From Actinomyces sp. HPA0247 (GTDB lineage Bacteria; Actinomycetota; Actinomycetes; Actinomycetales; Actinomycetaceae), in the NCBI GenBank assembly GCA_000411415.1, contig KE150451.1:138872-202871 (forward strand): DNA of 64,000 nucleotides, read 5' to 3'. Positions 1 to 64,000 of the stretch are shown in pieces. Both the position numbers and the translations under genes were made by a program. How positions within the stretch are numbered: position 1 is the stretch's first letter; the number at the start of each line of letters is the position of its first letter. A model generated the notes under the pieces. That model was not told where the DNA came from, did no database searches, and saw nothing but the letters and a program-made list of their open reading frames with translations.

Positions 1-29
1 AGTAGTGTCCCGCATAGTGGTGTAACCGT
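1..29. repeat. IS256 left terminal inverted repeat
   Basis: Pairs with 1380-1408 in inverted orientation. Positions 16-25 match exactly, and flanking matches occur at 7-10 and 27-29. The true end may lie just outside the window. Confidence 0.7.
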
Positions 30-123
30 GTGGTGGTCGGCCCGTTTGATATGGGTGCGGTCACCGTGTGATCCTTCGAGAAAGCTCTCTACTTCTGACT
101 CGAAATGATTTGGAGGCACAACG

Positions 124-1359
124 ATGACCGCTCCTCATATTATCGACCCTGCTGGCCTGCTTGGCGAGGCGTTATCCCAGGCGTCCCCGGATTTGATGCG
201 TTCCCTGCTCCAGCACGTGATTAACGCGTTGTTATCAGCGGACGCTGACACCGTGTGCGGGGCCCAGTGGGGCCAACAAGACCCGCAGCGTCAGACCAGG
301 CGCAATGGGTATCGCTACCGGCCCCTGGACACCAGGGTCGGCACCATTGACGTGGCGATCCCCAAGCTGCGCTCAGGAACCTACTTTCCAGAGTGGTTGT
401 TGCAGCGCCGCAAACGCTCCGAAAGCGCCTTGATCACAGTGGTCGCTGACTGTTACTTAGCGGGAGTATCCACGCGCCGCATGGACAAGCTCGTCAAAAC
501 CCTGGGGATCACAGGACTGTCCAAGTCCCAGGTCTCACGCATGGCAGCCGACCTGGACGAACACGTGGACGAGTTCCGCCATCGCCCCCTCCACGACGCT
601 GGGCCTTTCACGTTCGTCGCCGCTGACGCACTGACCATGAAAGTGCGCGAAGGAGGGCGCGTCGTCTCGTGCGCGGTCCTAGTTGCCACCGGAGTCAACA
701 ATGACGGACACCGCGAAGTACTGGGGGTGCGCGTATCCACCAGCGAGACCGGTCCAGCCTGGAATGAGTTCTTCGCTGACCTAGTCGCCCGAGGCCTGAC
801 CGGCGTGCGCCTGGTCACCAGCGACGCCCATCTGGGCCTAGTTGAGGCCATCGCCGCCAACCTGCCCGGAGCCGCCTGGCAACGATGCCGCACCCACTAC
901 GCCGCGAATCTCATGTCCGTCACCCCCAAAGCGCTATGGCCCGCCGTCAAAGCAATGCTGCACTCGGTGTACGACCAGCCCGACGCCGCCTCAGTCAACG
1001 CTCAATACGACCGGCTCTTGGACTACGTGAACGACAAGCTCCCCGCCGTGTGTGACCACCTCGATCAAGCCAGGGCAGACGTCCTCGCGTTCGCATCCTT
1101 CCCCACCGGGGTATGGACCCAGATCTGGTCCAACAACCCCAATGAGCGCCTCAACCGCGAAATCCGCCGACGCACCGACTCCGTGGGGATCTTCCCCAAC
1201 CGCCAGGCCATCATCCGCCTGGTCGGAGCCGTCCTCGCCGAACAAAACGACGAATGGGCAGAAGGCCGACGCTACCTCAGCCTCGACATCCTCACCAAAT
1301 CACGACTCACACCCCAACCCACCCAACAGGAGGAACCCACACTCCAACTCAGCGCATAA
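124..1359 (+). CDS. IS256-family (mutator-type) transposase
   Basis: This 411-aa DDE transposase catalyses cut-and-paste or copy-out movement of its element. The expected catalytic triad is visible as Asp168 (AADAL), Asp234 (TSDAH) and Glu341 (NPNERLN), with the family Cys-x2-His motif at Cys255/His258 (WQRCRTH). The C-terminal NERLNREIRRR block is characteristic of IS256 transposases. Length is normal for the family and there is no frameshift, so the enzyme looks functional. It starts at an ATG preceded by a GGAGG-like sequence (tttggaggcacaacg). It is the only gene in the element and is flanked on both sides by the terminal repeats. Confidence 0.95.
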   Translation: MTAPHIIDPAGLLGEALSQASPDLMRSLLQHVINALLSADADTVCGAQWGQQDPQRQTRRNGYRYRPLDTRVGTIDVAIPKLRSGTYFPEWLLQRRKRSESALITVVADCYLAGVSTRRMDKLVKTLGITGLSKSQVSRMAADLDEHVDEFRHRPLHDAGPFTFVAADALTMKVREGGRVVSCAVLVATGVNNDGHREVLGVRVSTSETGPAWNEFFADLVARGLTGVRLVTSDAHLGLVEAIAANLPGAAWQRCRTHYAANLMSVTPKALWPAVKAMLHSVYDQPDAASVNAQYDRLLDYVNDKLPAVCDHLDQARADVLAFASFPTGVWTQIWSNNPNERLNREIRRRTDSVGIFPNRQAIIRLVGAVLAEQNDEWAEGRRYLSLDILTKSRLTPQPTQQEEPTLQLSA

Positions 1360-1379
1360 CCCACCCCGAAGGACACAAA

Positions 1380-1408
1380 ACGATTACACCACTCCACAGG
1401 ACTTGACC
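1380..1408. repeat. IS256 right terminal inverted repeat
   Basis: Contains TTACACCACT at 1384-1393, the complement of the left-end core. It begins about 20 bases after the transposase stop codon, as usual for this family. Confidence 0.7.
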
Positions 1409-1517
1409 GCGCGCACATTCAGGGGCTTGCGTGCGAGTGGACAGCTCGCCTCAGGCTGCAAACACTCCGACCGCGTGATCACCGACTCGCACGCGAGCAG
1501 TCGACCCCCGGAATTGT

Positions 1518-1590
1518 CCCAAAACGCAGACCACCTCACCCGCAGCAGCTAATTTCCGCCCTGTCTTGCCGAGGTGGTCTGCACTTTGGG
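1518..1590. repeat. Long inverted repeat between the IS and the wall-protein gene
   Basis: The arms 1518-1537 and 1571-1590 are inverted copies: a perfect 12-bp inner stem (GCAGACCACCTC with GAGGTGGTCTGC), a 2-base mismatch and a further 6 bp (CCCAAA/TTTGGG), with a 33-nt loop. No gene is visible in 1409-1857, so this is the main structured element there. It could be a terminator or stable hairpin for an interrupted transcript, or a relic of a small mobile element. Function is unknown. Confidence 0.55.
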
Positions 1591-1736
1591 CACATCTTCC
1601 TCCCTTCGTTCGCCACGCGGGCAAAGAGCAGCATGAGAACAACGACGCTCCAGCCAAGCGCCGACACGGCGCTCCTCATGCAACGCCAGACGATCGCGCG
1701 ACACAGCGGTCAGCACACGATCTCGACCACTGTCAA

Positions 1737-1772
1737 CGAGGCCGGGGCACCCCGCAGGTAGCCCCGGCCTCG
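1737..1772 (-). terminator. GC-rich hairpin downstream of the wall-protein gene
   Basis: A perfect 12-bp stem (1737-1748 with 1761-1772) with a 12-nt loop lies about 85 bases beyond the stop codon of the minus-strand wall protein. The arm CGAGGCCGGGGC recurs at other gene ends in this window (2951, 53762, variant at 19947). There is no strong U tract on the minus side, so the termination role is inferred from position. Confidence 0.6.
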
Positions 1773-1857
1773 TCCTTCAAGCACAACGTGTGGCTCATCT
1801 CTATCGAAGTACCACACCGGTTGTTGTCGCGGCGATTGGCATCACCGCTCCAACATG

Positions 1858-2748
1858 TCAGGCACGCGCCCTTCTCACGGCGATAGCACCCGCCCCCAGG
1901 AGCGCGAGGACGCCAGCCGCACCGCCGAGAACCGCCATATCGCTACCCGTGCGTGCAAGTCCTGCAGAGCGAGCAGGCTTGCTCGGAGCGGGACTCGTGG
2001 GAACCGCGGGGGTCACGACCGTGGGAGTCTGAGGATGAGGCGTGACAGAGAGCTGAGGAGTCGGGGTTGCGGGCGTGGACGGAGTTGACGGTGTGGAAGG
2101 AGTAGACGGTGTGGAAGGAGTAGACGGTGTGGAAGGTGTGGACGGGGTAGACGGCGTGGACGGAGTAGGTGCCGGCGTGGGCTGCGCGGTGATCTTGCGG
2201 ATCCGGATGTCCGTGTCGGCCCCAACAGCACGCGCGTTCGCGGGATCATTGGGATCAACCGTGCGAGCGGTAGCGTCGAAGCCTCGGATCGTCTGGCCCG
2301 GGACGATTTCGTACCCATCGGGCAACGCCGGGAGCGCCGTGAGCGCGGCGCGCGACGGGTCATTCTGATCGTTGCCATAACGCTGCGTCGCCCGCACGGT
2401 GCCATCGGCATCAACGAGACGCACGCTGCCGAGGGGCGCGTAGAAGACCTGGCACGCAAAGTGCATGTCAGGCTGATCCGGATCGAAGTTCATTGCCGGA
2501 GCGCTCACTTCCAGCGTGTACTGCCCGGCGACGACGGGACTGGGAAGCATCGGGAGCCCACCGGATCCTTCGCGCGGAGTGTATTCCTGGCGAGGTTCGA
2601 TGATGGTGCCGTTTTCGTCGGCGAGGTAGCAGGTCGCCGGTCCCGCGACGTCAGCAGCATACGTGGGCGCAGGCATGAGGGCAGGAAGAGCAGCGGCACT
2701 CAGTGCAGCCGCTACGACAAGAGAACGCGACATTGACGGGATACGCAT
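1858..2748 (-). CDS. LAxTG cell-wall-anchored surface protein with Ser-Thr-Pro stalk
   Basis: This is a 296-aa secreted protein probably attached to peptidoglycan by sortase. Residues 1-31 form a signal peptide (basic start, hydrophobic core, cleavage near TYA-AD). Residues 32-190 are a small extracellular domain with only two cysteines, Cys40 and Cys99, which could form a disulfide. Residues 197-226 are exactly ten Ser-Thr-Pro triplets, within a longer Pro/Thr-rich stalk to about residue 260. The sorting signal LARTG is at 264-268, followed by a hydrophobic segment and a basic tail. LAxTG is the form favoured by class E sortases of high-GC actinobacteria (family knowledge). The start is supported by a GGAGAGGAA site upstream. 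The domain's ligand or function is not recognisable, and no sortase gene lies in the window. Confidence 0.85.
   Translation of the reverse strand: MRIPSMSRSLVVAAALSAAALPALMPAPTYAADVAGPATCYLADENGTIIEPRQEYTPREGSGGLPMLPSPVVAGQYTLEVSAPAMNFDPDQPDMHFACQVFYAPLGSVRLVDADGTVRATQRYGNDQNDPSRAALTALPALPDGYEIVPGQTIRGFDATARTVDPNDPANARAVGADTDIRIRKITAQPTPAPTPSTPSTPSTPSTPSTPSTPSTPSTPSTPSTPATPTPQLSVTPHPQTPTVVTPAVPTSPAPSKPARSAGLARTGSDMAVLGGAAGVLALLGAGAIAVRRARA
2071..2160. repeat. 9-bp tandem repeat encoding ten Ser-Thr-Pro units
   Basis: This is the DNA for residues 197-226 of the wall protein: ten 9-bp units with small third-position variants. The unit length is a multiple of three, so gain or loss would change stalk length without breaking the reading frame. 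Confidence 0.8.
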
Positions 2749-2950
2749 GGAAGATTCCTCTCCATCGATGGTCAGGTTATGAGCATCACATTACCGAGTA
2801 TCTGCATTCTTGTCTACACGCTAGGCCCAGTTTTTCGTCAATCCTGCACACCGCAATGTAACGAACGCCTGGTCAGGGTCGCATGACACCGCTCATCATC
2901 AGAGGCGTTCACACCGGGATCAAGCAGCAACATTCTCGGGCGCAAAGGGA

Positions 2951-2987
2951 CGAGGCCGGGGCACCCCACTGGGCAACCCCGGCCTCG
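2951..2987 (-). terminator. Hairpin terminator of the ABC permease gene
   Basis: An 11-bp perfect stem (2951-2961 with 2977-2987) lies just past the permease stop codon on the minus strand. It carries the same CGAGGCCGGGG arm as the hairpin at 1737. It separates the exporter operon from the wall-protein gene. Confidence 0.65.
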
Positions 2988-3005
2988 TGACCACGAAGAA
3001 GGAAG

Positions 3006-4700
3006 TCAGTGTCCCGGCCAGCTGCGGATCGACGTCAGAGCGGCGACCGCGTACCGGTCCCACACGCGCCCACCAATCCGCACGGCAGCCTCAAGGACGA
3101 TGATCGACCAGGCGATGCCAACGACGTAGGCAACCCAGTCCGGGACGAAACCGAAGGACGCTAGCGCGAGCAGCACGTAGGACGGGATCTGCAGGACCGC
3201 GGTACCTGCAAAGCCAACGAGCTGTAGCAGCATCGTCATGAGGAAGGAGCCTGTCCCCTTCGTCGCCAGCGGTGACGTGCCCGGAGGCTGCACCGGGTAG
3301 ACCCAGCGCGCATTCACGACGAGGGTCGTGCCGGCTGCCCCCGCGAAGAGCACAACACCCATCACCTGGTGGAACACGAAATCGGAGACACTCGCACCTG
3401 CCACAGCATCATGAATGAGGTAGCCGATGACCTGGGGCACGAACACGATGAGCGACCCCACGAGGCGCCCACGACGCTCTTCTCGTCCACTCATGCCCGA
3501 CGACACCACGATCCAGGCGCCCGTCGAGTCGTATTGCATGAGCGCGCCGGTGGTCAGGCCCGTCGTGATGGGCACCAGGTAGAGGAAGATGCCCGACGTG
3601 AACTCGAATGACTGCCCCTCGGCCGCCATGCGCCCCATAAAGATTGCGACGACGGGGAACAGGACAGCGAGCAGCATGTTCATGTTGAGCCGAGGATCGA
3701 TGATCCAGTACCGCAGCGTGCGCGCGGCCAGGGAGGCGCTGCGAACTCCGAGGCCGAGGCGCGTGAACAGATCGACGCTGCGCAGGCCGGCGGCTCGCGA
3801 CTGGGCGGAACGACGACCGCGCTCTTCCTCTTCGAGGGACTCGTCGATGAGGTGGCGCCCCTCGTCGATGGCGCGCTGAGCGTCAGCACTAATCTCGCCG
3901 GCGTATCCGCTCATGACGGGGCGTAGGACCGCCAGCCAGGCACGCCAGCCGACGAGCGCGGTCGCGACCACTATGAGCACGCGGAGAGCCGCCGCCACCC
4001 ATGCGCCTTGAAGCAACGAGGCAACGACCCCGAAGGGAGCGCCGAAGGGCGTCCAGAGCGCGACGTTCAATCCCGCCTGGAAGACCTCGACGGAGAAGTT
4101 CTGACTCAGCACAGACATCCAGTAGCCCATGGGGGTCAGCACCATCATGAAGACGACGGCACCCAGAACGGTCACAGCGTCTTTCTTTCCCGAGGTGTCG
4201 AGGCGCACCGCGAACCAGGTTCCGACCGCGCGCGCCCACACAACCGCGAGGGGAAGCGTCACGACTCCGGCGAGAAACCAGCCGAGGGCTTCAAGCCACT
4301 GGGCACGCCACAGCGCGAACCAGACGGGCAGGAAGAGCACCATGGCAGATAGCAGACCGCCGGGGCCTACGGCCGTCGCTGCGGCCAGCCCCGCCCCGAG
4401 GCGCTTGCTGGGTCCCACGTAGGGCGAGAGGCGCACGGGGTCCACCGAGTTATCCATCGACGCAAAGATGATCGGGAGGATCAGCCAGAGCAAGAAAGTG
4501 AAGGGGCCAGCGATCGGCATCACGCGCGCAGCCAGGGAGGCTTCATCTGAACGCGCGAGGAACGCTGTGCCCACGAGCGCGGAAGCATAGATTGCGCCAA
4601 AGTAAAGAACACCGAGGACGGCAAGAACGAGGACGACCGTCTGCTTGCGGACAGTGTTCCAGATGATGCGAAGCTTGAGGCGAATCAGTTGCCCAACCAC
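3006..4700 (-). CDS. ABC exporter permease subunit
   Basis: This is a 564-aa integral membrane protein with roughly a dozen hydrophobic segments spread over its length, beginning with a basic stretch followed by a helix at about residues 20-42. A charged cytoplasmic stretch rich in Glu and Arg lies near residues 280-310. It starts at a GTG that overlaps the end of the ATPase gene by 16 bases, with a GGAAGG site upstream, so the two are translationally coupled. The arrangement of one ATPase and one large permease with no binding protein fits an ABC-2-like exporter. The substrate cannot be inferred. The hairpin at 2951 ends the operon. Confidence 0.75.
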   Translation of the reverse strand: MVGQLIRLKLRIIWNTVRKQTVVLVLAVLGVLYFGAIYASALVGTAFLARSDEASLAARVMPIAGPFTFLLWLILPIIFASMDNSVDPVRLSPYVGPSKRLGAGLAAATAVGPGGLLSAMVLFLPVWFALWRAQWLEALGWFLAGVVTLPLAVVWARAVGTWFAVRLDTSGKKDAVTVLGAVVFMMVLTPMGYWMSVLSQNFSVEVFQAGLNVALWTPFGAPFGVVASLLQGAWVAAALRVLIVVATALVGWRAWLAVLRPVMSGYAGEISADAQRAIDEGRHLIDESLEEEERGRRSAQSRAAGLRSVDLFTRLGLGVRSASLAARTLRYWIIDPRLNMNMLLAVLFPVVAIFMGRMAAEGQSFEFTSGIFLYLVPITTGLTTGALMQYDSTGAWIVVSSGMSGREERRGRLVGSLIVFVPQVIGYLIHDAVAGASVSDFVFHQVMGVVLFAGAAGTTLVVNARWVYPVQPPGTSPLATKGTGSFLMTMLLQLVGFAGTAVLQIPSYVLLALASFGFVPDWVAYVVGIAWSIIVLEAAVRIGGRVWDRYAVAALTSIRSWPGH

Positions 4701-5488
4701 GACAGACCTTCCTCGGAGTGGACGCCGCCGACCAGAGCGGTGAAGCGCTCCCCCAAGTCGCCGCCCTGGGCGACCTCATCGGTGGTTCCGGCGACGAGCA
4801 CACGCCCCTTGTCGATAATGGCCACGTGCGTGCACAGTTGCTGGACGGTCGCCATCACGTGCGAGGACAGGATGACCGTGCCCCCACGCTTGGTGTAGTC
4901 GGTGAGGATCTGGCGGATGTTGGCCGCAGAGACGGGGTCCACGGCCTCGAAAGGCTCATCAAGAACCAGGACGCGCGGTGAGTGAATGAGCGCGGCAGCC
5001 AGAGCGATCTTCTTCGTCATGCCCGCCGAGTAGTCGCCGATGAGCTTCTTACCGGCCTCGGCCAGGTCGAGGGCCGCCAGGAGCTCGTGGGCGCGCTCGC
5101 GGGCGACGGAGGCGTCCAGGCCGTGAAGCATGCCCACGTGGACGAGGAAGTCGGGGCCGGAGAGGCGGTCGAGGAGGCGCATCCCGTCGGGCATAACGCC
5201 GAGGAGGGCACGTGCCTCCTGGGTTCGTGCCCACACGTCGACGCCGTGCACGTAGGCTGTGCCACGGTCGGGGGTGAGCAGGCCTGTGGCCATGGTCAGC
5301 GTCGTGGTCTTTCCGGCGCCGTTAGGACCGACGATCCCGTAGAAGGATCCGGTGGGGATGTCGAGGGATAGGTCGGCGACGGCGATGAGGTTGCCATAAA
5401 TCTTGACGAGGCCTCGGATCGCCAGTGCGACATCTTCCCCGACGGGGGTGGCGGGTACCGCAGGTGCGGCGGGCTGCGAATCGGACAC
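4685..5488 (-). CDS. ABC transporter ATP-binding protein
   Basis: This 267-aa nucleotide-binding domain powers the adjacent permease. Visible motifs are Walker A GPNGAGKT (about 54-61), the signature-like YSAGMTKK and Walker B VLVLDEP followed by FEAVDP. The signature is SAGMT rather than the canonical LSGGQ, as in several drug- or bacteriocin-type exporters. It begins at a GTG 5 bases after AAGGAG. The first ~20 residues are Ala/Pro-rich and probably disordered. It overlaps the permease gene, indicating one two-gene operon. Confidence 0.88.
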   Translation of the reverse strand: MSDSQPAAPAVPATPVGEDVALAIRGLVKIYGNLIAVADLSLDIPTGSFYGIVGPNGAGKTTTLTMATGLLTPDRGTAYVHGVDVWARTQEARALLGVMPDGMRLLDRLSGPDFLVHVGMLHGLDASVARERAHELLAALDLAEAGKKLIGDYSAGMTKKIALAAALIHSPRVLVLDEPFEAVDPVSAANIRQILTDYTKRGGTVILSSHVMATVQQLCTHVAIIDKGRVLVAGTTDEVAQGGDLGERFTALVGGVHSEEGLSWLGN

Positions 5489-5593
5489 GAGATTCTCCTT
5501 CAGGCATTGAAATACCTCCCCATTTTACGAGAGATACAAGCCAACGCCCAGGAGCACATCCCAAGAAGCGGGCGTCACAACCGGCCGGAAAAG

Positions 5594-6598
5594 TCAGCGG
5601 GCGCTAATGATGACGGTCAGCCCCTGGTCCGGTTCGTACGTCCACGTGGCCTTGTAGGACCCCCACTCCTCCGACTGGGTGCCGTCAATGGCGCGGGTCG
5701 CATACATGCGTTCGCGCACCGACGAAGGGGTGTCAAGCTTGCGCAGAACGCACTGGAAAATCGGCGTCGTCAAACCATTGCCACTGTCATTGAACCCTTC
5801 AAGGGTGAGCGAGGTCTGATCGCTGACAAGCCGAGCATAAACGCCTCCTGCATGGCAAGAATCGACGGCTCCCGACAGGCTGCTAGAAACGGATGAGCGC
5901 GTCATGTAGAGGCCTGCGACAACAGCAGCGACGAGGAGGAGAGCCGAGAGGAAGCCAAGGAGGAACATGACCAGGCCGTGGTGTCGGCCGCTACGACGCG
6001 CTGGGCGTTCGCGCCGATCCAGCCGCGATTCGATGTGACCGGAGCGACGAGCTTCGGCCTCGCGCCGCGACGCGCCTCCCACAGAGGAGGACCGTATCCC
6101 TTCGCGCACGGGCACCCCCTCAGCCCCGGAAGCAAACCCCTGCGCTCCGCCGCGTGCCTCGTCGGAGTGGCCAACGACCCGCATGGCCGTTCGATGCCAA
6201 TCGCGATGAACGGCGACACCGGGATGCTGGTCGGACTCAAAGGTCACGCCGACTTCATCCTTCTGAGCATATTCACGCGCAAAAGCGGGCGACTGCGCGA
6301 CGTGACTTCCCTGCCCGGGGACGCCTTCACGGGCAGCAGCACTCTGCCGAGCTACCGTTGCCGCGTCCTTCGACGGGCGAGAGCCCTTCGGAGCAGCGGG
6401 CGTCACGGCATTCTTCCGACGAACCACCGCAACCTCGGCGGTGATGACCTGCTCATCAGAGGAGACAGACTCGGGCACGCGGGCCATCGTGGGCAGGCTC
6501 GGCTGCTTGCGCGCACGCACAGGTGCAGCGTCGGCCGGATAGTCCTGCGCCACCTGTCCCGCACCGATTCGATACGCGTCAGGCGTCGTAGCCGCCAT
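5594..6598 (-). CDS. Single-pass membrane protein of unknown function
   Basis: I do not recognise this 334-aa protein. Residues 1-208 are hydrophilic, low in hydrophobic clusters and rich in Arg/Ala/Ser, ending in a very basic stretch (about 183-207). Residues 209-231 form one strong membrane helix. The remaining ~100 residues would lie outside the cell by the positive-inside rule and carry two cysteines (DSCHAG and FQCVL) that could pair. This suggests a long disordered cytoplasmic tail with a small extracytoplasmic sensor or binding domain. The start is supported by GGAGG 4 bases upstream. It lies alone, with no clear operon partner. Confidence 0.6.
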   Translation of the reverse strand: MAATTPDAYRIGAGQVAQDYPADAAPVRARKQPSLPTMARVPESVSSDEQVITAEVAVVRRKNAVTPAAPKGSRPSKDAATVARQSAAAREGVPGQGSHVAQSPAFAREYAQKDEVGVTFESDQHPGVAVHRDWHRTAMRVVGHSDEARGGAQGFASGAEGVPVREGIRSSSVGGASRREAEARRSGHIESRLDRRERPARRSGRHHGLVMFLLGFLSALLLVAAVVAGLYMTRSSVSSSLSGAVDSCHAGGVYARLVSDQTSLTLEGFNDSGNGLTTPIFQCVLRKLDTPSSVRERMYATRAIDGTQSEEWGSYKATWTYEPDQGLTVIISAR

Positions 6599-6669
6599 AA
6601 GTCCTCCACGAGCAACTAGCTGTCAGTTTCTTGACAATCATATGTACTAGTTACTCAGAAAGTAACCGA

Positions 6670-7143
6670 TCAGTCGATACCAAGAGCCTTACGCAGGCGG
6701 GCCACATGGCCCGTGGCCTTCACGTTGTACTGGGCCAGGGCGACCGTCCCATCAGGGTTGACAACCACGGTCGAGCGGATAATGCCCACGTAGGTGCGGC
6801 CGTAGTTCTTCTTCTCGCCCCAGGCACCCCAGGCCTCGAGAATCTGATGGTCCGGGTCCGAGGCCAGCGGGAAGGTGAGGGCCTGCTTCTCAGTGAAACG
6901 CTCAAGGGCGGCCATCGAGTCGGCGGACACGCCGATGACCGAGTAACCGGCTCCCTGCAAGGAAGCTAGGGAATCGCGGAAGTCACAGGCTTCCTTCGTG
7001 CAGCCGGGCGTGGAGGCCTTCGGGTAGAAGTAGACGACGACGCCACGGGAGGAGGCTGCGAGGAGATCCGCCAGGGACAGGGTTCCCTGGGTGGTCTCAG
7101 CGGTAAAGTCGGGGGCCTGCTGGCCAATGTCCAAAACGCTCAT
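6670..7143 (-). CDS. bcp: Thiol peroxidase of the Bcp/PrxQ peroxiredoxin family
   Basis: This 157-aa cytoplasmic peroxiredoxin reduces hydrogen peroxide and organic hydroperoxides using thioredoxin. The active-site block reads PKASTPGCTKEACDFRD, giving the peroxidatic Cys48 and the PrxQ-type resolving Cys53. Length matches the family. The ATG lies 6 bases after a TAGACT -10-like hexamer, with GAGGTC in between, so the mRNA may be leaderless or nearly so. It appears monocistronic. Confidence 0.93.
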   Translation of the reverse strand: MSVLDIGQQAPDFTAETTQGTLSLADLLAASSRGVVVYFYPKASTPGCTKEACDFRDSLASLQGAGYSVIGVSADSMAALERFTEKQALTFPLASDPDHQILEAWGAWGEKKNYGRTYVGIIRSTVVVNPDGTVALAQYNVKATGHVARLRKALGID

Positions 7144-7155
7144 GACCTCAGTCTA
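7144..7155 (-). promoter_or_regulatory. Candidate leaderless promoter -10 element of bcp
   Basis: TAGACT on the minus strand at 7155-7150 is followed by exactly six bases (GAGGTC) and then the ATG. This spacing is typical of actinobacterial leaderless promoters. The GAGG could alternatively serve as a short ribosome site. Confidence 0.45.
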
Positions 7156-7196
7156 TCGAGGGCCACTCCCCCAATGCGACCGGGCATGAGCCATCG

Positions 7197-7277
<81 letters not shown>

Positions 7278-7355
7278 GCGCACCCCAGTGTAACGGATGC
7301 GGGCGAGGCCGTCCGCATGCCTTCGCCCACGTCCGCGCCGACGTCGCGCGAGGCC

Positions 7356-8447
7356 TTAGCGCCCGGTTGCGTCAATGGTCCCTTCGCCCAGGACTCGACT
7401 GCCCCGATAGACGACCATCGACTGGCCGCGGGCGACGCCGCGCGCGCTGTCCGCAAGGACAACACTGATGGTTCCGGCGTCACCGTCGCGAGTGAGCGAA
7501 GCGACAGGAATGGGCGTTCCGTGCGCGCGCAGCTGCACGAAAAGGTCGGTCGCGTCGGAGCCGTCATCATCCGACGCAAGCCAGACGGCATCCGTGGCCG
7601 TAATCCGGGAAATAGACAGGAGCTCGGATGCGCCCACGACGACCTGGTTGCTCTCCGGCCTGGTCTCGAGGACGTAGCGCGGGCGGCCGTCGGGCGCGGG
7701 CGCGCCGATGCCGAGGCCCTTGCGCTGGCCGACGGTGTAGTTCCAATACCCCTCGTGATGACCGAGTACCTCACCGTCGGGGGTGACGATCTCCCCCTCG
7801 GCGGCGCCCAAATGGGAGCGCAGGAATCCCTGCGTGTCGCCGTCGGGGATGAAGCAGATGTCGTAGGAGTCGGGTTTGTTGGACACGCCCAGGCCCAGGC
7901 GCTCGGCCTCGGAGCGCACCCACGCCTTGTTGGGAGCATCACCCAGCGGGAGGACCACCCGGGTCAGTTCCTCTGGACCCATGACGGCCAGGACGTAGGA
8001 CTGATCCTTCAGGCTGTCAGCTCCGCGGTGCAGCTCAGGCCCCGCTACCCCGTCCTTGATGGCCGCGTAGTGGCCGGTGCACACCGCGTCGAAGCCGAGT
8101 GCGCGGGCGCGGTTGGCCAGCTCCCGAAACTTCACGAACTCGTTGCAGCGCACGCAGGGGTTCGGGGTACGCCCTGCCTTGTATTGAGCGACGAAGTCGG
8201 CGATGACGGTCTGCTCGAATTCGCTCGCGAGATCCCACACGTAGAACGGGATGCCGATGATCTCCGCGGCGCGCGCAGCGTCCCCCGCGTCCTCGATCGA
8301 GCAGCATCCACGCGAGCCGATACGACACTCCTGGGGCTGGGAGGACAGCGCCATGTGGACGCCGACGACGTCATGCCCGGCCTCGACGGCCTTCGCGGCG
8401 GCGACGGCGGAGTCCACGCCACCGGACAGTGCTGCCAGAACTCGCAT
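7356..8447 (-). CDS. mnmA: tRNA-specific 2-thiouridylase MnmA
   Basis: This 363-aa enzyme thiolates U34 of tRNA-Lys, -Glu and -Gln in the wobble position using ATP and sulfur relayed from a cysteine desulfurase. The PP-loop SGGVDS is at residues 8-13. The catalytic cysteines are Cys98 (TPNPCVRC) and Cys198 (DSYDICFIPDG), at nearly the same numbers as in the E. coli enzyme. It starts at the base after the stop codon of the desulfurase gene, which fits a direct sulfur-relay partnership. It is the last gene of the etfB-etfA-desulfurase-mnmA operon. Confidence 0.95.
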   Translation of the reverse strand: MRVLAALSGGVDSAVAAAKAVEAGHDVVGVHMALSSQPQECRIGSRGCCSIEDAGDAARAAEIIGIPFYVWDLASEFEQTVIADFVAQYKAGRTPNPCVRCNEFVKFRELANRARALGFDAVCTGHYAAIKDGVAGPELHRGADSLKDQSYVLAVMGPEELTRVVLPLGDAPNKAWVRSEAERLGLGVSNKPDSYDICFIPDGDTQGFLRSHLGAAEGEIVTPDGEVLGHHEGYWNYTVGQRKGLGIGAPAPDGRPRYVLETRPESNQVVVGASELLSISRITATDAVWLASDDDGSDATDLFVQLRAHGTPIPVASLTRDGDAGTISVVLADSARGVARGQSMVVYRGSRVLGEGTIDATGR

Positions 8448-9653
8448 CTAGCGTTCCTCGTTTCGTTCGTTGCGCACGTGGGTAATGCCGTCCAGGGCGG
8501 CACCCGCGTGGATCGCCATCGGCAGGGCGGCCAGGAAGGCGTCGATGTCGTCGCACGTCGTCTCATGACCGAGAGAGACGCGCAGGACGCCGAGCGCCTG
8601 CTCTTCGCTGCGTCCCATCGCCATGACGATGTCGGAGGGGCGCGTCACCCCCGCGTGGCAGGCGGACCCGGCGGACACAGCGATGCCAGCCATGTCGAAG
8701 GCCATGAGGACGGCCTCCGGGCGGGCGGTGGGTAGGGAGAGGTGGATGATCGCACTCGACGAGGCCGACTCCCCCACCGTCGCGCTCACGCCGTCCGGCA
8801 GGCGGGACAGCAAGTGGGCGCGCAGGTCCGCCGCGCGGGTCGCGAAGGCGGCGCTCTCGGAGACAACCTCGGTGAGGGCGGCGGCGAGTGCGCACGCACC
8901 CGCGACGTCGGGCGTGCCCGAGCGGATCGAGCGCTCGTGGCCACCGCCGGGGCGGTCGGTCACCATGGGAATTCCGCGCCGTGCGAGAAGGACACCGGTG
9001 CCGGCGGGTGCGCCGACCTTGTGACCACCCACGCTCATGAGATCAAGGCCAAGCTCTAAGAAGGACACATCCAGGGTCGGGATCGCCTGGGCAGCGTCCG
9101 AATGCGCGAGGCCGCCGCTGGCGTGCACGAGCGCAGCGAAGTTGGCGACCGGCTGGATTGTGCCGATTTCGGAGGACACGAGCGTCATGGAACCAAGCGC
9201 GAGACGCCCGTCCCACGCGGCGGGTGCTTCGTCACCGGAAACGGCAGGCAGGACCGACACGCCACCCGCATCCACGGGCAAAACCTCCCAGTCAAAGCAC
9301 TCACGGGACGCGACCTCGCGCTGGTGGGCGACTGCGTCGTGCTCAAGGCCCGAAACGACGATGAGACTGCGACCGCCATCGCGCCCACGCATGCCGCGGG
9401 CCGCAGCCATCACGCCCAGCGCGTCGGACTCCGTGGCGCCGGACGTGAAGATCACCTCGTGGATATCGGCGCCAAGGGCGAGCGCAACCTGTTCGCGCGC
9501 ATCGTCGAGCATGCGACGGGCCCGCCGCCCTCCAAAGTGGAGGGCGGCGGGATTGCCGGGGGTGGCAGCCAGGTCACGCTGGGCGCGCGTCCACGCCTCG
9601 AGGGCGCTCTCGCGCAGCGGCGTGGTGGCCGCGTGGTCGAGATAGACGCTCAC
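8448..9653 (-). CDS. iscS: Cysteine desulfurase (NifS/IscS family)
   Basis: This 401-aa PLP enzyme converts cysteine to alanine and a persulfide for Fe-S cluster and thio-tRNA synthesis. Lys212 in VGGHKVGAPAG is the PLP lysine. The persulfide cysteine is Cys332 in SAGSACHAG. The N-terminal YLDHAATTP is the usual family start. It overlaps etfA by 4 bases and directly abuts mnmA, so sulfur delivery to MnmA is its most likely role; Fe-S assembly cannot be excluded. The symbol iscS is by family; no iscU or other isc genes lie nearby. Confidence 0.93.
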   Translation of the reverse strand: MSVYLDHAATTPLRESALEAWTRAQRDLAATPGNPAALHFGGRRARRMLDDAREQVALALGADIHEVIFTSGATESDALGVMAAARGMRGRDGGRSLIVVSGLEHDAVAHQREVASRECFDWEVLPVDAGGVSVLPAVSGDEAPAAWDGRLALGSMTLVSSEIGTIQPVANFAALVHASGGLAHSDAAQAIPTLDVSFLELGLDLMSVGGHKVGAPAGTGVLLARRGIPMVTDRPGGGHERSIRSGTPDVAGACALAAALTEVVSESAAFATRAADLRAHLLSRLPDGVSATVGESASSSAIIHLSLPTARPEAVLMAFDMAGIAVSAGSACHAGVTRPSDIVMAMGRSEEQALGVLRVSLGHETTCDDIDAFLAALPMAIHAGAALDGITHVRNERNEER

Positions 9654-10627
9654 GCCTGGGAGCGCGCCTCCTCGATCGCGGCCAGGGCCGCGGGCACAAC
9701 CTCAGTGACGTCGCCGACAACACCGAAGTCTGCGATCTCGAAGATAGGGGCGTCCGGGTCATCACACACGGCGACGATGTGGGCGGCAGACTGCATACCC
9801 ACCGTGTGGTGGATCGCGCCGGAGACGCCCAGGCCGATGTACAGGTTCGGGGTGACCGTCAGGCCCGTCTGACCGATCTGCTCGGCTCGCGGGGCCCAAC
9901 CCTCATCACAGGCGACGCGGGTCGCGCCCACGGCACCACCCAGCGCGTCGGCAAGCGTGCGAACCAGCTCGAAGTCACCGTCCACGCCGCGGCCACCGCA
10001 CACCACGGTGGAGGCGTCGGTCAGGGACACGCCTTCCTCCTCGTCGGGCACGCTGGAAACAACCTGGATCGAGGAAGCCTCGGGGCTCAGCTCGACGGAC
10101 AGGGCCTGCCCGGTCAGGGCGACGGGAGAGGCCACCGGCGCCTCGTCGATGATGCCGGAGGCGATGCCGACGATCGGAGTCTGTCCCTCGAGGACGATGC
10201 GCATCGACCAAGAACCGCCCAGGGCAGTCTTGCCGATCTGGAGGACGCCGCCGTCGAAGCCAACGGACGAGGCGCCGGAGACCACGCCTGCCTCGGTGAG
10301 CGCGCCGACGCGACCAGCGATCTCACGGCCGCGGTAGTCCGAGCACAGGAGCACCAGGCCGAAGCTGGCGGTGGCCAGCGCGGAAACAAGCGCGTCGGAG
10401 GCCACGACCGAGGAACGCGCCGAGTCACCCAGGTCGGCGTGCAGCAGCTGGGTCGCGCCCAGCTCGGACAGTGCTGCCACGTCGGGCGTGGCGGCCAGGG
10501 ACAGGGCGACGACGTCTGCGCTGGTCAGGGACGCAGCCAGCGTCACGGCCTGGCGGGCCAGGGGCGTCAGGTGATCGCCCACCTGGTCGGCCAGAACAAG
10601 AATCGGGGAACTCATCTGCTGCGTCAT
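9650..10627 (-). CDS. etfA: Electron transfer flavoprotein alpha subunit
   Basis: This 325-aa FAD-binding subunit of the ETF heterodimer passes electrons from flavin dehydrogenases to the membrane. The C-terminal FAD-binding half contains the conserved GRGV (VVCGGRGV), GATR, GQTG, LYIGLGVSGAIHH and VGDVTEVVP blocks. It follows etfB with a 1-base gap and overlaps the desulfurase gene by 4 bases. The etfBA-desulfurase-mnmA order is also known from mycobacteria and relatives. No acyl-CoA dehydrogenase partner is in the window. Confidence 0.93.
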   Translation of the reverse strand: MTQQMSSPILVLADQVGDHLTPLARQAVTLAASLTSADVVALSLAATPDVAALSELGATQLLHADLGDSARSSVVASDALVSALATASFGLVLLCSDYRGREIAGRVGALTEAGVVSGASSVGFDGGVLQIGKTALGGSWSMRIVLEGQTPIVGIASGIIDEAPVASPVALTGQALSVELSPEASSIQVVSSVPDEEEGVSLTDASTVVCGGRGVDGDFELVRTLADALGGAVGATRVACDEGWAPRAEQIGQTGLTVTPNLYIGLGVSGAIHHTVGMQSAAHIVAVCDDPDAPIFEIADFGVVGDVTEVVPAALAAIEEARSQA

Positions 10628-10628
10628 G

Positions 10629-11432
10629 TCACTTCACCACCGAAAGGATGTAGTCGGCCAGAGCGCGCCCGCCCTCGCCGGCGTCCTGAATGATCGTGCC
10701 CGAACCGTCGCGGGTGTTCTCCTCGCCGTGGGTCACGGCGGTCAGCGCACGGCGCATGACGAGGCCCTCCCCGCCGGGAACCTCAACGAGGTCGTCGATG
10801 CCCCACTGGTCCAGGGGCTTCTTGCGGGCGGCCTTCATAGCGGCAAAGGCCGGGTAGCGCGGCTCGTTGATCTGGTCGGTCACGGAGACAACCGCGGGCA
10901 GCGCGGCGCGCACGGTCTCGGTGTAGCCGTCGACGGCGCGTTCGATCGTCACGGCGCCATCCTCGACGCTCAAGGAACGGGCAAGGCCCAGCAGCGGCAT
11001 GTGCGCTTTGGCGGCCAGCGCGCCGGGCAGCATGGAGGTCATCGCATCCAGCGAGGCCATGCCGGTGACCACCAGGTCGACCGGACCGCACTCTTCACTG
11101 ATCTTCGCGATCGCAACCGCCAGGACGGAGGCCGTCGTAATGACGTCGGAGCCCTCCAGGAACTCGTCGGAGACGATGTAGGCACGGTCCGCGCCCATCT
11201 GCAGGGCGCGCATGAGGGAGTCCTCGGCGTCCTCGGGACCCATCGTCAGCGCAACAACCTCGACTTCACGCCCCGCATCCTCTTCGGATTCCTTGAGCTG
11301 AACGGCCGCCTCGATGGCGTTCTCGTCCAGTTCGTTGAGCACATCGTCCTCACCGCGCACCAGGCGGCCGCCCTCAAAACGGCGTTCGGACTGCATGTCG
11401 GGGACATGCTTCACACACACGACAATTCTCAT
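10629..11432 (-). CDS. etfB: Electron transfer flavoprotein beta subunit
   Basis: This 267-aa AMP-binding subunit of ETF is the first gene of its operon. It shows the family features MRIVVCVKHVPD at the N-terminus, NELDENAIEAA, and the nucleotide loop VTGMASLDAMTSMLPGALA. The ATG is preceded by GAAGG, with no gene upstream on this strand, so the operon promoter probably lies in 11433-11530. The partner EtfA is encoded immediately downstream. Confidence 0.93.
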   Translation of the reverse strand: MRIVVCVKHVPDMQSERRFEGGRLVRGEDDVLNELDENAIEAAVQLKESEEDAGREVEVVALTMGPEDAEDSLMRALQMGADRAYIVSDEFLEGSDVITTASVLAVAIAKISEECGPVDLVVTGMASLDAMTSMLPGALAAKAHMPLLGLARSLSVEDGAVTIERAVDGYTETVRAALPAVVSVTDQINEPRYPAFAAMKAARKKPLDQWGIDDLVEVPGGEGLVMRRALTAVTHGEENTRDGSGTIIQDAGEGGRALADYILSVVK

Positions 11433-11531
11433 GCCTTCTAGCGTGCCACATTCCGCGCCTCACGCCCATATATATGAGGGTTGCCTCACCAGCGCGTGCC
11501 GCTGTTCATAGTCCCTACCAGTTCCTAATCC

Positions 11532-11559
11532 GACCGCTTAATTAACGGTCACGTATGAT
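11532..11559 (+). promoter_or_regulatory. Candidate glgX promoter with overlapping palindrome
   Basis: TATGAT at 11554-11559 is a good -10 hexamer. The palindromic arms GACCG (11532-11536) and CGGTC (11546-11550) surround an AT core containing TTAATTAA, placed where a -35 would be. This looks like a repressor or activator site over the promoter, about 65 bases before the glgX start. No experimental support. Confidence 0.4.
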
Positions 11560-11624
11560 GGAGACTGACTGCATCTATCAGGCTTGGGCGCAGTCAATAA
11601 TTCGTCAGAAAGAGGCACTCTTTT

Positions 11625-13913
11625 ATGTCCGAGCGCTCCGGCTCGCCCTGCGTCCCCACCGTGCGCGTCACCGAACCGAACCCCGTCCCCTCCCGCCTGG
11701 GAGTTTTCCGTTCGGGCGACGGGCTCGATGTGTCCGTGGTCGCGCGGGGCGCGTCCGGCGTGGATATGTGCATTTTCGACGAGGCCGGGGCTGAGACACG
11801 CTACGCCCTGATCGGCCCCCATACCGGCATCTGGCACGGTCACATCCCGGGCTTTGGCGCAGGCACCCGCTATGGCTTCCGCGTTCACGGTCCATGGGAT
11901 CCGGACGGTGGCAAGTTCTACAACTCGCACAAGCTCCTCCTCGACCCCTACGGCCGGGGGGTCGACGGCGTCGTCGATATGAAGCCTGGCGTCTACGCGC
12001 ACTGCGTCGACGAGGATCTCTACCCCTCCGAGTACCCGCTGCGCCGCTCACCCATTGACTCCGCTCCCTACATGCCGCGTTCGGTCGTCGTGGAGCCCTC
12101 CTTCCCGATCGAACCCAAGCCACATACGCCGTGGGAGACGACGGTCATCTACGAGATCCACGTCAAGGGCTTCACGAAGAACATGCCCGGCGTGCCCCCG
12201 GAGTTGCGTGGCACCTACGCGGGACTGGCTCACCCGGCTTCCGTGTCGTATCTGAAGGACCTGGGCGTCACCGCGGTCGAGCTGCTCCCCGTGCACGCCA
12301 AGTGCGACGAGCCTTTCCTCACCGAACGCGGCCTGACGAACTACTGGGGTTACTCGACCCTCTCCTTCTTCGCTCCCGAACCCTCCTACGCGACCGAGGC
12401 CTCGCGTGAGCGCGGCGCCCAGGCGGTCGTCGACGAGTTCCGCGGCATGGTCTCTCTGCTGCATCAGGCTGGCATTGAGGTCATCCTCGACGTCGTCTAC
12501 AACCACACGTGTGAGGGTGGAGACGCCGGCCCGTCACTGTCGTGGCGCGGCCTGGATTCCGACCTGTACTACCGCCACACGACCTCTCGCCCCGTCCAGG
12601 CAATCGACGTGACGGGCACCGGCAACACCGTGAACATGGATCATCCGAAGACCATTCAGATGGTGCTGGATTCGCTGCGCTACTGGGTCCGCGAGATGGG
12701 CGTGGACGGTTTCCGCTTCGACCTGGCGGCCACGCTGGGCCGTTTTGCGACCGGTTTCAGCCCGATGCACCCGCTCCTCATCGCGATGGCCACGGACGAT
12801 CTGCTCGCGCACGTCAAGCTCATCGCCGAGCCCTGGGACGTGGGCCCCGGCGGCTGGCAGACGGGCAACTTCCCGGTCCCCTTCTCCGAGTGGAACGACC
12901 ACTACCGCGGCGCCCTGCGTAACTTCTGGCTGGCGGACGTGCGTGCCCAGGCCTCGGGCCATATCGTGTCGGGTCCCAACGACCTCGCAACGCGTCTGTC
13001 TGGCTCCCAGGACGTGTTTGAGCACGGGCTGGGTCGCCTGCGCGGCCCACGCGCCTCGATCAACTTCGTGACGGCACACGACGGCTTCACGCTGGCGGAC
13101 CTGACGGCTTACGACCGCAAGCACAACACCGCGAACCTGGAGAACAACCGCGACGGTTCGGACGATAACCGCTCGTGGAACCACGGCGTCGAGGGCACAC
13201 TGGCTGTCAACGCCACTCACCCCAACGCGATGACGCCCTACGCGATCCTGTCCGACATGACGATCGCGGACCTGCGTGCGCGCTCTCAGCGCAACATCCT
13301 CACGACGATGTTCGTTTCCTCGGGCACGCCGATGCTCACGGGCGGTGACGAATTTGGTCGTACCCAGTACGGCAATAACAACGCCTACTGCCAGGATGAT
13401 CCGATCTCGTGGGTCGACTGGGATCTGGCTGAAGGACAGCTCGAGCAGATCGACACGGTGTCCTGGCTCATCGCTCTCCGTCAGGCCCATCCGGTCCTGC
13501 GCCCCGACCGCTTCGCGACCGGCACCCCGCACGGCGGGGACACGATCCCTGACCTGTCGTGGTACACGGCGCAGGGCACGCCGATGCCTGACTACGGCTG
13601 GACGGACGCCCGCCACCGCACATTCCAGATGCTGCGCTCGGGCGTGACCTGGGGCGACCGCGATGCCCTCATCATCATCAACGCGAACCTGGACGGCGCC
13701 GAGGTCACACTGCCCGAGGGCCACGATCTGGACTGGCTGGTCGCCTACTCGACCGTGTGGGCGACACCCTCCGAGGGCGGCGTCGGCGAGACACGTAACC
13801 CGAACGAGCTCTCCCTTGAGGCTGAGCACGTCGCTCCGCGCTCCATGCTGTTGATTGAACCGCTGTCCGTGACCATCCTGCTCTCCGACGTCGCATTCCG
13901 CCCCGAACACTGA
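11625..13913 (+). CDS. glgX: Glycogen debranching enzyme (isoamylase type)
   Basis: This 762-aa GH13 enzyme hydrolyses alpha-1,6 branches of glycogen or limit dextrin in the cytoplasm. An N-terminal CBM48-like domain (about 20-150) precedes the catalytic barrel. Catalytic residues are nucleophile Asp366 (DGFRFDLA), acid Glu402 (IAEPWDVG) and Asp486 (TAHDGFTL). The NHT motif (YNHTCEG) around residues 292-298 also fits. Length is typical of GlgX/TreX enzymes. It starts at an ATG after AAAGAGG. It is the first of a plus-strand run with glgE and glgB, indicating joint glucan turnover. Confidence 0.93.
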   Translation: MSERSGSPCVPTVRVTEPNPVPSRLGVFRSGDGLDVSVVARGASGVDMCIFDEAGAETRYALIGPHTGIWHGHIPGFGAGTRYGFRVHGPWDPDGGKFYNSHKLLLDPYGRGVDGVVDMKPGVYAHCVDEDLYPSEYPLRRSPIDSAPYMPRSVVVEPSFPIEPKPHTPWETTVIYEIHVKGFTKNMPGVPPELRGTYAGLAHPASVSYLKDLGVTAVELLPVHAKCDEPFLTERGLTNYWGYSTLSFFAPEPSYATEASRERGAQAVVDEFRGMVSLLHQAGIEVILDVVYNHTCEGGDAGPSLSWRGLDSDLYYRHTTSRPVQAIDVTGTGNTVNMDHPKTIQMVLDSLRYWVREMGVDGFRFDLAATLGRFATGFSPMHPLLIAMATDDLLAHVKLIAEPWDVGPGGWQTGNFPVPFSEWNDHYRGALRNFWLADVRAQASGHIVSGPNDLATRLSGSQDVFEHGLGRLRGPRASINFVTAHDGFTLADLTAYDRKHNTANLENNRDGSDDNRSWNHGVEGTLAVNATHPNAMTPYAILSDMTIADLRARSQRNILTTMFVSSGTPMLTGGDEFGRTQYGNNNAYCQDDPISWVDWDLAEGQLEQIDTVSWLIALRQAHPVLRPDRFATGTPHGGDTIPDLSWYTAQGTPMPDYGWTDARHRTFQMLRSGVTWGDRDALIIINANLDGAEVTLPEGHDLDWLVAYSTVWATPSEGGVGETRNPNELSLEAEHVAPRSMLLIEPLSVTILLSDVAFRPEH

Positions 13914-13958
13914 GCACCCAAGTTTCATTCATTCCCACCCACTCGTTAGGATTGACGC

Positions 13959-15059
13959 ATGACTCGCAGTGAAGATGCCCTGGAAACCGCAACCTCCGAT
14001 GCCTCGCTGGCCCGCTCGAAGGCCCGCAGCGCCGAGATCGACCTGGCGATCGACCAGGACCCCTCGCGTTTCCGCATCCTCACGGGTGACCGTCCGACGG
14101 GTCACCTGCACCTGGGTCACTACTTCGGTACGCTGCGTAACCGCGTGCTCCTGCAGAACCGCGGGGTCGAGACCTGGGTCCTGGTCGCCGACTACCAGGT
14201 GATTACCGACCGCGATGGCGTGGGCCCGATCCGTGAGCGCGTCCTCGGCCTCGTCGCCGACTACCTGGCCGCGGGCATCGACCCGGAGCGTTCCACGATC
14301 TTCAACCACTCGGCGGTTCCGGCTCTCAACCAGCTGATGCTGCCCTTCCTCTCCCTGGTCACCGAGTCGGAGTTGCACCGCAACCCGACCGTGAAGGCCG
14401 AGCTGGAGGCGACCGAGGGCCGCGCGATGACCGGCCTCATGCTGACCTACCCCGTCCACCAGGCCGCCGACATCCTCTTCTGCAAGGCCAACATCGTGCC
14501 CGTGGGCCAGGATCAGCTCCCCCACCTGGAGCAGGCGCGTCTGATCGCCCAGCGCTTCGACAAGCGCTACGGTCGCGCGACGCCCGAGCGTCCCGTGTTC
14601 CCCCGCCCCGAGGCACTCCTCTCCGAGGTGCCGCTGTTGCTGGGCACGGACGGTCAGAAGATGTCGAAGTCGCGCGGCAACACCATCGAGCTGCGCATGA
14701 GCGCCGACGAGACCGCGAAGATTCTCAAGAAGGCGAAGACTGACGCCGAGCGCCGCATCACCTTCGACCCGGAGGGCCGTCCCGAGGTCTCCAACCTCCT
14801 CATGCTGGCTTCCTTGGCCACGGGCGAGGCGCCCGAGGCAATCGCGGATCGGATCGGCGACGCGGGCGCGGGCACCTTGAAGGCCCTCGTCACCGAGTCC
14901 CTGAACGAGATGCTCGCTCCCCTGCGCGAGCGCCGTGCCGAGCTCATCGCGAATGAGGACTACCTGCTGTCCATCCTGCACGCCGGTAACGAGCGTGCCA
15001 ACGAACAGGCCGACCAGACCCTGTCCGAGGTGCGCACCGCCATGCAGATGAACTACTGA
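13959..15059 (+). CDS. trpS: Tryptophanyl-tRNA synthetase
   Basis: This 366-aa class I synthetase charges tRNA-Trp. The HIGH-like signature is HLHLGHY at about 49-55 and the KMSKS loop is exact at 234-238. The N-terminus has ~35 extra, mostly charged residues before RFRILTGDRPTG, where many bacterial enzymes begin. It lies 45 bases after glgX and is followed by a small membrane-protein gene. Its position inside a glycogen cluster has no obvious functional logic; it could simply share the transcript. Confidence 0.95.
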   Translation: MTRSEDALETATSDASLARSKARSAEIDLAIDQDPSRFRILTGDRPTGHLHLGHYFGTLRNRVLLQNRGVETWVLVADYQVITDRDGVGPIRERVLGLVADYLAAGIDPERSTIFNHSAVPALNQLMLPFLSLVTESELHRNPTVKAELEATEGRAMTGLMLTYPVHQAADILFCKANIVPVGQDQLPHLEQARLIAQRFDKRYGRATPERPVFPRPEALLSEVPLLLGTDGQKMSKSRGNTIELRMSADETAKILKKAKTDAERRITFDPEGRPEVSNLLMLASLATGEAPEAIADRIGDAGAGTLKALVTESLNEMLAPLRERRAELIANEDYLLSILHAGNERANEQADQTLSEVRTAMQMNY

Positions 15060-15088
15060 TTCCACACATTCTCCCCTTGGAGGCCACC

Positions 15089-15346
15089 ATGGCATACAAC
15101 CAGTTCCCCGAGCATCCCGACGATTCCGTCGGCTCGTGGATGCTCACTCTCTTCGTCGCCGACATCCCGCTGGTCGGCTTCATCTACCTGCTGGTGCTCG
15201 CGCTCGGTTCGGGCGGCTCACCCTCGAAGCGTAACTTTGCGCGCGCCCTGTTCATCTGGCAGATCATCGGCATCGTCGCGACGATCCTGATGTTCGTCCT
15301 CTTTGGTGGTGCGATCATGGCAGGGCTGCAGAACAGCGGCTACTGA
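15089..15346 (+). CDS. Small membrane protein of unknown function
   Basis: This 85-aa protein has two hydrophobic segments, about residues 15-35 and 48-75, separated by a short basic loop (SPSKRNF). The chosen ATG follows GGAGG by 6 bases; a TTG 12 bases further upstream would remove that site. The N-terminus (MAYNQFPEHPDDSVGSWMLTL) and topology resemble small actinobacterial membrane proteins without assigned function. It lies 29 bases after trpS and is closed by the terminator at 15362, so it is probably co-transcribed with trpS. Confidence 0.65.
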   Translation: MAYNQFPEHPDDSVGSWMLTLFVADIPLVGFIYLLVLALGSGGSPSKRNFARALFIWQIIGIVATILMFVLFGGAIMAGLQNSGY

Positions 15347-15361
15347 CGACGATCCTCACAC

Positions 15362-15397
15362 GGAGGGTAGTTCCTGGACATTCAGGGGCTACCCTCC
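15362..15397 (+). terminator. Rho-independent terminator after the small membrane protein
   Basis: A perfect 9-bp stem GGAGGGTAG (15362-15370) with CTACCCTCC (15389-15397) is followed by TTCTAT. It separates glgX-trpS from glgE. Confidence 0.7.
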
Positions 15398-15528
15398 TTC
15401 TATGGGAGCGGAATTCTAACGTTTCGGACGACAGTTAAAATCTTGACAGACCATGAGAGCGCCCTCCGTATCGCCGAGGCATGGGCATCGTTTTCTCCCG
15501 GACGCATCCATAGGCTAGTGTGGGTCTC

Positions 15529-17571
15529 GTGAGCGAGAAACTGTTGCCCCGTATCCCGATCATCGAAGTGTTCCCCGTCATCGAAGACGGCACGCTTCCC
15601 GCTAAGGCGACCGAAGGCGAGCCTTTCCCCGTTCGTGCGACCGTGTTCCGCGAAGGGCACGACGCATTCGCCGCCGAGGCCGTTCTGCTGCGCCCGGACG
15701 GAGGTGAATACTCCCGCACGCGCATGGTAGACATCGCCCCCGGCCTCGACAGGTACGAGGCCTGGGTGGCCGCGAACACGCCCGGCGCCTGGTCCTTCCG
15801 CGTGGACTCCTGGTCGGACCCCTACGCGACGTGGCGCCACGATGCGACCGTGAAGGTCGGCGCCGGCGTCGACGTCGAGCTCATGCTCGAGGAGGGCGCT
15901 CGCCTCATGGAGCGCGCGGCCGAAGGCACGGCCTACGGTAACCCCTCCCAGAAGCGTCCCCCGGCCTCGGACATTGACGTCCTGACCGACGCGGCGCGCC
16001 GCCTGCGCGACACCAGTCATTCCGCCCAGCAGCGCCTCTCCGCGGGCATCTCCTCGCGCGTGCGTCTCATCTTCCGCGACCATCCGCTGCGCGACCTCAT
16101 CGGCTCGTCACGCGCCTACCCCCTCGACGTGGCCCGCACAAAGGCCCTGGCAGGCGCATGGTACGAAATCTTCCCGCGCTCTGCGGGCGCCTTCCAACAC
16201 CCCGACGGCACGTGGGTATCCGGCACTCTCGCGGGGGCGGCGGAGGACCTGCCGCGTATCGCAGGCATGGGTTTTGACGTCGTCTACCTGACCCCGGTCC
16301 ACCCGATCGGCACGACGCACCGAAAGGGCAAGAACAACGCCCTGGAAGCCGCCCCCGGCGACCCGGGTTCCCCCTACGGCATCGGCTCCCCCGAGGGTGG
16401 CCACGATGCTATCCACCCCGAGCTCGGCGACTTCGCTGACTTCGACCGCTTCGTCGAGCGCGCCCGAGGCCTCGGCCTGGAGGTCGCCCTCGACCTAGCC
16501 CTCCAGTGTTCCCCCGACCACCCGTGGGTCAAGGAGCATCCCGAGTGGTTCACGACCCGCGCCGACGGCACGATCGCATACGCGGAGAACCCTCCGAAGA
16601 AGTACCAGGACATCTATCCCCTGAACTTCGACAACGACCCTGAGGGCATCTACCGGGCCGTGCGCGACGTCATCGAACTGTGGATCAACCACGGCGTGAC
16701 GATCTTCCGCGTCGACAACCCGCACACGAAGCCCATCCCCTTCTGGGAGCGCCTGCTCGCCGACATCAAGGCGCAGTACCCGGGCACGCTCTTCCTGGCC
16801 GAAGCATTCACGCGCCCCGCCATGATGCGCACCCTCGGCGCAATCGGCTTCGATCAGTCCTACACGTACTTCGCGTGGAGGACCACCAAGCAGGAGATCG
16901 AGGAGTACCTGCGCGAGGTCTCCGAAGACACCGCCCACCTCATGCGCCCGGCCTTCTGGCCCACAACGCACGACATCCTCACCCCGCAGATGTGGGATGG
17001 CGGCACTGCGATCTTCGCGATCCGCGCGATGCTCGCCGCTCTGGGCGCACCCACGTGGGGCATCTACTCCGGGTACGAATTCGTGGAGAACGAGCCGCGC
17101 GGCACCTACCAGGAGCCCAACAACAACGAGAAGTACGAGTTCCGCCCACGCCGCTGGGAGGACGCCGAACCGATCGGCATCTCGCGCCTCTTCACGCTGC
17201 TGAACGCCGCGCGCGCCAAGCACCCCGCGCTGCGCCAGCTCCACCAGATCCGCATCCACCCGACGTCCTCGGATCGCCTCATCGCGTTCTCGCGTCACAT
17301 TCCCGGCAAGTTCACCTCCGACGGCAAGCCCGACACCGTCATCTGCGTGATCTCCCTGGATCCGCACGAGGGCGTGGATGCCACGGTCGAGCTCGATCTG
17401 GAGGCGATGGGCCTGGCGACCCCCGGTGGTCACATTACGGTCGTCGACGAGCTGGACGGACGTTCCTACGTGTGGGGATCCTCCAACTGGGTATCCCTGT
17501 CCCCCGTGACGCGCCTCGGCCACGTCTTCAAGGTCGAGCCCGCCCACACATCCCCCTGGGCGCAAGCCTAA
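15529..17571 (+). CDS. glgE: Alpha-1,4-glucan:maltose-1-phosphate maltosyltransferase
   Basis: This ~680-aa GH13 subfamily 3 enzyme extends alpha-1,4-glucans with maltosyl units from maltose-1-phosphate. In numbering from the chosen GTG, the nucleophile is Asp396 (FRVDNPHTKP) and the acid is Glu425 (LFLAEAF). The NPPKKYQDIYPLNF stretch is also characteristic of GlgE. Two GTG starts are possible, 15520 and 15529; 15529 gives the family-like N-terminus MSEKLLPRIPI, but neither has a clear ribosome site. Neither the maltose kinase nor trehalose synthase that would make its substrate is in this window. glgB follows after a hairpin. Confidence 0.93.
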   Translation: MSEKLLPRIPIIEVFPVIEDGTLPAKATEGEPFPVRATVFREGHDAFAAEAVLLRPDGGEYSRTRMVDIAPGLDRYEAWVAANTPGAWSFRVDSWSDPYATWRHDATVKVGAGVDVELMLEEGARLMERAAEGTAYGNPSQKRPPASDIDVLTDAARRLRDTSHSAQQRLSAGISSRVRLIFRDHPLRDLIGSSRAYPLDVARTKALAGAWYEIFPRSAGAFQHPDGTWVSGTLAGAAEDLPRIAGMGFDVVYLTPVHPIGTTHRKGKNNALEAAPGDPGSPYGIGSPEGGHDAIHPELGDFADFDRFVERARGLGLEVALDLALQCSPDHPWVKEHPEWFTTRADGTIAYAENPPKKYQDIYPLNFDNDPEGIYRAVRDVIELWINHGVTIFRVDNPHTKPIPFWERLLADIKAQYPGTLFLAEAFTRPAMMRTLGAIGFDQSYTYFAWRTTKQEIEEYLREVSEDTAHLMRPAFWPTTHDILTPQMWDGGTAIFAIRAMLAALGAPTWGIYSGYEFVENEPRGTYQEPNNNEKYEFRPRRWEDAEPIGISRLFTLLNAARAKHPALRQLHQIRIHPTSSDRLIAFSRHIPGKFTSDGKPDTVICVISLDPHEGVDATVELDLEAMGLATPGGHITVVDELDGRSYVWGSSNWVSLSPVTRLGHVFKVEPAHTSPWAQA

Positions 17572-17578
17572 CGAGGCT

Positions 17579-17618
17579 CGTGCGCCCGGCGTTACCATGT
17601 GTGCGCGCCGGGCGCACG
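17579..17618 (+). terminator. Strong hairpin between glgE and glgB
   Basis: A 13-bp perfect GC-rich stem (17579-17591 with 17606-17618) begins 7 bases after the glgE stop. No U tract follows, so it may act as a terminator or as an mRNA-stabilising or attenuating structure between the two glucan genes. Confidence 0.6.
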
Positions 17619-17678
17619 CAAGCCCTCCATAACACCCACCAATATGAGACCAGGCCCCCTTTTTTGCCGGTCAGACGC

Positions 17679-17684
17679 TAGACT
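17679..17684 (+). promoter_or_regulatory. Candidate -10 element for glgB
   Basis: TAGACT at 17679-17684 lies 51 bases before the glgB ATG and after the glgE hairpin, so glgB may have its own promoter. No good -35 is visible. Confidence 0.35.
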
Positions 17685-17735
17685 TATCAACACCAGTGAA
17701 CTGAGCGGTTCACCCATCTGGAGTAAGGAAAATCC

Positions 17736-19931
17736 ATGAGCTGCGAACTTACGCCGATCCCGGTCAATGACGACATCCTCGACGCCGTTGCCTCAGGCTC
17801 CTACTACTCGCCCCACTCCGTGCTGGGCGCCCACCTTGGCGACGACGGTGTCACCATCCGCGTCGTCGCACACCTGGCCGACGCGGTCGACATCATCACG
17901 CCCACCGGCGCCTACGCCGCTTCCCACGAGCGCGGCGGCATCTGGGTCGCTGCCCTGCCCGATAAGGAGATCCCCGCCTACCGCGTGTCCGTCACCTACG
18001 GCGATGACACCATCGTGCGCGATGATCCCTACCGGTACCTGCCGACCCTGGGCGAGATGGACACCTACCTGATTTCTGAGGGTCGCCACGAGAACCTCTG
18101 GAACATCCTGGGCGCGCACGTGAAGACCTACACCGACGAGCTCGGCGAGACCACCGGTACCGCCTTTGCCGTGTGGGCCCCCAACGCCCGCGCCGTGCGC
18201 GTCGTCGGCGAATTCAACTACTGGGACGGCACGCAGACCTCCATGCGTTCGCTGGGTTCTTCCGGCGTGTGGGAGATCTTCGTCCCCGAGGTCGGCGTGG
18301 GTGCGCGCTACAAGTTCGAGATCCAGGGCCCCGGCGGCAACTGGTTCCAGAAGGCCGACCCATTGGCCCGCGCCACCGAGATCCCCCCGGCCACCGCCTC
18401 GGTCGTCACCGACTACTTCCACGAGTGGACGGACCAGGAATGGATGTCCACCCGCAAGGACCGCAACGTCCACACCGGCCCCATGTCCATCTACGAGGTC
18501 CACGCTGGTTCCTGGCGCCAGGGCCTGGGCTACCGTGAGCTGGCCGATGAGCTGGTCCCCTACGTCAAGCAGATGGGCTTCACGCACGTGGAGTTCATGC
18601 CGCTCGCCGAGCACCCCTTCGGTGGCTCGTGGGGCTACCAGGTGACCTCCTACTACGCCCCCACCTCGCGCTACGGCACCCCGGATGACTTCCGCTACCT
18701 CGTGGACGCCTTCCACCGCGCGGGCATCGGCGTCATCCTCGACTGGGTTCCCGCCCACTTCCCGAAGGACGACTTCGCGCTGGCCCGTTTCGACGGCACC
18801 CCGCTGTACGAGGATCCGGACCCGCTGCGCGGCGAGCACCCCGACTGGGGCACCTACGTCTTCAACTTCGGCCGCCGCGAGGTGCGTAACTTCCTGGTCG
18901 CCAACGCCCTGTACTGGCTCGAAGACTTCCACATCGACGGCCTGCGCGTCGACGCCGTGGCCTCGATGCTGTACCTGGACTACTCGCGCAAGGACGGCCA
19001 GTGGCGCCCCAACCAGTACGGTGGCCGCGAGAACCTGGAGGCCATCGAGTTCATCCAGGAAGCCAACGCGACCGCGTACCGTCGTCACCCCGGCATCGTC
19101 ATGATCGCTGAGGAGTCCACGGCATGGCCCGGCGTGACCGCCCCGACCTCGGGCGGCGGCCTCGGCTACGGCATGAAGTGGAACATGGGCTGGATGAACG
19201 ACACCCTGCGCTACCTGAGCGAGGATCCGGTCAACCGTCGTTGGCACCACGGCGAGCTCACCTTCTCCCTGGTCTACGCATTCTCCGAGAACTACGTGCT
19301 ACCCCTGTCGCACGACGAGGTCGTGCACGGCAAGGGATCGCTGATTTCGAAGATGCCCGGCGACAAGTGGCAGCGCCTGGCGGGCCTGCGTTCGCTCTTC
19401 GCCTACCAGTGGAGCCACCCGGGCAAGCAGCTCATCTTCATGGGCCAGGAGATCGGCCAGGAGCAGGAGTGGAACGAGTCCTACTCCCTCGACTGGTGGC
19501 TGCTGGACCAGGAGGGTCACGCAGGCGTCGCGGCTCTCGTGGAGCGCCTGAACGCGATCTACGCTTCCTCCCCCGCCATGTGGGACGACGACTACACGGG
19601 CTTCGAGTGGATCGACGCATCGGACGGCGACCACAACCTGATCTCCTACCTGCGTAAGGGATCGGACGATGCGGGTAACCGCGAGGTCGTCGTGTGCATC
19701 TCGAACTTCGCTGGAAACCCGCACGAGGGCTACCGCGTGGGTCTGCCGTTCGGCGGCGAGTGGGTCGAGATCCTCAACACGGACGCCGAGGAGTTCGGTG
19801 GCTCTGGCGTCGTCAATGTCGGCACCATCATCGCCGAGGACACCCCGTGGAACGGCCGCCCGGTCTCCGCGTCTCTGCGCGTACCGCCGCTGGGCGCCGT
19901 CTGGCTGGTGCCCGCCTCGCAGGTGCGCTGA
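17736..19931 (+). CDS. glgB: 1,4-alpha-glucan branching enzyme
   Basis: This 731-aa GH13 enzyme introduces alpha-1,6 branches into glycogen. Two N-terminal beta domains (about 1-115 and 116-230) precede the barrel, as in actinobacterial GlgB. Motifs are EVHAGSW (~254-260), [11 protein letters not shown] (~292-302), nucleophile Asp406 ([10 protein letters not shown]), acid Glu459 (MIAEES) and the third carboxylate in [12 protein letters not shown]. The ATG follows GGAGTAAGG. It partners functionally with GlgE upstream: GlgE lengthens chains and GlgB branches them. The 16-bp hairpin at 19947 terminates it. Confidence 0.96.
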
Positions 19932-19946
19932 CGCCGTAGGCTGATA

Positions 19947-19986
19947 CGAGGAGGCCGGAGCAGGGATTCCTGCTCCGGCCTCCTCG
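19947..19986 (+). terminator. Terminator after glgB
   Basis: A perfect 16-bp stem (19947-19962 with 19971-19986) with an 8-nt loop is followed by TT. It is a longer variant of the shared GAGG(AG)GCCGG arm, and its symmetry would also let it serve the minus-strand gene at 20036. Confidence 0.75.
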
Positions 19987-20035
19987 TTGCCTAGCCGTTG
20001 CGGCTGCGGCGCGCGACGGTGTACGCGGGCGATCC

Positions 20036-20209
20036 TTAGAAGCCCGCCCTTCCCCGGTCGATCTGCCCCTGCAGCTTGATCAGTTCGCGCCTAGCCACCG
20101 GGTCGGACTCCCGGTCAATCTTCTTCGTCAGTTCGTTGTGCGTGGAATGCCATCCGTACCACACGACGACGCAGACGAACACGAGAGCGACGATGATCCA
20201 TGCAGCCAT
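20036..20209 (-). CDS. Short membrane-anchored protein, function unknown
   Basis: This 57-aa product has an N-terminal membrane helix (about residues 3-21, AAWIIVALVFVCVVVWYGW) and a charged helical tail rich in Lys, Glu, Asp and Arg that could form a short coiled coil. The ATG at 20209 is preceded by AAAGGGG at good spacing. A TTG 21 bases further upstream would bury that site. It lies 42 bases downstream of the YbbN-like gene on the same strand and may be co-transcribed with it. Confidence 0.5.
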   Translation of the reverse strand: MAAWIIVALVFVCVVVWYGWHSTHNELTKKIDRESDPVARRELIKLQGQIDRGRAGF

Positions 20210-20251
20210 GACGACGGCCCCTTTCCGCAACTGTGCGTTGGCACAACGGTA

Positions 20252-21154
20252 TCACATGAGGAGCATCGCCAGGCGCGTACGTGCCTTGGAAACCTCGGGC
20301 GTCGATCCAGCGACACGGAAGAGGTCCAGCAGACGCAGGCGCAGTGCGTCGCGCTCCTCGGCATCCGTGGAGGCGGCCAGCAGGTCGAGCAGCACGTCAA
20401 AGGCACCGGCAGCGTCGCCCGCGGCGAACAGCGCATCCGCGCGCGCCGCAGGGTCGGTGGTGTCGGCTGTGGCACTGCGGGCGGCCAGGCGCACGCGCGA
20501 CAGGTGAGACTTCGCGTCCTCGTCGCGCGGATTCAGCTCGATGACTTTCTCCCAACCCGCGATGGCCTCGTCGAGGTTGCCGGCGGCCTCGGCGGCCAGC
20601 GGGGCCTCGTGCTCGGGCGGAGTCGGAGCGACCGTATCTTCGGCGGCCACGGCGATGCGCGCCGTGATGCCCATCTGCGTCGCAGCCTCGAGGATCTGCG
20701 AAATAACGGGGAGCACCTGTTCCTTCGCTGCGCCGCCCTGGAACAGGGGAACGGGACGCCCACCCACGAGAGCGACCACCGTGGGCACGCCCTGAATCTG
20801 GAAGGCCTGAGCGATCGCGGGAGCCTTGTCGATATCAACCTCGACCAGCTGGAACTTGCCCGCGTTCTCACGCGCGATCTCTTCGAGCATGGCCAGGGTG
20901 GGCTTGGACTCGAGCGAACGCGGGGACCACATGACCATGATGACCGGCACGGCCTGCGAGGTGGACATGACGTCCTGGAAATTTTCCTCGTCCGTGGTGG
21001 TGATGAGCGGGATGTGCAGGCCCTCCCCCGCTGCCGGAGCGCTCTCCTGAGCGGCGCCAGGAGTGCTCTGGCGAGCCGAGAGGTCGACGGCTCCGTGCGA
21101 GTCTGCGGGCATGGGCGTCGCCTCGGACGTGGGACGGGGGTCAGGCGTGGTCAT
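20252..21154 (-). CDS. YbbN-like thioredoxin-fold/TPR protein lacking all cysteines
   Basis: This 300-aa protein has a low-complexity N-terminus (1-45), a thioredoxin fold (about 50-155, with cis-proline block GVPTVVALVGG) and C-terminal TPR-like helices (about 180-300). The position of the redox CxxC reads WSPRSLESKP, and there is no cysteine anywhere in the protein, so it cannot act as a disulfide oxidoreductase. This architecture matches the YbbN/CnoX co-chaperone family, which holds unfolded clients for chaperonins (family knowledge). A thioredoxin-like gene of this type also lies near glgB in mycobacteria. Start ATG follows GAGGACC. Confidence 0.82.
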   Translation of the reverse strand: MTTPDPRPTSEATPMPADSHGAVDLSARQSTPGAAQESAPAAGEGLHIPLITTTDEENFQDVMSTSQAVPVIMVMWSPRSLESKPTLAMLEEIARENAGKFQLVEVDIDKAPAIAQAFQIQGVPTVVALVGGRPVPLFQGGAAKEQVLPVISQILEAATQMGITARIAVAAEDTVAPTPPEHEAPLAAEAAGNLDEAIAGWEKVIELNPRDEDAKSHLSRVRLAARSATADTTDPAARADALFAAGDAAGAFDVLLDLLAASTDAEERDALRLRLLDLFRVAGSTPEVSKARTRLAMLLM

Positions 21155-21201
21155 GATGGTCCTCTTCGTGGCTGAAGTGTTTCTATCAACGATGATATGC
21201 G

Positions 21202-21234
21202 TCGTCCCCGCGACTCAAAGACACGGGGACGACA
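21202..21234 (-). terminator. Hairpin terminator of the lipoprotein operon
   Basis: A 10-bp perfect stem GTCGTCCCCG (21202-21211) with CGGGGACGAC (21225-21234) lies about 20 bases beyond the lipoprotein stop codon on the minus strand. Confidence 0.6.
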
Positions 21235-21253
21235 TGTGCGCTGTGGGTGAAAA

Positions 21254-22252
21254 TCAGCCCGGGCTGGAGGAAGGATCCAGCGCCACGGACACGATCGTGT
21301 ACTCGCCGCCGACAACCTGGGGGGTTCCACCGGCAGTCTTCGAAGGGATGCGCATGAGGACGGTCGCCAGGTAATCCGCCGTCGCCGTCCCCTCCACCGT
21401 CGTGCCGCCAGGGCTCATCGTCGCGGTCTTTCCACCCAGGTTCATCGTCGCGCCTGCGACGGTGCGCTGGTAGGTCAGGGTGTACTTGAAGTTGGCGGCG
21501 ACGAGAGCCGAACCATCCTGCAGCACGAGTCCCGAAATCGGGTAGTCCGTCGCGGTCGCCGCGGCAGTCACGGAGCCTGCGGCGCTCACCGACGAGTTCA
21601 GGTCGCTGATGCCCGTCAAGTAGGTCTTCGTGAAGTCGTCCGCGGGGAACTGCGACGTATCCTGGCTGCCCGAGTTGAGCATCGTAATGTACTGCGACAG
21701 AGCGGCCTGCGGACTCACGACGAATCCCTCGGAGTCGCCGGTCACGTAAGCCGAGCCAGTGCCCACGGGCGGCAGCGTCAGCTGGGTGCCGCCGAGCAGT
21801 CGCGCGTAGTTCGTCAGCTGGTAGTCCGAGCGCGCCGAGTCCTGCACGTACACCTGCAGGACAGGCAGTGCCGTCGTGGAGGACGCGGAGATATTAAAGA
21901 TCGCGCGCGGCCACGAATCGGAGTTCGTGATCGCCAGGGACGCCGGGGTAAAGTCCAGGGCCTGCGGGGCCTGGCCCGAGGCCGTGGCCAGCGCGTACTG
22001 AGCGGTGCGATAGGCCAGCGCCCCCTGGGAAACGCGGCCCGACAGATCCTGTGCGTTCAGCGACGCGTCTGCGGTCGTCATGGCGCTGCCCGTCGCGTCG
22101 AGGACGGAGGAGATGCGCTCGAGATCCAGGTTCGCGGCGCTCTGCGTCTCCTCGCCCGACTGGGCGACGATCTCGTTGGAGCATGCGCTCAGCCCGAGCG
22201 TCGATGCCATCAGGAGGGCGGCGGTCGCTACCGCTGCGGTCCGTCTCTTCAT
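21254..22252 (-). CDS. Secreted lipoprotein of unknown function
   Basis: This 332-aa protein has a type II signal peptide: MKRR start, hydrophobic stretch, lipobox LSAC with the lipidated Cys24. The mature part is Ala/Ser/Thr-rich with no other recognisable motif; it looks like a globular extracytoplasmic domain. Its ATG shares one base with the TGA of the upstream membrane-protein gene (TGATG), so the two are translationally coupled and probably work together at the membrane outer face. I do not recognise a family. Confidence 0.75.
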   Translation of the reverse strand: MKRRTAAVATAALLMASTLGLSACSNEIVAQSGEETQSAANLDLERISSVLDATGSAMTTADASLNAQDLSGRVSQGALAYRTAQYALATASGQAPQALDFTPASLAITNSDSWPRAIFNISASSTTALPVLQVYVQDSARSDYQLTNYARLLGGTQLTLPPVGTGSAYVTGDSEGFVVSPQAALSQYITMLNSGSQDTSQFPADDFTKTYLTGISDLNSSVSAAGSVTAAATATDYPISGLVLQDGSALVAANFKYTLTYQRTVAGATMNLGGKTATMSPGGTTVEGTATADYLATVLMRIPSKTAGGTPQVVGGEYTIVSVALDPSSSPG

Positions 22253-23751
22253 CACTTGCCTTCCTCGCGGTCTTTGAGCCAACCGGACATGATCGAGGTC
22301 CAGCCGCCGGTCTTCGACGCATCGTCATCAGGTGCCGAGGTCGGAGCGGCAGGTTCGGCCGTGCGAGGACGCGTGACCGGAATCAGACCCGTGTTGAATT
22401 CCTGGCCGTCAACGACGACCGTCTGCTCACCGTTGTTGCGGGCCTCGCGCAGCGCGCGACGCGAGGGAAGCGTGCGACCGCCACGAATACCGGACAGGTC
22501 GATGACGCCGGTATCGGTCGTGGCGCGCTCGGGCGGATCCTGATCGATCGGCCCATTGTCGAGGCCGTGGCGTCCGCGACGCTCGAAGGTGTCCGTGAGC
22601 GGGTCGGGAACGTACTCGTCCTGAGGCGCCGACTCGGCTGCGGGCTTGCCGGAGTTATCTTCGACGGCAGGCACACTCTCTTCGGCGGCACTGGTGGCGT
22701 CCTGAGCGCGCTCGTCAACGAGGGGCGTCTCCTGCGAGGGCTGCTCTTCGACCGGGGTATCACCTGCGGGTTCCTCGCCAGCCGGCGTGTAGGCGGCCGC
22801 ACCCCACTGCGCCTTCTCTTCGGCCTGCTTCTCATCGGGAGCGGAACCAGCTAAATCCTTCGAGGAATCGGCCTCATTGACGGCCTCGGCGTCCTTGACG
22901 GGTGCCTGGACGGGCGCAGGTGCCGGGGACGAGTCACGGGCGGCGGCGATACGCTCCGCGACAGCCGCGGAGTTAATCGACGAGGTCTCCAGGGAATCCG
23001 CCTTACGGCGCTCTTCGATACGGGCCTCGCGGATCTTACGCAGACGCAGGAGCTGCCAGCGCGTGAGGAACAGCGCGAGAGCGATCAGCGCGAAGACGCA
23101 GGCAGCAAGGAAAGCGATGATCGCCAGGGTGTTGGTCTGTTCGACCTTCCACGTCAGGGTCAGCGTGAGGTCACCCGGACCGGCCGCGGAGGCAGCCAGG
23201 GCGGAACGACCTGACGGAACGTTCTCCAGATCCAGGCTGACGGTCCCCTGACCGCTGGCCTGCTTGAACCACATATCGGACGAGGCCAGCTGCGCCACCA
23301 GGTCGGCGGAAGTCGGATCGGCGAGGGGCTGGGCACCCGACTGGACACCGGACTGCGCGCCCGACTGGGCGGGTGTGGAAGGAGCTGCGGGGGCAGTTTG
23401 ACCAGAGGCGACCGCAGCGTGAGACTCAGCCTTGAGCTTCGTGCGATCCGACTCGACACCGATGACCTCGGTGTAGGCCGCATCGCCGATCCAGCCCTTC
23501 ACATCCTGCGTCGTGCCAATGCTCAGAGTCACGGGGGCGCCGGACTTCGACGTCGCGGTGACCGTCACGTCGTCCTTCACGATCGACAGCACGTTGCCGC
23601 GGGTCATGATCAGATCCGTCGGAGATTCGACGGACGACACCTGATGCGTCGGCGGCCGCAGCACGGTCACGCCGAGCAGCCCGACGAGCACGCATACAAG
23701 AGCGACAACGCCCATTGACGATGCCGCCATGTATCGCTTAAAGAGTTCCAC
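22252..23751 (-). CDS. Two-helix membrane protein with acidic cytoplasmic tail
   Basis: This 499-aa protein has a first membrane helix at about 13-31, an extracytoplasmic domain at about 32-207, a second helix at about 208-230, and a long cytoplasmic tail (231-499). The tail starts very basic (RKIREARIEERRK) and then becomes Glu/Pro/Ala-rich and probably disordered. The extracytoplasmic part has a short beta-rich region followed by an Ala/Gly/Gln/Ser linker. Start is GTG with GAGGAG upstream. It is coupled to the lipoprotein gene downstream. The function is not recognisable; a scaffold or assembly role at the envelope is possible. Confidence 0.65.
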   Translation of the reverse strand: MELFKRYMAASSMGVVALVCVLVGLLGVTVLRPPTHQVSSVESPTDLIMTRGNVLSIVKDDVTVTATSKSGAPVTLSIGTTQDVKGWIGDAAYTEVIGVESDRTKLKAESHAAVASGQTAPAAPSTPAQSGAQSGVQSGAQPLADPTSADLVAQLASSDMWFKQASGQGTVSLDLENVPSGRSALAASAAGPGDLTLTLTWKVEQTNTLAIIAFLAACVFALIALALFLTRWQLLRLRKIREARIEERRKADSLETSSINSAAVAERIAAARDSSPAPAPVQAPVKDAEAVNEADSSKDLAGSAPDEKQAEEKAQWGAAAYTPAGEEPAGDTPVEEQPSQETPLVDERAQDATSAAEESVPAVEDNSGKPAAESAPQDEYVPDPLTDTFERRGRHGLDNGPIDQDPPERATTDTGVIDLSGIRGGRTLPSRRALREARNNGEQTVVVDGQEFNTGLIPVTRPRTAEPAAPTSAPDDDASKTGGWTSIMSGWLKDREEGK

Positions 23752-23768
23752 GGTTGCTCCTCACGTCC

Positions 23769-23789
23769 AATGCCCACACTGCGGGCATT
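23769..23789 (-). terminator. Possible short hairpin after the zinc-ribbon gene
   Basis: Arms AATGCCC (23769-23775) and GGGCATT (23783-23789) form a 7-bp stem in the 116-base gap between two minus-strand genes. It could be a weak terminator or a structure in the leader of the downstream membrane-protein gene. Confidence 0.3.
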
Positions 23790-23867
23790 CTTCAGTCCCC
23801 ACTTTACGTGCTCACCGCGGGCATGGCCGAATCCGCACCCCGGGCAGTGATACATCACATCCGCACG

Positions 23868-24164
23868 TCACAGCGGTCGCAGGCCACGACGCCAACACTC
23901 CGAGTGCCAGTGACGGCGACCATCAACACCCTGAGGGAGGCCAAAAGGTGCCTCTTCAGGCCACGCAACGATATGGGCGCTGCCCTGCGGAATCGGACGC
24001 AGGCAAGCCGGGCAGGTATATTCCTTGGCCGCGCTGGGAAGACGACGCACCTGATAGTCCAGCCCGTCCGGTCCTCGCTCCGTACGCGGCACGGAGGCGA
24101 GGCGGTCCATCTGCAATGGACGCGCCTCGCCCCACGGTCGTTTCTTGCTTCGTTTGCCTCTCAC
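23868..24164 (-). CDS. Small putative zinc-binding protein
   Basis: This 98-aa protein is very basic at its N-terminus (RGKRSKKRP). It carries Cys51-x2-Cys54 (CPACLRPI) and a second cluster HWHSEC (His85, His87, Cys90), which together could hold a zinc ion in an HNH- or ribbon-like fold. Homologs in actinobacteria are often labelled ATP/GTP-binding, but no nucleotide motif is visible here. The GTG start overlaps the nagA stop codon (GTGA), so it is translationally coupled to nagA. An HNH nuclease activity is conceivable but the full motif is not present. Confidence 0.65.
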   Translation of the reverse strand: MRGKRSKKRPWGEARPLQMDRLASVPRTERGPDGLDYQVRRLPSAAKEYTCPACLRPIPQGSAHIVAWPEEAPFGLPQGVDGRRHWHSECWRRGLRPL

Positions 24165-25351
24165 GCAACCACAGTGCCACGTCGCCAGACGCGGCGCACG
24201 GCGAGGTCGCCATCGACCTCGACGATGTCAGCCTTCTTCCCAGGCGCGAGTGAACCAATCGTATCGTCGCCCAGGATCGTGGCGCCCTGCACGGAGGCCA
24301 TGTACACGGCGTCGACAAGCGGGATCCCGCCCTTGGTGACGGCAACGCGCACGCAGTCCATCAGGTGGGCCGTTCCACCGGCGATGGCATTGCCCTGAGC
24401 CAGGCGGGCAACTCCATCCTTGACGATGACGTCCTGGGGGCCGAGCGTGTACTCGCCGTCGGCCATTCCAGCGGCTGCCATCGCGTCGGTAATGAGGACG
24501 ACGTGCTCGCGGCCGACCAGCTCGTACACGTCACGCACGAGCGTGGGATCGACGTGGATGGAGTCGCAGATCAGCTCGGCGACGGCGCCGCCGCGCGCAG
24601 CGTCCGAGAGGAATTCGGCGATCGGGCCGGTGTCGCGGTGGTGCAGCGGGCGCATGCCGTTGAACAGGTGCGTGATCGTCGCACGGGGACCTCGCTTGGT
24701 CTCCGTCTGCGCGAAATGCTCACGCGAGTAGGCCAGAGCCTCGCGCGCCTTCACCGAGTTGGAATCCGTGTGGCCCCAGGAAGGTACCGCTCCCCCATCG
24801 ATAAGGGCCTCGGCAACCGATCCGGGACCGTAGGCATTGGGCTTCTCAGGGGCCAGCGTCATCGACAGCGCGTAGCCCTGGCAGTCCTCGATGAGGGTGC
24901 GCGTCAGGTCCGCGTCGGGATCAACGATGTAGGTCGGGTCCTGAGCACCGCAGCGCTCATGAGAAACAAACGGCCCCTCAAAGTGAATGCCAGCGAGCTC
25001 GTCAGCCTTGGCCAGCTCAGCCAGGGTCTTTGCGCGCGCTCGCAGTACCTCAGCGGAAGCGGTTACGCAGGACGCAACGAGCGAGGTCGTCCCATGACGA
25101 CGATGCTCGAGGACTGCCACGAGGGCTGCCTCAGCGGTCTCCGCGTTGGGGAAGGACTCTCCACCGCCACCGTGGCAGTGAACATCGACGAGGCCGGGAA
25201 GGTAGGTCGAATCACTGGCCTCGGGCACCTCGCCCTCATAGTCGGAAACGGGACACACACGGGTAATAGTCGCGCCGTCGAACTCGATGATTCCGTCCTC
25301 AACGACGGTATCCTCCAGAACAAGGCGGCCACGCAGCACAGAAATAGTCAT
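24161..25351 (-). CDS. nagA: N-acetylglucosamine-6-phosphate deacetylase
   Basis: This ~396-aa amidohydrolase removes acetate from GlcNAc-6-phosphate, feeding amino sugars into glycolysis or back to peptidoglycan synthesis. Motifs are DVHCHGGGGESF near the N-terminus, GIHFEGPFVS (metal-binding Glu), GHTDSN, THLFNGMRPLHHRD and VLITDAMAAAGM (catalytic Asp). The chosen ATG gives a family-like start (MTISVLRGRL); an in-frame ATG 18 bases upstream is an alternative, and neither has a strong ribosome site. No nagB lies in the window. Confidence 0.92.
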   Translation of the reverse strand: MTISVLRGRLVLEDTVVEDGIIEFDGATITRVCPVSDYEGEVPEASDSTYLPGLVDVHCHGGGGESFPNAETAEAALVAVLEHRRHGTTSLVASCVTASAEVLRARAKTLAELAKADELAGIHFEGPFVSHERCGAQDPTYIVDPDADLTRTLIEDCQGYALSMTLAPEKPNAYGPGSVAEALIDGGAVPSWGHTDSNSVKAREALAYSREHFAQTETKRGPRATITHLFNGMRPLHHRDTGPIAEFLSDAARGGAVAELICDSIHVDPTLVRDVYELVGREHVVLITDAMAAAGMADGEYTLGPQDVIVKDGVARLAQGNAIAGGTAHLMDCVRVAVTKGGIPLVDAVYMASVQGATILGDDTIGSLAPGKKADIVEVDGDLAVRRVWRRGTVVA

Positions 25352-25377
25352 ACACACATTGTGGCACACATGACACT

Positions 25378-26484
25378 TTAGCGCTGTGTCTCAGACAACC
25401 ATTTCTCCCAGTCGCCGAACGCCCGTCGCGCCGATTCCTCATAGGTCCCGCAGCCGTCGACGCTCACAACCTGGCTGCCGGGGGCGCGCACGGCAACCAC
25501 GCGTCCACCTGCAACCGCAATCGGACGAAACATCCCGTTCTTCGCCGGGCAGATCAAAGCCTCGCCCGCCTGGTCCGTCAGACAGGAACGGTCCTTATAG
25601 CCGACATGCAACTCGTCAAATGAGGGCAGCGCAAGCATCGCCTCGGCCTCGTCTCTGGCAGCTTCCACGAGGTCAGCAAGGTCAGCGCGAGCCAGGCCAC
25701 CTTCAAACTCCGCGATGGGCAAGCCGATGCTGCTCCCCGCCTCGCGTGCCCCGGCCATCGCCCGACGCGCCTGTGTGAGAGTCAACCCGGTCCACCTGGC
25801 CAGGTCCGCCTCGTCAATAGGACCGTGCCCCCAGGCGTAACGCGCGGCCAAAACCGCGAGGGCTTCGTCATGTCCGCTTTCACCCTGCGCGACGCCCGGT
25901 GCACCAGGCAGCCCTCGCGCATCAACCATGAGATGCTCCCCCGCGCGCAGAGGACCTGCGGCGAGCGCCCCGTCCAGGTGCAGGCGCATGACGAGATGGC
26001 GGCGCCGCAGACCCGCCTGTGAGGACGACGCCGTCACAGTGTCGATGCCGCTGTTCTCCCACGCCTCGACGAGCTCAACGCGGCTCACTCCCCCGGGCGA
26101 GGTCTCCAGCAGGTCACACGCAACCTGAGCCGCGCGCTCGACGATCGCATCCGACAGGCCCAGAGAAGACGCCTGGCGTTCCCACGCTGCACGCCGATGG
26201 CGCAGCAGGCGCCGCAGCCAGTGGTGGTCGCGCCCGCTCGTCACGTGCACCGTCCCGCGCATCGGCCACGACCGAACGAGGGCACCCGAGTCGAACGCGG
26301 CGCTGATCTGCGCCCGTGGCACGCCCACGCAGCGCACGCCGATCGCCCACGGGATCGCGCTCGCCTGCTGGCCTTGCAGCGCCAGCAGATTCTCCACGGC
26401 ATCCAGCGGCGAGCGCGCCGCGGTCGCTGAGACGAGACCCTGGGCGACAATTCGCCCAAGGCTCGCGCGCCTGGACAACGTCAT
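25378..26484 (-). CDS. Winged-helix DNA glycosylase-like protein (AlkZ/HTH_42 family)
   Basis: This 368-aa protein matches the winged-helix DNA-binding family that includes the AlkZ and YcaQ glycosylases, which remove bulky alkyl adducts and unhook interstrand crosslinks. The catalytic QxQ motif is visible as Gln37-Gly-Gln39 (LLALQGQQ), and the conserved LVRSWPMRGTVHV block follows at about 69-81. The C-terminal GMFRPIAVAGGRVVA block is also family-typical. Its ATG shares one base with the stop codon of nucS (TGATG), tying it to a mismatch-specific endonuclease. Its substrate, whether self-resistance or general repair, is not determinable. Confidence 0.8.
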   Translation of the reverse strand: MTLSRRASLGRIVAQGLVSATAARSPLDAVENLLALQGQQASAIPWAIGVRCVGVPRAQISAAFDSGALVRSWPMRGTVHVTSGRDHHWLRRLLRHRRAAWERQASSLGLSDAIVERAAQVACDLLETSPGGVSRVELVEAWENSGIDTVTASSSQAGLRRRHLVMRLHLDGALAAGPLRAGEHLMVDARGLPGAPGVAQGESGHDEALAVLAARYAWGHGPIDEADLARWTGLTLTQARRAMAGAREAGSSIGLPIAEFEGGLARADLADLVEAARDEAEAMLALPSFDELHVGYKDRSCLTDQAGEALICPAKNGMFRPIAVAGGRVVAVRAPGSQVVSVDGCGTYEESARRAFGDWEKWLSETQR

Positions 26485-27176
26485 CAGAACAGGCGAGACT
26501 CGGGGTCATCCACCCCGCGCATCGCGTCGTAGTCGAGGACCACGCAGCGAATCCCACGGTCCTGCGCCAGGGTGCGCGCCTGCTTCGTGATCTCCTGGGC
26601 TGCGAAAATACCGGTCACATCGCCGAGGAGCGCATCGCGCCCCAGCAGCGACAGGTAGCGCGTGAGCTGTTCGACACCGTCGATACCACCGCGGCGCTTG
26701 ACCTCGATCGCGACGTGGTTGCCATCCGCGTCGCGCACCATCAGGTCCACCGGGCCCACGGGGGTCGGAAACTCGCGGCGCACCAGCTCCCAACCCTCGC
26801 CAAGAATCTGGGGCACCTGCTGGGCGAGAAGCTCCTGCAGGTGCGCCTCCACACCGTCTTTGACGAGGCCGGGGTCGACGCCCAGGTCCTCGGTCACGTC
26901 CGCGATAATCTCGTGGATACGAATGATGAGCTTGTCATCGGTCTTATCGGCCTGAACCGTCCAGACCTGCTCGACGCCTTCTTCGTCGTCACCGGGCTCG
27001 CCCATGGAGACCGTACACGGCGCTGTCATCCAGTTCAGCGGCTTGTATGAGCCGCCCTCAGAGTGGATGAGCACCGACCCGTCACCCTTGAGCATGATGA
27101 CGCGCTTGGCCGGATCCAGGTGGGCGCTCAGCCGACCGGAGTAATCAACGGTGCAGGAAGCAATAACAATACGCAC
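26484..27176 (-). CDS. nucS: Mismatch-specific endonuclease NucS
   Basis: This 230-aa enzyme performs non-canonical mismatch repair in actinobacteria and archaea, cutting both strands at mismatches. The N-terminal half forms the dimerisation/DNA-binding domain. The C-terminal RecB-like nuclease has Asp144 (GPVDLMV), Glu158 and Lys160 ([13 protein letters not shown]). The last residues, ESRLF, resemble the terminal sliding-clamp binding peptide of mycobacterial NucS. It starts at GTG 22 bases after the DUF2550 gene and overlaps the AlkZ-like gene by one base. The atpC-DUF2550-nucS order is conserved in actinobacteria. Confidence 0.94.
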
Positions 27177-27198
27177 CCCGCGAGCTTACCAACCTTGC

Positions 27199-27603
27199 TC
27201 ACACGAGGCGCGGAGGACCGGACTCCACCCAGGAGACCAATCCGTTATATGTCAGGCGTTCCACGGCAACCTCGTAACGATGCTCACCATACGCCAGGCG
27301 CACCTCGACCACTGAACCGTCAGCCGAGTGCGCAATCGGAGCCGAGACCTCCATGCCCCGACGCGGGATCGAATAGACCGGCTTGAAGCTCAGTCCCACG
27401 AGGCGATACCAGGACAGTTCCTCGACGCCATACACGCCGATACCAGCCGTCCACCCCGCATGTACGTCCGGACGCGACCAACACCGAAACGCCCCCAAAC
27501 GCGAAACGATCCTGCGGGCGCGCACATTCATGTACGCCCACAGGATCGCCCCGACACACGCGAGGAGAACCACACACCAGATCACGATCATCATCAGGCT
27601 CAT
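27199..27603 (-). CDS. DUF2550 family membrane protein
   Basis: This 134-aa protein has one N-terminal membrane helix (about residues 3-24) and a basic cytoplasmic-type domain containing the GAFRCWSR, WTAGIGVYGVEELSWYR and FSIPRRG-like (YSIPRRG) blocks typical of the actinobacterial DUF2550 family, which sits after atpC. The ATG at 27603 follows GAGGAGG; longer upstream reading has no support. Function is unknown; the conserved linkage to the ATP synthase operon is notable. Confidence 0.85.
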   Translation of the reverse strand: MSLMMIVIWCVVLLACVGAILWAYMNVRARRIVSRLGAFRCWSRPDVHAGWTAGIGVYGVEELSWYRLVGLSFKPVYSIPRRGMEVSAPIAHSADGSVVEVRLAYGEHRYEVAVERLTYNGLVSWVESGPPRLV

Positions 27604-27628
27604 GAGGTCCTCCTCGCGTAGCGTCGAA

Positions 27629-27900
27629 TTACTGTTCTGCCACTGTAGCGTGATCAGCCACGACCGTGACGAAATCCGAGTCGACTGAGGCGAATCCCCC
27701 ACTGACCTCGAAAGACATGACCTCGGACGTGCACGACACCGTCACGGTACCCTCGCCCATCTGGGCGAGCAGCGGCTGGCGGCCGGGCAGAACGCCCAGG
27801 CTTCCATCCACCGTCGGCACCTGAACGGAGAGCGCCGCACCGTGCCACAGTCGTCCCTCGTGGGAGACGACCTCGACCTGCAAGGACTTACCCGATGCCA

Positions 27901-27901
<1 letters not shown>
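27629..27901 (-). CDS. atpC: ATP synthase epsilon subunit, short form
   Basis: This 90-aa subunit of the central stalk joins gamma to the c-ring. It contains the N-terminal beta-sandwich (VEVVSHEGRLWHG, TVDGSLGVLPGRQPLLAQ, FEVSGGFASVDSDFVTVVAD) and ends right after it. The C-terminal two-helix domain present in most bacterial epsilons (about 130-140 aa in E. coli, about 120 in mycobacteria) is missing. That domain is the one that locks the rotor and inhibits ATP hydrolysis. The ATG shares a base with the atpD stop codon (TGATG). The in-frame stop is clean and followed by the DUF2550 gene, so it is not an obvious frameshift. Confidence 0.9.
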
Positions 27902-30304
<2,403 letters not shown>

Positions 30305-30307
30305 CGC

Positions 30308-31945
30308 TTAGGCCTTCTCGTTCGTGCGACCGCGCGAGATCTCCTCGCGGGTACGCTCAGCCACGACCTCGCCATCCTCCAGGTCTGCGGCACCACGCCC
30401 GGCGCTGATCCACTGGTGATGGAACTCCTCGACGGCGTTCTTGAGCGCTTCCTCCGTCTCGGAGGTCAGGTCGCCGGTCGCCGCGATCGTGTCGAGCACG
30501 GTCGAGTTCGCGTGCAGGTGGTCGAGCAGGCCGCGCTCGAAGCGCAGGACGTCCTCGACCTCGATGTCATCAAGGTAGCCCTTGGTGCCCATCCAAATCG
30601 ACGCAACCTGATCCTCCATCGCGTACGGGGTGGACTGAGGCTGCTTGAGCAGCTCCATCAGGCGTTCACCGCGCGTCAGCTGACGGCGCGTCGCCGCATC
30701 CAGGTCGGAGGCGAACATCGCGAAGGCGGCCATGGAACGGTACTGCGCGAGCGTCAGCTTGAGCGTACCGGCGACCTTCTTCATCGCCTTGGGCTGGGCG
30801 GCACCACCGACACGGGACACGGAGATACCCACGTCGACGGCAGGACGCTGGTTCGAGTTGAACAGGTCGGACTGCAGGAAGATCTGACCGTCGGTGATCG
30901 AAATGACGTTCGTCGGAATGTAGGCCGACACGTCGTTTGCCTTGGTCTCGATGATCGGCAGGCCGGTCATCGAACCGCCACCCAGGGCGTCGGAGAGCTT
31001 TGCACAACGCTCGAGCAGACGCGAGTGCAAGTAGAAGACGTCGCCGGGGTAGGCTTCGCGGCCCGGCGGGCGACGCAGCAGCAGCGACACCGCACGGTAG
31101 GCCTCGGCCTGCTTGGACAGATCGTCGAAGACGATGAGGACGTGCTTGCCCTGGTACATCCAGTGCTGGCCGATGGCGGAGCCCGTGTAGGGAGCCATGT
31201 ACTTGTAGCCTGCGGGATCCGAGGCCGGTGAGGCGACGATGGTCGTGTACTCCATGGCACCGGCATCCTCCAGCGTGGAACGCACGGAGGCGATGGTCGA
31301 ACCCTTCTGGCCGATCGCCACGTAGATGCAGCGCACCTGCTTATTCGGGTCGCCGCTCTTCCAGTTGTCGCGCTGGTTGAGGATCGTGTCGAGCGCGATC
31401 GCCGTCTTACCGGTCTTGCGGTCGCCAATGATCAGCTGACGCTGGCCGCGGCCAACCGGGATCATCGAGTCGATGGCCTTCAGGCCGGTAGCAAGGGGCT
31501 CGTGCACGCTCTTACGTGCCATGACGCCGGGGGCCTGCAGTTCGAGCGCGCGACGCCCATCCAGATCCGTGATATCACCGAGGCCGTCAATCGGGCGGCC
31601 GAGGGGGTCGACCGTGCGGCCGAGGTAGCCGTCACCGACGGGGACCGAGAGAACTTCGCCCGTGCGATGCACGACCTGGCCCTCTTCAATACCGCCGAAG
31701 TCACCGAGGACAACGGCACCGATCTCGCGCTGGTCGAGGTTCATGGCCAGGCCCAGCGTCCCGTCCTCGAAACGCAGCAGCTCGTTCGCCATGGTGCCGG
31801 GCAGGCCCTCGACGTGCGCGATACCATCGGCCGTTTCGATGACGTGACCCACCTCTTCGGTGGCCACGTCCGCCGGACGGTAGGACTCCATAAAGGAGTC
31901 CAGTGCTCCGCGGATTTCCTCCGGGGAGATGCTGAGGTCAGCCAT
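30308..31945 (-). CDS. atpA: ATP synthase alpha subunit
   Basis: This 545-aa non-catalytic nucleotide-binding F1 subunit has Walker A GDRKTGKT at 174-181, [16 protein letters not shown], and the alpha-specific [15 protein letters not shown]. The charged C-terminal tail ([14 protein letters not shown]) is longer than in E. coli, as in other actinobacteria. A 46-base gap separates it from atpH. Confidence 0.98.
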
Positions 31946-31991
31946 GAGGATTCCTAACTAAGAAAAGAAAATTGTGTGTGTATGAGAGGTA

Positions 31992-32806
31992 CTAACTGGT
32001 GATCGCGCTGCGCGCAGCGGCGATACGAGTGGCCAGCGAGGCGTCAATCGCGCTCATGCCCGCGCGCAGGCGGAACCCACCAATGACCTCGGGATCAATC
32101 GAGATCGCCAGGTCAACGGCAGTGCCGTAGCGCTTCGAGAGGATGGCACGCAGACGCTCAACCTGGGCGTCGCTCATCGGCGCGGCCGTAGCGACCGTGA
32201 CGAAGAGTCGGTCCTGCATGGTCGCAGCCCACTGGGCGTAACGACGCAGGTTGTGGAGAAGACGACCGTGGTTCGAGCGGCCGACCGCACGGCGCAGCAG
32301 GCGCATCGTCCAGACGCTGACCCGCTGGCCGAAGAGCTTCGTGGCGATATCCCCACGCTCATGGGAGTTGCCCTTGGCCGTATCCGACAGACGAACACGC
32401 ACCTCGCGGTGGTGCGCCAGGAAATAACGAACCTGGAACAGCTCCTCACGGACCTGATCGAGGGCGCCGTGGGAACCCGCCGCGTTGAGCACACCGAGAA
32501 TGCCGAGCACTTCAAGCGCGTAGGCGACGTCGGCCGGATGGCGCCAGTGGTCCGCGACAACGCCGTTGACGACGGACATCGTCGCCTGCGTGACGTGGGA
32601 GCCGAACGCGTCGGACACCAGGCCCTGCTTATCTGCGACCGACCGCGCCGGGTCGGTCACTGCACGCGCGAGACGAGTGTTCTCCTTGAACAGGTCGGCC
32701 AGACCGAAAAAATCCTCGGCCACCCGCATTGCGTCGGTACCGGGTACGGCAAGCGCCGCCGCCAGGTCCTTCGCAAAGGGGACGGACTCGATCGTGCGCA
32801 TCTGTG

Positions 32807-32810
<4 letters not shown>
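31992..32810 (-). CDS. atpH: ATP synthase delta subunit
   Basis: This 272-aa peripheral-stalk subunit connects F1 alpha to the b dimer. The C-terminal conserved stretch is RLRAILSKRYGTAVDLAISIDPEVIGGFRLRAG. At 272 aa it is about 95 residues longer than E. coli delta, as is usual in actinobacteria outside the mycobacteria, where it is fused to b. The ATG overlaps the atpF stop (ATGA). Confidence 0.95.
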
Positions 32811-33597
<787 letters not shown>

Positions 33598-33623
33598 TTA
33601 GTAACGCCGGGTGGCGTTGGGGG

Positions 33624-34496
33624 TCAGTGATGTTCGACGGAAAGCTTGATGTACACGGTCGACAGGATCGTGAAGATGTATGCCTGCAGGAAGGCCACGA
33701 AGACCTCGAAGCCGGTCATCACGAACATGGCGGCACCGGTCAGCGCGGAGGCGGCAGACAGGACGGAGAGTTCGTGGAGCAGAATTGCCGTCCCGAAGTA
33801 GGTCATGCCGAGCAGCAGATGTCCGGAGATCATGTTGCACAGGAGTCGCAGCGTCAGCGTGACGGGGCGAACAATGAAGTTCGACAGGAACTCGATCGGC
33901 GTGATCAGGAGGTACATCGGAACGGGCAGCCCAGGCGGGAAGAGCTGGGATGCGAAGAAGCCGCCCACTCCCTGCTTGCCGATGCCCGCACCGATGAAGG
34001 TGACGTACGTGATGAGAGCGAAGAACATCGGAACGGCGACCACCGACGAGGCGGCGATGTTGATGCCCGGGATGATGCCCGCGATGTTCATGGACAGGAC
34101 ACCGAACAAGAGGAAAGCGATGAAGCCGGAGAACTTGCGGCCCGTCTTCGGACCCAGCATGTCGAGGGCGACGTTGTCGCGGATGTAGCCGGCGATGGCC
34201 TCGACGGCCATCTGTCCGCGGGTCGGAACCAGCTTGGAATTGCGCGCGACGAGGACGAGAACCACGCACACGAGCAGACCCATAATGACGCGGGCAAGCG
34301 TCAGGCGGTTGAATTCAAAGAATGTTCCCTCACCGAAGATCACGGTCGGGAAGAAGTCCTCAAGAGCCGGCTGGTGAGGGTGCTGCGTGAACGCCGGGTA
34401 GGCGGTCAGGGCAATGACGATGAGGAGGATCGCGAGGCTCACCCAATACCAGCGCGGCTTAGGCGCGGTGCGGCGAGCAGGCGCGTGATCAGACAC
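33624..34496 (-). CDS. atpB: ATP synthase a subunit
   Basis: This 290-aa membrane subunit forms the proton half-channels. It has about six hydrophobic segments, with the essential arginine in the helix IVRPVTLTLRLLCNMISGH and the C-terminal GFEVFVAFLQAYIFTILSTVYI. The N-terminus is a basic cytoplasmic stretch. It is the first of the canonical eight-gene set atpBEFHAGDC. Confidence 0.97.
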   Translation of the reverse strand: MSDHAPARRTAPKPRWYWVSLAILLIVIALTAYPAFTQHPHQPALEDFFPTVIFGEGTFFEFNRLTLARVIMGLLVCVVLVLVARNSKLVPTRGQMAVEAIAGYIRDNVALDMLGPKTGRKFSGFIAFLLFGVLSMNIAGIIPGINIAASSVVAVPMFFALITYVTFIGAGIGKQGVGGFFASQLFPPGLPVPMYLLITPIEFLSNFIVRPVTLTLRLLCNMISGHLLLGMTYFGTAILLHELSVLSAASALTGAAMFVMTGFEVFVAFLQAYIFTILSTVYIKLSVEHH

Positions 34497-34597
34497 TGAA
34501 TGTGCCTCCTTTTTCTCAACTCCATTGGCTTGTCTCTGCTGTCATAGCAACTTTACCCATTCTACACAGAGATGGGAGTCTCAGGCGCGCGCAAGGG

Positions 34598-34891
34598 TTA
34601 CTCAGTGTCTCCCGGCGCGTCGACGTTCATGGTCCGCTTGCGCATCATGACGACCATCTCGACGCTGGAGGACACGATAACCGCGATGATTGTCGCGATT
34701 GCGGCGATGCGCACGTCGATCCCAAGCGCGCGTGGGACGTACAGACCGAGGGCGAGAAGTCCGATTTTCGCCGCGTACCCGCCACTGACCCATCCAATGA
34801 AATGGGAGGGTGAGTGCAGCGCGCGGGAGGTGAAAAACCACTGCGCGGCACAGATAATGACGATCATGAGGACGGCGAGCAGGTAGCTCAT
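34598..34891 (-). CDS. AtpI-like small membrane protein
   Basis: This 97-aa protein has three to four hydrophobic segments and a short basic tail. By position between wecA and atpB, size and hydrophobicity it corresponds to the poorly conserved AtpI-type protein thought to help c-ring assembly. No sequence motif proves this. Its ATG overlaps the wecA stop codon (ATGA). A 101-base gap follows before atpB, where the main ATP synthase promoter might lie. Confidence 0.6.
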   Translation of the reverse strand: MSYLLAVLMIVIICAAQWFFTSRALHSPSHFIGWVSGGYAAKIGLLALGLYVPRALGIDVRIAAIATIIAVIVSSSVEMVVMMRKRTMNVDAPGDTE

Positions 34892-35994
34892 GCGGAAAGC
34901 TCCTCGTGGGCGGTGTCTTCCTTGGGAAACTCTCGGGTCGTCACGGCCACGCCAACCGCCGCCGCGACAACAGCGACAAAGGCGACGCTCCACCATTCGA
35001 AGACGAGGAGACCGACGGCCGGCACGCAGACGATGGCGGTCCACATCCACAGGATCGCGACAACTCCGCGGTGGGAGTGTCCAGCAACGAGCAGGCGATC
35101 ATGGAAGTGCGAGCGGTCTGCGACGAACGGGCTTTTCCCACGGCTCATGCGACGGATCGAGGTGACGACCAGGTCGAGGACCGGCATGAAAATGACAGAC
35201 AGTGGCAGGATGAGGGGCAGCGCGGACACAATCATCTGTTGGCGACCCAGCAGCGTCGGATCGATCTTGCCGGTGACAATGATGCCTGCGCCGGCCAGGA
35301 CGAGTCCCATGGTCTCCGCTCCCCCGCCCATCATGATCGAGGAAGGGTGGAAGTTAAACCAGAGGAAGCCCGCGCACACGCCGAGCAACGCGATCACGAT
35401 GAGGCTTGCAGTCGTCGCGTAGGAAGCCGCTCCCATCAGTCTGGTGATGATGTAGGAGTAGACGAAGAAAGATCCCGCGCCAATCGCAATCATGCCCGCT
35501 GCCAGGCCGTCGAGACCGTCGATAAAGTTGACGGCGTTCATGATGCCGACGATGAAGAAGACGGAGACGAAGAGCCACAGGCGCGAGGAACCGAGCGTGA
35601 TACCGAAAATCGGGAAGGACGCGAGCTGGACGCCTCCGAAGGCCATACCGCCAGCGATCAGCACCTGGCCGCCGAGCTTAGCCATCCAGTCCAATTCGAT
35701 AATGTCGTCAATGATACCGAGGACGCACATGGCGGCGGCGCCGGCCATGACGGCCCATGGGACTGTTGTCGTAAACAGGGGCGCCATGTAGGGGATGCGT
35801 GAGGCGACCAGCATTGTCACGATCAACGCGATGGTCATGGCGATGCCGCCCAGGCGCGGGATCGGGGTCTTTTGAAGGTCGCGGCCGCGCAGGGGGGGCA
35901 GGATGTTGAAGCGCAGGCACGTCCAGCGAACGACCGGGGTGAGCAGAATCGTCAGAGCCATCGCAATGGCACCGAGCAGGAGGTAGACCTTCAC
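34888..35994 (-). CDS. wecA: Undecaprenyl-phosphate sugar-1-phosphate transferase (WecA/TagO/Rfe family)
   Basis: This 368-aa polytopic enzyme of about 11 helices transfers GlcNAc-1-phosphate (or a similar sugar phosphate) from UDP-sugar to undecaprenyl phosphate, starting cell-wall polymer synthesis. Visible motifs are RLGGIAMT, the Asp-Asp pair in GIIDDIIELDW and the NFIDGLDGLA loop. It sits in the same place as rfe in mycobacteria, between the tsaC-like gene and atpI/atpB. Sugar specificity cannot be told from sequence alone. Overlaps tsaC by 4 bases. Confidence 0.9.
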   Translation of the reverse strand: MKVYLLLGAIAMALTILLTPVVRWTCLRFNILPPLRGRDLQKTPIPRLGGIAMTIALIVTMLVASRIPYMAPLFTTTVPWAVMAGAAAMCVLGIIDDIIELDWMAKLGGQVLIAGGMAFGGVQLASFPIFGITLGSSRLWLFVSVFFIVGIMNAVNFIDGLDGLAAGMIAIGAGSFFVYSYIITRLMGAASYATTASLIVIALLGVCAGFLWFNFHPSSIMMGGGAETMGLVLAGAGIIVTGKIDPTLLGRQQMIVSALPLILPLSVIFMPVLDLVVTSIRRMSRGKSPFVADRSHFHDRLLVAGHSHRGVVAILWMWTAIVCVPAVGLLVFEWWSVAFVAVVAAAVGVAVTTREFPKEDTAHEELSA

Positions 35995-36665
35995 GAAGCG
36001 CTCCCCTGCACGGGTGCGATAGTCACACCGGCTGCAGCGCTCAGGTCATCCAGGCAGATCGTTCCCAGCCGCAGTGCGCGCGGTGCGTCGTGGGCGAAGT
36101 CCACGATCGACGAGGCCGTGGATCCCTGGGTGGGTCCGCCGTCAAGGTAGGCGCCAACGCGTGCACCGAAATACCCGATGGCCGCCTCCACGGACGTCGC
36201 CGGAGGTTGCCCTGTCAGGTTCGCTGACGTCACGGCCATGGGCCCGAAGTCGCGCAGCAGTCGCAGGAGCGCGCCTTGGTTCGGCATGCGCACGCCGATC
36301 GTTCCGCCGGTCTCACCGAGATCCCACCCGAGGTCTGGGCGAGCTCGCAGAATGAGTGTGAGTCCGCCGGGCCAGAAGGCACGCGCGAGCGTGCGGGCGG
36401 CATCGGGAACATCGACGCACAGCGAGTCGATCGCTTCGACGGATGCAACGAGAACGGGGGGCGGCATTTGCCGTCCGCGTCCTTTCGCGGCCAGCACCGC
36501 GGCGACGGCCTCGGGATTCGCGGCGTCAGCTCCGATGCCGTACACGGTGTCCGTGGGAACGACGAGAAGGTGCCCGTCGCGCAGCTCCTGCTGGGCGCGC
36601 GCCAGGTCGGCCTCGCTCAGTGCGGGGGCTGCGCTCAGGATCGTCTCAGTGCTCATCGTTGTCAT
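35991..36665 (-). CDS. tsaC: L-threonylcarbamoyladenylate synthase (TsaC/Sua5/YwlC)
   Basis: This 224-aa enzyme makes threonylcarbamoyl-AMP for the universal t6A37 modification of ANN-decoding tRNAs. Motifs are LLVVPTDTVYGIGADA near residue 33, the KGRGRQMPPPVLV stretch, FWPGGLTLIL and TIGVRMPNQ. It lacks the C-terminal Sua5 domain, so it is the short TsaC/YwlC form. It overlaps prmC upstream and wecA downstream by 4 bases each. Confidence 0.93.
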   Translation of the reverse strand: MTTMSTETILSAAPALSEADLARAQQELRDGHLLVVPTDTVYGIGADAANPEAVAAVLAAKGRGRQMPPPVLVASVEAIDSLCVDVPDAARTLARAFWPGGLTLILRARPDLGWDLGETGGTIGVRMPNQGALLRLLRDFGPMAVTSANLTGQPPATSVEAAIGYFGARVGAYLDGGPTQGSTASSIVDFAHDAPRALRLGTICLDDLSAAAGVTIAPVQGSAS

Positions 36666-37558
36666 TGTGTCACGGATGCGGTTGGCTTCGTCGAACGGGA
36701 CGCGCGAGCACGCAGGAAGCGCGAGCGTCCCACCAGGTCAGGCAACGTCTCCACGTCGACAAATCCAGCTGAGCGAGCGGCGTCGCGCAACGCCGCATCC
36801 TGGCTCGGAGAATGCTCCATCAGCAGCGTGCCGCCGGGCCGTAGCAGAGTTCGGGCGCGCCGAATAATACGCACGGGAATCGCCGTACCGTCCGAGCTAC
36901 CGCCGTACAGGGCGACGTGAGGATCAGCGCTCGCCTCAGGCTGAGTCGGCATTTCATCCGTCGGCACGTAGGGCGGGTTCGTCACGACCACGTCAACCAT
37001 CGCGTCAAGGTGGGACAGGGTTGTGAGCGCCGTGGCATCTGCACGCTCGAGATGCACTCTGCATGCTCCGACGAGATCCCGGTTTCGGCACGCCAGGGCG
37101 AAAGGATCCGCTTCCTTCTCAACCGCCCACACCTCGGTGGACGCGGCCTCGAGAGCGACAGCGAACGCGATAGCACCCGAACCCGTACACAAATCAACCA
37201 CGCGCGCCTCTCCGCGCTCACGCACGATAGCCCCGGCCTCGTCGATGGCGAGACCGGCGAGAAGTTCGGTCTCGGGACGCACGATGAACACGCCGGGCAC
37301 CGACTGAAGCGTGAGCGAACGGAAGAACATGCGACCGGTGACGTGCTGGAGCGGGATACGCAGGGCCCGCTCCCCCACCCCGGAGCGCAATTTCTCGGCC
37401 TGCTCCTCGGTCAACTCCGTCGGCAGGTCCCACTGGGACGAGGCGTCGCACGCCCACTCCAGCAGCTCGCGCACGTCCGCGTCAACGGATTCAATCCCGG
37501 CAGCGCTCAAGCGCTCCCGAGCCCAGGATCGGGCCTCGTTCAAGGGCCATTCGCTCAT
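36662..37558 (-). CDS. prmC: Release factor glutamine methyltransferase PrmC
   Basis: This ~298-aa SAM-dependent enzyme methylates the Gln of the GGQ loop in release factors. It has the SAM motif VVDLCTGSGAIAFA and the catalytic NPPY (about 194-197). The ATG at 37558 has GGGAGG five bases upstream; an ATG at 37573 overlaps prfA but lacks such a site. Its substrate RF1 is encoded directly upstream. Confidence 0.93.
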   Translation of the reverse strand: MSEWPLNEARSWARERLSAAGIESVDADVRELLEWACDASSQWDLPTELTEEQAEKLRSGVGERALRIPLQHVTGRMFFRSLTLQSVPGVFIVRPETELLAGLAIDEAGAIVRERGEARVVDLCTGSGAIAFAVALEAASTEVWAVEKEADPFALACRNRDLVGACRVHLERADATALTTLSHLDAMVDVVVTNPPYVPTDEMPTQPEASADPHVALYGGSSDGTAIPVRIIRRARTLLRPGGTLLMEHSPSQDAALRDAARSAGFVDVETLPDLVGRSRFLRARASRSTKPTASVTQ

Positions 37559-37569
37559 GTCGCCTCCCG

Positions 37570-38664
37570 TCATGACTGCGCGGCAGCGGCCAAACGCTCG
37601 GCCTCATCAGCTTCCTGCAGCGAAGCGATAACGGCATCGAGCGCGCCCGACAGGACCGCGTCGAGGTTGTGTGCCTTAAAGCCCGTGCGATGATCCGCGA
37701 TCCGGTTCTCCGGGAAGTTATAGGTGCGGATACGCTCTGAGCGGTCCACTGTGCGCACCTGGGAGAGGCGCTGAGCCGAGGCCTCGGCCTCTTTCTTCGC
37801 TCGCGCCTCCGCGGCCAGGCGCGATGCAAGCACGCGCAGGGCGGCTTCTTTGTTCTGCAGCTGCGATTTCTCATTCTGCATCGACACGACGATGCCGGAG
37901 GGCAAGTGGGTGATGCGAACGGCCGAATCCGTCGTGTTCACGGACTGCCCGCCGGGGCCGCTCGACCGATACACGTCGATACGCAGGTCGTTCGGGTCGA
38001 TGACGATCTCCTCGTCGTCCTCGATCTCCGGCATGACGAATACGCCGACGGCACTCGTGTGGATGCGACCCTGGGACTCGGTCACGGGAACGCGCTGCAC
38101 GCGGTGCACGCCGCCCTCATACTTCAGGTGAGCCCACACACCCTCATCGGGGGCGGGCGTGCCCTTCGCACGGATCGCCAGGGTAATGTCTTTGAAGCCG
38201 CCGAGCTCCGTATGGGTCGCACTCATCTCGGTCACGCTCCACCCGTGAGCCTCAGCGTAGCGACCGTACATGCGCGCCAGATCGGATGCGAAGAGCGCGG
38301 ACTCTTCGCCGCCCTCGCCGGCCTTGATCTCAAGAATGACATCCATCGCGTCCTCAGGATCACGAGGGGCCAGGATCTTGACGAGAGCCTCGTGGGCAGC
38401 CGTTTCCTCTTCTTCGAGGGCGGGAATCTCGTCGGCGAAGGACCGGTCTTCGGCCGCGAGCTCACGGGCAGCCTCAAGATCTCCCGAGGCAGCCGCGAGC
38501 CGATCTGCGGCGGCCTTCACGCGACCAAGTTCGGCGTAGCGGCGTCCCACGCGGCGCATCAGCTGCGGGTCCGCCAACGTCTGGGGATCCGCCATCTGCG
38601 CCTCGACCTGCTCGTATTCCTCCAGCAGCGGGCCCAGGGCGCCGAGCTCGTCCGTCGCAGCCAC
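37570..38664 (-). CDS. prfA: Peptide chain release factor 1
   Basis: This 364-aa factor terminates translation at UAA and UAG. The RF1 codon-recognition tripeptide is Pro-Val-Thr (193-195, [10 protein letters not shown]) and the GGQ catalytic loop is at 238-240 (SGPGGQSVN). The Pro-x-Thr form distinguishes it from RF2. Starts at GTG. Follows rpmE after the terminator at 38702, and prmC follows 11 bases downstream. Confidence 0.97.
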
Positions 38665-38701
38665 TATTCACCACATCCTTCGATCCGTACAGTTGACAAA
38701 G

Positions 38702-38739
38702 CGGCGGCGCCGTCGGCCATCAGGCCAACGACACCGCCG
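38702..38739 (-). terminator. Strong terminator after rpmE
   Basis: A 17-bp stem allowing G-U pairs (38702-38718 with 38723-38739) with a 4-nt loop, on the minus-strand transcript 20 bases beyond the rpmE stop and followed by CUUUGU. It would cap rpmE and limit readthrough into prfA. Confidence 0.75.
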
Positions 38740-38758
38740 TTGAGCTAGCTGCTCACCC

Positions 38759-38980
38759 TCACTTCGAGGGGCGCACGCGCTTGCCGTAGCGAGCCTCGAA
38801 CTTGGCGACGCGGCCGCCGGTGTCGAGGATCTTCTGCTTGCCCGTGTAGAACGGGTGGCAGGCCGAGCACACGTCCACGCGCATCTCACCGGAGGTGATG
38901 GTGGAACGGGTGTGGAACTTGTTGCCGCACGTGCAGGTCACGACGGTGTCCACGTATTCGGGGTGAATACCCTTCTTCAT
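38759..38980 (-). CDS. rpmE: 50S ribosomal protein L31 (zinc-binding form)
   Basis: This 73-aa ribosomal protein bridges the subunits. It keeps the zinc ligands of the C+ form: Cys16, Cys18, Cys38 and Cys41 (CTCGN and [10 protein letters not shown]). Start is the ATG in [10 protein letters not shown], preceded by AGGAGAAA. The open frame extends further upstream but only through a structured leader. The zinc-free paralog is not in the window. Confidence 0.97.
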
Positions 38981-39075
38981 GGAGTTTCTCCTGGATCGTT
39001 TGGTGCCCCGGGTCCGGACATGCAGCGTCCCCCGCATCTGGCGAGGGCTCGCCCTCCAGCGCGCTAGCAGCGCCT
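38981..39075 (-). promoter_or_regulatory. Possible structured 5' leader of rpmE
   Basis: The 5' leader on the minus strand holds stacked GC hairpins, the clearest being GAGGGC/GCCCTC (39043-39056). Autoregulatory L31 leaders have been described in actinobacteria, so this may be one, but I cannot match it to a consensus by eye. The boundaries are approximate. Confidence 0.3.
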
Positions 39076-39238
39076 GGGGCATGCCGGTGAACCGGTAAGC
39101 CGACAGGACATTATCGCACATGCACCCTTCCCCTTCAATGAAGAAAGGAAGCAGCACACGTGAGATCCGCTATGGGCGCACAACACGCATGGCCACCCAG
39201 ACTCCCCGTGAGCACGAGGTCGGCTCACAGTACCGCGC

Positions 39239-40438
39239 TTAGCGTGTCCGCTCGTGCGGGCCGATGTTCGCGGCGGACGTCAGGTAGTTCGCCCGCGATG
39301 ATCCGTACCGCGAGGTTCCATCCCACACAAGGTAACGATGAAGATACGCGGGAGGCACGTAGACGGTGGCGTTAAACGCTGTGAACAGGGCGGTGGAATG
39401 AGCCGCACTACCCTTGAAATCTATACCCGCACTATTTGCAGTCAGGCGAATCGCCTGGGCGGGATTGTAGGTATACGTCATGCCGGAGATGCGGTACGCG
39501 CCGATGTAGAGGGTCTCGTTGGTGCGCAGCTTCTCCCCCGCGCCTCTTCTCCAGCGCTTGTAGCGCCTCTGCCCAATCATGGACGTATCGGTTACGAGAG
39601 CCACCTCGATCAGTCGCACCAGGCGCACTCTGGCCTCGTCAGCGATGTGATCGAGCTGCGTCAGTGCCTCGGCGGGGTCCATCTGCACGCGCTCAATGCT
39701 CGCCGCCAGGTCGCTGACGGCCACGCGCTGCTCATTGACCCACGCCACGAGGGACGCCGCTGTGCTGAGCACCATCGGCTCTCGGCTGCGCCGCTGGACA
39801 CTTTCCGTGAGGGTCTCGAGGACGGTCAGGTCCTCGTAGACCACCCCTGTCTCGTTCTCCCATATCCCGTGCCAGGTGGGAGCAAGCGCGAAGAGATCGC
39901 GAGCCGCCATCATCGCGACGTGCGCATCCATCAGACCGTGGAAATGCTCGACGATCGCATCCGTCTCCCGCGCCGTTGCCGCACTCAGCGAAGCGAGGAA
40001 CGGAACCGACGACCCCGCAGCGATCCGGGCGCGCAGCTTGTCGCGTTCGGCGCAAGCAGCCTCCCAGCGCGCGGCAAGCCCGCGGTTGTAGTGCCCAGAT
40101 TCCAGGAGCGCAACGCAGCTGTGCTCGACGTCCTGATGCCGTTTCTCCAATGGTTCCCACTCGTCGCAGGCCCGCCTGAGGTTGTCGCGTGCCTGGCGGC
40201 GCAGCATCCATCCGCGCCCCCAGAGCACGATACCCATGAACGAGGTGACCCACGCGTACCATGCCGGCCACGCAAGAATCTGCGGCGCATCCACGGCGGA
40301 GGCGATCACAAACCACGCGGGAGTCACAAGGAACAGAAGCATGCCCGCCAGGACGCGCAGAAATCCGCGCGCGCCTCGCCAGAACATGCCCGGGCGCGCA
40401 GGAGCGTTATCCAGCCCGCCTGTCATGATGGATGTCAT
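39239..40438 (-). CDS. Paralogous membrane protein 3 of 3 (no extracytoplasmic domain)
   Basis: This 399-aa protein shares its plan with the next two genes: basic N-terminus, helix 1 (about 27-48), a short loop, helix 2 (about 57-75), a charged coiled-coil-like stretch (about 80-140), then a conserved C-terminal half. The C-terminal half has the FALAPTWHGIWENE block and the signature YNPAQAIRLTANSAGID (324-340). The membrane helices place nearly all of the rest in the cytoplasm. It lacks the ~160-residue domain seen between the helices of the middle paralog. Function unknown. It may belong to a family Pfam calls DUF5129 (from memory, unverified). Confidence 0.7.
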   Translation of the reverse strand: MTSIMTGGLDNAPARPGMFWRGARGFLRVLAGMLLFLVTPAWFVIASAVDAPQILAWPAWYAWVTSFMGIVLWGRGWMLRRQARDNLRRACDEWEPLEKRHQDVEHSCVALLESGHYNRGLAARWEAACAERDKLRARIAAGSSVPFLASLSAATARETDAIVEHFHGLMDAHVAMMAARDLFALAPTWHGIWENETGVVYEDLTVLETLTESVQRRSREPMVLSTAASLVAWVNEQRVAVSDLAASIERVQMDPAEALTQLDHIADEARVRLVRLIEVALVTDTSMIGQRRYKRWRRGAGEKLRTNETLYIGAYRISGMTYTYNPAQAIRLTANSAGIDFKGSAAHSTALFTAFNATVYVPPAYLHRYLVWDGTSRYGSSRANYLTSAANIGPHERTR

Positions 40439-40489
40439 GCCTCCACTCTGGCATGCTTCGTTCCCATCCGCTCACCATCTTGATGCCTA

Positions 40490-42157
40490 TCAGAAGGACG
40501 AGGAGGAACCGGAGCCCGAGAAGCCACCCGAAGAGGAACCGTAGTTCGCGCTCGACGTGCTCGACGAGGTAGTGCCGCTAGAGATCACATATTCGTCGAG
40601 GTACAGGGGCCTGACGTAGATGTAGCTGTCGTAGTCTTTGAAACGACTCGACGTGTTGGCCCGGTATGCCGCGAGGTTAACACCGGCGGAATTCGCGGTG
40701 AGTCGAATCGTCGACGCCGGGTTGTACTCGTGCGTGGCTCCCTGGCTGAGGTAGGAGCCTTTGTAGAACATCTCGGCTGCATTCACGAGTTCGGTCGGTG
40801 GGCTCTGCCACCTCGCGTAACGTAGTCTCCCCTCCGTCGAGGAATCGAGCGCTAGCGCACTCGTCACCACGTCCGCCAGGCGCGTGCGGCTCTCATTCGC
40901 GATTCGGTCGAGTTCTTCGAGAGCCTGAGCCGGGGTGACCTCGGCGCGCTCGAGACGGGTGCCGAGGCCGAGCAGCAGCGCACGTTGCTCATTCGTCCAC
41001 TGGAACAGCGACTTGGTGGCCCCGTGCACCTTAGGGTTCTTCACGTGGTCGCGCACCGTGACCCCGACGTTATCGACTGCTTGCAGATCCTCGAAGATCG
41101 GACCAACCTCGTTGTCCCAGATGGCGCGCCAGCCGGGCCTCAGCGCGAAGAAATCACCTGCCGCCAGAATCGCATGGTCCGCGTCCGCTAGTGCGTGCAG
41201 ATCCTCGAGGATCTCATCCGTCTCGTCCGACGCCTGCGCGCTCAGCGTTCCCAGGAAATGCGTTGATTGCGTCTGCGCAATCCGCTCCCGAACCCTCTCG
41301 TATTCGGCGCGCGCAGATTCGTAGCGCGCGGACAGACCGCTCGTGTAGTCCCCGGCTTCGAGGAGAGCGACGAACGCGCGCTCCACCTCGCCCCGGCGCC
41401 TCTCCAAAGCCTTCCACTCCTCGGCCACCTTGCTTGCGTTCTCGAGCGTCTTACGGTGCAGGCTGTGCCCACGCGCGAGAATGCCGATTCCGACGAGGGT
41501 TGCAAGCGCGCCCTTCCAGTCGGGCCACACCGGCCGGTTCTCCAGGCTCATCCCGGCCTCGTTGGGCATGATGGACGCCGCCGTGCTGACCGCCGCGACC
41601 ACACCTTGGCTCCAGCGCCCCTCGCGGAAATCATCCTTCGCGGCGTCCTGAATCTCGCTCTGGATCGACAGCGTCGGGGCGATGTCCTCACCGAAGTAGG
41701 TGCCGACCTGCCGGTGCGTGGGAGACACCGCGAGGATGAAGTAGCCGTCGGCCCATTTGTAGCCGTTGCGCGCAATCCACTCAGGATGCTTCGCGCGCGC
41801 ATACTTCAGGGTCGCCTCGTCCAAGTTGTCATCCGTCAGGTTGTCCGTGGACAAGACGACGAGGTGGATGGGGCGCAGGAAGCCGATCCCCTCCAGTGCG
41901 ACGCTGAGCGGGCGGCCGTCGATGCTCTGGAAGCTGCTGGTTTCGTCGCGGATCTCCACAACGGGTGAGACGAGGCTCGTCGCCGAAGCAGTCGGCTGCG
42001 AGTATTCGTATGCTGCCACCGCCAACCAAGCGGGCGTGAAGAGGACCAGAATAGCCCCCAGCACGATACGCAGGAGACCGCGTACATCCAGCCGAGTATT
42101 CCGGGAATTCTGGCTCGTGGGATCTGAGTTCATTGCATCGCTCGTCGAAGACGTCAT
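40490..42157 (-). CDS. Paralogous membrane protein 2 of 3 with TPM-like extracytoplasmic domain
   Basis: This 555-aa protein has helix 1 at about 28-50, an extracytoplasmic domain at about 51-210, helix 2 at about 212-232, a charged coiled-coil-like region (about 235-295), the shared FALRPGWRAIWDNE block, the signature YNPASTIRLTANSAGVN (478-494) and a Ser/Gly-rich tail (527-555). The outer domain, with WADGYFILAVSPTHRQVGTYFGED at 135-158, resembles TPM-domain proteins, as does the SGGFSGSGSS tail. TPM domains have been linked to phosphatase activity or photosystem repair in other organisms. No enzymatic residue can be assigned here. Lies 51 bases before the third paralog, on the same strand. 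Confidence 0.72.
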   Translation of the reverse strand: MTSSTSDAMNSDPTSQNSRNTRLDVRGLLRIVLGAILVLFTPAWLAVAAYEYSQPTASATSLVSPVVEIRDETSSFQSIDGRPLSVALEGIGFLRPIHLVVLSTDNLTDDNLDEATLKYARAKHPEWIARNGYKWADGYFILAVSPTHRQVGTYFGEDIAPTLSIQSEIQDAAKDDFREGRWSQGVVAAVSTAASIMPNEAGMSLENRPVWPDWKGALATLVGIGILARGHSLHRKTLENASKVAEEWKALERRRGEVERAFVALLEAGDYTSGLSARYESARAEYERVRERIAQTQSTHFLGTLSAQASDETDEILEDLHALADADHAILAAGDFFALRPGWRAIWDNEVGPIFEDLQAVDNVGVTVRDHVKNPKVHGATKSLFQWTNEQRALLLGLGTRLERAEVTPAQALEELDRIANESRTRLADVVTSALALDSSTEGRLRYARWQSPPTELVNAAEMFYKGSYLSQGATHEYNPASTIRLTANSAGVNLAAYRANTSSRFKDYDSYIYVRPLYLDEYVISSGTTSSSTSSANYGSSSGGFSGSGSSSSF

Positions 42158-42248
42158 ACCTTCACTCTGACATGACGGTCACGCTCACGCACGGTGGCAC
42201 CAGCATTTTCGAGACGCAGCAACGGCGCAACCGGCCCCCACCACCCAC

Positions 42249-43424
42249 TCAGTCCGAGGATGAGCCGTCGCCTGCCGCATCCACGTCGCCAGTCACGTAT
42301 CGATCAAGATACATCGGCAGTAGATAGATGGATGCGCGGCCGGCCGTCAGGACACCGGTCGCCGGTGCTGGCAGCCCGTTCAGGTCGACGCCTGCGGAGT
42401 TTGCAATCAGTCGGATCGTGGCTGCCGGATTGTACTCGACGTCAGTGTCTGCGTCCTCGCTCCAGTAGGCCCCGTCGTACTCAGCGTTAGCCGCGGTCAG
42501 GCTGATTCCCGCGCCCTTCCACCGCGCGTAGCGTGCGCGTCCCTGCGACGAGGCATCGGTGGCGAGAGTCGCCTCGATGAGCTCGGCGGTGCGCGCTCGC
42601 GCCTCGTTGGCAATCCGGTCAAGTTCTTCCAGCGCCTGGGCAGGATCGAGCTGCCTGCCCTCGAGGCGTTCTCCCAGGCTGATCACCTTGTCCTTGTCAT
42701 CCCCCACACGCTCTCGGAACGCCTCAATGTCCGTCAGGATGTGCGGGTCCGTGCAGATTGATTCGAGGCTGTCTGCGACGTCATCGAGGACGTCCAAGTC
42801 TTCGATGATCGGGCCAATCTCGTGGTTCCACACATCGCGCCAGCCGGGCGCGAGCGCAAAAAAGTCACGCGCCGCCATGAACGCAGCATCCGCATCCGCC
42901 AGGCCGGCCATCTGCGCAAGGATCTCATCCTCCGACCCTCCCGACGCCTCGCTGAGCGATGCGAAGAAACCGGGCGACCTGTACTCCTCGATTCGAGCGC
43001 CAACCCTGACGCGTTCGGCTCGGGCATACTCGTAGCGCGCCGCCAGTGCGCTCTCGTAGTGCCCGGCGCGAACGAGCGCTGAGAACACACGCTCAACCTG
43101 CGCCCGCTGGCTCTCCAAGGATGCCCACGTCTGCGCGATCGTCATCATTTTCCGACGCCTCGAGCGCCGACAACTGACCCCTCCCCACAGCACGCCGATT
43201 CCGCACAGCGCCATAACCCAGCCGGTCCAATTCGGCCAGTCAACCGCCTCCCCCATCCCATGATGGGCCTGCTCGTAGATCGCGATTAGCAGCTGAAGGG
43301 GAGCCGTCAGCGAGAGAAAGAGACCGATAACGAGGCGCAGAAATCCGCGCGCAGCACTCCAGGATCGGCGCGAGGTACCCCGTGGCGCCCGCGAATTGGC
43401 CGCATTCGGTGTCATGTTCACCAT
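42249..43424 (-). CDS. Paralogous membrane protein 1 of 3 (first after rho)
   Basis: This 391-aa member has helix 1 at about 28-50, helix 2 at about 66-84, a basic stretch CRRSRRRKM just inside the membrane, the FALAPGWRDVWNHE block (about 189-202), the LEELDRIANEARAR helix and the signature YNPAATIRLIANSAGVD (331-347). Like the third paralog it lacks the outer domain. The tail is short and ends GDGSSSD. Gene spacing to the next paralog is 91 bases. Function unknown; likely duplicated from a common ancestor with the other two. Confidence 0.7.
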   Translation of the reverse strand: MVNMTPNAANSRAPRGTSRRSWSAARGFLRLVIGLFLSLTAPLQLLIAIYEQAHHGMGEAVDWPNWTGWVMALCGIGVLWGGVSCRRSRRRKMMTIAQTWASLESQRAQVERVFSALVRAGHYESALAARYEYARAERVRVGARIEEYRSPGFFASLSEASGGSEDEILAQMAGLADADAAFMAARDFFALAPGWRDVWNHEIGPIIEDLDVLDDVADSLESICTDPHILTDIEAFRERVGDDKDKVISLGERLEGRQLDPAQALEELDRIANEARARTAELIEATLATDASSQGRARYARWKGAGISLTAANAEYDGAYWSEDADTDVEYNPAATIRLIANSAGVDLNGLPAPATGVLTAGRASIYLLPMYLDRYVTGDVDAAGDGSSSD

Positions 43425-43487
43425 GCGCCAATTCTGGCACAGGCCTTATCAGTTGTCCGGTACTCGCACGTACGTCTCAACAGAAAA

Positions 43488-43517
43488 CGGGGCGAGCGGC
43501 TCTCGCCACTCGCCCCG
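43488..43517 (-). terminator. Rho-independent terminator of rho
   Basis: A 9-bp stem CGGGGCGAG (43488-43496) with CTCGCCCCG (43509-43517) is followed on the minus-strand transcript by UUUU. It lies just after the rho stop codon and separates rho from the three paralogs, so the paralogs likely have their own promoter. Confidence 0.8.
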
Positions 43518-43531
43518 CGCCTACCCGCCGA

Positions 43532-45274
43532 TCACTCGGAGGGCGTGGTCTTTTGGATGAGCATGAGGAACTCAGCGTTGGACTGGGTTTCCTTGAGCTT
43601 ATCGAGGACCAGCTCGAGGCCCTGCTGCTGGTCGAGCGTGCCCAGGACGCGGCGGAGCCTCCACATGATGCGCAGCTCCTCGGGCTTGAAGAGCAGCTCC
43701 TCGCGACGGGTACCCGACGCGTTGAGGTCGATCGCGGGGAAGATGCGGCGCTCGGCGAGCTGGCGCGACAGGCGCAGCTCCATGTTGCCGGTGCCCTTGA
43801 ACTCCTCGAAGATGACCTCGTCCATCTTCGAGCCGGTCTCCACCAGGGCGGAGGCGATGATCGTCAGCGAGCCGCCCTCGGAGATGTTGCGGGCAGCGCC
43901 GAAGAACTTCTTGGGCGGGTACAGCGCGGACGCGTCGACGCCACCGGAGAGGATACGGCCCGAGGCGGGCGCAGCCAGGTTGTAGGCGCGCGACAGACGC
44001 GTGAGCGAGTCGAGGAGCACGACGACATCCTGGCCCAGCTCGACCAGGCGCTTGGCGCGCTCAATCGCGAGCTCGGCGACGGTCGTGTGGTCCGATGCGG
44101 GACGGTCGAAGGTGGAGGCGATGACCTCACCCTTGACGATCGAGCGCATGTCGGTGACCTCTTCGGGACGCTCGTCCACCAGGACGACCATGAGGTGCAC
44201 CTCGGGGTTGTTCAGCTCAATAGCCTTGGCCATCTGCTGGATGACCATCGTCTTACCGGCCTTGGGCGGGGAGACGATGAGGCCACGCTGGCCCTTGCCG
44301 ACGGGGGCGACCAGGTCGATGACGCGCGGCGTGTAGGCCTTGGGAGAGGTCTCCATACGCAGCTGCTCGGAGGGGTAGACCGGGGTCAGCTTGCCGAACT
44401 CGCGGCGCGCCTGCGCCTGCTCGATCGTCATACCGTTGACGGAGTCAACGCGCACGAGGGCGTTGTACTTCTGGCGCTGGCGCTCGCCCTCGCGGGGCAG
44501 GCGAACGGCACCGGCGACCGCGTCACCGGCGCGCAGGCCCCAGCGGCGCACGTTGCCCAGCGTCACGTAGACGTCGTTCGGGCCGGGCAGGTAGCCCGAG
44601 GTACGCACGAAGGCGTGGTTTTCCTGGATGTCGAGGATGCCGGCGATCGGGGCGAGGTTCTCCTCGCCGCCGCGCTGGTTGCGGCCCTCGCGGCCCTCGC
44701 GGTTCTCACGACCCTCACGGTTCTCGCGGCCCTCACGATTCTCGCGGTTCTCACGGTTCTCGCGGTCACGTCGGCCTCGGCGGCCACGCTCACGGCGAGG
44801 GCGACGCGCCTCGGTGTCATCCCCGTCGGGCAGTTCGATGTTGAGGACAGTTTCGACGACGGTCGTATCGGACTCCGGGGCGGCCTCGGCGCGCTCCGCG
44901 GCGGGCAGGGGCAGGTCAAGAGTGACATGCGCGGGCTCAACGGCGCCCTGGCTCACCGCGCGACGGCGACGCGAGCGGCGCGGCGCCTCGGCAGGAGCCT
45001 CAGAAGCCGACTTCTCAGCCGCAGGACCCTCCTCTGCCGACTTCTCGGCGGCCGGCTTGTCGGCTTTCTTCTTGGACGAGGCAGGAGCGTCCTCACGGGG
45101 AGCGGTTTCCTGCGGGGTCGAGGCGCCGGCGCCGTTGCTCAGCAGCTCGATCAACTGGGGCTTACGAAGCTGGGAAATGCCCTTCAGGCCGCGAGAGGCG
45201 GCCAGAGCCTTCAGCTCGGGCAGCTTCATCGCCGACAGCGACGCGGTCGTCTCGGCGGAGGTTTCGTTGCTCAC
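43532..45274 (-). CDS. rho: Transcription termination factor Rho
   Basis: This 580-aa hexameric helicase ends transcripts. Residues 1-50 are the Rho N-terminal helix domain. Residues 51-205 are an actinobacterial-type disordered insertion rich in Lys, Glu and Arg, ending in an Asn-Arg-Glu-x repeat (170-202). The RNA-binding cold-shock domain (about 205-275) carries the RNP-like GYLPGPNDVYV. Walker A is SPPKAGKT at about 335-342, and VVLVDERPEEVTDM and LLDSLTRLSRAYN follow. Starts at GTG after AAGGA. The neighbours thrB/hom upstream match mycobacterial order; downstream, rpmE is displaced by three paralogs. Confidence 0.97.
   Translation of the reverse strand: MSNETSAETTASLSAMKLPELKALAASRGLKGISQLRKPQLIELLSNGAGASTPQETAPREDAPASSKKKADKPAAEKSAEEGPAAEKSASEAPAEAPRRSRRRRAVSQGAVEPAHVTLDLPLPAAERAEAAPESDTTVVETVLNIELPDGDDTEARRPRRERGRRGRRDRENRENRENREGRENREGRENREGREGRNQRGGEENLAPIAGILDIQENHAFVRTSGYLPGPNDVYVTLGNVRRWGLRAGDAVAGAVRLPREGERQRQKYNALVRVDSVNGMTIEQAQARREFGKLTPVYPSEQLRMETSPKAYTPRVIDLVAPVGKGQRGLIVSPPKAGKTMVIQQMAKAIELNNPEVHLMVVLVDERPEEVTDMRSIVKGEVIASTFDRPASDHTTVAELAIERAKRLVELGQDVVVLLDSLTRLSRAYNLAAPASGRILSGGVDASALYPPKKFFGAARNISEGGSLTIIASALVETGSKMDEVIFEEFKGTGNMELRLSRQLAERRIFPAIDLNASGTRREELLFKPEELRIMWRLRRVLGTLDQQQGLELVLDKLKETQSNAEFLMLIQKTTPSE
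44669..44767. repeat. Tandem repeat encoding the Arg/Asn/Glu stretch of Rho
   Basis: The DNA consists of imperfect 9- and 12-base units (gcggttctc/acggttctc/gcggccctc) that encode alternating NRE and GRE triplets, residues 170-202 of Rho. Unit lengths are multiples of three, so copy-number change keeps the frame. Confidence 0.75.
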
Positions 45275-45421
45275 GAAGTGATCCTTACTGGAATGCGCCC
45301 ACAGCGGGCGAGGTGATTACTCAAGCACAACAAAAAGCTTGATCAGGAAGATGCGCGAAAGAGGCGCACCGCAACGGTCGGAGTCGAGCAATCGGCTCGG
45401 ACCTGAAAAAAATATAGCAAG

Positions 45422-45461
45422 ACCGCCAGCCCGCTGTCACTTAGACGGCGAGGCTGGCGGT
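45422..45461 (-). terminator. Terminator after thrB
   Basis: The 9-bp arms ACCGCCAGC (45422-45430) and GCTGGCGGT (45453-45461) flank a loop containing further pairing, and the minus-strand transcript runs on into UUUUUUU about 12 bases later. It separates hom-thrB from rho. Confidence 0.65.
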
Positions 45462-45494
45462 GGTTGCCAACAAACTCACAGCGAAGCCGAGCGA

Positions 45495-46445
45495 CTAAAA
45501 CTCGACTTTCGCAAGGCTTCCGCGGGTAATCTGCACGCCCGATGCGGCCACGGCCAGCGGCACGACACGCCAGCCTGCACCAGCTGCGTCGCGGCGAATA
45601 TCCGCCCCCACCTTCTCCAGAGACAGAACGGTCGGCCCCGCACCGGAGACAACGGCAGCAAAACCGGCACCGCGCAGCCAGTCAACGAGTGCCAGTGAGG
45701 GTTCCATCGCGGCCCGGCGCTGTTCCTGATGGAGGCGGTCGCGCGTAGCTTCCATGAGGAGCGCATGCAGGTTCACTCCCCCACTCGCCTGGGCACCACC
45801 CGACAGGATGGCGGCCAGCAGAGCACCGCGCGCCACATTGAAGCTCGCATCACCGTGGGGAACGGTTGCAGGCAGGGCGGCTCGCGCGGCGGCGGTGCGC
45901 AGCTCGAAGTCGGGGATGAACGCGACGGGGTTGATGCCCTCGGGCGGGGTGAGGCGCACGCTGCCCACTTCGGAGGTCTCCTCGTTCATCCAGGACACGG
46001 TCGCGCCGCCAAAAACGGCGGGAGCCACGTTGTCGGGATGCCCCTCCATGTGGGATCCGATCTCGAGGATCTCCTGGCGGCCGAGCACATCGGCGTCACC
46101 GATGAGGGCACGTGCCAGCGTCACGCCGGCGACGATCGCACTCGCAGAGGAACCCAGGCCTCGGGAATGAGGGATGCGGTTCGTGCAGTGCATGCGCACG
46201 CCCACCTGAGGGGCACCCACGCGGTCGAGCGCAAGGCGCAGGGCACGCACGACGAGGTTGTCCTCGCCCTGCTCGACGTTTCCGGCACCTTCCCCCTCAA
46301 CGACGACCGAGGTGGGCCCAGTCGTCGCGTGAACCGAGACCTCGTCCCACAGGTCGAGGGCCAGGCCCATGCAGTCGAATCCCGGACCCAGGTTCGCGCT
46401 GGTCGCGGGGACCTTCACCGCGACAAAATCATCTCGCAGCCGCAC
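45495..46445 (-). CDS. thrB: Homoserine kinase
   Basis: This ~316-aa GHMP-family kinase phosphorylates homoserine for threonine synthesis. The phosphate-binding motif is SRGLGSSASAIVAG, with PATSANLGPGFDCMG near the N-terminus and SGAGPTVLSL near the C-terminus. A GTG at 46445, one base after the hom stop codon, has GAGGGTGA upstream and is preferred; TTG and GTG codons further upstream overlap hom. Threonine synthase (thrC), which lies between hom and thrB in mycobacteria, is absent here. Confidence 0.93.
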   Translation of the reverse strand: MRLRDDFVAVKVPATSANLGPGFDCMGLALDLWDEVSVHATTGPTSVVVEGEGAGNVEQGEDNLVVRALRLALDRVGAPQVGVRMHCTNRIPHSRGLGSSASAIVAGVTLARALIGDADVLGRQEILEIGSHMEGHPDNVAPAVFGGATVSWMNEETSEVGSVRLTPPEGINPVAFIPDFELRTAAARAALPATVPHGDASFNVARGALLAAILSGGAQASGGVNLHALLMEATRDRLHQEQRRAAMEPSLALVDWLRGAGFAAVVSGAGPTVLSLEKVGADIRRDAAGAGWRVVPLAVAASGVQITRGSLAKVEF

Positions 46446-46446
46446 G

Positions 46447-47754
46447 TCACTCACCCTCAACGCGGATCGTGGAGGTCACCTCACGCACGGCGTCGGACAC
46501 GGCGAGCGCGCGGGCAACGGCGCGCAGGTCGGCCTCGCGGGCGCGGTGGCTGGTCACGACGATGACGCAGGCGCCGGGAACCTCGTCGTTACGCTGATGG
46601 ACGGACTGGATCGAGACACCGTGGCGGGCAAAGATGCCGGCAACATCGGACAGGACGCCGAGGCGGTCCTCCACCTGCAGGCGAATCTGGTACCGAGTGT
46701 GCGTCGAGCCGGGATCGAGGATCGGCAGGTGCGCGTACACCGACTCGCGCGGGGCGTGACCGCCAAAGGCTCGGTGATGCGCGGCCGCGACAAGGTCGGA
46801 CAGGACGGCCGAGGCCGTGGGCGCACCACCCGCGCCCTGACCGTAGAACATCAGGCGACCGGCGGCCTCGCCCTCGACAAGAATCGCGTTATAGGCGCCG
46901 TCAACGGACGCGAGCGGGTGATCGGCGGGAACCTGAGCCGGATGCACACGCATCGCGACACCTTCACGCCCATCCTCGCCGATGCGGCGCTCAGCGATAG
47001 CGAGGAGCTTGATCGTATGGTTGATGCGCGCCGCCTCCTCCATATCCTCCTTCGTGATGCTCGTGATGCCCTCAACCGCAACATCGTCGATACCGACGCG
47101 GGTGTGGAAGGCGAGCGAGGCAAGAATGGAGCACTTGGCGGCCGCGTCGAAGCCCTCAACGTCCGCGGTCGGGTCAGCCTCGGCAAAACCGAGAACCTGC
47201 GCCTGCTTGAGCGCCTCCTCGTAGCTGAGGCCCTTCGTGCTCATCGCATCGAGGATGAAGTTGGTCGTGCCATTCACGATGCCCATGACCGTCGTGATGC
47301 GGTCGCCGGCGAGGGACTCGCGCAGGCCGTAAACGACAGGAACAGCACCCGCCACAGCGGCCTCGTAGTAGAGGTCAGCGCCATTGGCTGCGGCGGCCTC
47401 GTAGAGCTCGGGGCCGTGGGCGGCCAGGAGGGCCTTATTGCCCGTGACAACCGAAATGCCCTGGTTGAGCGCACGCAGCACGAGGGTGCGGGCGGGCTCA
47501 ATGCCGCCGATCAGCTCGACGACGAGGTCCATGTTGTCGATCGCTTCAGCGGGGTCGGTCGTCAGCAGCTCACGATCAATCGGAGCATCTCGGGGAGCAT
47601 CCACATTGCGGACGAGGACCTTGCGCACCTCCATCTCCGCGCCCGAGCGAGCCGCGAAATCCTCACGGCTCGACTGAAGGATACGAATGACCTGGCTACC
47701 GACGGTTCCGGCTCCAAGAACGCCAACTCCAAGGACGGGGCGGGGTGCAGACAT
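46447..47754 (-). CDS. hom: Homoserine dehydrogenase
   Basis: This 435-aa NAD(P)-dependent enzyme reduces aspartate semialdehyde to homoserine. The N-terminal Rossmann motif is GVGVLGAGTVGSQ; the conserved catalytic region NGTTNFILDAMS follows at mid-protein; the C-terminal ~80 residues form an ACT domain (TRYQIRLQVEDRLGVLSDVAGIFARHGVS) for feedback control. The ATG at 47754 follows AAAGGAG; the longer upstream frame has no site. First gene of the hom-thrB operon. Confidence 0.95.
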   Translation of the reverse strand: MSAPRPVLGVGVLGAGTVGSQVIRILQSSREDFAARSGAEMEVRKVLVRNVDAPRDAPIDRELLTTDPAEAIDNMDLVVELIGGIEPARTLVLRALNQGISVVTGNKALLAAHGPELYEAAAANGADLYYEAAVAGAVPVVYGLRESLAGDRITTVMGIVNGTTNFILDAMSTKGLSYEEALKQAQVLGFAEADPTADVEGFDAAAKCSILASLAFHTRVGIDDVAVEGITSITKEDMEEAARINHTIKLLAIAERRIGEDGREGVAMRVHPAQVPADHPLASVDGAYNAILVEGEAAGRLMFYGQGAGGAPTASAVLSDLVAAAHHRAFGGHAPRESVYAHLPILDPGSTHTRYQIRLQVEDRLGVLSDVAGIFARHGVSIQSVHQRNDEVPGACVIVVTSHRAREADLRAVARALAVSDAVREVTSTIRVEGE

Positions 47755-47824
47755 AGGATTTTTCTCCTTTGTGGGACGGGCACTGGTACCAGTGTAGGGG
47801 GTCAAGCCAGCTCTCTTCTCCTAA

Positions 47825-47907
47825 GGACCTTGGTCCCACAATTTAACCGCTCGAGACTTTGGGCCCATATCCTGAGACGCAGAACATAGACTGTCGGTTG
47901 ATATGGG
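47825..47907. promoter_or_regulatory. Divergent hom/pflB control region with palindromes
   Basis: The 274-base gap between the divergent hom and pflB genes holds GGACC-TT-GGTCC (47825-47836), CCCATAT/ATATGGG arms (47864-47870 and 47901-47907) and a TAGACT -10-like hexamer at 47887 facing pflB. A redox-responsive operator would make sense for an oxygen-sensitive enzyme, but no FNR or Rex consensus is present. Confidence 0.35.
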
Positions 47908-48028
47908 TTGTGGAGACCCCCCAAGCCGTAGGACAATGGGCCTAAGCGTTGGAATCCGACGCACTGTGGAGCTCCGCTCCTAACACACCGTCCCCACAAC
48001 GGGATACGGACATCCGAGAAGAGGAAGA

Positions 48029-50134
48029 ATGACGACAGCAGACCAGAAGGCCTGGGAAGGTTTCGTAAAGGGTAACTGGTGCGATGAAATCGACGTTCGT
48101 GATTTCATCCAGCTGAACTACACCCCGTACGAGGGCGATGCCTCGTTCCTGGCAGGGCCGACCGAGAAGACCCTGCGCGTGTGGAACACTCTCGAAGAGA
48201 AGTACCTCTCCGAAGAGCGCAAGGTGCGCATCCTCGACGTTGACACCGACACCCCCGCCGACATCGATGCTTTCAAGCCCGGCTACATCTGCGAGGACGA
48301 CAACGTGATCGTCGGCCTGCAGACCGATGCCCCCCTGAAGCGCGCGATGATGCCGAACGGCGGCTGGCGCATGGTCGAGACGGCCATCCACGAGGCCGGC
48401 AAGGAATACAACCCCGAGGTGAAGAAGATCTTCACCAAGTACCGCAAGACCCACAACGACGCTGTCTTCGATATCTACACGCCGCGCATCCGCGCAGCTC
48501 GTTCTTCCCACATCATCACCGGCCTGCCGGACGCCTACGGCCGTGGCCGCATCATCGGCGACTACCGCCGTGTGGCGCTCTACGGCGTTGACCACCTCAT
48601 CGCCGAGAAAGAAAAGGACAAGGATCGCTACGCCGACCAGCCCTTCTCCGAGCACTGGGCACGCTACCGCGAGGAGCACTCCGAGCAGATCAAGGCCCTC
48701 AAGAAGCTGAAGAACCTCGCTGCCTCGTACGGCTACGACATCTCCGGCCCCGCCACCAACGCGCACGAGGCCGTGCAGTGGACCTACTTCGGCTACCTGG
48801 CCTCCGTGAAGTCTCAGGACGGCGCCGCCATGTCGATCGGCCGCCTGTCGGGCTTCTTCGACTGCTACTTCGAGCGCGATCTGAAGAACGGCACGCTGGA
48901 TGAGTCCGGCGCACAGGAGATCATCGACGCCCTCGTCATCAAGCTGCGCATCACCCGCTTCCTGCGCACCATCGCTTACGACCAGATCTTCTCGGGCGAC
49001 CCCTACTGGGCCACCTGGTCGGACGCCGGCTTCGGCGACGACGGCCGTACGCTGGTCACCAAGACCTCCTTCCGCCTGCTTCAGACGCTGGTGAACCTCG
49101 GTCCGGCCCCCGAGCCGAACATCACCATCTTCTGGGACGAGAACCTGCCCCGCGGCTACAAGGAGTTCTGCGCCCGTATCTCGATCGAGACCTCCTCGAT
49201 CCAGTACGAGTCCGATCCGCAGATCCGCGCCCACTGGGGTGACGACGCCGCCATCGCATGCTGCGTCTCCCCCATGAAGGTCGGCAAGCAGATGCAGTTC
49301 TTCGGCGCGCGTGTGAACGCCGCCAAGGCCCTGCTCTACGCCATCAACGGTGGCCGCGACGAGATGAGCGGCAAGCAGGTCATGGAAGGCTACGAGCCCG
49401 TCCAGGGTGACGGCCCGCTCGACTTCGATGACGTGTGGAAGCGCTACGAGGAGATGCTGGACTGGGTCGTTGGCACCTACGTCGAGGCCCTCAACATCAT
49501 CCACTACTGCCACGATCGCTACGCGTACGAGGCCATCGAAATGGCTCTGCACGACGCTGAGATCGTCCGCACCATGGGCTGCGGCATCGCAGGCCTGTCC
49601 ATCGTTGCCGACTCGCTGGCCGCCATCAAGTACGCGAAGGTTTACCCGATCCGCGACGAGACCGGCCTGGTCGTCGACTACCGCACCGAGGGCGACTTCC
49701 CGACCTACGGCAACGACGATGACCGCGCCGACGACATCGCCGCGACCGTCGTCCACACCGTCATGGACAAGATCCGCGCGATCCCCATGTACCGCGACGC
49801 GATCCCGACCCAGTCGGTCCTGACGATCACCTCGAACGTCGTCTACGGCAAGGCCACCGGTTCCTTCCCGTCGGGCCACCAGAAGGGCACCCCCTTCGCC
49901 CCCGGCGCGAACCCGGAGAACGGCATCGACACGCACGGCATGGTTGCCTCCATGCTGTCGGTCGGCAAGCTGGACTACAACGACGCACTCGACGGCATCT
50001 CGCTGACGAACACGATCACCCCGCAGGGCCTGGGCCGCTCCAAGGAAGAGCAGATCCAGAACCTGGTCGGCATCCTCGACGCTGGCTTCGTTCCGGACGA
50101 TTCCTGCGCCTACGACGGCACCAAGGGCTACTGA
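48029..50134 (+). CDS. pflB: Pyruvate formate-lyase catalytic chain lacking its glycyl-radical domain
   Basis: This 701-aa enzyme converts pyruvate and CoA to acetyl-CoA and formate in anaerobic fermentation. The catalytic pair Cys411-Cys412 is present in DAAIACCVSPMKVG, and the substrate-binding barrel reads as a normal PflB. However, the protein stops at about the point where E. coli PflB (760 aa) enters its C-terminal radical domain, with no RVSGYAV motif. The final residues (GILDAGFVPDDSCAYDGTKGY) diverge from the family and end at a clean stop followed by a hairpin. The radical domain is encoded separately at 50257. The enzyme therefore must work as a two-chain complex. RBS GAGGAAGA precedes the ATG. 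Confidence 0.93.
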   Translation: MTTADQKAWEGFVKGNWCDEIDVRDFIQLNYTPYEGDASFLAGPTEKTLRVWNTLEEKYLSEERKVRILDVDTDTPADIDAFKPGYICEDDNVIVGLQTDAPLKRAMMPNGGWRMVETAIHEAGKEYNPEVKKIFTKYRKTHNDAVFDIYTPRIRAARSSHIITGLPDAYGRGRIIGDYRRVALYGVDHLIAEKEKDKDRYADQPFSEHWARYREEHSEQIKALKKLKNLAASYGYDISGPATNAHEAVQWTYFGYLASVKSQDGAAMSIGRLSGFFDCYFERDLKNGTLDESGAQEIIDALVIKLRITRFLRTIAYDQIFSGDPYWATWSDAGFGDDGRTLVTKTSFRLLQTLVNLGPAPEPNITIFWDENLPRGYKEFCARISIETSSIQYESDPQIRAHWGDDAAIACCVSPMKVGKQMQFFGARVNAAKALLYAINGGRDEMSGKQVMEGYEPVQGDGPLDFDDVWKRYEEMLDWVVGTYVEALNIIHYCHDRYAYEAIEMALHDAEIVRTMGCGIAGLSIVADSLAAIKYAKVYPIRDETGLVVDYRTEGDFPTYGNDDDRADDIAATVVHTVMDKIRAIPMYRDAIPTQSVLTITSNVVYGKATGSFPSGHQKGTPFAPGANPENGIDTHGMVASMLSVGKLDYNDALDGISLTNTITPQGLGRSKEEQIQNLVGILDAGFVPDDSCAYDGTKGY

Positions 50135-50143
50135 TCCACCATC

Positions 50144-50180
50144 GGCGGGGATCGATGCGTCACCCGTATTGATCCCCGCC
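50144..50180 (+). promoter_or_regulatory. Intercistronic hairpin between the two PFL chains
   Basis: A perfect 10-bp stem GGCGGGGATC (50144-50153) with GATCCCCGCC (50171-50180) and a 17-nt loop starts 10 bases after the pflB stop codon. No U tract follows. It may partly terminate, protect the upstream mRNA or set the ratio of catalytic chain to radical chain. Confidence 0.6.
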
Positions 50181-50256
50181 CACCACACACGTGGGTGTGC
50201 CGCACCGCGACCCACCCAATCCGGTACCCCCGGAGTTTCACAAAAGGAGAAATGTT

Positions 50257-50508
50257 ATGGCAACCAAGACCTACGAAGAGCGCCTCGCCGACATGAAGGC
50301 CGCCCGCGAAGAGCGCGGCGACAAGGATGGCCTCTACCACGCGAACATCAACGTTCTCGAGGAGTCCACGCTGAAGGACGCCATGGAGCACCCCGAGAAG
50401 TACCCGAACCTGACCGTTCGCGTTTCCGGCTACGCCGTCAACTTCGTCAAGCTCACCCGTGAGCAGCAGCTGGACGTTCTGTCCCGCACCTTCCACCACT
50501 CGGCCTGA
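50257..50508 (+). CDS. grcA: Stand-alone glycyl-radical domain of pyruvate formate-lyase (GrcA-like)
   Basis: This 83-aa protein matches the C-terminal domain of PflB and the spare-part protein GrcA/Yfi[24 protein letters not shown] followed by [28 protein letters not shown]. Gly58 in RVSGYAV is the expected radical site. It is shorter than E. coli GrcA (127 aa); the first ~25 residues are a charged helix instead. The ATG has a strong AAAGGAG site 7 bases upstream, so it is a separately translated gene and not a frameshift. Because PflB here has no radical domain of its own, this subunit should be required, not a repair part. pflA follows. Confidence 0.9.
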
Positions 50509-50522
50509 TCGCTGATTGGAGT

Positions 50523-50549
50523 GGGGCGTCGGGCAACGCTCGGCGCCCC
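50523..50549 (+). terminator. Hairpin after the glycyl-radical gene
   Basis: GGGGCGTCG (50523-50531) pairs with CGGCGCCCC (50541-50549), allowing one G-U pair; the loop is 9 nt. It begins 15 bases past the stop codon. No U tract; it may attenuate expression of pflA. Confidence 0.5.
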
Positions 50550-50643
50550 GCTGCTATGCCTGCGTTCGTCGGCGATCTACGCTGACGATCCCCGGCCTCG
50601 TTCCCATCACGGACACCTCCCACTCAACCGCGAAGAAGGAAAC

Positions 50644-51522
50644 ATGTCGCAGACCCTCGCTCTCCCCACGTTCCGCGAGCAGGACTTCCAAGCTCCCCAA
50701 TCACGTACCGTCGGCGCTGGCGTCGAGGGCCTGGAGGAGATCACGGATCTGGAGCGCTCCGAGCGCCTGCGCCGCATGCGTGAGGGCACGCTGGGGTCCA
50801 TTCACTCCTGGGAGCTCGTCACCGCCGTTGACGGCCCCGGTACGCGCATGACGGTGTTCCTCAACGGCTGCCCGCTGCGTTGCCTGTACTGCCACAACCC
50901 CGACACGTTCCTCATGAAGGACGGCGCTCCCGTGTCTGACACGGAGCTCCTCTCCCGCATCGCGCGCTACCGCCGTATTTTCCGCACGACGAAGGGCGGT
51001 ATCACGCTGTCCGGCGGCGAGGTCCTCATGCAGCCCCAGTTCGCCAAGCGCATCCTGATGGGCGCCAAGGAGATGGGCGTGCACACCTGCATCGATACCT
51101 CCGGGTTCCTGGGTGCGAACTGTGACGACGAGATGCTCGACGCGATCGACTTGGTGCTCCTGGACGTCAAGAGCGGCAACGAGGAGACCTACAAGAAGGC
51201 AACGGGACGCGCCCTGGCACCCACGATCGAGTTCGGTGATCGCATTGCCGCGCGCGGTGGCGCGACGCGCATCTGGATTCGTTTCGTCCTCGTTCCGGGC
51301 CTGACCGATGATCCGGAGAACGTACGGCAAGTTGGCGAGATTGTCTCGCGCTGGAAGGACGTCATCGATCGTATCGAGGTCCTGCCCTTCCACCAGCTGG
51401 GCAAGGACAAGTGGCATTCGCTGGGTCTGGACTACCAGCTGGAGGACACGAAGGCTCCCACGCCCGAGGCTACGGAGGAAGTGCGCAACTACTTCCGGTC
51501 GCTGGGCTTCGAGGTCCACTGA
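50644..51522 (+). CDS. pflA: Pyruvate formate-lyase activating enzyme
   Basis: This 292-aa radical SAM enzyme places the glycyl radical on PFL. The cluster motif is Cys76-x3-Cys80-x2-Cys83 (NGCPLRCLYCHNP), the GGE motif is in TLSGGEVLMQ, and VLLDVKSGNEETY and LVPGLTDD are also typical. It carries ~50 N-terminal residues before GSIHSWELVTAVDGPG, where the E. coli enzyme (246 aa) roughly begins. The ATG follows AGAAGGAA. Its substrate should be the separate 83-aa radical chain, probably within the complex with PflB. Confidence 0.95.
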   Translation: MSQTLALPTFREQDFQAPQSRTVGAGVEGLEEITDLERSERLRRMREGTLGSIHSWELVTAVDGPGTRMTVFLNGCPLRCLYCHNPDTFLMKDGAPVSDTELLSRIARYRRIFRTTKGGITLSGGEVLMQPQFAKRILMGAKEMGVHTCIDTSGFLGANCDDEMLDAIDLVLLDVKSGNEETYKKATGRALAPTIEFGDRIAARGGATRIWIRFVLVPGLTDDPENVRQVGEIVSRWKDVIDRIEVLPFHQLGKDKWHSLGLDYQLEDTKAPTPEATEEVRNYFRSLGFEVH

Positions 51523-51559
51523 CGCTCACGTCGCGGCCTCGGGAGGACGTGAGTGAGGC

Positions 51560-52192
51560 TCACTCCCCCGGGGTCCACGTATATCCGCTGGTCCCCCACC
51601 TGCGCTCACGAATGACCTGCTGGGCTTCGTCCGAGTAGGGCTGCGCGAGGCGGTCGACGTAGAGGGTTCCGCGCAGGTGGTCGTATTCGTGCTGGAAGAT
51701 GCGCGCGAGCCAGCCACGGGCGGCGACCTCGATGGGCGTGCCCGACACGTCGTATCCGCGTAGGACGGCGCCGAGTGCGCGACGCAGCGGGTAGCCGTAC
51801 CCGGGCACGGAGAGGCATCCCTCGGACTCGCAGGTGGCATCGGGGCGGGTGGGCAGGATTGCACCCGCGCCCTCGTCATCCCAGACGAGGTCGAGGGTCG
51901 GGTTGACGACGACACCGCTCAGCATGGTGTTGAAGCCGCGTTGGGGTCCCTCCTCGAGCTGGAGGACGTCGCGGTAGCGGCTATCGAACGCGCCGCCCCC
52001 GGCGTAGCGCCACACGAAGATCTGAGATCCAACGCCGACCTGCGGCGCCGCGAGGCCGACCCCGGGCGCGGCGTGCATCGTCTCGATCATGTCGGCGACG
52101 AGGTCGCTCAGTTCAGAATCAAAGGAGTCGACGGGATCCGCGACCCGATGCAGGACCGGCTCGCCCGTGATGCAGATCGGCAGGATGCTCAT
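51560..52192 (-). CDS. def: Peptide deformylase
   Basis: This 210-aa metalloenzyme removes the N-formyl group from new proteins. Motif 1 is GVGLAAPQVG (44-53), motif 2 EGCLSVPG with metal ligand Cys126, motif 3 QHEYDH with His168, Glu169 and His172. It is longer than E. coli deformylase (169 aa), with an acidic insertion around 66-90 and 105-122. The ATG overlaps the stop codon of the acetyltransferase gene by 4 bases. A standard fmt partner is not adjacent. Confidence 0.94.
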   Translation of the reverse strand: MSILPICITGEPVLHRVADPVDSFDSELSDLVADMIETMHAAPGVGLAAPQVGVGSQIFVWRYAGGGAFDSRYRDVLQLEEGPQRGFNTMLSGVVVNPTLDLVWDDEGAGAILPTRPDATCESEGCLSVPGYGYPLRRALGAVLRGYDVSGTPIEVAARGWLARIFQHEYDHLRGTLYVDRLAQPYSDEAQQVIRERRWGTSGYTWTPGE

Positions 52193-52866
52193 GCTTCTTC
52201 TCCCGTGTGTCCGTGCGGAATAACACCGACGCCCGCCGCTTCGAGAGCGCGAGGGGTGGTGGGGTCCAGGTTTTTGATGACGCGGGCGGGGTTGCCGACG
52301 GCGATGCAGTTGGCGGGGATGTCGCGGGTGACGACGGTGCCCGCTCCGATGATCGAGTTCTCGCCGATGGTCACTCCCGGGCACACGACGACGGAGCCGC
52401 CCAGCCACACGTTGTCCTCGAGGGTGATCGGTGCTGCGGACTCCCATTTCGCTCGACGAGGCCCGGGCTCGGTCGGATGGATCGCCGTGTAGAGTGAGCA
52501 ATTGGGGCCGATGAGGACGTCCTTGCCGATGACGACCTGGGCAACGTCGAGCACTGTCAGGCCGTAGTTGACCCAGGAACCATTCCCAATGGAGATGTTG
52601 TACCCGTAGTCAACGCGCAGGGGCGGTCGAATGTCGACATTCTCCCCCACCTCGCCGAGGACCTGGGAGAGCAGGTAGCGGGCGATATCCGGATCGGTGG
52701 GATGCGCCTGCTCGTAGAGGGACAGGAGGCGAACCGCGCGCCTCGTGAGTGCCGAGAGCTCATCATCCGCGATGTAATAGTCGCCATCGCGCATGCGCTG
52801 CACGGGGGTGCGCTCGTCGTCGCAGAATCGGGGATCGTCGAAATTCGTTCCCGGGGAAATGGTCAT
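52189..52866 (-). CDS. Sugar O-acetyltransferase (LacA/maltose acetyltransferase type)
   Basis: This 225-aa left-handed beta-helix enzyme probably acetylates a sugar using acetyl-CoA. The N-terminal Mac-type domain holds the RMRDGDYYIADDEL start, and the hexapeptide repeats run from about residue 75 to 185. The catalytic-type His is in YTAIHPTEPGPR, and GGSVVVCPGVTIGENSIIGAGTVVTRDIP closes the helix. The acceptor sugar cannot be told. It overlaps its neighbours by 4 bases on both sides (ATGA). Confidence 0.9.
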   Translation of the reverse strand: MTISPGTNFDDPRFCDDERTPVQRMRDGDYYIADDELSALTRRAVRLLSLYEQAHPTDPDIARYLLSQVLGEVGENVDIRPPLRVDYGYNISIGNGSWVNYGLTVLDVAQVVIGKDVLIGPNCSLYTAIHPTEPGPRRAKWESAAPITLEDNVWLGGSVVVCPGVTIGENSIIGAGTVVTRDIPANCIAVGNPARVIKNLDPTTPRALEAAGVGVIPHGHTGEEA

Positions 52867-53645
52867 GCGACCAGGGTAGTCGAGGCCCTCTCGAGGCGGG
52901 GGGCGCGGCGCGCGTCGAGGTGGCCGAGGAGGGCGCGCAGCTGGGAAATGTCGGCGGCGGGATCCTCGGGGTGCCACTGCACGCCGAGGACGGGTGCATC
53001 GATCGTCTCAATGGCTTCGATGGTACCGTCCGGGGCATAGGCGCTCACCTGCAGGCCCTCGCCCACGCGTGCCACGCGCTGGTGGTGGGCGGAGGAGATG
53101 ATCAGCTCAGAGTTGGTGAGGACGGGAGCCAGGGCACGCTCAAGGTTCGTTCCCCCACCGACGCGCACGCTGTGACGGATGAAGCGGTGATCGGACAGGA
53201 TCCGGCTGTTCGTGTGCGTGCCGTCAGCGCCCTCGATGTGCTGCTCGAGCGTGCCGCCCAGGGCCGTATTGATGATCTGCATGCCGCGGCAGATCCCCAG
53301 GAGCGGCGTGCCCGTGCGCACGGCGTAGTCGACGAGGGCGATCTGTCCGCGATCCGCGCGGTACCAGTGGCGTCCCTCGGCCTGATATCCCTGCGAGGCA
53401 CCGTACAGGCTGGGGTGGACGTCCTCGCCGCCCATGATGATGATCGCGTCGGCGTGCTGTGCGCGCAGGGCTGCACCCTCGGCGCCGTCTTCCTGCGCGT
53501 ACTCGCGGATGACGTTCCAGTTCGGCAGCGCGGCCTCAAGGAGACGATCCCACAGGCGCATGCAGATGTTGTTGTATGCCTCGTCCCCCGGGCGTGCCGG
53601 CAGGACGTTGGAAATCAACAACGTCGGCTTCGTGTGGTTCGTCAT
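52863..53645 (-). CDS. Class I glutamine amidotransferase-like hydrolase (peptidase C26, PuuD-like)
   Basis: This ~260-aa enzyme has the Cys-His-Glu triad Cys119 (LGICRGMQIINTALGG), His225 and Glu227 (GVQWHPED). The early block HADAIIIMGGEDVHPSLYG fits the gamma-glutamyl-GABA hydrolase family, which hydrolyses gamma-glutamyl bonds in small molecules. No polyamine genes lie nearby, so the substrate is open. The ATG at 53645 is chosen because the family-like sequence starts there; an in-frame ATG lies 12 bases upstream. First gene of a three-gene overlapping operon. Confidence 0.85.
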   Translation of the reverse strand: MTNHTKPTLLISNVLPARPGDEAYNNICMRLWDRLLEAALPNWNVIREYAQEDGAEGAALRAQHADAIIIMGGEDVHPSLYGASQGYQAEGRHWYRADRGQIALVDYAVRTGTPLLGICRGMQIINTALGGTLEQHIEGADGTHTNSRILSDHRFIRHSVRVGGGTNLERALAPVLTNSELIISSAHHQRVARVGEGLQVSAYAPDGTIEAIETIDAPVLGVQWHPEDPAADISQLRALLGHLDARRAPRLERASTTLVA

Positions 53646-53761
53646 GGTTCCTATCATGGCAGTCTCGTCGGCACGGTGCTCGGCGCGTTCACGGGGTGGC
53701 CAATTGTGACAGCGGGCGTCCACTCTCGCAACGGCTTGAGAATAGCGCTCGCCCACGAACG

Positions 53762-53812
53762 ACGAGGCCGGGGCTGGTCCGCGCGCGTGGGCTCCCAGTG
53801 CCCCGGCCTCGT
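53762..53812 (-). terminator. Terminator after the adenosine deaminase gene
   Basis: ACGAGGCCGGGG (53762-53773) pairs with CCCCGGCCTCGT (53801-53812) in a 12-bp stem with a 27-nt loop, just past the deaminase stop codon. Same arm as the hairpins at 1737 and 2951. Confidence 0.65.
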
Positions 53813-53822
53813 TCGTCGCCGA

Positions 53823-54839
53823 TCAGTTCTCAGACACGAAGCGATCCACGCGGGCGAGCAGCTCAGTCTTCTCCTCGTCCGAGATCCACGCGATCTCGAT
53901 GGAGTTGCGGGCGATGCGCTCCAGGTCGGCGCGGCTGCGGTCGAAGCGCTCGGCGAACGCCAGGTAGTTGTCGCCGATGTAGCCGCCGAAGTAGGCAGGA
54001 TCGTCGGAGTTGAGGCTGACCTTCACGCCGGCGGCGGTCAACTCGATGATTTCCTTGCCCTTCATTTCCTCTGTGACGAAGGAATTGGACAGCGGGCACG
54101 AGGTCAGGCCGATGCCGTGGTCGCGCGCGTAGGCGACCAGCTCGGGGTCTTCGACGATGTTCGTGCCGTGGTCGAGGCGCTCGGCGCCAAGCTCGGTGAG
54201 GGCCGCACGGATGTTATCGATCGAGCCGATCTGGTCAATGTCGCAGTGCATCGTCACGTGCAGGCCGGCCTCGCGAGCGAGCTCGAAGACGCGGGTGAAC
54301 TTGGTGGGCGGGTTGTCGCGCTCGTCGGAGTCCAGGCCCACGCCGATGAACATGTCCTTGTAGGGCAGCGCTGCTTGCAGCGTCTCGAGGGCAGACTCGG
54401 CGCTCATGTCGCGCAGGAAGCACAGGATCAGGTCGGCGGACAGGCCTGCCTCGCGCGCCTCGACGACGGCGCGGTAGTAGCCGCGGATGACAGTCTCGAT
54501 CGCAATGCCGCGAGAGGTGTGGGCCTGCGGATCGAAGAAGCACTCGGCACGCACGACACCGTTAGCGCGGGCACGCTCAAAGTAGGCGGCAGCCAGATCG
54601 TGGAAATCATCCTCGTCCTGGAGGACGTCCATGGCCGGGTAGTAGACGGCCAGGAAGGACGTGAGGTCATTGAACTGGTAGGTTGCCTGGACCTCCTCGA
54701 CCGTGCTCTGGCCGATGTCGACGCCGTTCTTGCGAGCGAGTGCCAGCTTGAGATCGGGCTCGAGGGTGCCTTCCAGGTGCAGGTGCAGCTCGGCCTTGGG
54801 CAGGCCGAACGCAAAGTCGCGGGTCACGTCAGTGCTCAT
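53823..54839 (-). CDS. add: Adenosine deaminase family protein
   Basis: This 338-aa zinc amidohydrolase deaminates adenosine (or adenine in some members) for purine salvage. Zinc ligands are His19 and His21 (ELHLHLEG), His in TMHCDIDQIG and Asp in LNSDDPAYFG; the catalytic block is RLDHGTNIVEDPEL. The SCPLSNSF motif is typical of the adenosine/adenine deaminase family; the distinction is not secure by eye. ATG with GGAGG seven bases upstream. Confidence 0.92.
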   Translation of the reverse strand: MSTDVTRDFAFGLPKAELHLHLEGTLEPDLKLALARKNGVDIGQSTVEEVQATYQFNDLTSFLAVYYPAMDVLQDEDDFHDLAAAYFERARANGVVRAECFFDPQAHTSRGIAIETVIRGYYRAVVEAREAGLSADLILCFLRDMSAESALETLQAALPYKDMFIGVGLDSDERDNPPTKFTRVFELAREAGLHVTMHCDIDQIGSIDNIRAALTELGAERLDHGTNIVEDPELVAYARDHGIGLTSCPLSNSFVTEEMKGKEIIELTAAGVKVSLNSDDPAYFGGYIGDNYLAFAERFDRSRADLERIARNSIEIAWISDEEKTELLARVDRFVSEN

Positions 54840-54855
54840 GTGTCCTCCACAGATA

Positions 54856-54901
54856 ACGGGGCGGGTATCGCGGAACCATTGTCCCACGCCACCCGCCCCG
54901 T
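54856..54901 (-). terminator. Terminator after pepC
   Basis: A perfect 11-bp stem ACGGGGCGGGT (54856-54866) with ACCCGCCCCGT (54891-54901) lies in the 129-base gap downstream of pepC on the minus strand, upstream of the deaminase gene. Confidence 0.65.
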
Positions 54902-54968
54902 GCTCAGGGAGGCCAAATATCGAACGGGACGATACGCACGCCCCGCTTCGCGCGTCAGGCTACTGGGC

Positions 54969-56300
54969 TCAGGCCAGCGCACCCATCGGGTCCCATGCAG
55001 GCAGGTGCTGCGGTTCCTCAGTGATGGCGGCGCGCAGATCCTCGGGCAGGTCGTCCACATGCACGGCCACCTCGAAGACGTTGGCGTCGAACCATGCGGC
55101 GTCCATCGTGAAGAAGCCCTTCTCGCCGGGTTCCTCGCCCCAGGAGTTCTCCACGCGGAAGCGGCGAGCGTTGCCGTCCTCGTCGATGTCGACGCCGGTG
55201 AAGAGCATCGCGTGGTTCATCGCGGACTCGCCGGTGTTGACGCGCTGCTCCTTCGAGGTGGAGAAGTCCACGCCGAAGAGGTTGTCGTAGTCGTACAGGC
55301 CATCAACGAAGAGGCCGGAGGCGCGGTCGGACTGCTGACCACAGTCGGCGCCGAACCACACGGCGCGACCCGAAGCCAGGACGGAAGCCGTGATCTCGCG
55401 GATCTGCTCAACCGGGGTATTCACGTAGAGGATCGGGCGGCCGCCGACGACGTTGCCCATGTGATCGACCGTGAGGGTGTGGCCCTTCGGGTGCTCGGCG
55501 CGCGGGTCGTCGACGAGGCACACGTACTGCGTGAGGTCCACGTCCACGTAGCGCTGGTAGAACTCGCGCGGGGTGAGGACGCCGTCGCGGTGGAACTCGC
55601 CGTTATCGTCACGCCACTCCCACTCGAAGGAGGCCGGGGGCTCGCCCAGGCAGATGACGAGGATGCGCCACACGTCGGCCAGCGCGGCCTCCTTGACCTC
55701 GCGGATCTCTTCCTCGGAGGCAACGGCCTCGACGAGGGAGCGCAGCTCGAGGGCAGTGCGACGCAGGACGACCTTCAGGCGGGCGTTCATGGGGGCGGTG
55801 TGACTGGAGGACTCGGTCTCGGGCATGGCAACCTTGGGGACGAGGCCGTGCTTGAGGTAGAGGGAGACCGCCATGTCCCACTGGCCGCCGTCGGAGAGCA
55901 CGTCGCCGAGCAGGAACTGCAGGAGACGACCGTCAAGCTCTTCGGTCTTCGCGGTGGCGATGATATCGGTGAGGAAGAAGTTGGCGCGTTCGAACTTGTC
56001 CCAGAAGAGCACGTAGTTCTGCGAGAACTCAAAGTCCTTGAGGCCAAGGTGGGTGCGCGTCGTCGAACGCAGCAGGTTGAGGGAGGAGAAGAGCCAGCAG
56101 CGACCGGACTTCTTCTGAGACGTCACCTTCCAGTCGTCCACCTTGTGGGACACGACCGTGGGGGTGGCGACCACCTTGGCGCGGTCGAAGGCGACCGGCT
56201 CGACGCCGGCGTGGGTGACAGCGTTGCGTGCGACCGCGCGGGCGGAGTCTGAGGATGCGTGGAGAGAGGCGACAAATTCGTCTGTGATCTCGTGTGCCAT
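54969..56300 (-). CDS. pepC: Aminopeptidase C (bleomycin hydrolase family)
   Basis: This 443-aa cytoplasmic cysteine peptidase of family C1B trims peptides from the N-terminus. The catalytic Cys68 is in QKKSGRCWLFSSLN, the His in ESAMNHAMLFTGVD, and the Asn in RVENSWGEEPG. Its length and block order match bacterial PepC/bleomycin hydrolases. The ATG (MAHEITDEF) follows AGGAACACC. It is divergent from the epimerase gene, with the promoter region between 56301 and 56426. Confidence 0.93.
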   Translation of the reverse strand: MAHEITDEFVASLHASSDSARAVARNAVTHAGVEPVAFDRAKVVATPTVVSHKVDDWKVTSQKKSGRCWLFSSLNLLRSTTRTHLGLKDFEFSQNYVLFWDKFERANFFLTDIIATAKTEELDGRLLQFLLGDVLSDGGQWDMAVSLYLKHGLVPKVAMPETESSSHTAPMNARLKVVLRRTALELRSLVEAVASEEEIREVKEAALADVWRILVICLGEPPASFEWEWRDDNGEFHRDGVLTPREFYQRYVDVDLTQYVCLVDDPRAEHPKGHTLTVDHMGNVVGGRPILYVNTPVEQIREITASVLASGRAVWFGADCGQQSDRASGLFVDGLYDYDNLFGVDFSTSKEQRVNTGESAMNHAMLFTGVDIDEDGNARRFRVENSWGEEPGEKGFFTMDAAWFDANVFEVAVHVDDLPEDLRAAITEEPQHLPAWDPMGALA

Positions 56301-56426
56301 AGGACGAGGTGTTCCTTTCAATCGAGAGCCATTCTCTATAAGGATACGCTTCTCGCAGTGATGCAGACGACTCAACTCCGTTTAGAATGAGTGTTATTCG
56401 TGTTCAGTGAATGCACAGGAGCATCA

Positions 56427-57326
56427 ATGGTGGATCGGGGCGCTTCGGGGCGCGAGATCGTTGTACAGGCTGGGGAGTACGAGGCACGGGTCGTCACCGT
56501 CGGCGCAGGTCTGGCGGGCTTGCGCTACCGCGGGCACGACCTGGTCGTCCCTCACGGCGTCGGCGAATGCCCTCCTGGTTATCTCGGCAAGGTCCTCATG
56601 CCGTGGCCCAACCGCATCGCGGGCGGCTCGTACTCGTGGGAGGGCGCCACCTACGATCTGCCTGTCGACGAACCCACTTTCGGCACGTCCCTCCACGGTT
56701 TCGTGGCCTTCCAGGAGTGGGAGATTGCCGAGGCCAATGCCTCCTCAGTCATCTTGCGCACCCTCATCGCGGCGCGCTACTCCTACCCGTGGACGCTTCT
56801 TGCATCCGCGCGCTACAGCCTGGATGCGCAGCGCGGCCTCACCGTCGAGTTGTCCGCGACGAACATCGGCGAGGGCACCGCCCCCTACGGCGTCGGCTTC
56901 CACCCCTACCTCGCCGTCGACGACGCACGAGCGGACGAGCTGGAGCTGACCAACCCCGCGTCCATCATCTACGAGGCCAACGCCTCCATGATTCCCGTGG
57001 CCGCCCACGACGTGGCATCGTTCGGGTTGGACTTCCGCTCCCCCACCCTTATCGGCGACTCCCGGTTGGACCACGCCTTCGCTGGCCTGCCCGAGGGCAC
57101 CTGGACCGTGACGCTGCGCGATCCCGCATCGCGCGTGGGCGTGTCCCTGTCGTCGGACGCGCGTTGGCTGCAGGTCTACTCGGCGGACTACATCGGCCGC
57201 GTGGGCGTGGCCGTCGAGCCGATGAGCTGCCCGCCCAACGCCTTCAATTCAGGCAGGGACGTGGTTGCGCTGGGCGAAGGCGAGACCCACACGCTGAGCG
57301 CGCGGATCTCTGGCTTCCAGAGTTGA
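56427..57326 (+). CDS. Aldose 1-epimerase-like protein
   Basis: This 299-aa protein matches the galactose mutarotase superfamily, which interconverts sugar anomers. Family blocks are VLMPWPNRIAGGSYSWEG, LHGFVAFQEWEI and YGVGFHPYLAVDD (the conserved His), with VAVEPMSCPPNAFNSG near the C-terminus containing the catalytic-type Glu. The ATG follows CAGGAG. The substrate may be glucose or another hexose; no galactose operon is adjacent. Confidence 0.88.
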   Translation: MVDRGASGREIVVQAGEYEARVVTVGAGLAGLRYRGHDLVVPHGVGECPPGYLGKVLMPWPNRIAGGSYSWEGATYDLPVDEPTFGTSLHGFVAFQEWEIAEANASSVILRTLIAARYSYPWTLLASARYSLDAQRGLTVELSATNIGEGTAPYGVGFHPYLAVDDARADELELTNPASIIYEANASMIPVAAHDVASFGLDFRSPTLIGDSRLDHAFAGLPEGTWTVTLRDPASRVGVSLSSDARWLQVYSADYIGRVGVAVEPMSCPPNAFNSGRDVVALGEGETHTLSARISGFQS

Positions 57327-57332
57327 ACGCTC

Positions 57333-58121
57333 CTAGTATGCGCCCGCGGCGGCGCGGATCAGCGTCAGGGCGACCGCGCCGGCCGTGGAGGAACGCAAGA
57401 CGTTATCTCCCAGCCCAATCGTGCAGGCTCCTGCGTCCACCAGCTGCGCGGTCTCCTCGACCCCGATGCCCCCCTCAGGACCAACGATGAGGGCGATGCG
57501 CGCAGGCAGAGCCCCGTCCGCACGGGACTCCTGAACGCGGGCGAGAGCGGCCCCGAGCGAATCCGTCGCCTCCTCGTGGCAGACGAAGGCAACCCCGGCC
57601 TCGTCCGTCAAGGAGGCGAGCCAGGAAGCCAGCTCGCGGCTATCCTTGACGCCCTCAACGACCGGGACGAACGCGCGGCGGGACTGCTTGGCGGCCGCGC
57701 GAGCCACGCCCTCCCACTTCGCGCGCCCCTTCTCGGCCTTCGGTCCCTTCCACTGGACGATCGCACGCTGCGACGCCCAGGGAATCACCCGGTCGATACC
57801 GATCTCCGTGCAGATCTCGACGGCTGCCTCGTCTCGCCCACCCTTGGCGAGCGCCTGAACGAGGATGACCTCGGGACTCGGGGCGTCCTCCTGCGTGATC
57901 TCCCGAACGACCAGGGAGAGCGAGGACTTATCGCTCCCGCTCACCTCGCACGTCACACGCAGGCCACACCCATCGACGACGTCGACCCACTCCCCCGCGC
58001 CGATGCGGCGCACAGAAGCAGCGTGACGCCCCTCGGCTCCCCCGAGGCAGGCGATGTCCCCCACGGACAGGGACTCCAGGGGCGGGGTCAGATCCTCACC
58101 GAGGAAAACGGGCAGCGTCAC
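57333..58121 (-). CDS. rsmE: 16S rRNA m3U1498 methyltransferase RsmE
   Basis: This 262-aa SPOUT enzyme methylates U1498 of 16S rRNA. The C-terminal SAM-binding knot is seen as LIVGPEGGIGVEETAQL and LGDNVLRSSTAGAVAL. The N-terminal PUA-like domain holds RHAASVRRIGAGEWVDVVDG. It follows dnaJ by 6 bases, the same hrcA-dnaJ-rsmE order as in mycobacteria. Confidence 0.95.
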   Translation of the reverse strand: MTLPVFLGEDLTPPLESLSVGDIACLGGAEGRHAASVRRIGAGEWVDVVDGCGLRVTCEVSGSDKSSLSLVVREITQEDAPSPEVILVQALAKGGRDEAAVEICTEIGIDRVIPWASQRAIVQWKGPKAEKGRAKWEGVARAAAKQSRRAFVPVVEGVKDSRELASWLASLTDEAGVAFVCHEEATDSLGAALARVQESRADGALPARIALIVGPEGGIGVEETAQLVDAGACTIGLGDNVLRSSTAGAVALTLIRAAAGAY

Positions 58122-58127
58122 GGCGCA

Positions 58128-59246
58128 TCACCCCATGAAGGTATCGCGAAGCTTGTCAAAGAACGAGGCCTGCTGACGATGCGGCTCCACGCGCACCTCG
58201 CCGCGCACCTTCGCCAACTCCTCGAGCAGCTCGCGCGATTTCTCATCGAGCTTCTTGGGGATCTGGACATCGACGTGCACGTGCATTGAGCCTCGGCCCG
58301 AGCGCTGCAGGTGGCCCACGCCCAGTCCCTCCAGGACGATGTCGTCGTTGGGCTGGGTACCCGGGTTGATCGTCACGGTCTTCTTGCCGTCGAGGGTCTC
58401 CAGCTCGAACTCGGTGCCCAGGGCAGCCGTCGTCATCGGGATCGTGATCCACGTGTGCAGGTCGTCCCCGCGACGATCAAAGACCGGGTGCTTCTTCTCG
58501 CGGATCAACAGGTAGAGATCACCGTTCGGGCCACCGCCCTGGCCGACCTCGGCCTCGCCGCTCACGCGAATCTGCGTACCCTCGCTGGCGCCCGCGGGGA
58601 TGTTGACATTGAGAGTGCGGCGCGAACGCACACGGCCCGCACCCGAACACTCGGCGCACGGGGTCTCAATGACGTTGCCGTATCCCTGACAGGTCGGACA
58701 CGGTGCCTGCGTCTGCATGCGACCAAAGAGCGAGTTCTGAATCTGCGTGACGAAGCCCGAGCCGTGGCAGGTCGTGCACTGCGTGGGCGACGTGCCCGGC
58801 TGGCACATCGAGCCGTGGCAGGCCTCGCACAGAACGTAGGTATCGAAAGACACTTCCTTGGCCGCGCCGAAAGCCGCGTCCTCCAGGGTGATGTCAACGA
58901 CGACCTGGCGATCCTTACCGCGACGCACGCGCGAGGCCGGACCCGACGCCGACGCGCCGAAACCACCACTGAACATGGCCTCGAAAATGTCGGAAAAACC
59001 GCCGAAACCCGCACCTGCGCCAGCGCCGCCGCCACGCAGCGCGTCCGGGCCGCCGATGTCGTACATCTGGCGCTTCTCCGGATCCGACAGCGTCTCGTAG
59101 GCGACGGACAGCTCCTTAAAGGCTTCCTCCGAGTCGGCGCCCGCATAGTCGGGGTGCAGCTTACGGGCGAGCTTACGGTAGGCCTTCTTAATCTCGTCCT
59201 GGCTGGCGTCACGGGCGACGCCGAGGACCTCGTAGTAGTCTCTCAC
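58128..59246 (-). CDS. dnaJ: Chaperone protein DnaJ
   Basis: This 372-aa co-chaperone stimulates DnaK. Domains: J domain (1-70) with HPD in KLHPDYAG, Gly-rich region (about 85-115), zinc domain with four CxxCxGxG-type repeats ([36 protein letters not shown]), then the client-binding part. Starts at GTG ([14 protein letters not shown] follows), with AAGAAAGAG upstream. It lies 62 bases after hrcA and should be under the CIRCE operator. It corresponds to the DnaJ2 of mycobacteria; dnaK is elsewhere. Confidence 0.97.
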
Positions 59247-59308
59247 GCTTGCTCTTTCTTCTCGTGGGGTCGTTCGTTCATCGTCATCATGCTCGACGCA
59301 CGGCCGAG

Positions 59309-60352
59309 TTAGCTGTTGGTTTCCTGCGCGAGGTAGCGCGACAGGTAGGCGGCCACGGCTCGTACCGAGCTCATGGTGCGCGCATAGTCCATCCTCATGG
59401 GGCCGACAATGCCCAGGTGGGCGCAACCACCCTGTTCATCGGCACCCGCCCGGTAGGTTCCGGTGACGACAGCTGCCTCTGCCAGGCCATCGTGGGGGTT
59501 TTCCGTACCGATACTCACGTGCACGTCATCACCCGGGTCGGCCTCGGCGAAGAGCCGCATGAGGACGACCTGCTCTTCGAGGGCGTCCAAGACCGGCGCG
59601 ATGTCGTGGAAGTCGAGCGCCCCCCTCGCCAGGTTCGCGGCGCCCGCGACGACGATCTTCGACTCGCTCTGCCCGGTGAGGACGTCGGTGAGGGCGGCGC
59701 CGATCGCGGCGACCGTCCCGACGAGGTCGGGGCGAGCAGAGGCGGTCGCCGCATCAACGCACGTCTGTACAGTCGCCGACGTGGCGCCGTCGCAGTGACG
59801 TCGCAGGTGCTCACGGACCTCGTGCAACTGGCCATCGTCGAGGGGCGCATGCAGGCTCAACGTGCGCTCCCCTACCTCGCCGTCGGCGGTAATGACGACA
59901 ACGAGGACGCGGCCCGGCGTCAGATCAATGGCCTCAAAGTGCTTGAGGAGACGCACGCGCGCGCCCGGGTACTGGACGAGGGCCACCTGATGCGTGACCT
60001 GTGCGAGGAGTCGAACCGATCGCTCGACGACATCATCAATGTCGACGGACTCGGACAGGAACGTCTCGAGGGCCTGGCGCTCGGGACCGCTCATGGGCTT
60101 GAGTTCGGCGAGCCGGTCGACGAACACGCGGTAGCCGCGGTCGGTCGGCACACGCCCGGCAGACGTGTGAGGCTGGTAGATGAGCCCAGCTTCCTCAAGC
60201 ACCGCCATGTCGTTGCGGATCGTCGCCGAGGAGACACCGAGCCCCCCGGCGGCAATCGCCTTGGAACCGACGGGCTCGCGGGTGGCCACGTACTGGGTGA
60301 CGATGGCGCGCAGGACGTCAAGGCGGCGGTCCTGTGCACTCGTGCGTGTCAT
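59309..60352 (-). CDS. hrcA: Heat-shock repressor HrcA
   Basis: This 347-aa repressor binds CIRCE operators and is kept active by GroEL. The N-terminal winged helix contains [37 protein letters not shown] and the C-terminal GAF-like domain includes [22 protein letters not shown]. The ATG at 60352 follows GGGAGGGAGA. A perfect CIRCE copy lies 17 bases before the start, so it represses its own operon with dnaJ and rsmE. Confidence 0.96.
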
Positions 60353-60369
60353 GCCGTCTCCCTCCCTGC

Positions 60370-60396
60370 TTGGCACTCATGCTTCCTGAGTGCCAA
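60370..60396. promoter_or_regulatory. CIRCE operator
   Basis: TTGGCACTC (60370-60378), nine spacer bases, then GAGTGCCAA (60388-60396): a perfect 9-bp inverted repeat that differs from the consensus TTAGCACTC/GAGTGCTAA by one symmetric pair. It lies immediately upstream of hrcA, which is the normal place for HrcA autoregulation. Confidence 0.95.
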
Positions 60397-60501
60397 TGCT
60401 ACCCCCGGTCCTTCGCGAGAGGCGAGCGTAGTGCGCAACGACTCGTGCGCCCTGCGCGAACCTTCACGCGGGGCAGGCACCATCACATCGCAGGGGGACC
60501 C

Positions 60502-61404
60502 TCACTGCGCCCAGGGCACCGTCACGAAGTCGATGAGTTCCTCCACTCTGCCCAGCAACGCGGGTTCGAGGTCGCGATAGGTGCGCACGGTCGACAGGAT
60601 CCGCTTCCACCCCATCGCAATGTCACGCTGGTCGGCATGCGGCCAGCCGAGGGCATCAAGCGTCCCATGCTTGATATCAATACCGCGAGGAATATCCGGC
60701 CACCGCTCAAGCCCAACACGGGCCGGCTTGACGGCCTGCCAAATGTCAACGAAAGGGTGACCCAGGACGAGAACCGCACCCGGCCAGCGAGCTGACACGG
60801 CCTCGGCGATGCGAGACTCCTTCGACCCGGGGACCATATGGTCGACGAGAACACCCGCACGCGCCGTATCCGTCGGCCCGAAGACCTCCAAGACCGCTTC
60901 GAGGTTGTCAACGCCTTCGAGGAGCTGAACGGCAATCCCGGCCTCTGCCAGGTCCTCGCCCCACACGTGCTGCACGAGCTCGGCGTCATGACGACCTTCC
61001 ACCCAGATGCGCGAGCGCTTGGCAACCTTGGGGCCACTTGACGCGGGGGCGAACGATCCGGAGTTCGTGATGCGGCGTCCCGACGCACTGACCTGTGTTC
61101 CCGGCGAGGACTGGGCAGGGGCCGGGCGCGGCGGCAGCGCCTCAATGGGACGACCCTCCAGCCAAAAACCGGGGCCGAGAGGGAAGGAACGACGCACTCC
61201 TCGCCGATCCTCCAGCTCCACCAGGTGAACACCGCCAGACTTTTCCACACGCGTCACGGCACCGACCCAACCGGAGGCAACATCCTCCAGCACCATGCCG
61301 ATCTCGACATGGACTGCCTGAGAGCGCGGACGCCTCGCCCCCGGCCCATCGCGGTGCGGGTCATGGGCGAAAATATTGCGACCGTAGGGATCTGAGCTAT
61401 TCAC
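60502..61404 (-). CDS. DUF3097 family protein
   Basis: This 300-aa protein belongs to an actinobacterial family of unknown function. It begins VNSSDPYGRNIFAHDPH and has an N-terminal small beta-type domain (IGMVLEDVASGWVGAVTRVEKSGGVHLVELEDRRG), then a TOPRIM-like C-terminal part with RIWVEGRHDAELVQHVWGEDL, VEVLE-type GVDNLEAVL and VLVDHMVPGSKES. These blocks suggest a metal-dependent nuclease or primase-like fold, but no activity is known to me. The GTG start lies 7 bases after a TAGAGT hexamer, the arrangement of a leaderless promoter. It lies between hrcA and the SatD-associated membrane gene, transcribed in the same direction. Confidence 0.85.
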   Translation of the reverse strand: MNSSDPYGRNIFAHDPHRDGPGARRPRSQAVHVEIGMVLEDVASGWVGAVTRVEKSGGVHLVELEDRRGVRRSFPLGPGFWLEGRPIEALPPRPAPAQSSPGTQVSASGRRITNSGSFAPASSGPKVAKRSRIWVEGRHDAELVQHVWGEDLAEAGIAVQLLEGVDNLEAVLEVFGPTDTARAGVLVDHMVPGSKESRIAEAVSARWPGAVLVLGHPFVDIWQAVKPARVGLERWPDIPRGIDIKHGTLDALGWPHADQRDIAMGWKRILSTVRTYRDLEPALLGRVEELIDFVTVPWAQ

Positions 61405-61417
61405 CCGGCTTACTCTA
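61405..61417 (-). promoter_or_regulatory. Candidate leaderless promoter of the DUF3097 gene
   Basis: TAGAGT on the minus strand (61417-61412) is followed by seven bases and the GTG start codon at 61404. No ribosome binding site is present, as expected for a leaderless mRNA. Confidence 0.55.
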
Positions 61418-61430
61418 GCGGCCAAACCGC

Positions 61431-62258
61431 TCAGTGCAGGCTCACGGCGTGAATGAGCATCGACACGAGGGCAGCCAGAATCCACGAGGACACTGAGCCA
61501 ATGAGGAATTCCTCAGCCTTCTCCCCCGTCGAATCCTGCGAGATTTCGGGGAAACGGATGACGCCCTTGGCGGCAACGACTGCCGCAATCGCGACCTCCG
61601 CGCCCGCACCGGCGAGAACGATAATGAGGAGACGTTCAAGCGGCCCAATCCAGCGGCCACCACGCAATGCCGTCACTTCATCCTGCTCATCGCTACGACC
61701 GGCGACGATAGGCAACGCACCAGAGATGAGGGGAGGCTCAACGACGTCCGATCCCTCGCGGGCTTCGTCGCCGTCCTCCGACACCGACGCGGGCATCGCG
61801 GGCAGGACGGGTGCATTAATCCACCCGGGGACAGGCTCAGAAGCACGACCGCGCGCACACTGCAGGATCGCCGTAATCAGGTGATTGGCCGGACCCGTGA
61901 CGAGGAAGAGAACGGCAATAATGAGGTCAATCGAACGTCCCGAGCGCAGCGACAGCATCGGAAATTCCGTTGGCTCCGCACTCAGGAGCGCGACAAAGCC
62001 GATGGATGCCAACGCCCAACGACCAAGCACCCCGCGCGCAGATGGATCGACGAGATCCCATGCGAACCACACGATCGCGAGCGTCGCGCCGAGCGCATTC
62101 GCCAGCGCGCTGACGCCAAGGACGAACCACGCGTAGCAGATCACGGCGAGGAGGAGCGTCAGAAAGAGAGACAGGCGCCGCGACCAGCGTCGTGGGTCGG
62201 ATGTCAGAAGGACGGTCAGCTCCGAGGCGGCAATGCCTAGGAGAAGCACTTCATGCAC
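61431..62258 (-). CDS. Membrane protein coupled to the SatD-like gene
   Basis: This ~275-aa protein has about seven hydrophobic segments: several in the first 150 residues, a hydrophilic Glu/Asp-rich loop at about 155-195, and two more near the C-terminus. It begins VHEVLLLGIAASELTVLL. The GTG start is inside the end of the SatD-like gene (GTGCATGA) with GGAGG six bases upstream, so they are translationally coupled. A SatD-like protein with a membrane partner suggests a shared signalling or defence-like role, but neither function is known to me. Confidence 0.6.
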   Translation of the reverse strand: MHEVLLLGIAASELTVLLTSDPRRWSRRLSLFLTLLLAVICYAWFVLGVSALANALGATLAIVWFAWDLVDPSARGVLGRWALASIGFVALLSAEPTEFPMLSLRSGRSIDLIIAVLFLVTGPANHLITAILQCARGRASEPVPGWINAPVLPAMPASVSEDGDEAREGSDVVEPPLISGALPIVAGRSDEQDEVTALRGGRWIGPLERLLIIVLAGAGAEVAIAAVVAAKGVIRFPEISQDSTGEKAEEFLIGSVSSWILAALVSMLIHAVSLH

Positions 62259-62940
62259 GTGCGGCCTCCGCAATGATGAGTGACGACTGGATCAACCCCA
62301 CCCCCGTGCCCCGGGCGAAGTCAGAAATGGCCTGCTGCGAGAGCTTCTCTGCCCGAGCGATCTCCACCTGGGTCTTACCGAGAAGCAGCGCAGCTGTGAT
62401 GCGGCGATGACGCGCAGAGAGCTTGAGGATCGCATGATCACGCAGGCTCAGCAACGCGTTGATGCAGGTCTGGCAATGGCTCGGGAAGGACGACTCAACG
62501 GAGGCATGCGCCATGAACCAGGTGCGAATGAACGGATTCGATGAGTCCTGCACATCATGCGCCCGGTTAATCGCAGCGCGGGCCGCCCACCAAGCGGAGC
62601 CATCCTGAAGCTGCGCCGAGTCCGCACCATGCGAACGCGCCGGAGCCTGACGATGAACGCCCGAGGAGAACTCTTCAATTCGCCCCGCACCAATTCCGAA
62701 GCGAAGCTGAAGCTGTGAGGGAAGCAGAAGCTGCGCACGCAGCGTCAGAAGAAGCGCATCCTCCAGCGTGTAGGCCACAGCCTGAAATTCGTCACCGACC
62801 GTCGGGTAAGGCGCCTGCAAGAGCGCAAGCCCCTCACTCGCGTCCGCAAGAGCAGCCTCATAAATTCTCTGAGCCTCTGCACGATTGGTCAGCGTACGAG
62901 AGCCAACGATGTCAGCAATGACAGCGTAACGAAGAGTCAC
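62251..62940 (-). CDS. SatD family protein
   Basis: This 229-aa protein starts MTLRYAVIADIVGSRTLTNR, the typical opening of the SatD family, which has been reported in acid-adaptation operons of streptococci but has no known biochemistry. The middle (about 50-130) holds PYPTVGDEFQAVAY and LRFGIGAGRIEEF, reminiscent of nucleotide-cyclase-like folds (inference from the pattern only). The C-terminal ~60 residues look like a helix-turn-helix (RHRRITAALLLGKTQVEIARAEKLSQQAISDFARG), suggesting DNA binding. The upstream 300 bases are AT-rich with inverted repeats. Starts at GTG after AAGGAAAA. Confidence 0.7.
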   Translation of the reverse strand: MTLRYAVIADIVGSRTLTNRAEAQRIYEAALADASEGLALLQAPYPTVGDEFQAVAYTLEDALLLTLRAQLLLPSQLQLRFGIGAGRIEEFSSGVHRQAPARSHGADSAQLQDGSAWWAARAAINRAHDVQDSSNPFIRTWFMAHASVESSFPSHCQTCINALLSLRDHAILKLSARHRRITAALLLGKTQVEIARAEKLSQQAISDFARGTGVGLIQSSLIIAEAARA

Positions 62941-63239
62941 AGTACCACACTTTTCCTTGTATACGGCTCTTCACAAGCCCCCTCATGGAGGAACCCTGCA
63001 AATTACTCGGCTTCACATGACACATCTAGGCAAACATATTTCAACCATGATGTCAACAGTATTGCGACGTAATGCTAGCTTGTCACATTGCGCATGCGAA
63101 CCGAGTGTCAAACAGTAAATAACCATCTCCACATTCACACTTGTACTGTATGAAATACAAGCTCTATTGTGGCATGTGGGGTTGCACAATAATGTTTACC
63201 ACCAGATGCATATTCCGCCACACGGGCAGTCAATGACCG
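62941..63239. promoter_or_regulatory. AT-rich intergenic region with inverted repeats
   Basis: No gene is visible in these 299 bases, which are clearly AT-richer than their surroundings. They hold CTTGTA/TACAAG (63140-63161, spacer 10) and ATTGTG/CACAAT (63166-63190, spacer 13). They likely contain the promoter and operators for the SatD-like gene. Confidence 0.45.
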
Positions 63240-64000
63240 TTAATAGCCCATGATTTCACGGGTCACGTAGTCCGCGAGGAGACGGCCACGCAGCGTGAGG
63301 ACAACGCGCCCGGACAGGGCGCAAGCCCCATCAATGAGTCCATCCGCAATGAGCGTGGCGATACGCCCACCGGAGGAGCCACGTGTTCCTTCAGGCAGTG
63401 ACAGACCCGGCAGCCCCTCAATCTCAACACCCTCGGATGTACGCACGCCCAGCATGACACGCTCCAGCTCGCGCGCATCCGCGTCGAGAACCTCGCCAGC
63501 GTAAGCGGGAGACTGTCCAGTATTCAGACGCCCCGCATAGGCTCCCGGGTTCTTCACGTTCCACCAGCGCATACGCCCCACGTGCGAATGCGCTCCCGGC
63601 CCGAAGCCCCACCAATCCCAGTCCCGCCAGTAAGCCAAGTTATGGGAAGAGGCGTGCCCATAGAGGGTCGATGGACCTCCCGAGGCGCGGTCCGCCTCGG
63701 TGACGTGCGCGAAGTTCGAAATCTCGTACCATGCGTATCCCGCCTCACCCAGGAGGGCATCGGCGAGCTCATACTTGGCAGCCTCATCGTCCGGATCGGG
63801 GGTCGGCAGCTCTCCCCGGGCCACCTGCGCCCCCATCTTCGTCCCCTCCTCGACAACAAGCGCGTAGGCGCTGATATGGTCGGGCTCGTACGACAGGGCA
63901 GCACGCAGGGATGTTTCCCAGTCCGCCAGGCTCTCCCCGGGGGTTCCGTAGATAAGATCCACCGAGGTCGACAGGCCCGCTTCCTTCGCCCACTCCACGA
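63240..64000 (-). CDS. hemW: HemW-like heme chaperone/radical SAM protein, partial (5' end outside window)
   Basis: The visible ~253 C-terminal residues match HemW, a radical SAM protein related to coproporphyrinogen III oxidase that loads heme onto respiratory enzymes. Blocks seen are STSVDLIYGTPGESLADWETSL, HISAYALVVEEGTKMG, WYEISNFAH, NLAYWRDWDWWGFGPGAHSHVG and the C-terminal winged-helix-like LADGLIDG-type (IADGLIDGACALSG) segment. The iron-sulfur CxxxCxxC motif lies in the missing N-terminal part, beyond position 64000. hemW near hrcA is also the mycobacterial arrangement. Confidence 0.92.
   Translation of the reverse strand, partial: VEWAKEAGLSTSVDLIYGTPGESLADWETSLRAALSYEPDHISAYALVVEEGTKMGAQVARGELPTPDPDDEAAKYELADALLGEAGYAWYEISNFAHVTEADRASGGPSTLYGHASSHNLAYWRDWDWWGFGPGAHSHVGRMRWWNVKNPGAYAGRLNTGQSPAYAGEVLDADARELERVMLGVRTSEGVEIEGLPGLSLPEGTRGSSGGRIATLIADGLIDGACALSGRVVLTLRGRLLADYVTREIMGY

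Follow-up and report, generated by a model that had tools for sequence, protein, structure and literature searches.

The pyruvate formate-lyase (PFL) locus of Actinomyces sp. HPA0247 most probably encodes an obligate two-chain enzyme, with the core and the glycyl-radical domain encoded by separate genes. The locus lies within a 64,000-nucleotide stretch of contig KE150451.1, referred to here as the window, and its genes follow one another on the + strand in the order pflB core, small gene, and pflA. The features of the locus are as follows.

48029..50134, + strand: pflB core, 701 aa, stop codon TGA, with Cys411-Cys412 and without the glycyl-radical loop and C-terminal helix
50144..50180, + strand: stem-loop in the gap between core and small gene, 16-bp stem and 5-nt loop
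50243..50249, + strand: likely ribosome-binding site of the small gene, AAAGGAG, 7 nt 5' of the ATG
50257..50508, + strand: small subunit of 83 aa with the glycyl-radical site Gly58 (RVSGYAV), matching GrcA2
50257..50328, + strand: conserved N-terminal extension, residues 1 to 24 of the small chain, with no counterpart seen in fused relatives
50644..51522, + strand: pflA, PFL-activating radical SAM enzyme, 292 aa (TIGR02493, 293.7 bits; cut-off, 231.75)

The core matches positions 1 to 682 of the 744-position full-length PFL model TIGR01255 and passes this model alone (999.6 bits; cut-off, 994.2). It contains the adjacent active-site cysteines of PFL in the motif ACCVS (Cys411-412). A glycyl radical site was sought within the core chain and not found, the chain stopping at model position 682, and the site is located instead on the separate 83-aa chain. 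The small open reading frame (ORF) matches positions 685 to 743, and the two chains jointly span TIGR01255 with zero overlap. The break is clean, with almost no residues missing between them. An earlier note on this DNA had described a 701-aa core that ends before the glycyl-radical domain, and an 83-aa gene 122 nt downstream with its own AAAGGAG site, followed by pflA; the first description agrees with the extent of the model match, and the second is read directly in the sequence. The small chain passes the NCBI model for GrcA2, an autonomous glycyl radical cofactor (NF008341; 165.9 bits; cut-off, 145), and falls below the cut-off of the E. coli GrcA model (TIGR04365; 81.9 bits; cut-off, 170).

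We assessed what else the genome offers for pyruvate cleavage. The assembly (2,430,444 bases in 3 contigs) is scored 100% complete, and it yields a single PF02901 match, to the window core; the PF01228 model matches twice, once in each half of the window locus. No second or full-length PFL was found beyond the window locus in these whole-genome searches, a check that the earlier note had proposed. The small chain thus has no full-length PFL to repair in this genome and is expected to be required. A PDH E1 gene is present (1300.7 bits; cut-off, 859.9), and the best match in a search for PFOR, at 22.8 bits, stays far below the cut-off of 911.35. The organism has a PDH route to acetyl-CoA beside its only PFL locus found, and this combination is compatible with a facultative anaerobe.

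The GrcA2 match, along with the GrcA3 annotation of a similar small gene in Collinsella, lends itself to another reading, in which the small chain acts as a spare part of the GrcA type beside a core that has decayed or is otherwise employed. We regard this as very unlikely, given that the genome holds no full-length PFL to repair, that the core by itself exceeds the cut-off for full-length PFL, and that the small chain reaches less than half of the TIGR04365 cut-off. The same conclusion follows from a comparison of 59 split pairs, 43 of the window type and 16 of a second type described below (the incomplete or broken L134, L137, and L201 were left out): ACCVS is present in all 59 cores. RVSGYA is present in all 59 small chains and in none of the cores. 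The variant in which the small chain serves a hidden full-length PFL was rejected, as the PF01228 and PF02901 searches of its own genome returned none. A two-chain PFL is well supported by these sequence comparisons. The claim that the small subunit is obligatory stands in part: both halves are intact and no full-length PFL exists elsewhere in the genome, from which the essentiality of the small chain is strongly implied rather than observed.

The arrangement of the genes bears on whether the split is genuine. We fetched 39 loci because their PFL row seemed split or odd, and 37 of them, window included, share the order of core, small ORF of 81 to 85 aa, and pflA, a proportion that reflects this selection and is not a frequency. 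Within the 37, the pflA of locus L078 is cut by the contig end. The exceptions are L097 and L099; the latter lies at the end of its contig and comprises a small chain and pflA. In L097, the match to a PFL core (62% identity) stops at residue 644, and the 7.9 kb fetched contain no match to a small chain. The core and small gene of the window are 122 nt apart and in different frames (offset of 2,228 nt, 2 mod 3), and the corresponding gaps across the 37 loci range from -1 to 227 nt. Every small ORF of these loci begins with ATG, and Shine-Dalgarno-like sites are usual before the small ORF in relatives when inspected by eye. A sequencing error, readthrough, or frameshift joining the two frames could draw on the 11 of 37 loci in which both genes share one frame, but this share is about the third expected by chance and indicates separate translation of two genes. 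The variable gaps, the start codons with their usual Shine-Dalgarno-like sites, and the recurrence of the split in many separate assemblies likewise make such an artifact extremely improbable, and we rejected it on the frame, gap, and multi-assembly evidence.

The hairpin in the window gap has a z score of -4.16 when the full 128-nt stretch is compared with 200 dinucleotide-shuffled versions. In a survey of gaps of at least 60 nt with 60 dinucleotide shuffles, the z score fell below -2 in 15 of the 19 gaps between core and small gene, in 15 of the 17 between small gene and pflA, and in 13 of the 20 that separate a fused PFL from pflA, compared with 5 of the 37 regions preceding the core. A wider set that includes the second split type, scored with simple shuffles, gave 27 of 49 core/small gaps of at least 35 nt. 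We considered the gap hairpin as a device specific to the split and rejected it, because hairpins also precede pflA, in fused operons too. The gap hairpins of pfl operons are strong and recurrent and lack a T-run by eye; they may govern the relative amounts of the products.

To survey the taxonomic distribution of the window-type split, here called type A, we collected TIGR01255 matches in the family of the window organism, which are present in 196 of 213 genomes. Among the matches listed (main row, 150 genomes), sorting by hand gave 118 split-type rows from 20 genera, ending at position 676 to 702, and 32 full-length rows from 11 genera, reaching the model end; both kinds occur in two genera. 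Reading 35 of the 118 split-type rows at the sequence level showed a split in all 35, which bears out the earlier claim of a natural split and speaks against a sequencing error. One of the 118, G560, gives a single row through a stop, and two genes at the sequence level (L065). The 46 family genomes outside the listed rows include 39 that match at least twice and whose best E-values range from 1e-294 to 1e-298; we infer that these are probably split as well, since the E-values resemble those of split cores and not of fused ones. The remaining seven have only weak TIGR01255 matches: six encode another glycyl-radical enzyme, large and full-length, and one has a short fragment; no lone small chain was found in them among the matches listed. 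Loci L233 to L238, from six family genomes without a window-type PFL, carry a different glycyl-radical enzyme with open frames of 776 to 910 aa. For Varibaculum cambriense, the available part of the published description reports no PFL (PMC4177395).

The split PFL is not peculiar to the window organism, nor to its family. Of 394 genomes sampled from the class, 47 have a match, and 40 of these show a full-length row; the other seven comprise the window, two further splits (G081 and G376; L096 and L098), and four partial cases. The same split is found in Corynebacterium wankanglinii, Corynebacterium xerosis, other Corynebacterium, and Dermabacter hominis. A contig scan, in which 80 of 585 confirmed stretches were read, revealed 8 split (L133 to L140) and 70 fused PFLs, 1 broken PFL (L201), and 1 cut by a contig end (L205). 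Interrupted PFL core genes were seen in a Trueperella metagenome-assembled genome (L137, among the eight split) and in Clostridium sp. DSM 8431 (L201). The small chain of the Trueperella genome closely resembles that of L087, from a genome of genus g169, in keeping with Actinomycetaceae as the family of the window organism.

We constructed phylogenies of the cores to evaluate the origin of type A. In a quick tree of 82 rows, type A forms one 32-row clade with the fused PFLs of Bifidobacteriaceae and Cellulomonas citrea, with Bifidobacteriaceae as sister and C. citrea within type A. A more careful tree of 41 rows places both fused groups inside type A, and type A stands alone in 0 of 200 bootstrap trees. 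None of four alternatives was rejected by approximately unbiased (AU) tests: type A alone (P = 0.057), type A with C. citrea (P = 0.163), type A with Bifidobacteriaceae (P = 0.126), and type A alone after removal of the Bifidobacteriaceae rows (P = 0.123). Re-fusion within the type A clade is therefore suggested at most, as the AU tests reject no alternative. The fused PFL of C. citrea (L151, 2967-5198) has a core 82% identical to the split core of the window, and it may represent such a re-fusion. Fused PFLs lie beside or inside the split clade in either case, so the split has not been uniformly kept.

A search with the GrcA2 model across 396 genomes of the phylum found 66 with a match. Among the matches listed, the best stand-alone chains outside the window's class fall in two families, and fused enzymes also match. 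All 21 such loci (L111 to L131) carry a truncated core directly upstream of the small chain, and refetching the whole core for 16 loci of this kind, here called type B, confirmed it in 16 of 16. The type B break falls at about E. coli residue 680/683, about 15 residues before that of the window, so that the small chain carries the helix NLVSMIDGY, and the core ends in a new tail that is often Cys-rich by eye. The type B cores form one clade of 11 rows (SH-aLRT, 100) apart from the window type in the tree of cores. The differing break points and clades indicate at least two fissions. The type B loci are L111 to L131, L213 to L228, and L232; in the RefSeq annotation, Collinsella aerofaciens has pflB and grcA3, with no pflA within the stretch shown. 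The 739-aa chain of PDB entry 38lb aligns with a type B core to residue 738 and is not among the matches of either small chain, window or type B, and for these reasons it looks like a natural split core of type B. A second entry, 38la (687 aa), aligned to residue 685, ends near the same place and seems to lack the glycyl-radical domain.

The two halves of a type A enzyme differ from a fused relative at their junction. In the fused PFLs of Bifidobacterium saguini (L141) and C. citrea (L151), the core helix NLVGILDAG is followed by at most three residues and then a 10-residue segment, whereas in split members the core stops soon after this helix and the small chain opens with about 24 extra residues. 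In 29 small chains, R9 of the extension is invariant and T5, M13, and R17 are at least 90% conserved. The extension thus seems to be under selection, and it is kept across genera and families. By analogy, it may be a docking element that replaces the lost covalent link: in the available sections of a study of E. coli PFL cut at residue 695 (PMC8683613), binding of YfiD to the cut enzyme was too weak to measure and activation was 32-fold lower, and removal of the N-terminal half of YfiD weakened binding too. Once activated, the cut enzyme with YfiD had activity equal to the wild type, according to the same sections. The extension is helical in the predicted structure at a pLDDT of about 45, a value that leaves docking unsupported by the prediction. 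When the Dermabacter pair is modeled as a single chain, the model can be superposed on E. coli 2pfl with 747 residues matched at 1.5 Å, with model residues 14 to 822 matching 2pfl chain residues 4 to 758; 30 of the 43 rows in its alignment are full-length PFLs, which biases the model toward the full-length fold.

In the two-chain enzyme that we favor, the core would hold the substrate sites and the Cys pair, and the 83-aa subunit would complete the fold with its last strand, the loop bearing the glycyl radical, and the C-terminal helix. The radical would be placed by PflA on Gly58 of the small chain and passed on from there to the Cys pair of the core, the two chains presumably assembling and working as one enzyme through the N-terminal extension in place of the lost link. 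Speculatively, oxygen would cut a loose 9-kDa chain, the active site would stay free of a tethered stub, and a fresh chain could thus drop in. Faster recovery from oxygen through the split is plausible. A working example may already exist: across four media, Actinomyces naeslundii released 0.56 to 2.53 µg of formate per million cells in 20 h (PMC6493303, Table 1, the portion available), and its PFL is presumably split. If so, this formate would show a working split PFL.

More broadly, Actinobacteria may at least twice have put the radical cofactor of PFL on a disposable, exchangeable subunit. The head of the type A small chain and the tail of the type B core would then be evolved docking devices that solve the weak binding of the artificially cut E. 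coli PFL, and oxygen would destroy only the small chain, to be replaced without displacing a tethered stub. We offer this tentatively, at a likelihood somewhat below even. A neutral fission, giving a permanent two-chain complex without exchange or oxygen benefit, is a serious possibility that likewise falls a little short of an even chance. Both states are viable, as shown by the two or more fissions at different points and by the fused enzymes next to the split clade; 40 of the 47 matching genomes in the class sample keep a full-length row, and neutrality would leave the same pattern as an oxygen benefit. The retention of the small-chain extension across genera and families is less readily explained by neutrality, which in any case accepts the two-chain enzyme and differs on the benefit only.

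The small chains have already been named by NCBI as the autonomous glycyl radical cofactors GrcA2 and GrcA3, as though they were spare parts, and the structure of a type B core seems to have been deposited (PDB 38lb). We found no paper on natural PFL splits, judging by titles and the starts of abstracts in a search that lay mostly outside subscription papers. The two-chain PFL would provide a natural, stable counterpart of the artificial pair of truncated PFL and YfiD, so that the requirements of a detachable radical domain, for binding as well as for activation, could be read from evolution. It also affects annotations in well over a hundred species, in which many GrcA2 and GrcA3 genes would encode enzyme subunits and not repair parts. 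Recovery of a glycyl-radical enzyme from oxygen by the swap of a 9-kDa chain becomes directly testable.

Compared with known systems, the split PFL shares its fold, Cys pair, and Gly radical site with E. coli PflB (TIGR01255; PDB 2pfl/1h16), which is a single chain of 759 aa. The alignment to full-length PflB and GrcA proposed in the earlier note bears out the split: the window core aligns with PflB residues 9 to 695 and the small chain with residues 699 to 758, so that the chain is broken at about E. coli 695-699, a boundary almost identical to that of the artificial cut at residue 695. E. coli GrcA/YfiD (TIGR04365; PDB 6owr) is a stand-alone chain with the same glycyl-radical domain, and residues 24 to 82 of the window small chain align with its residues 68 to 126. 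However, GrcA is longer (127 aa), its N-terminal half does not align with the small-chain extension, and it repairs full-length PflB cut by oxygen, as stated in the available sections of PMC8683613, whereas the window genome has no full-length PFL. Phage-borne GrcA-like proteins such as RB49 vs.6 are small radical domains too; 1,533 of 50,697 phage records match, the RB49-like rows at about 50% identity over 96% of the query, and a spare-part role is stated for T4 Y06I in those same sections (PMC8683613). A further parallel is the Collinsella-type pair of pflB and grcA3, in which, as in the window, an 83-aa radical chain comes after a truncated core, but which breaks earlier and belongs to a separate clade.
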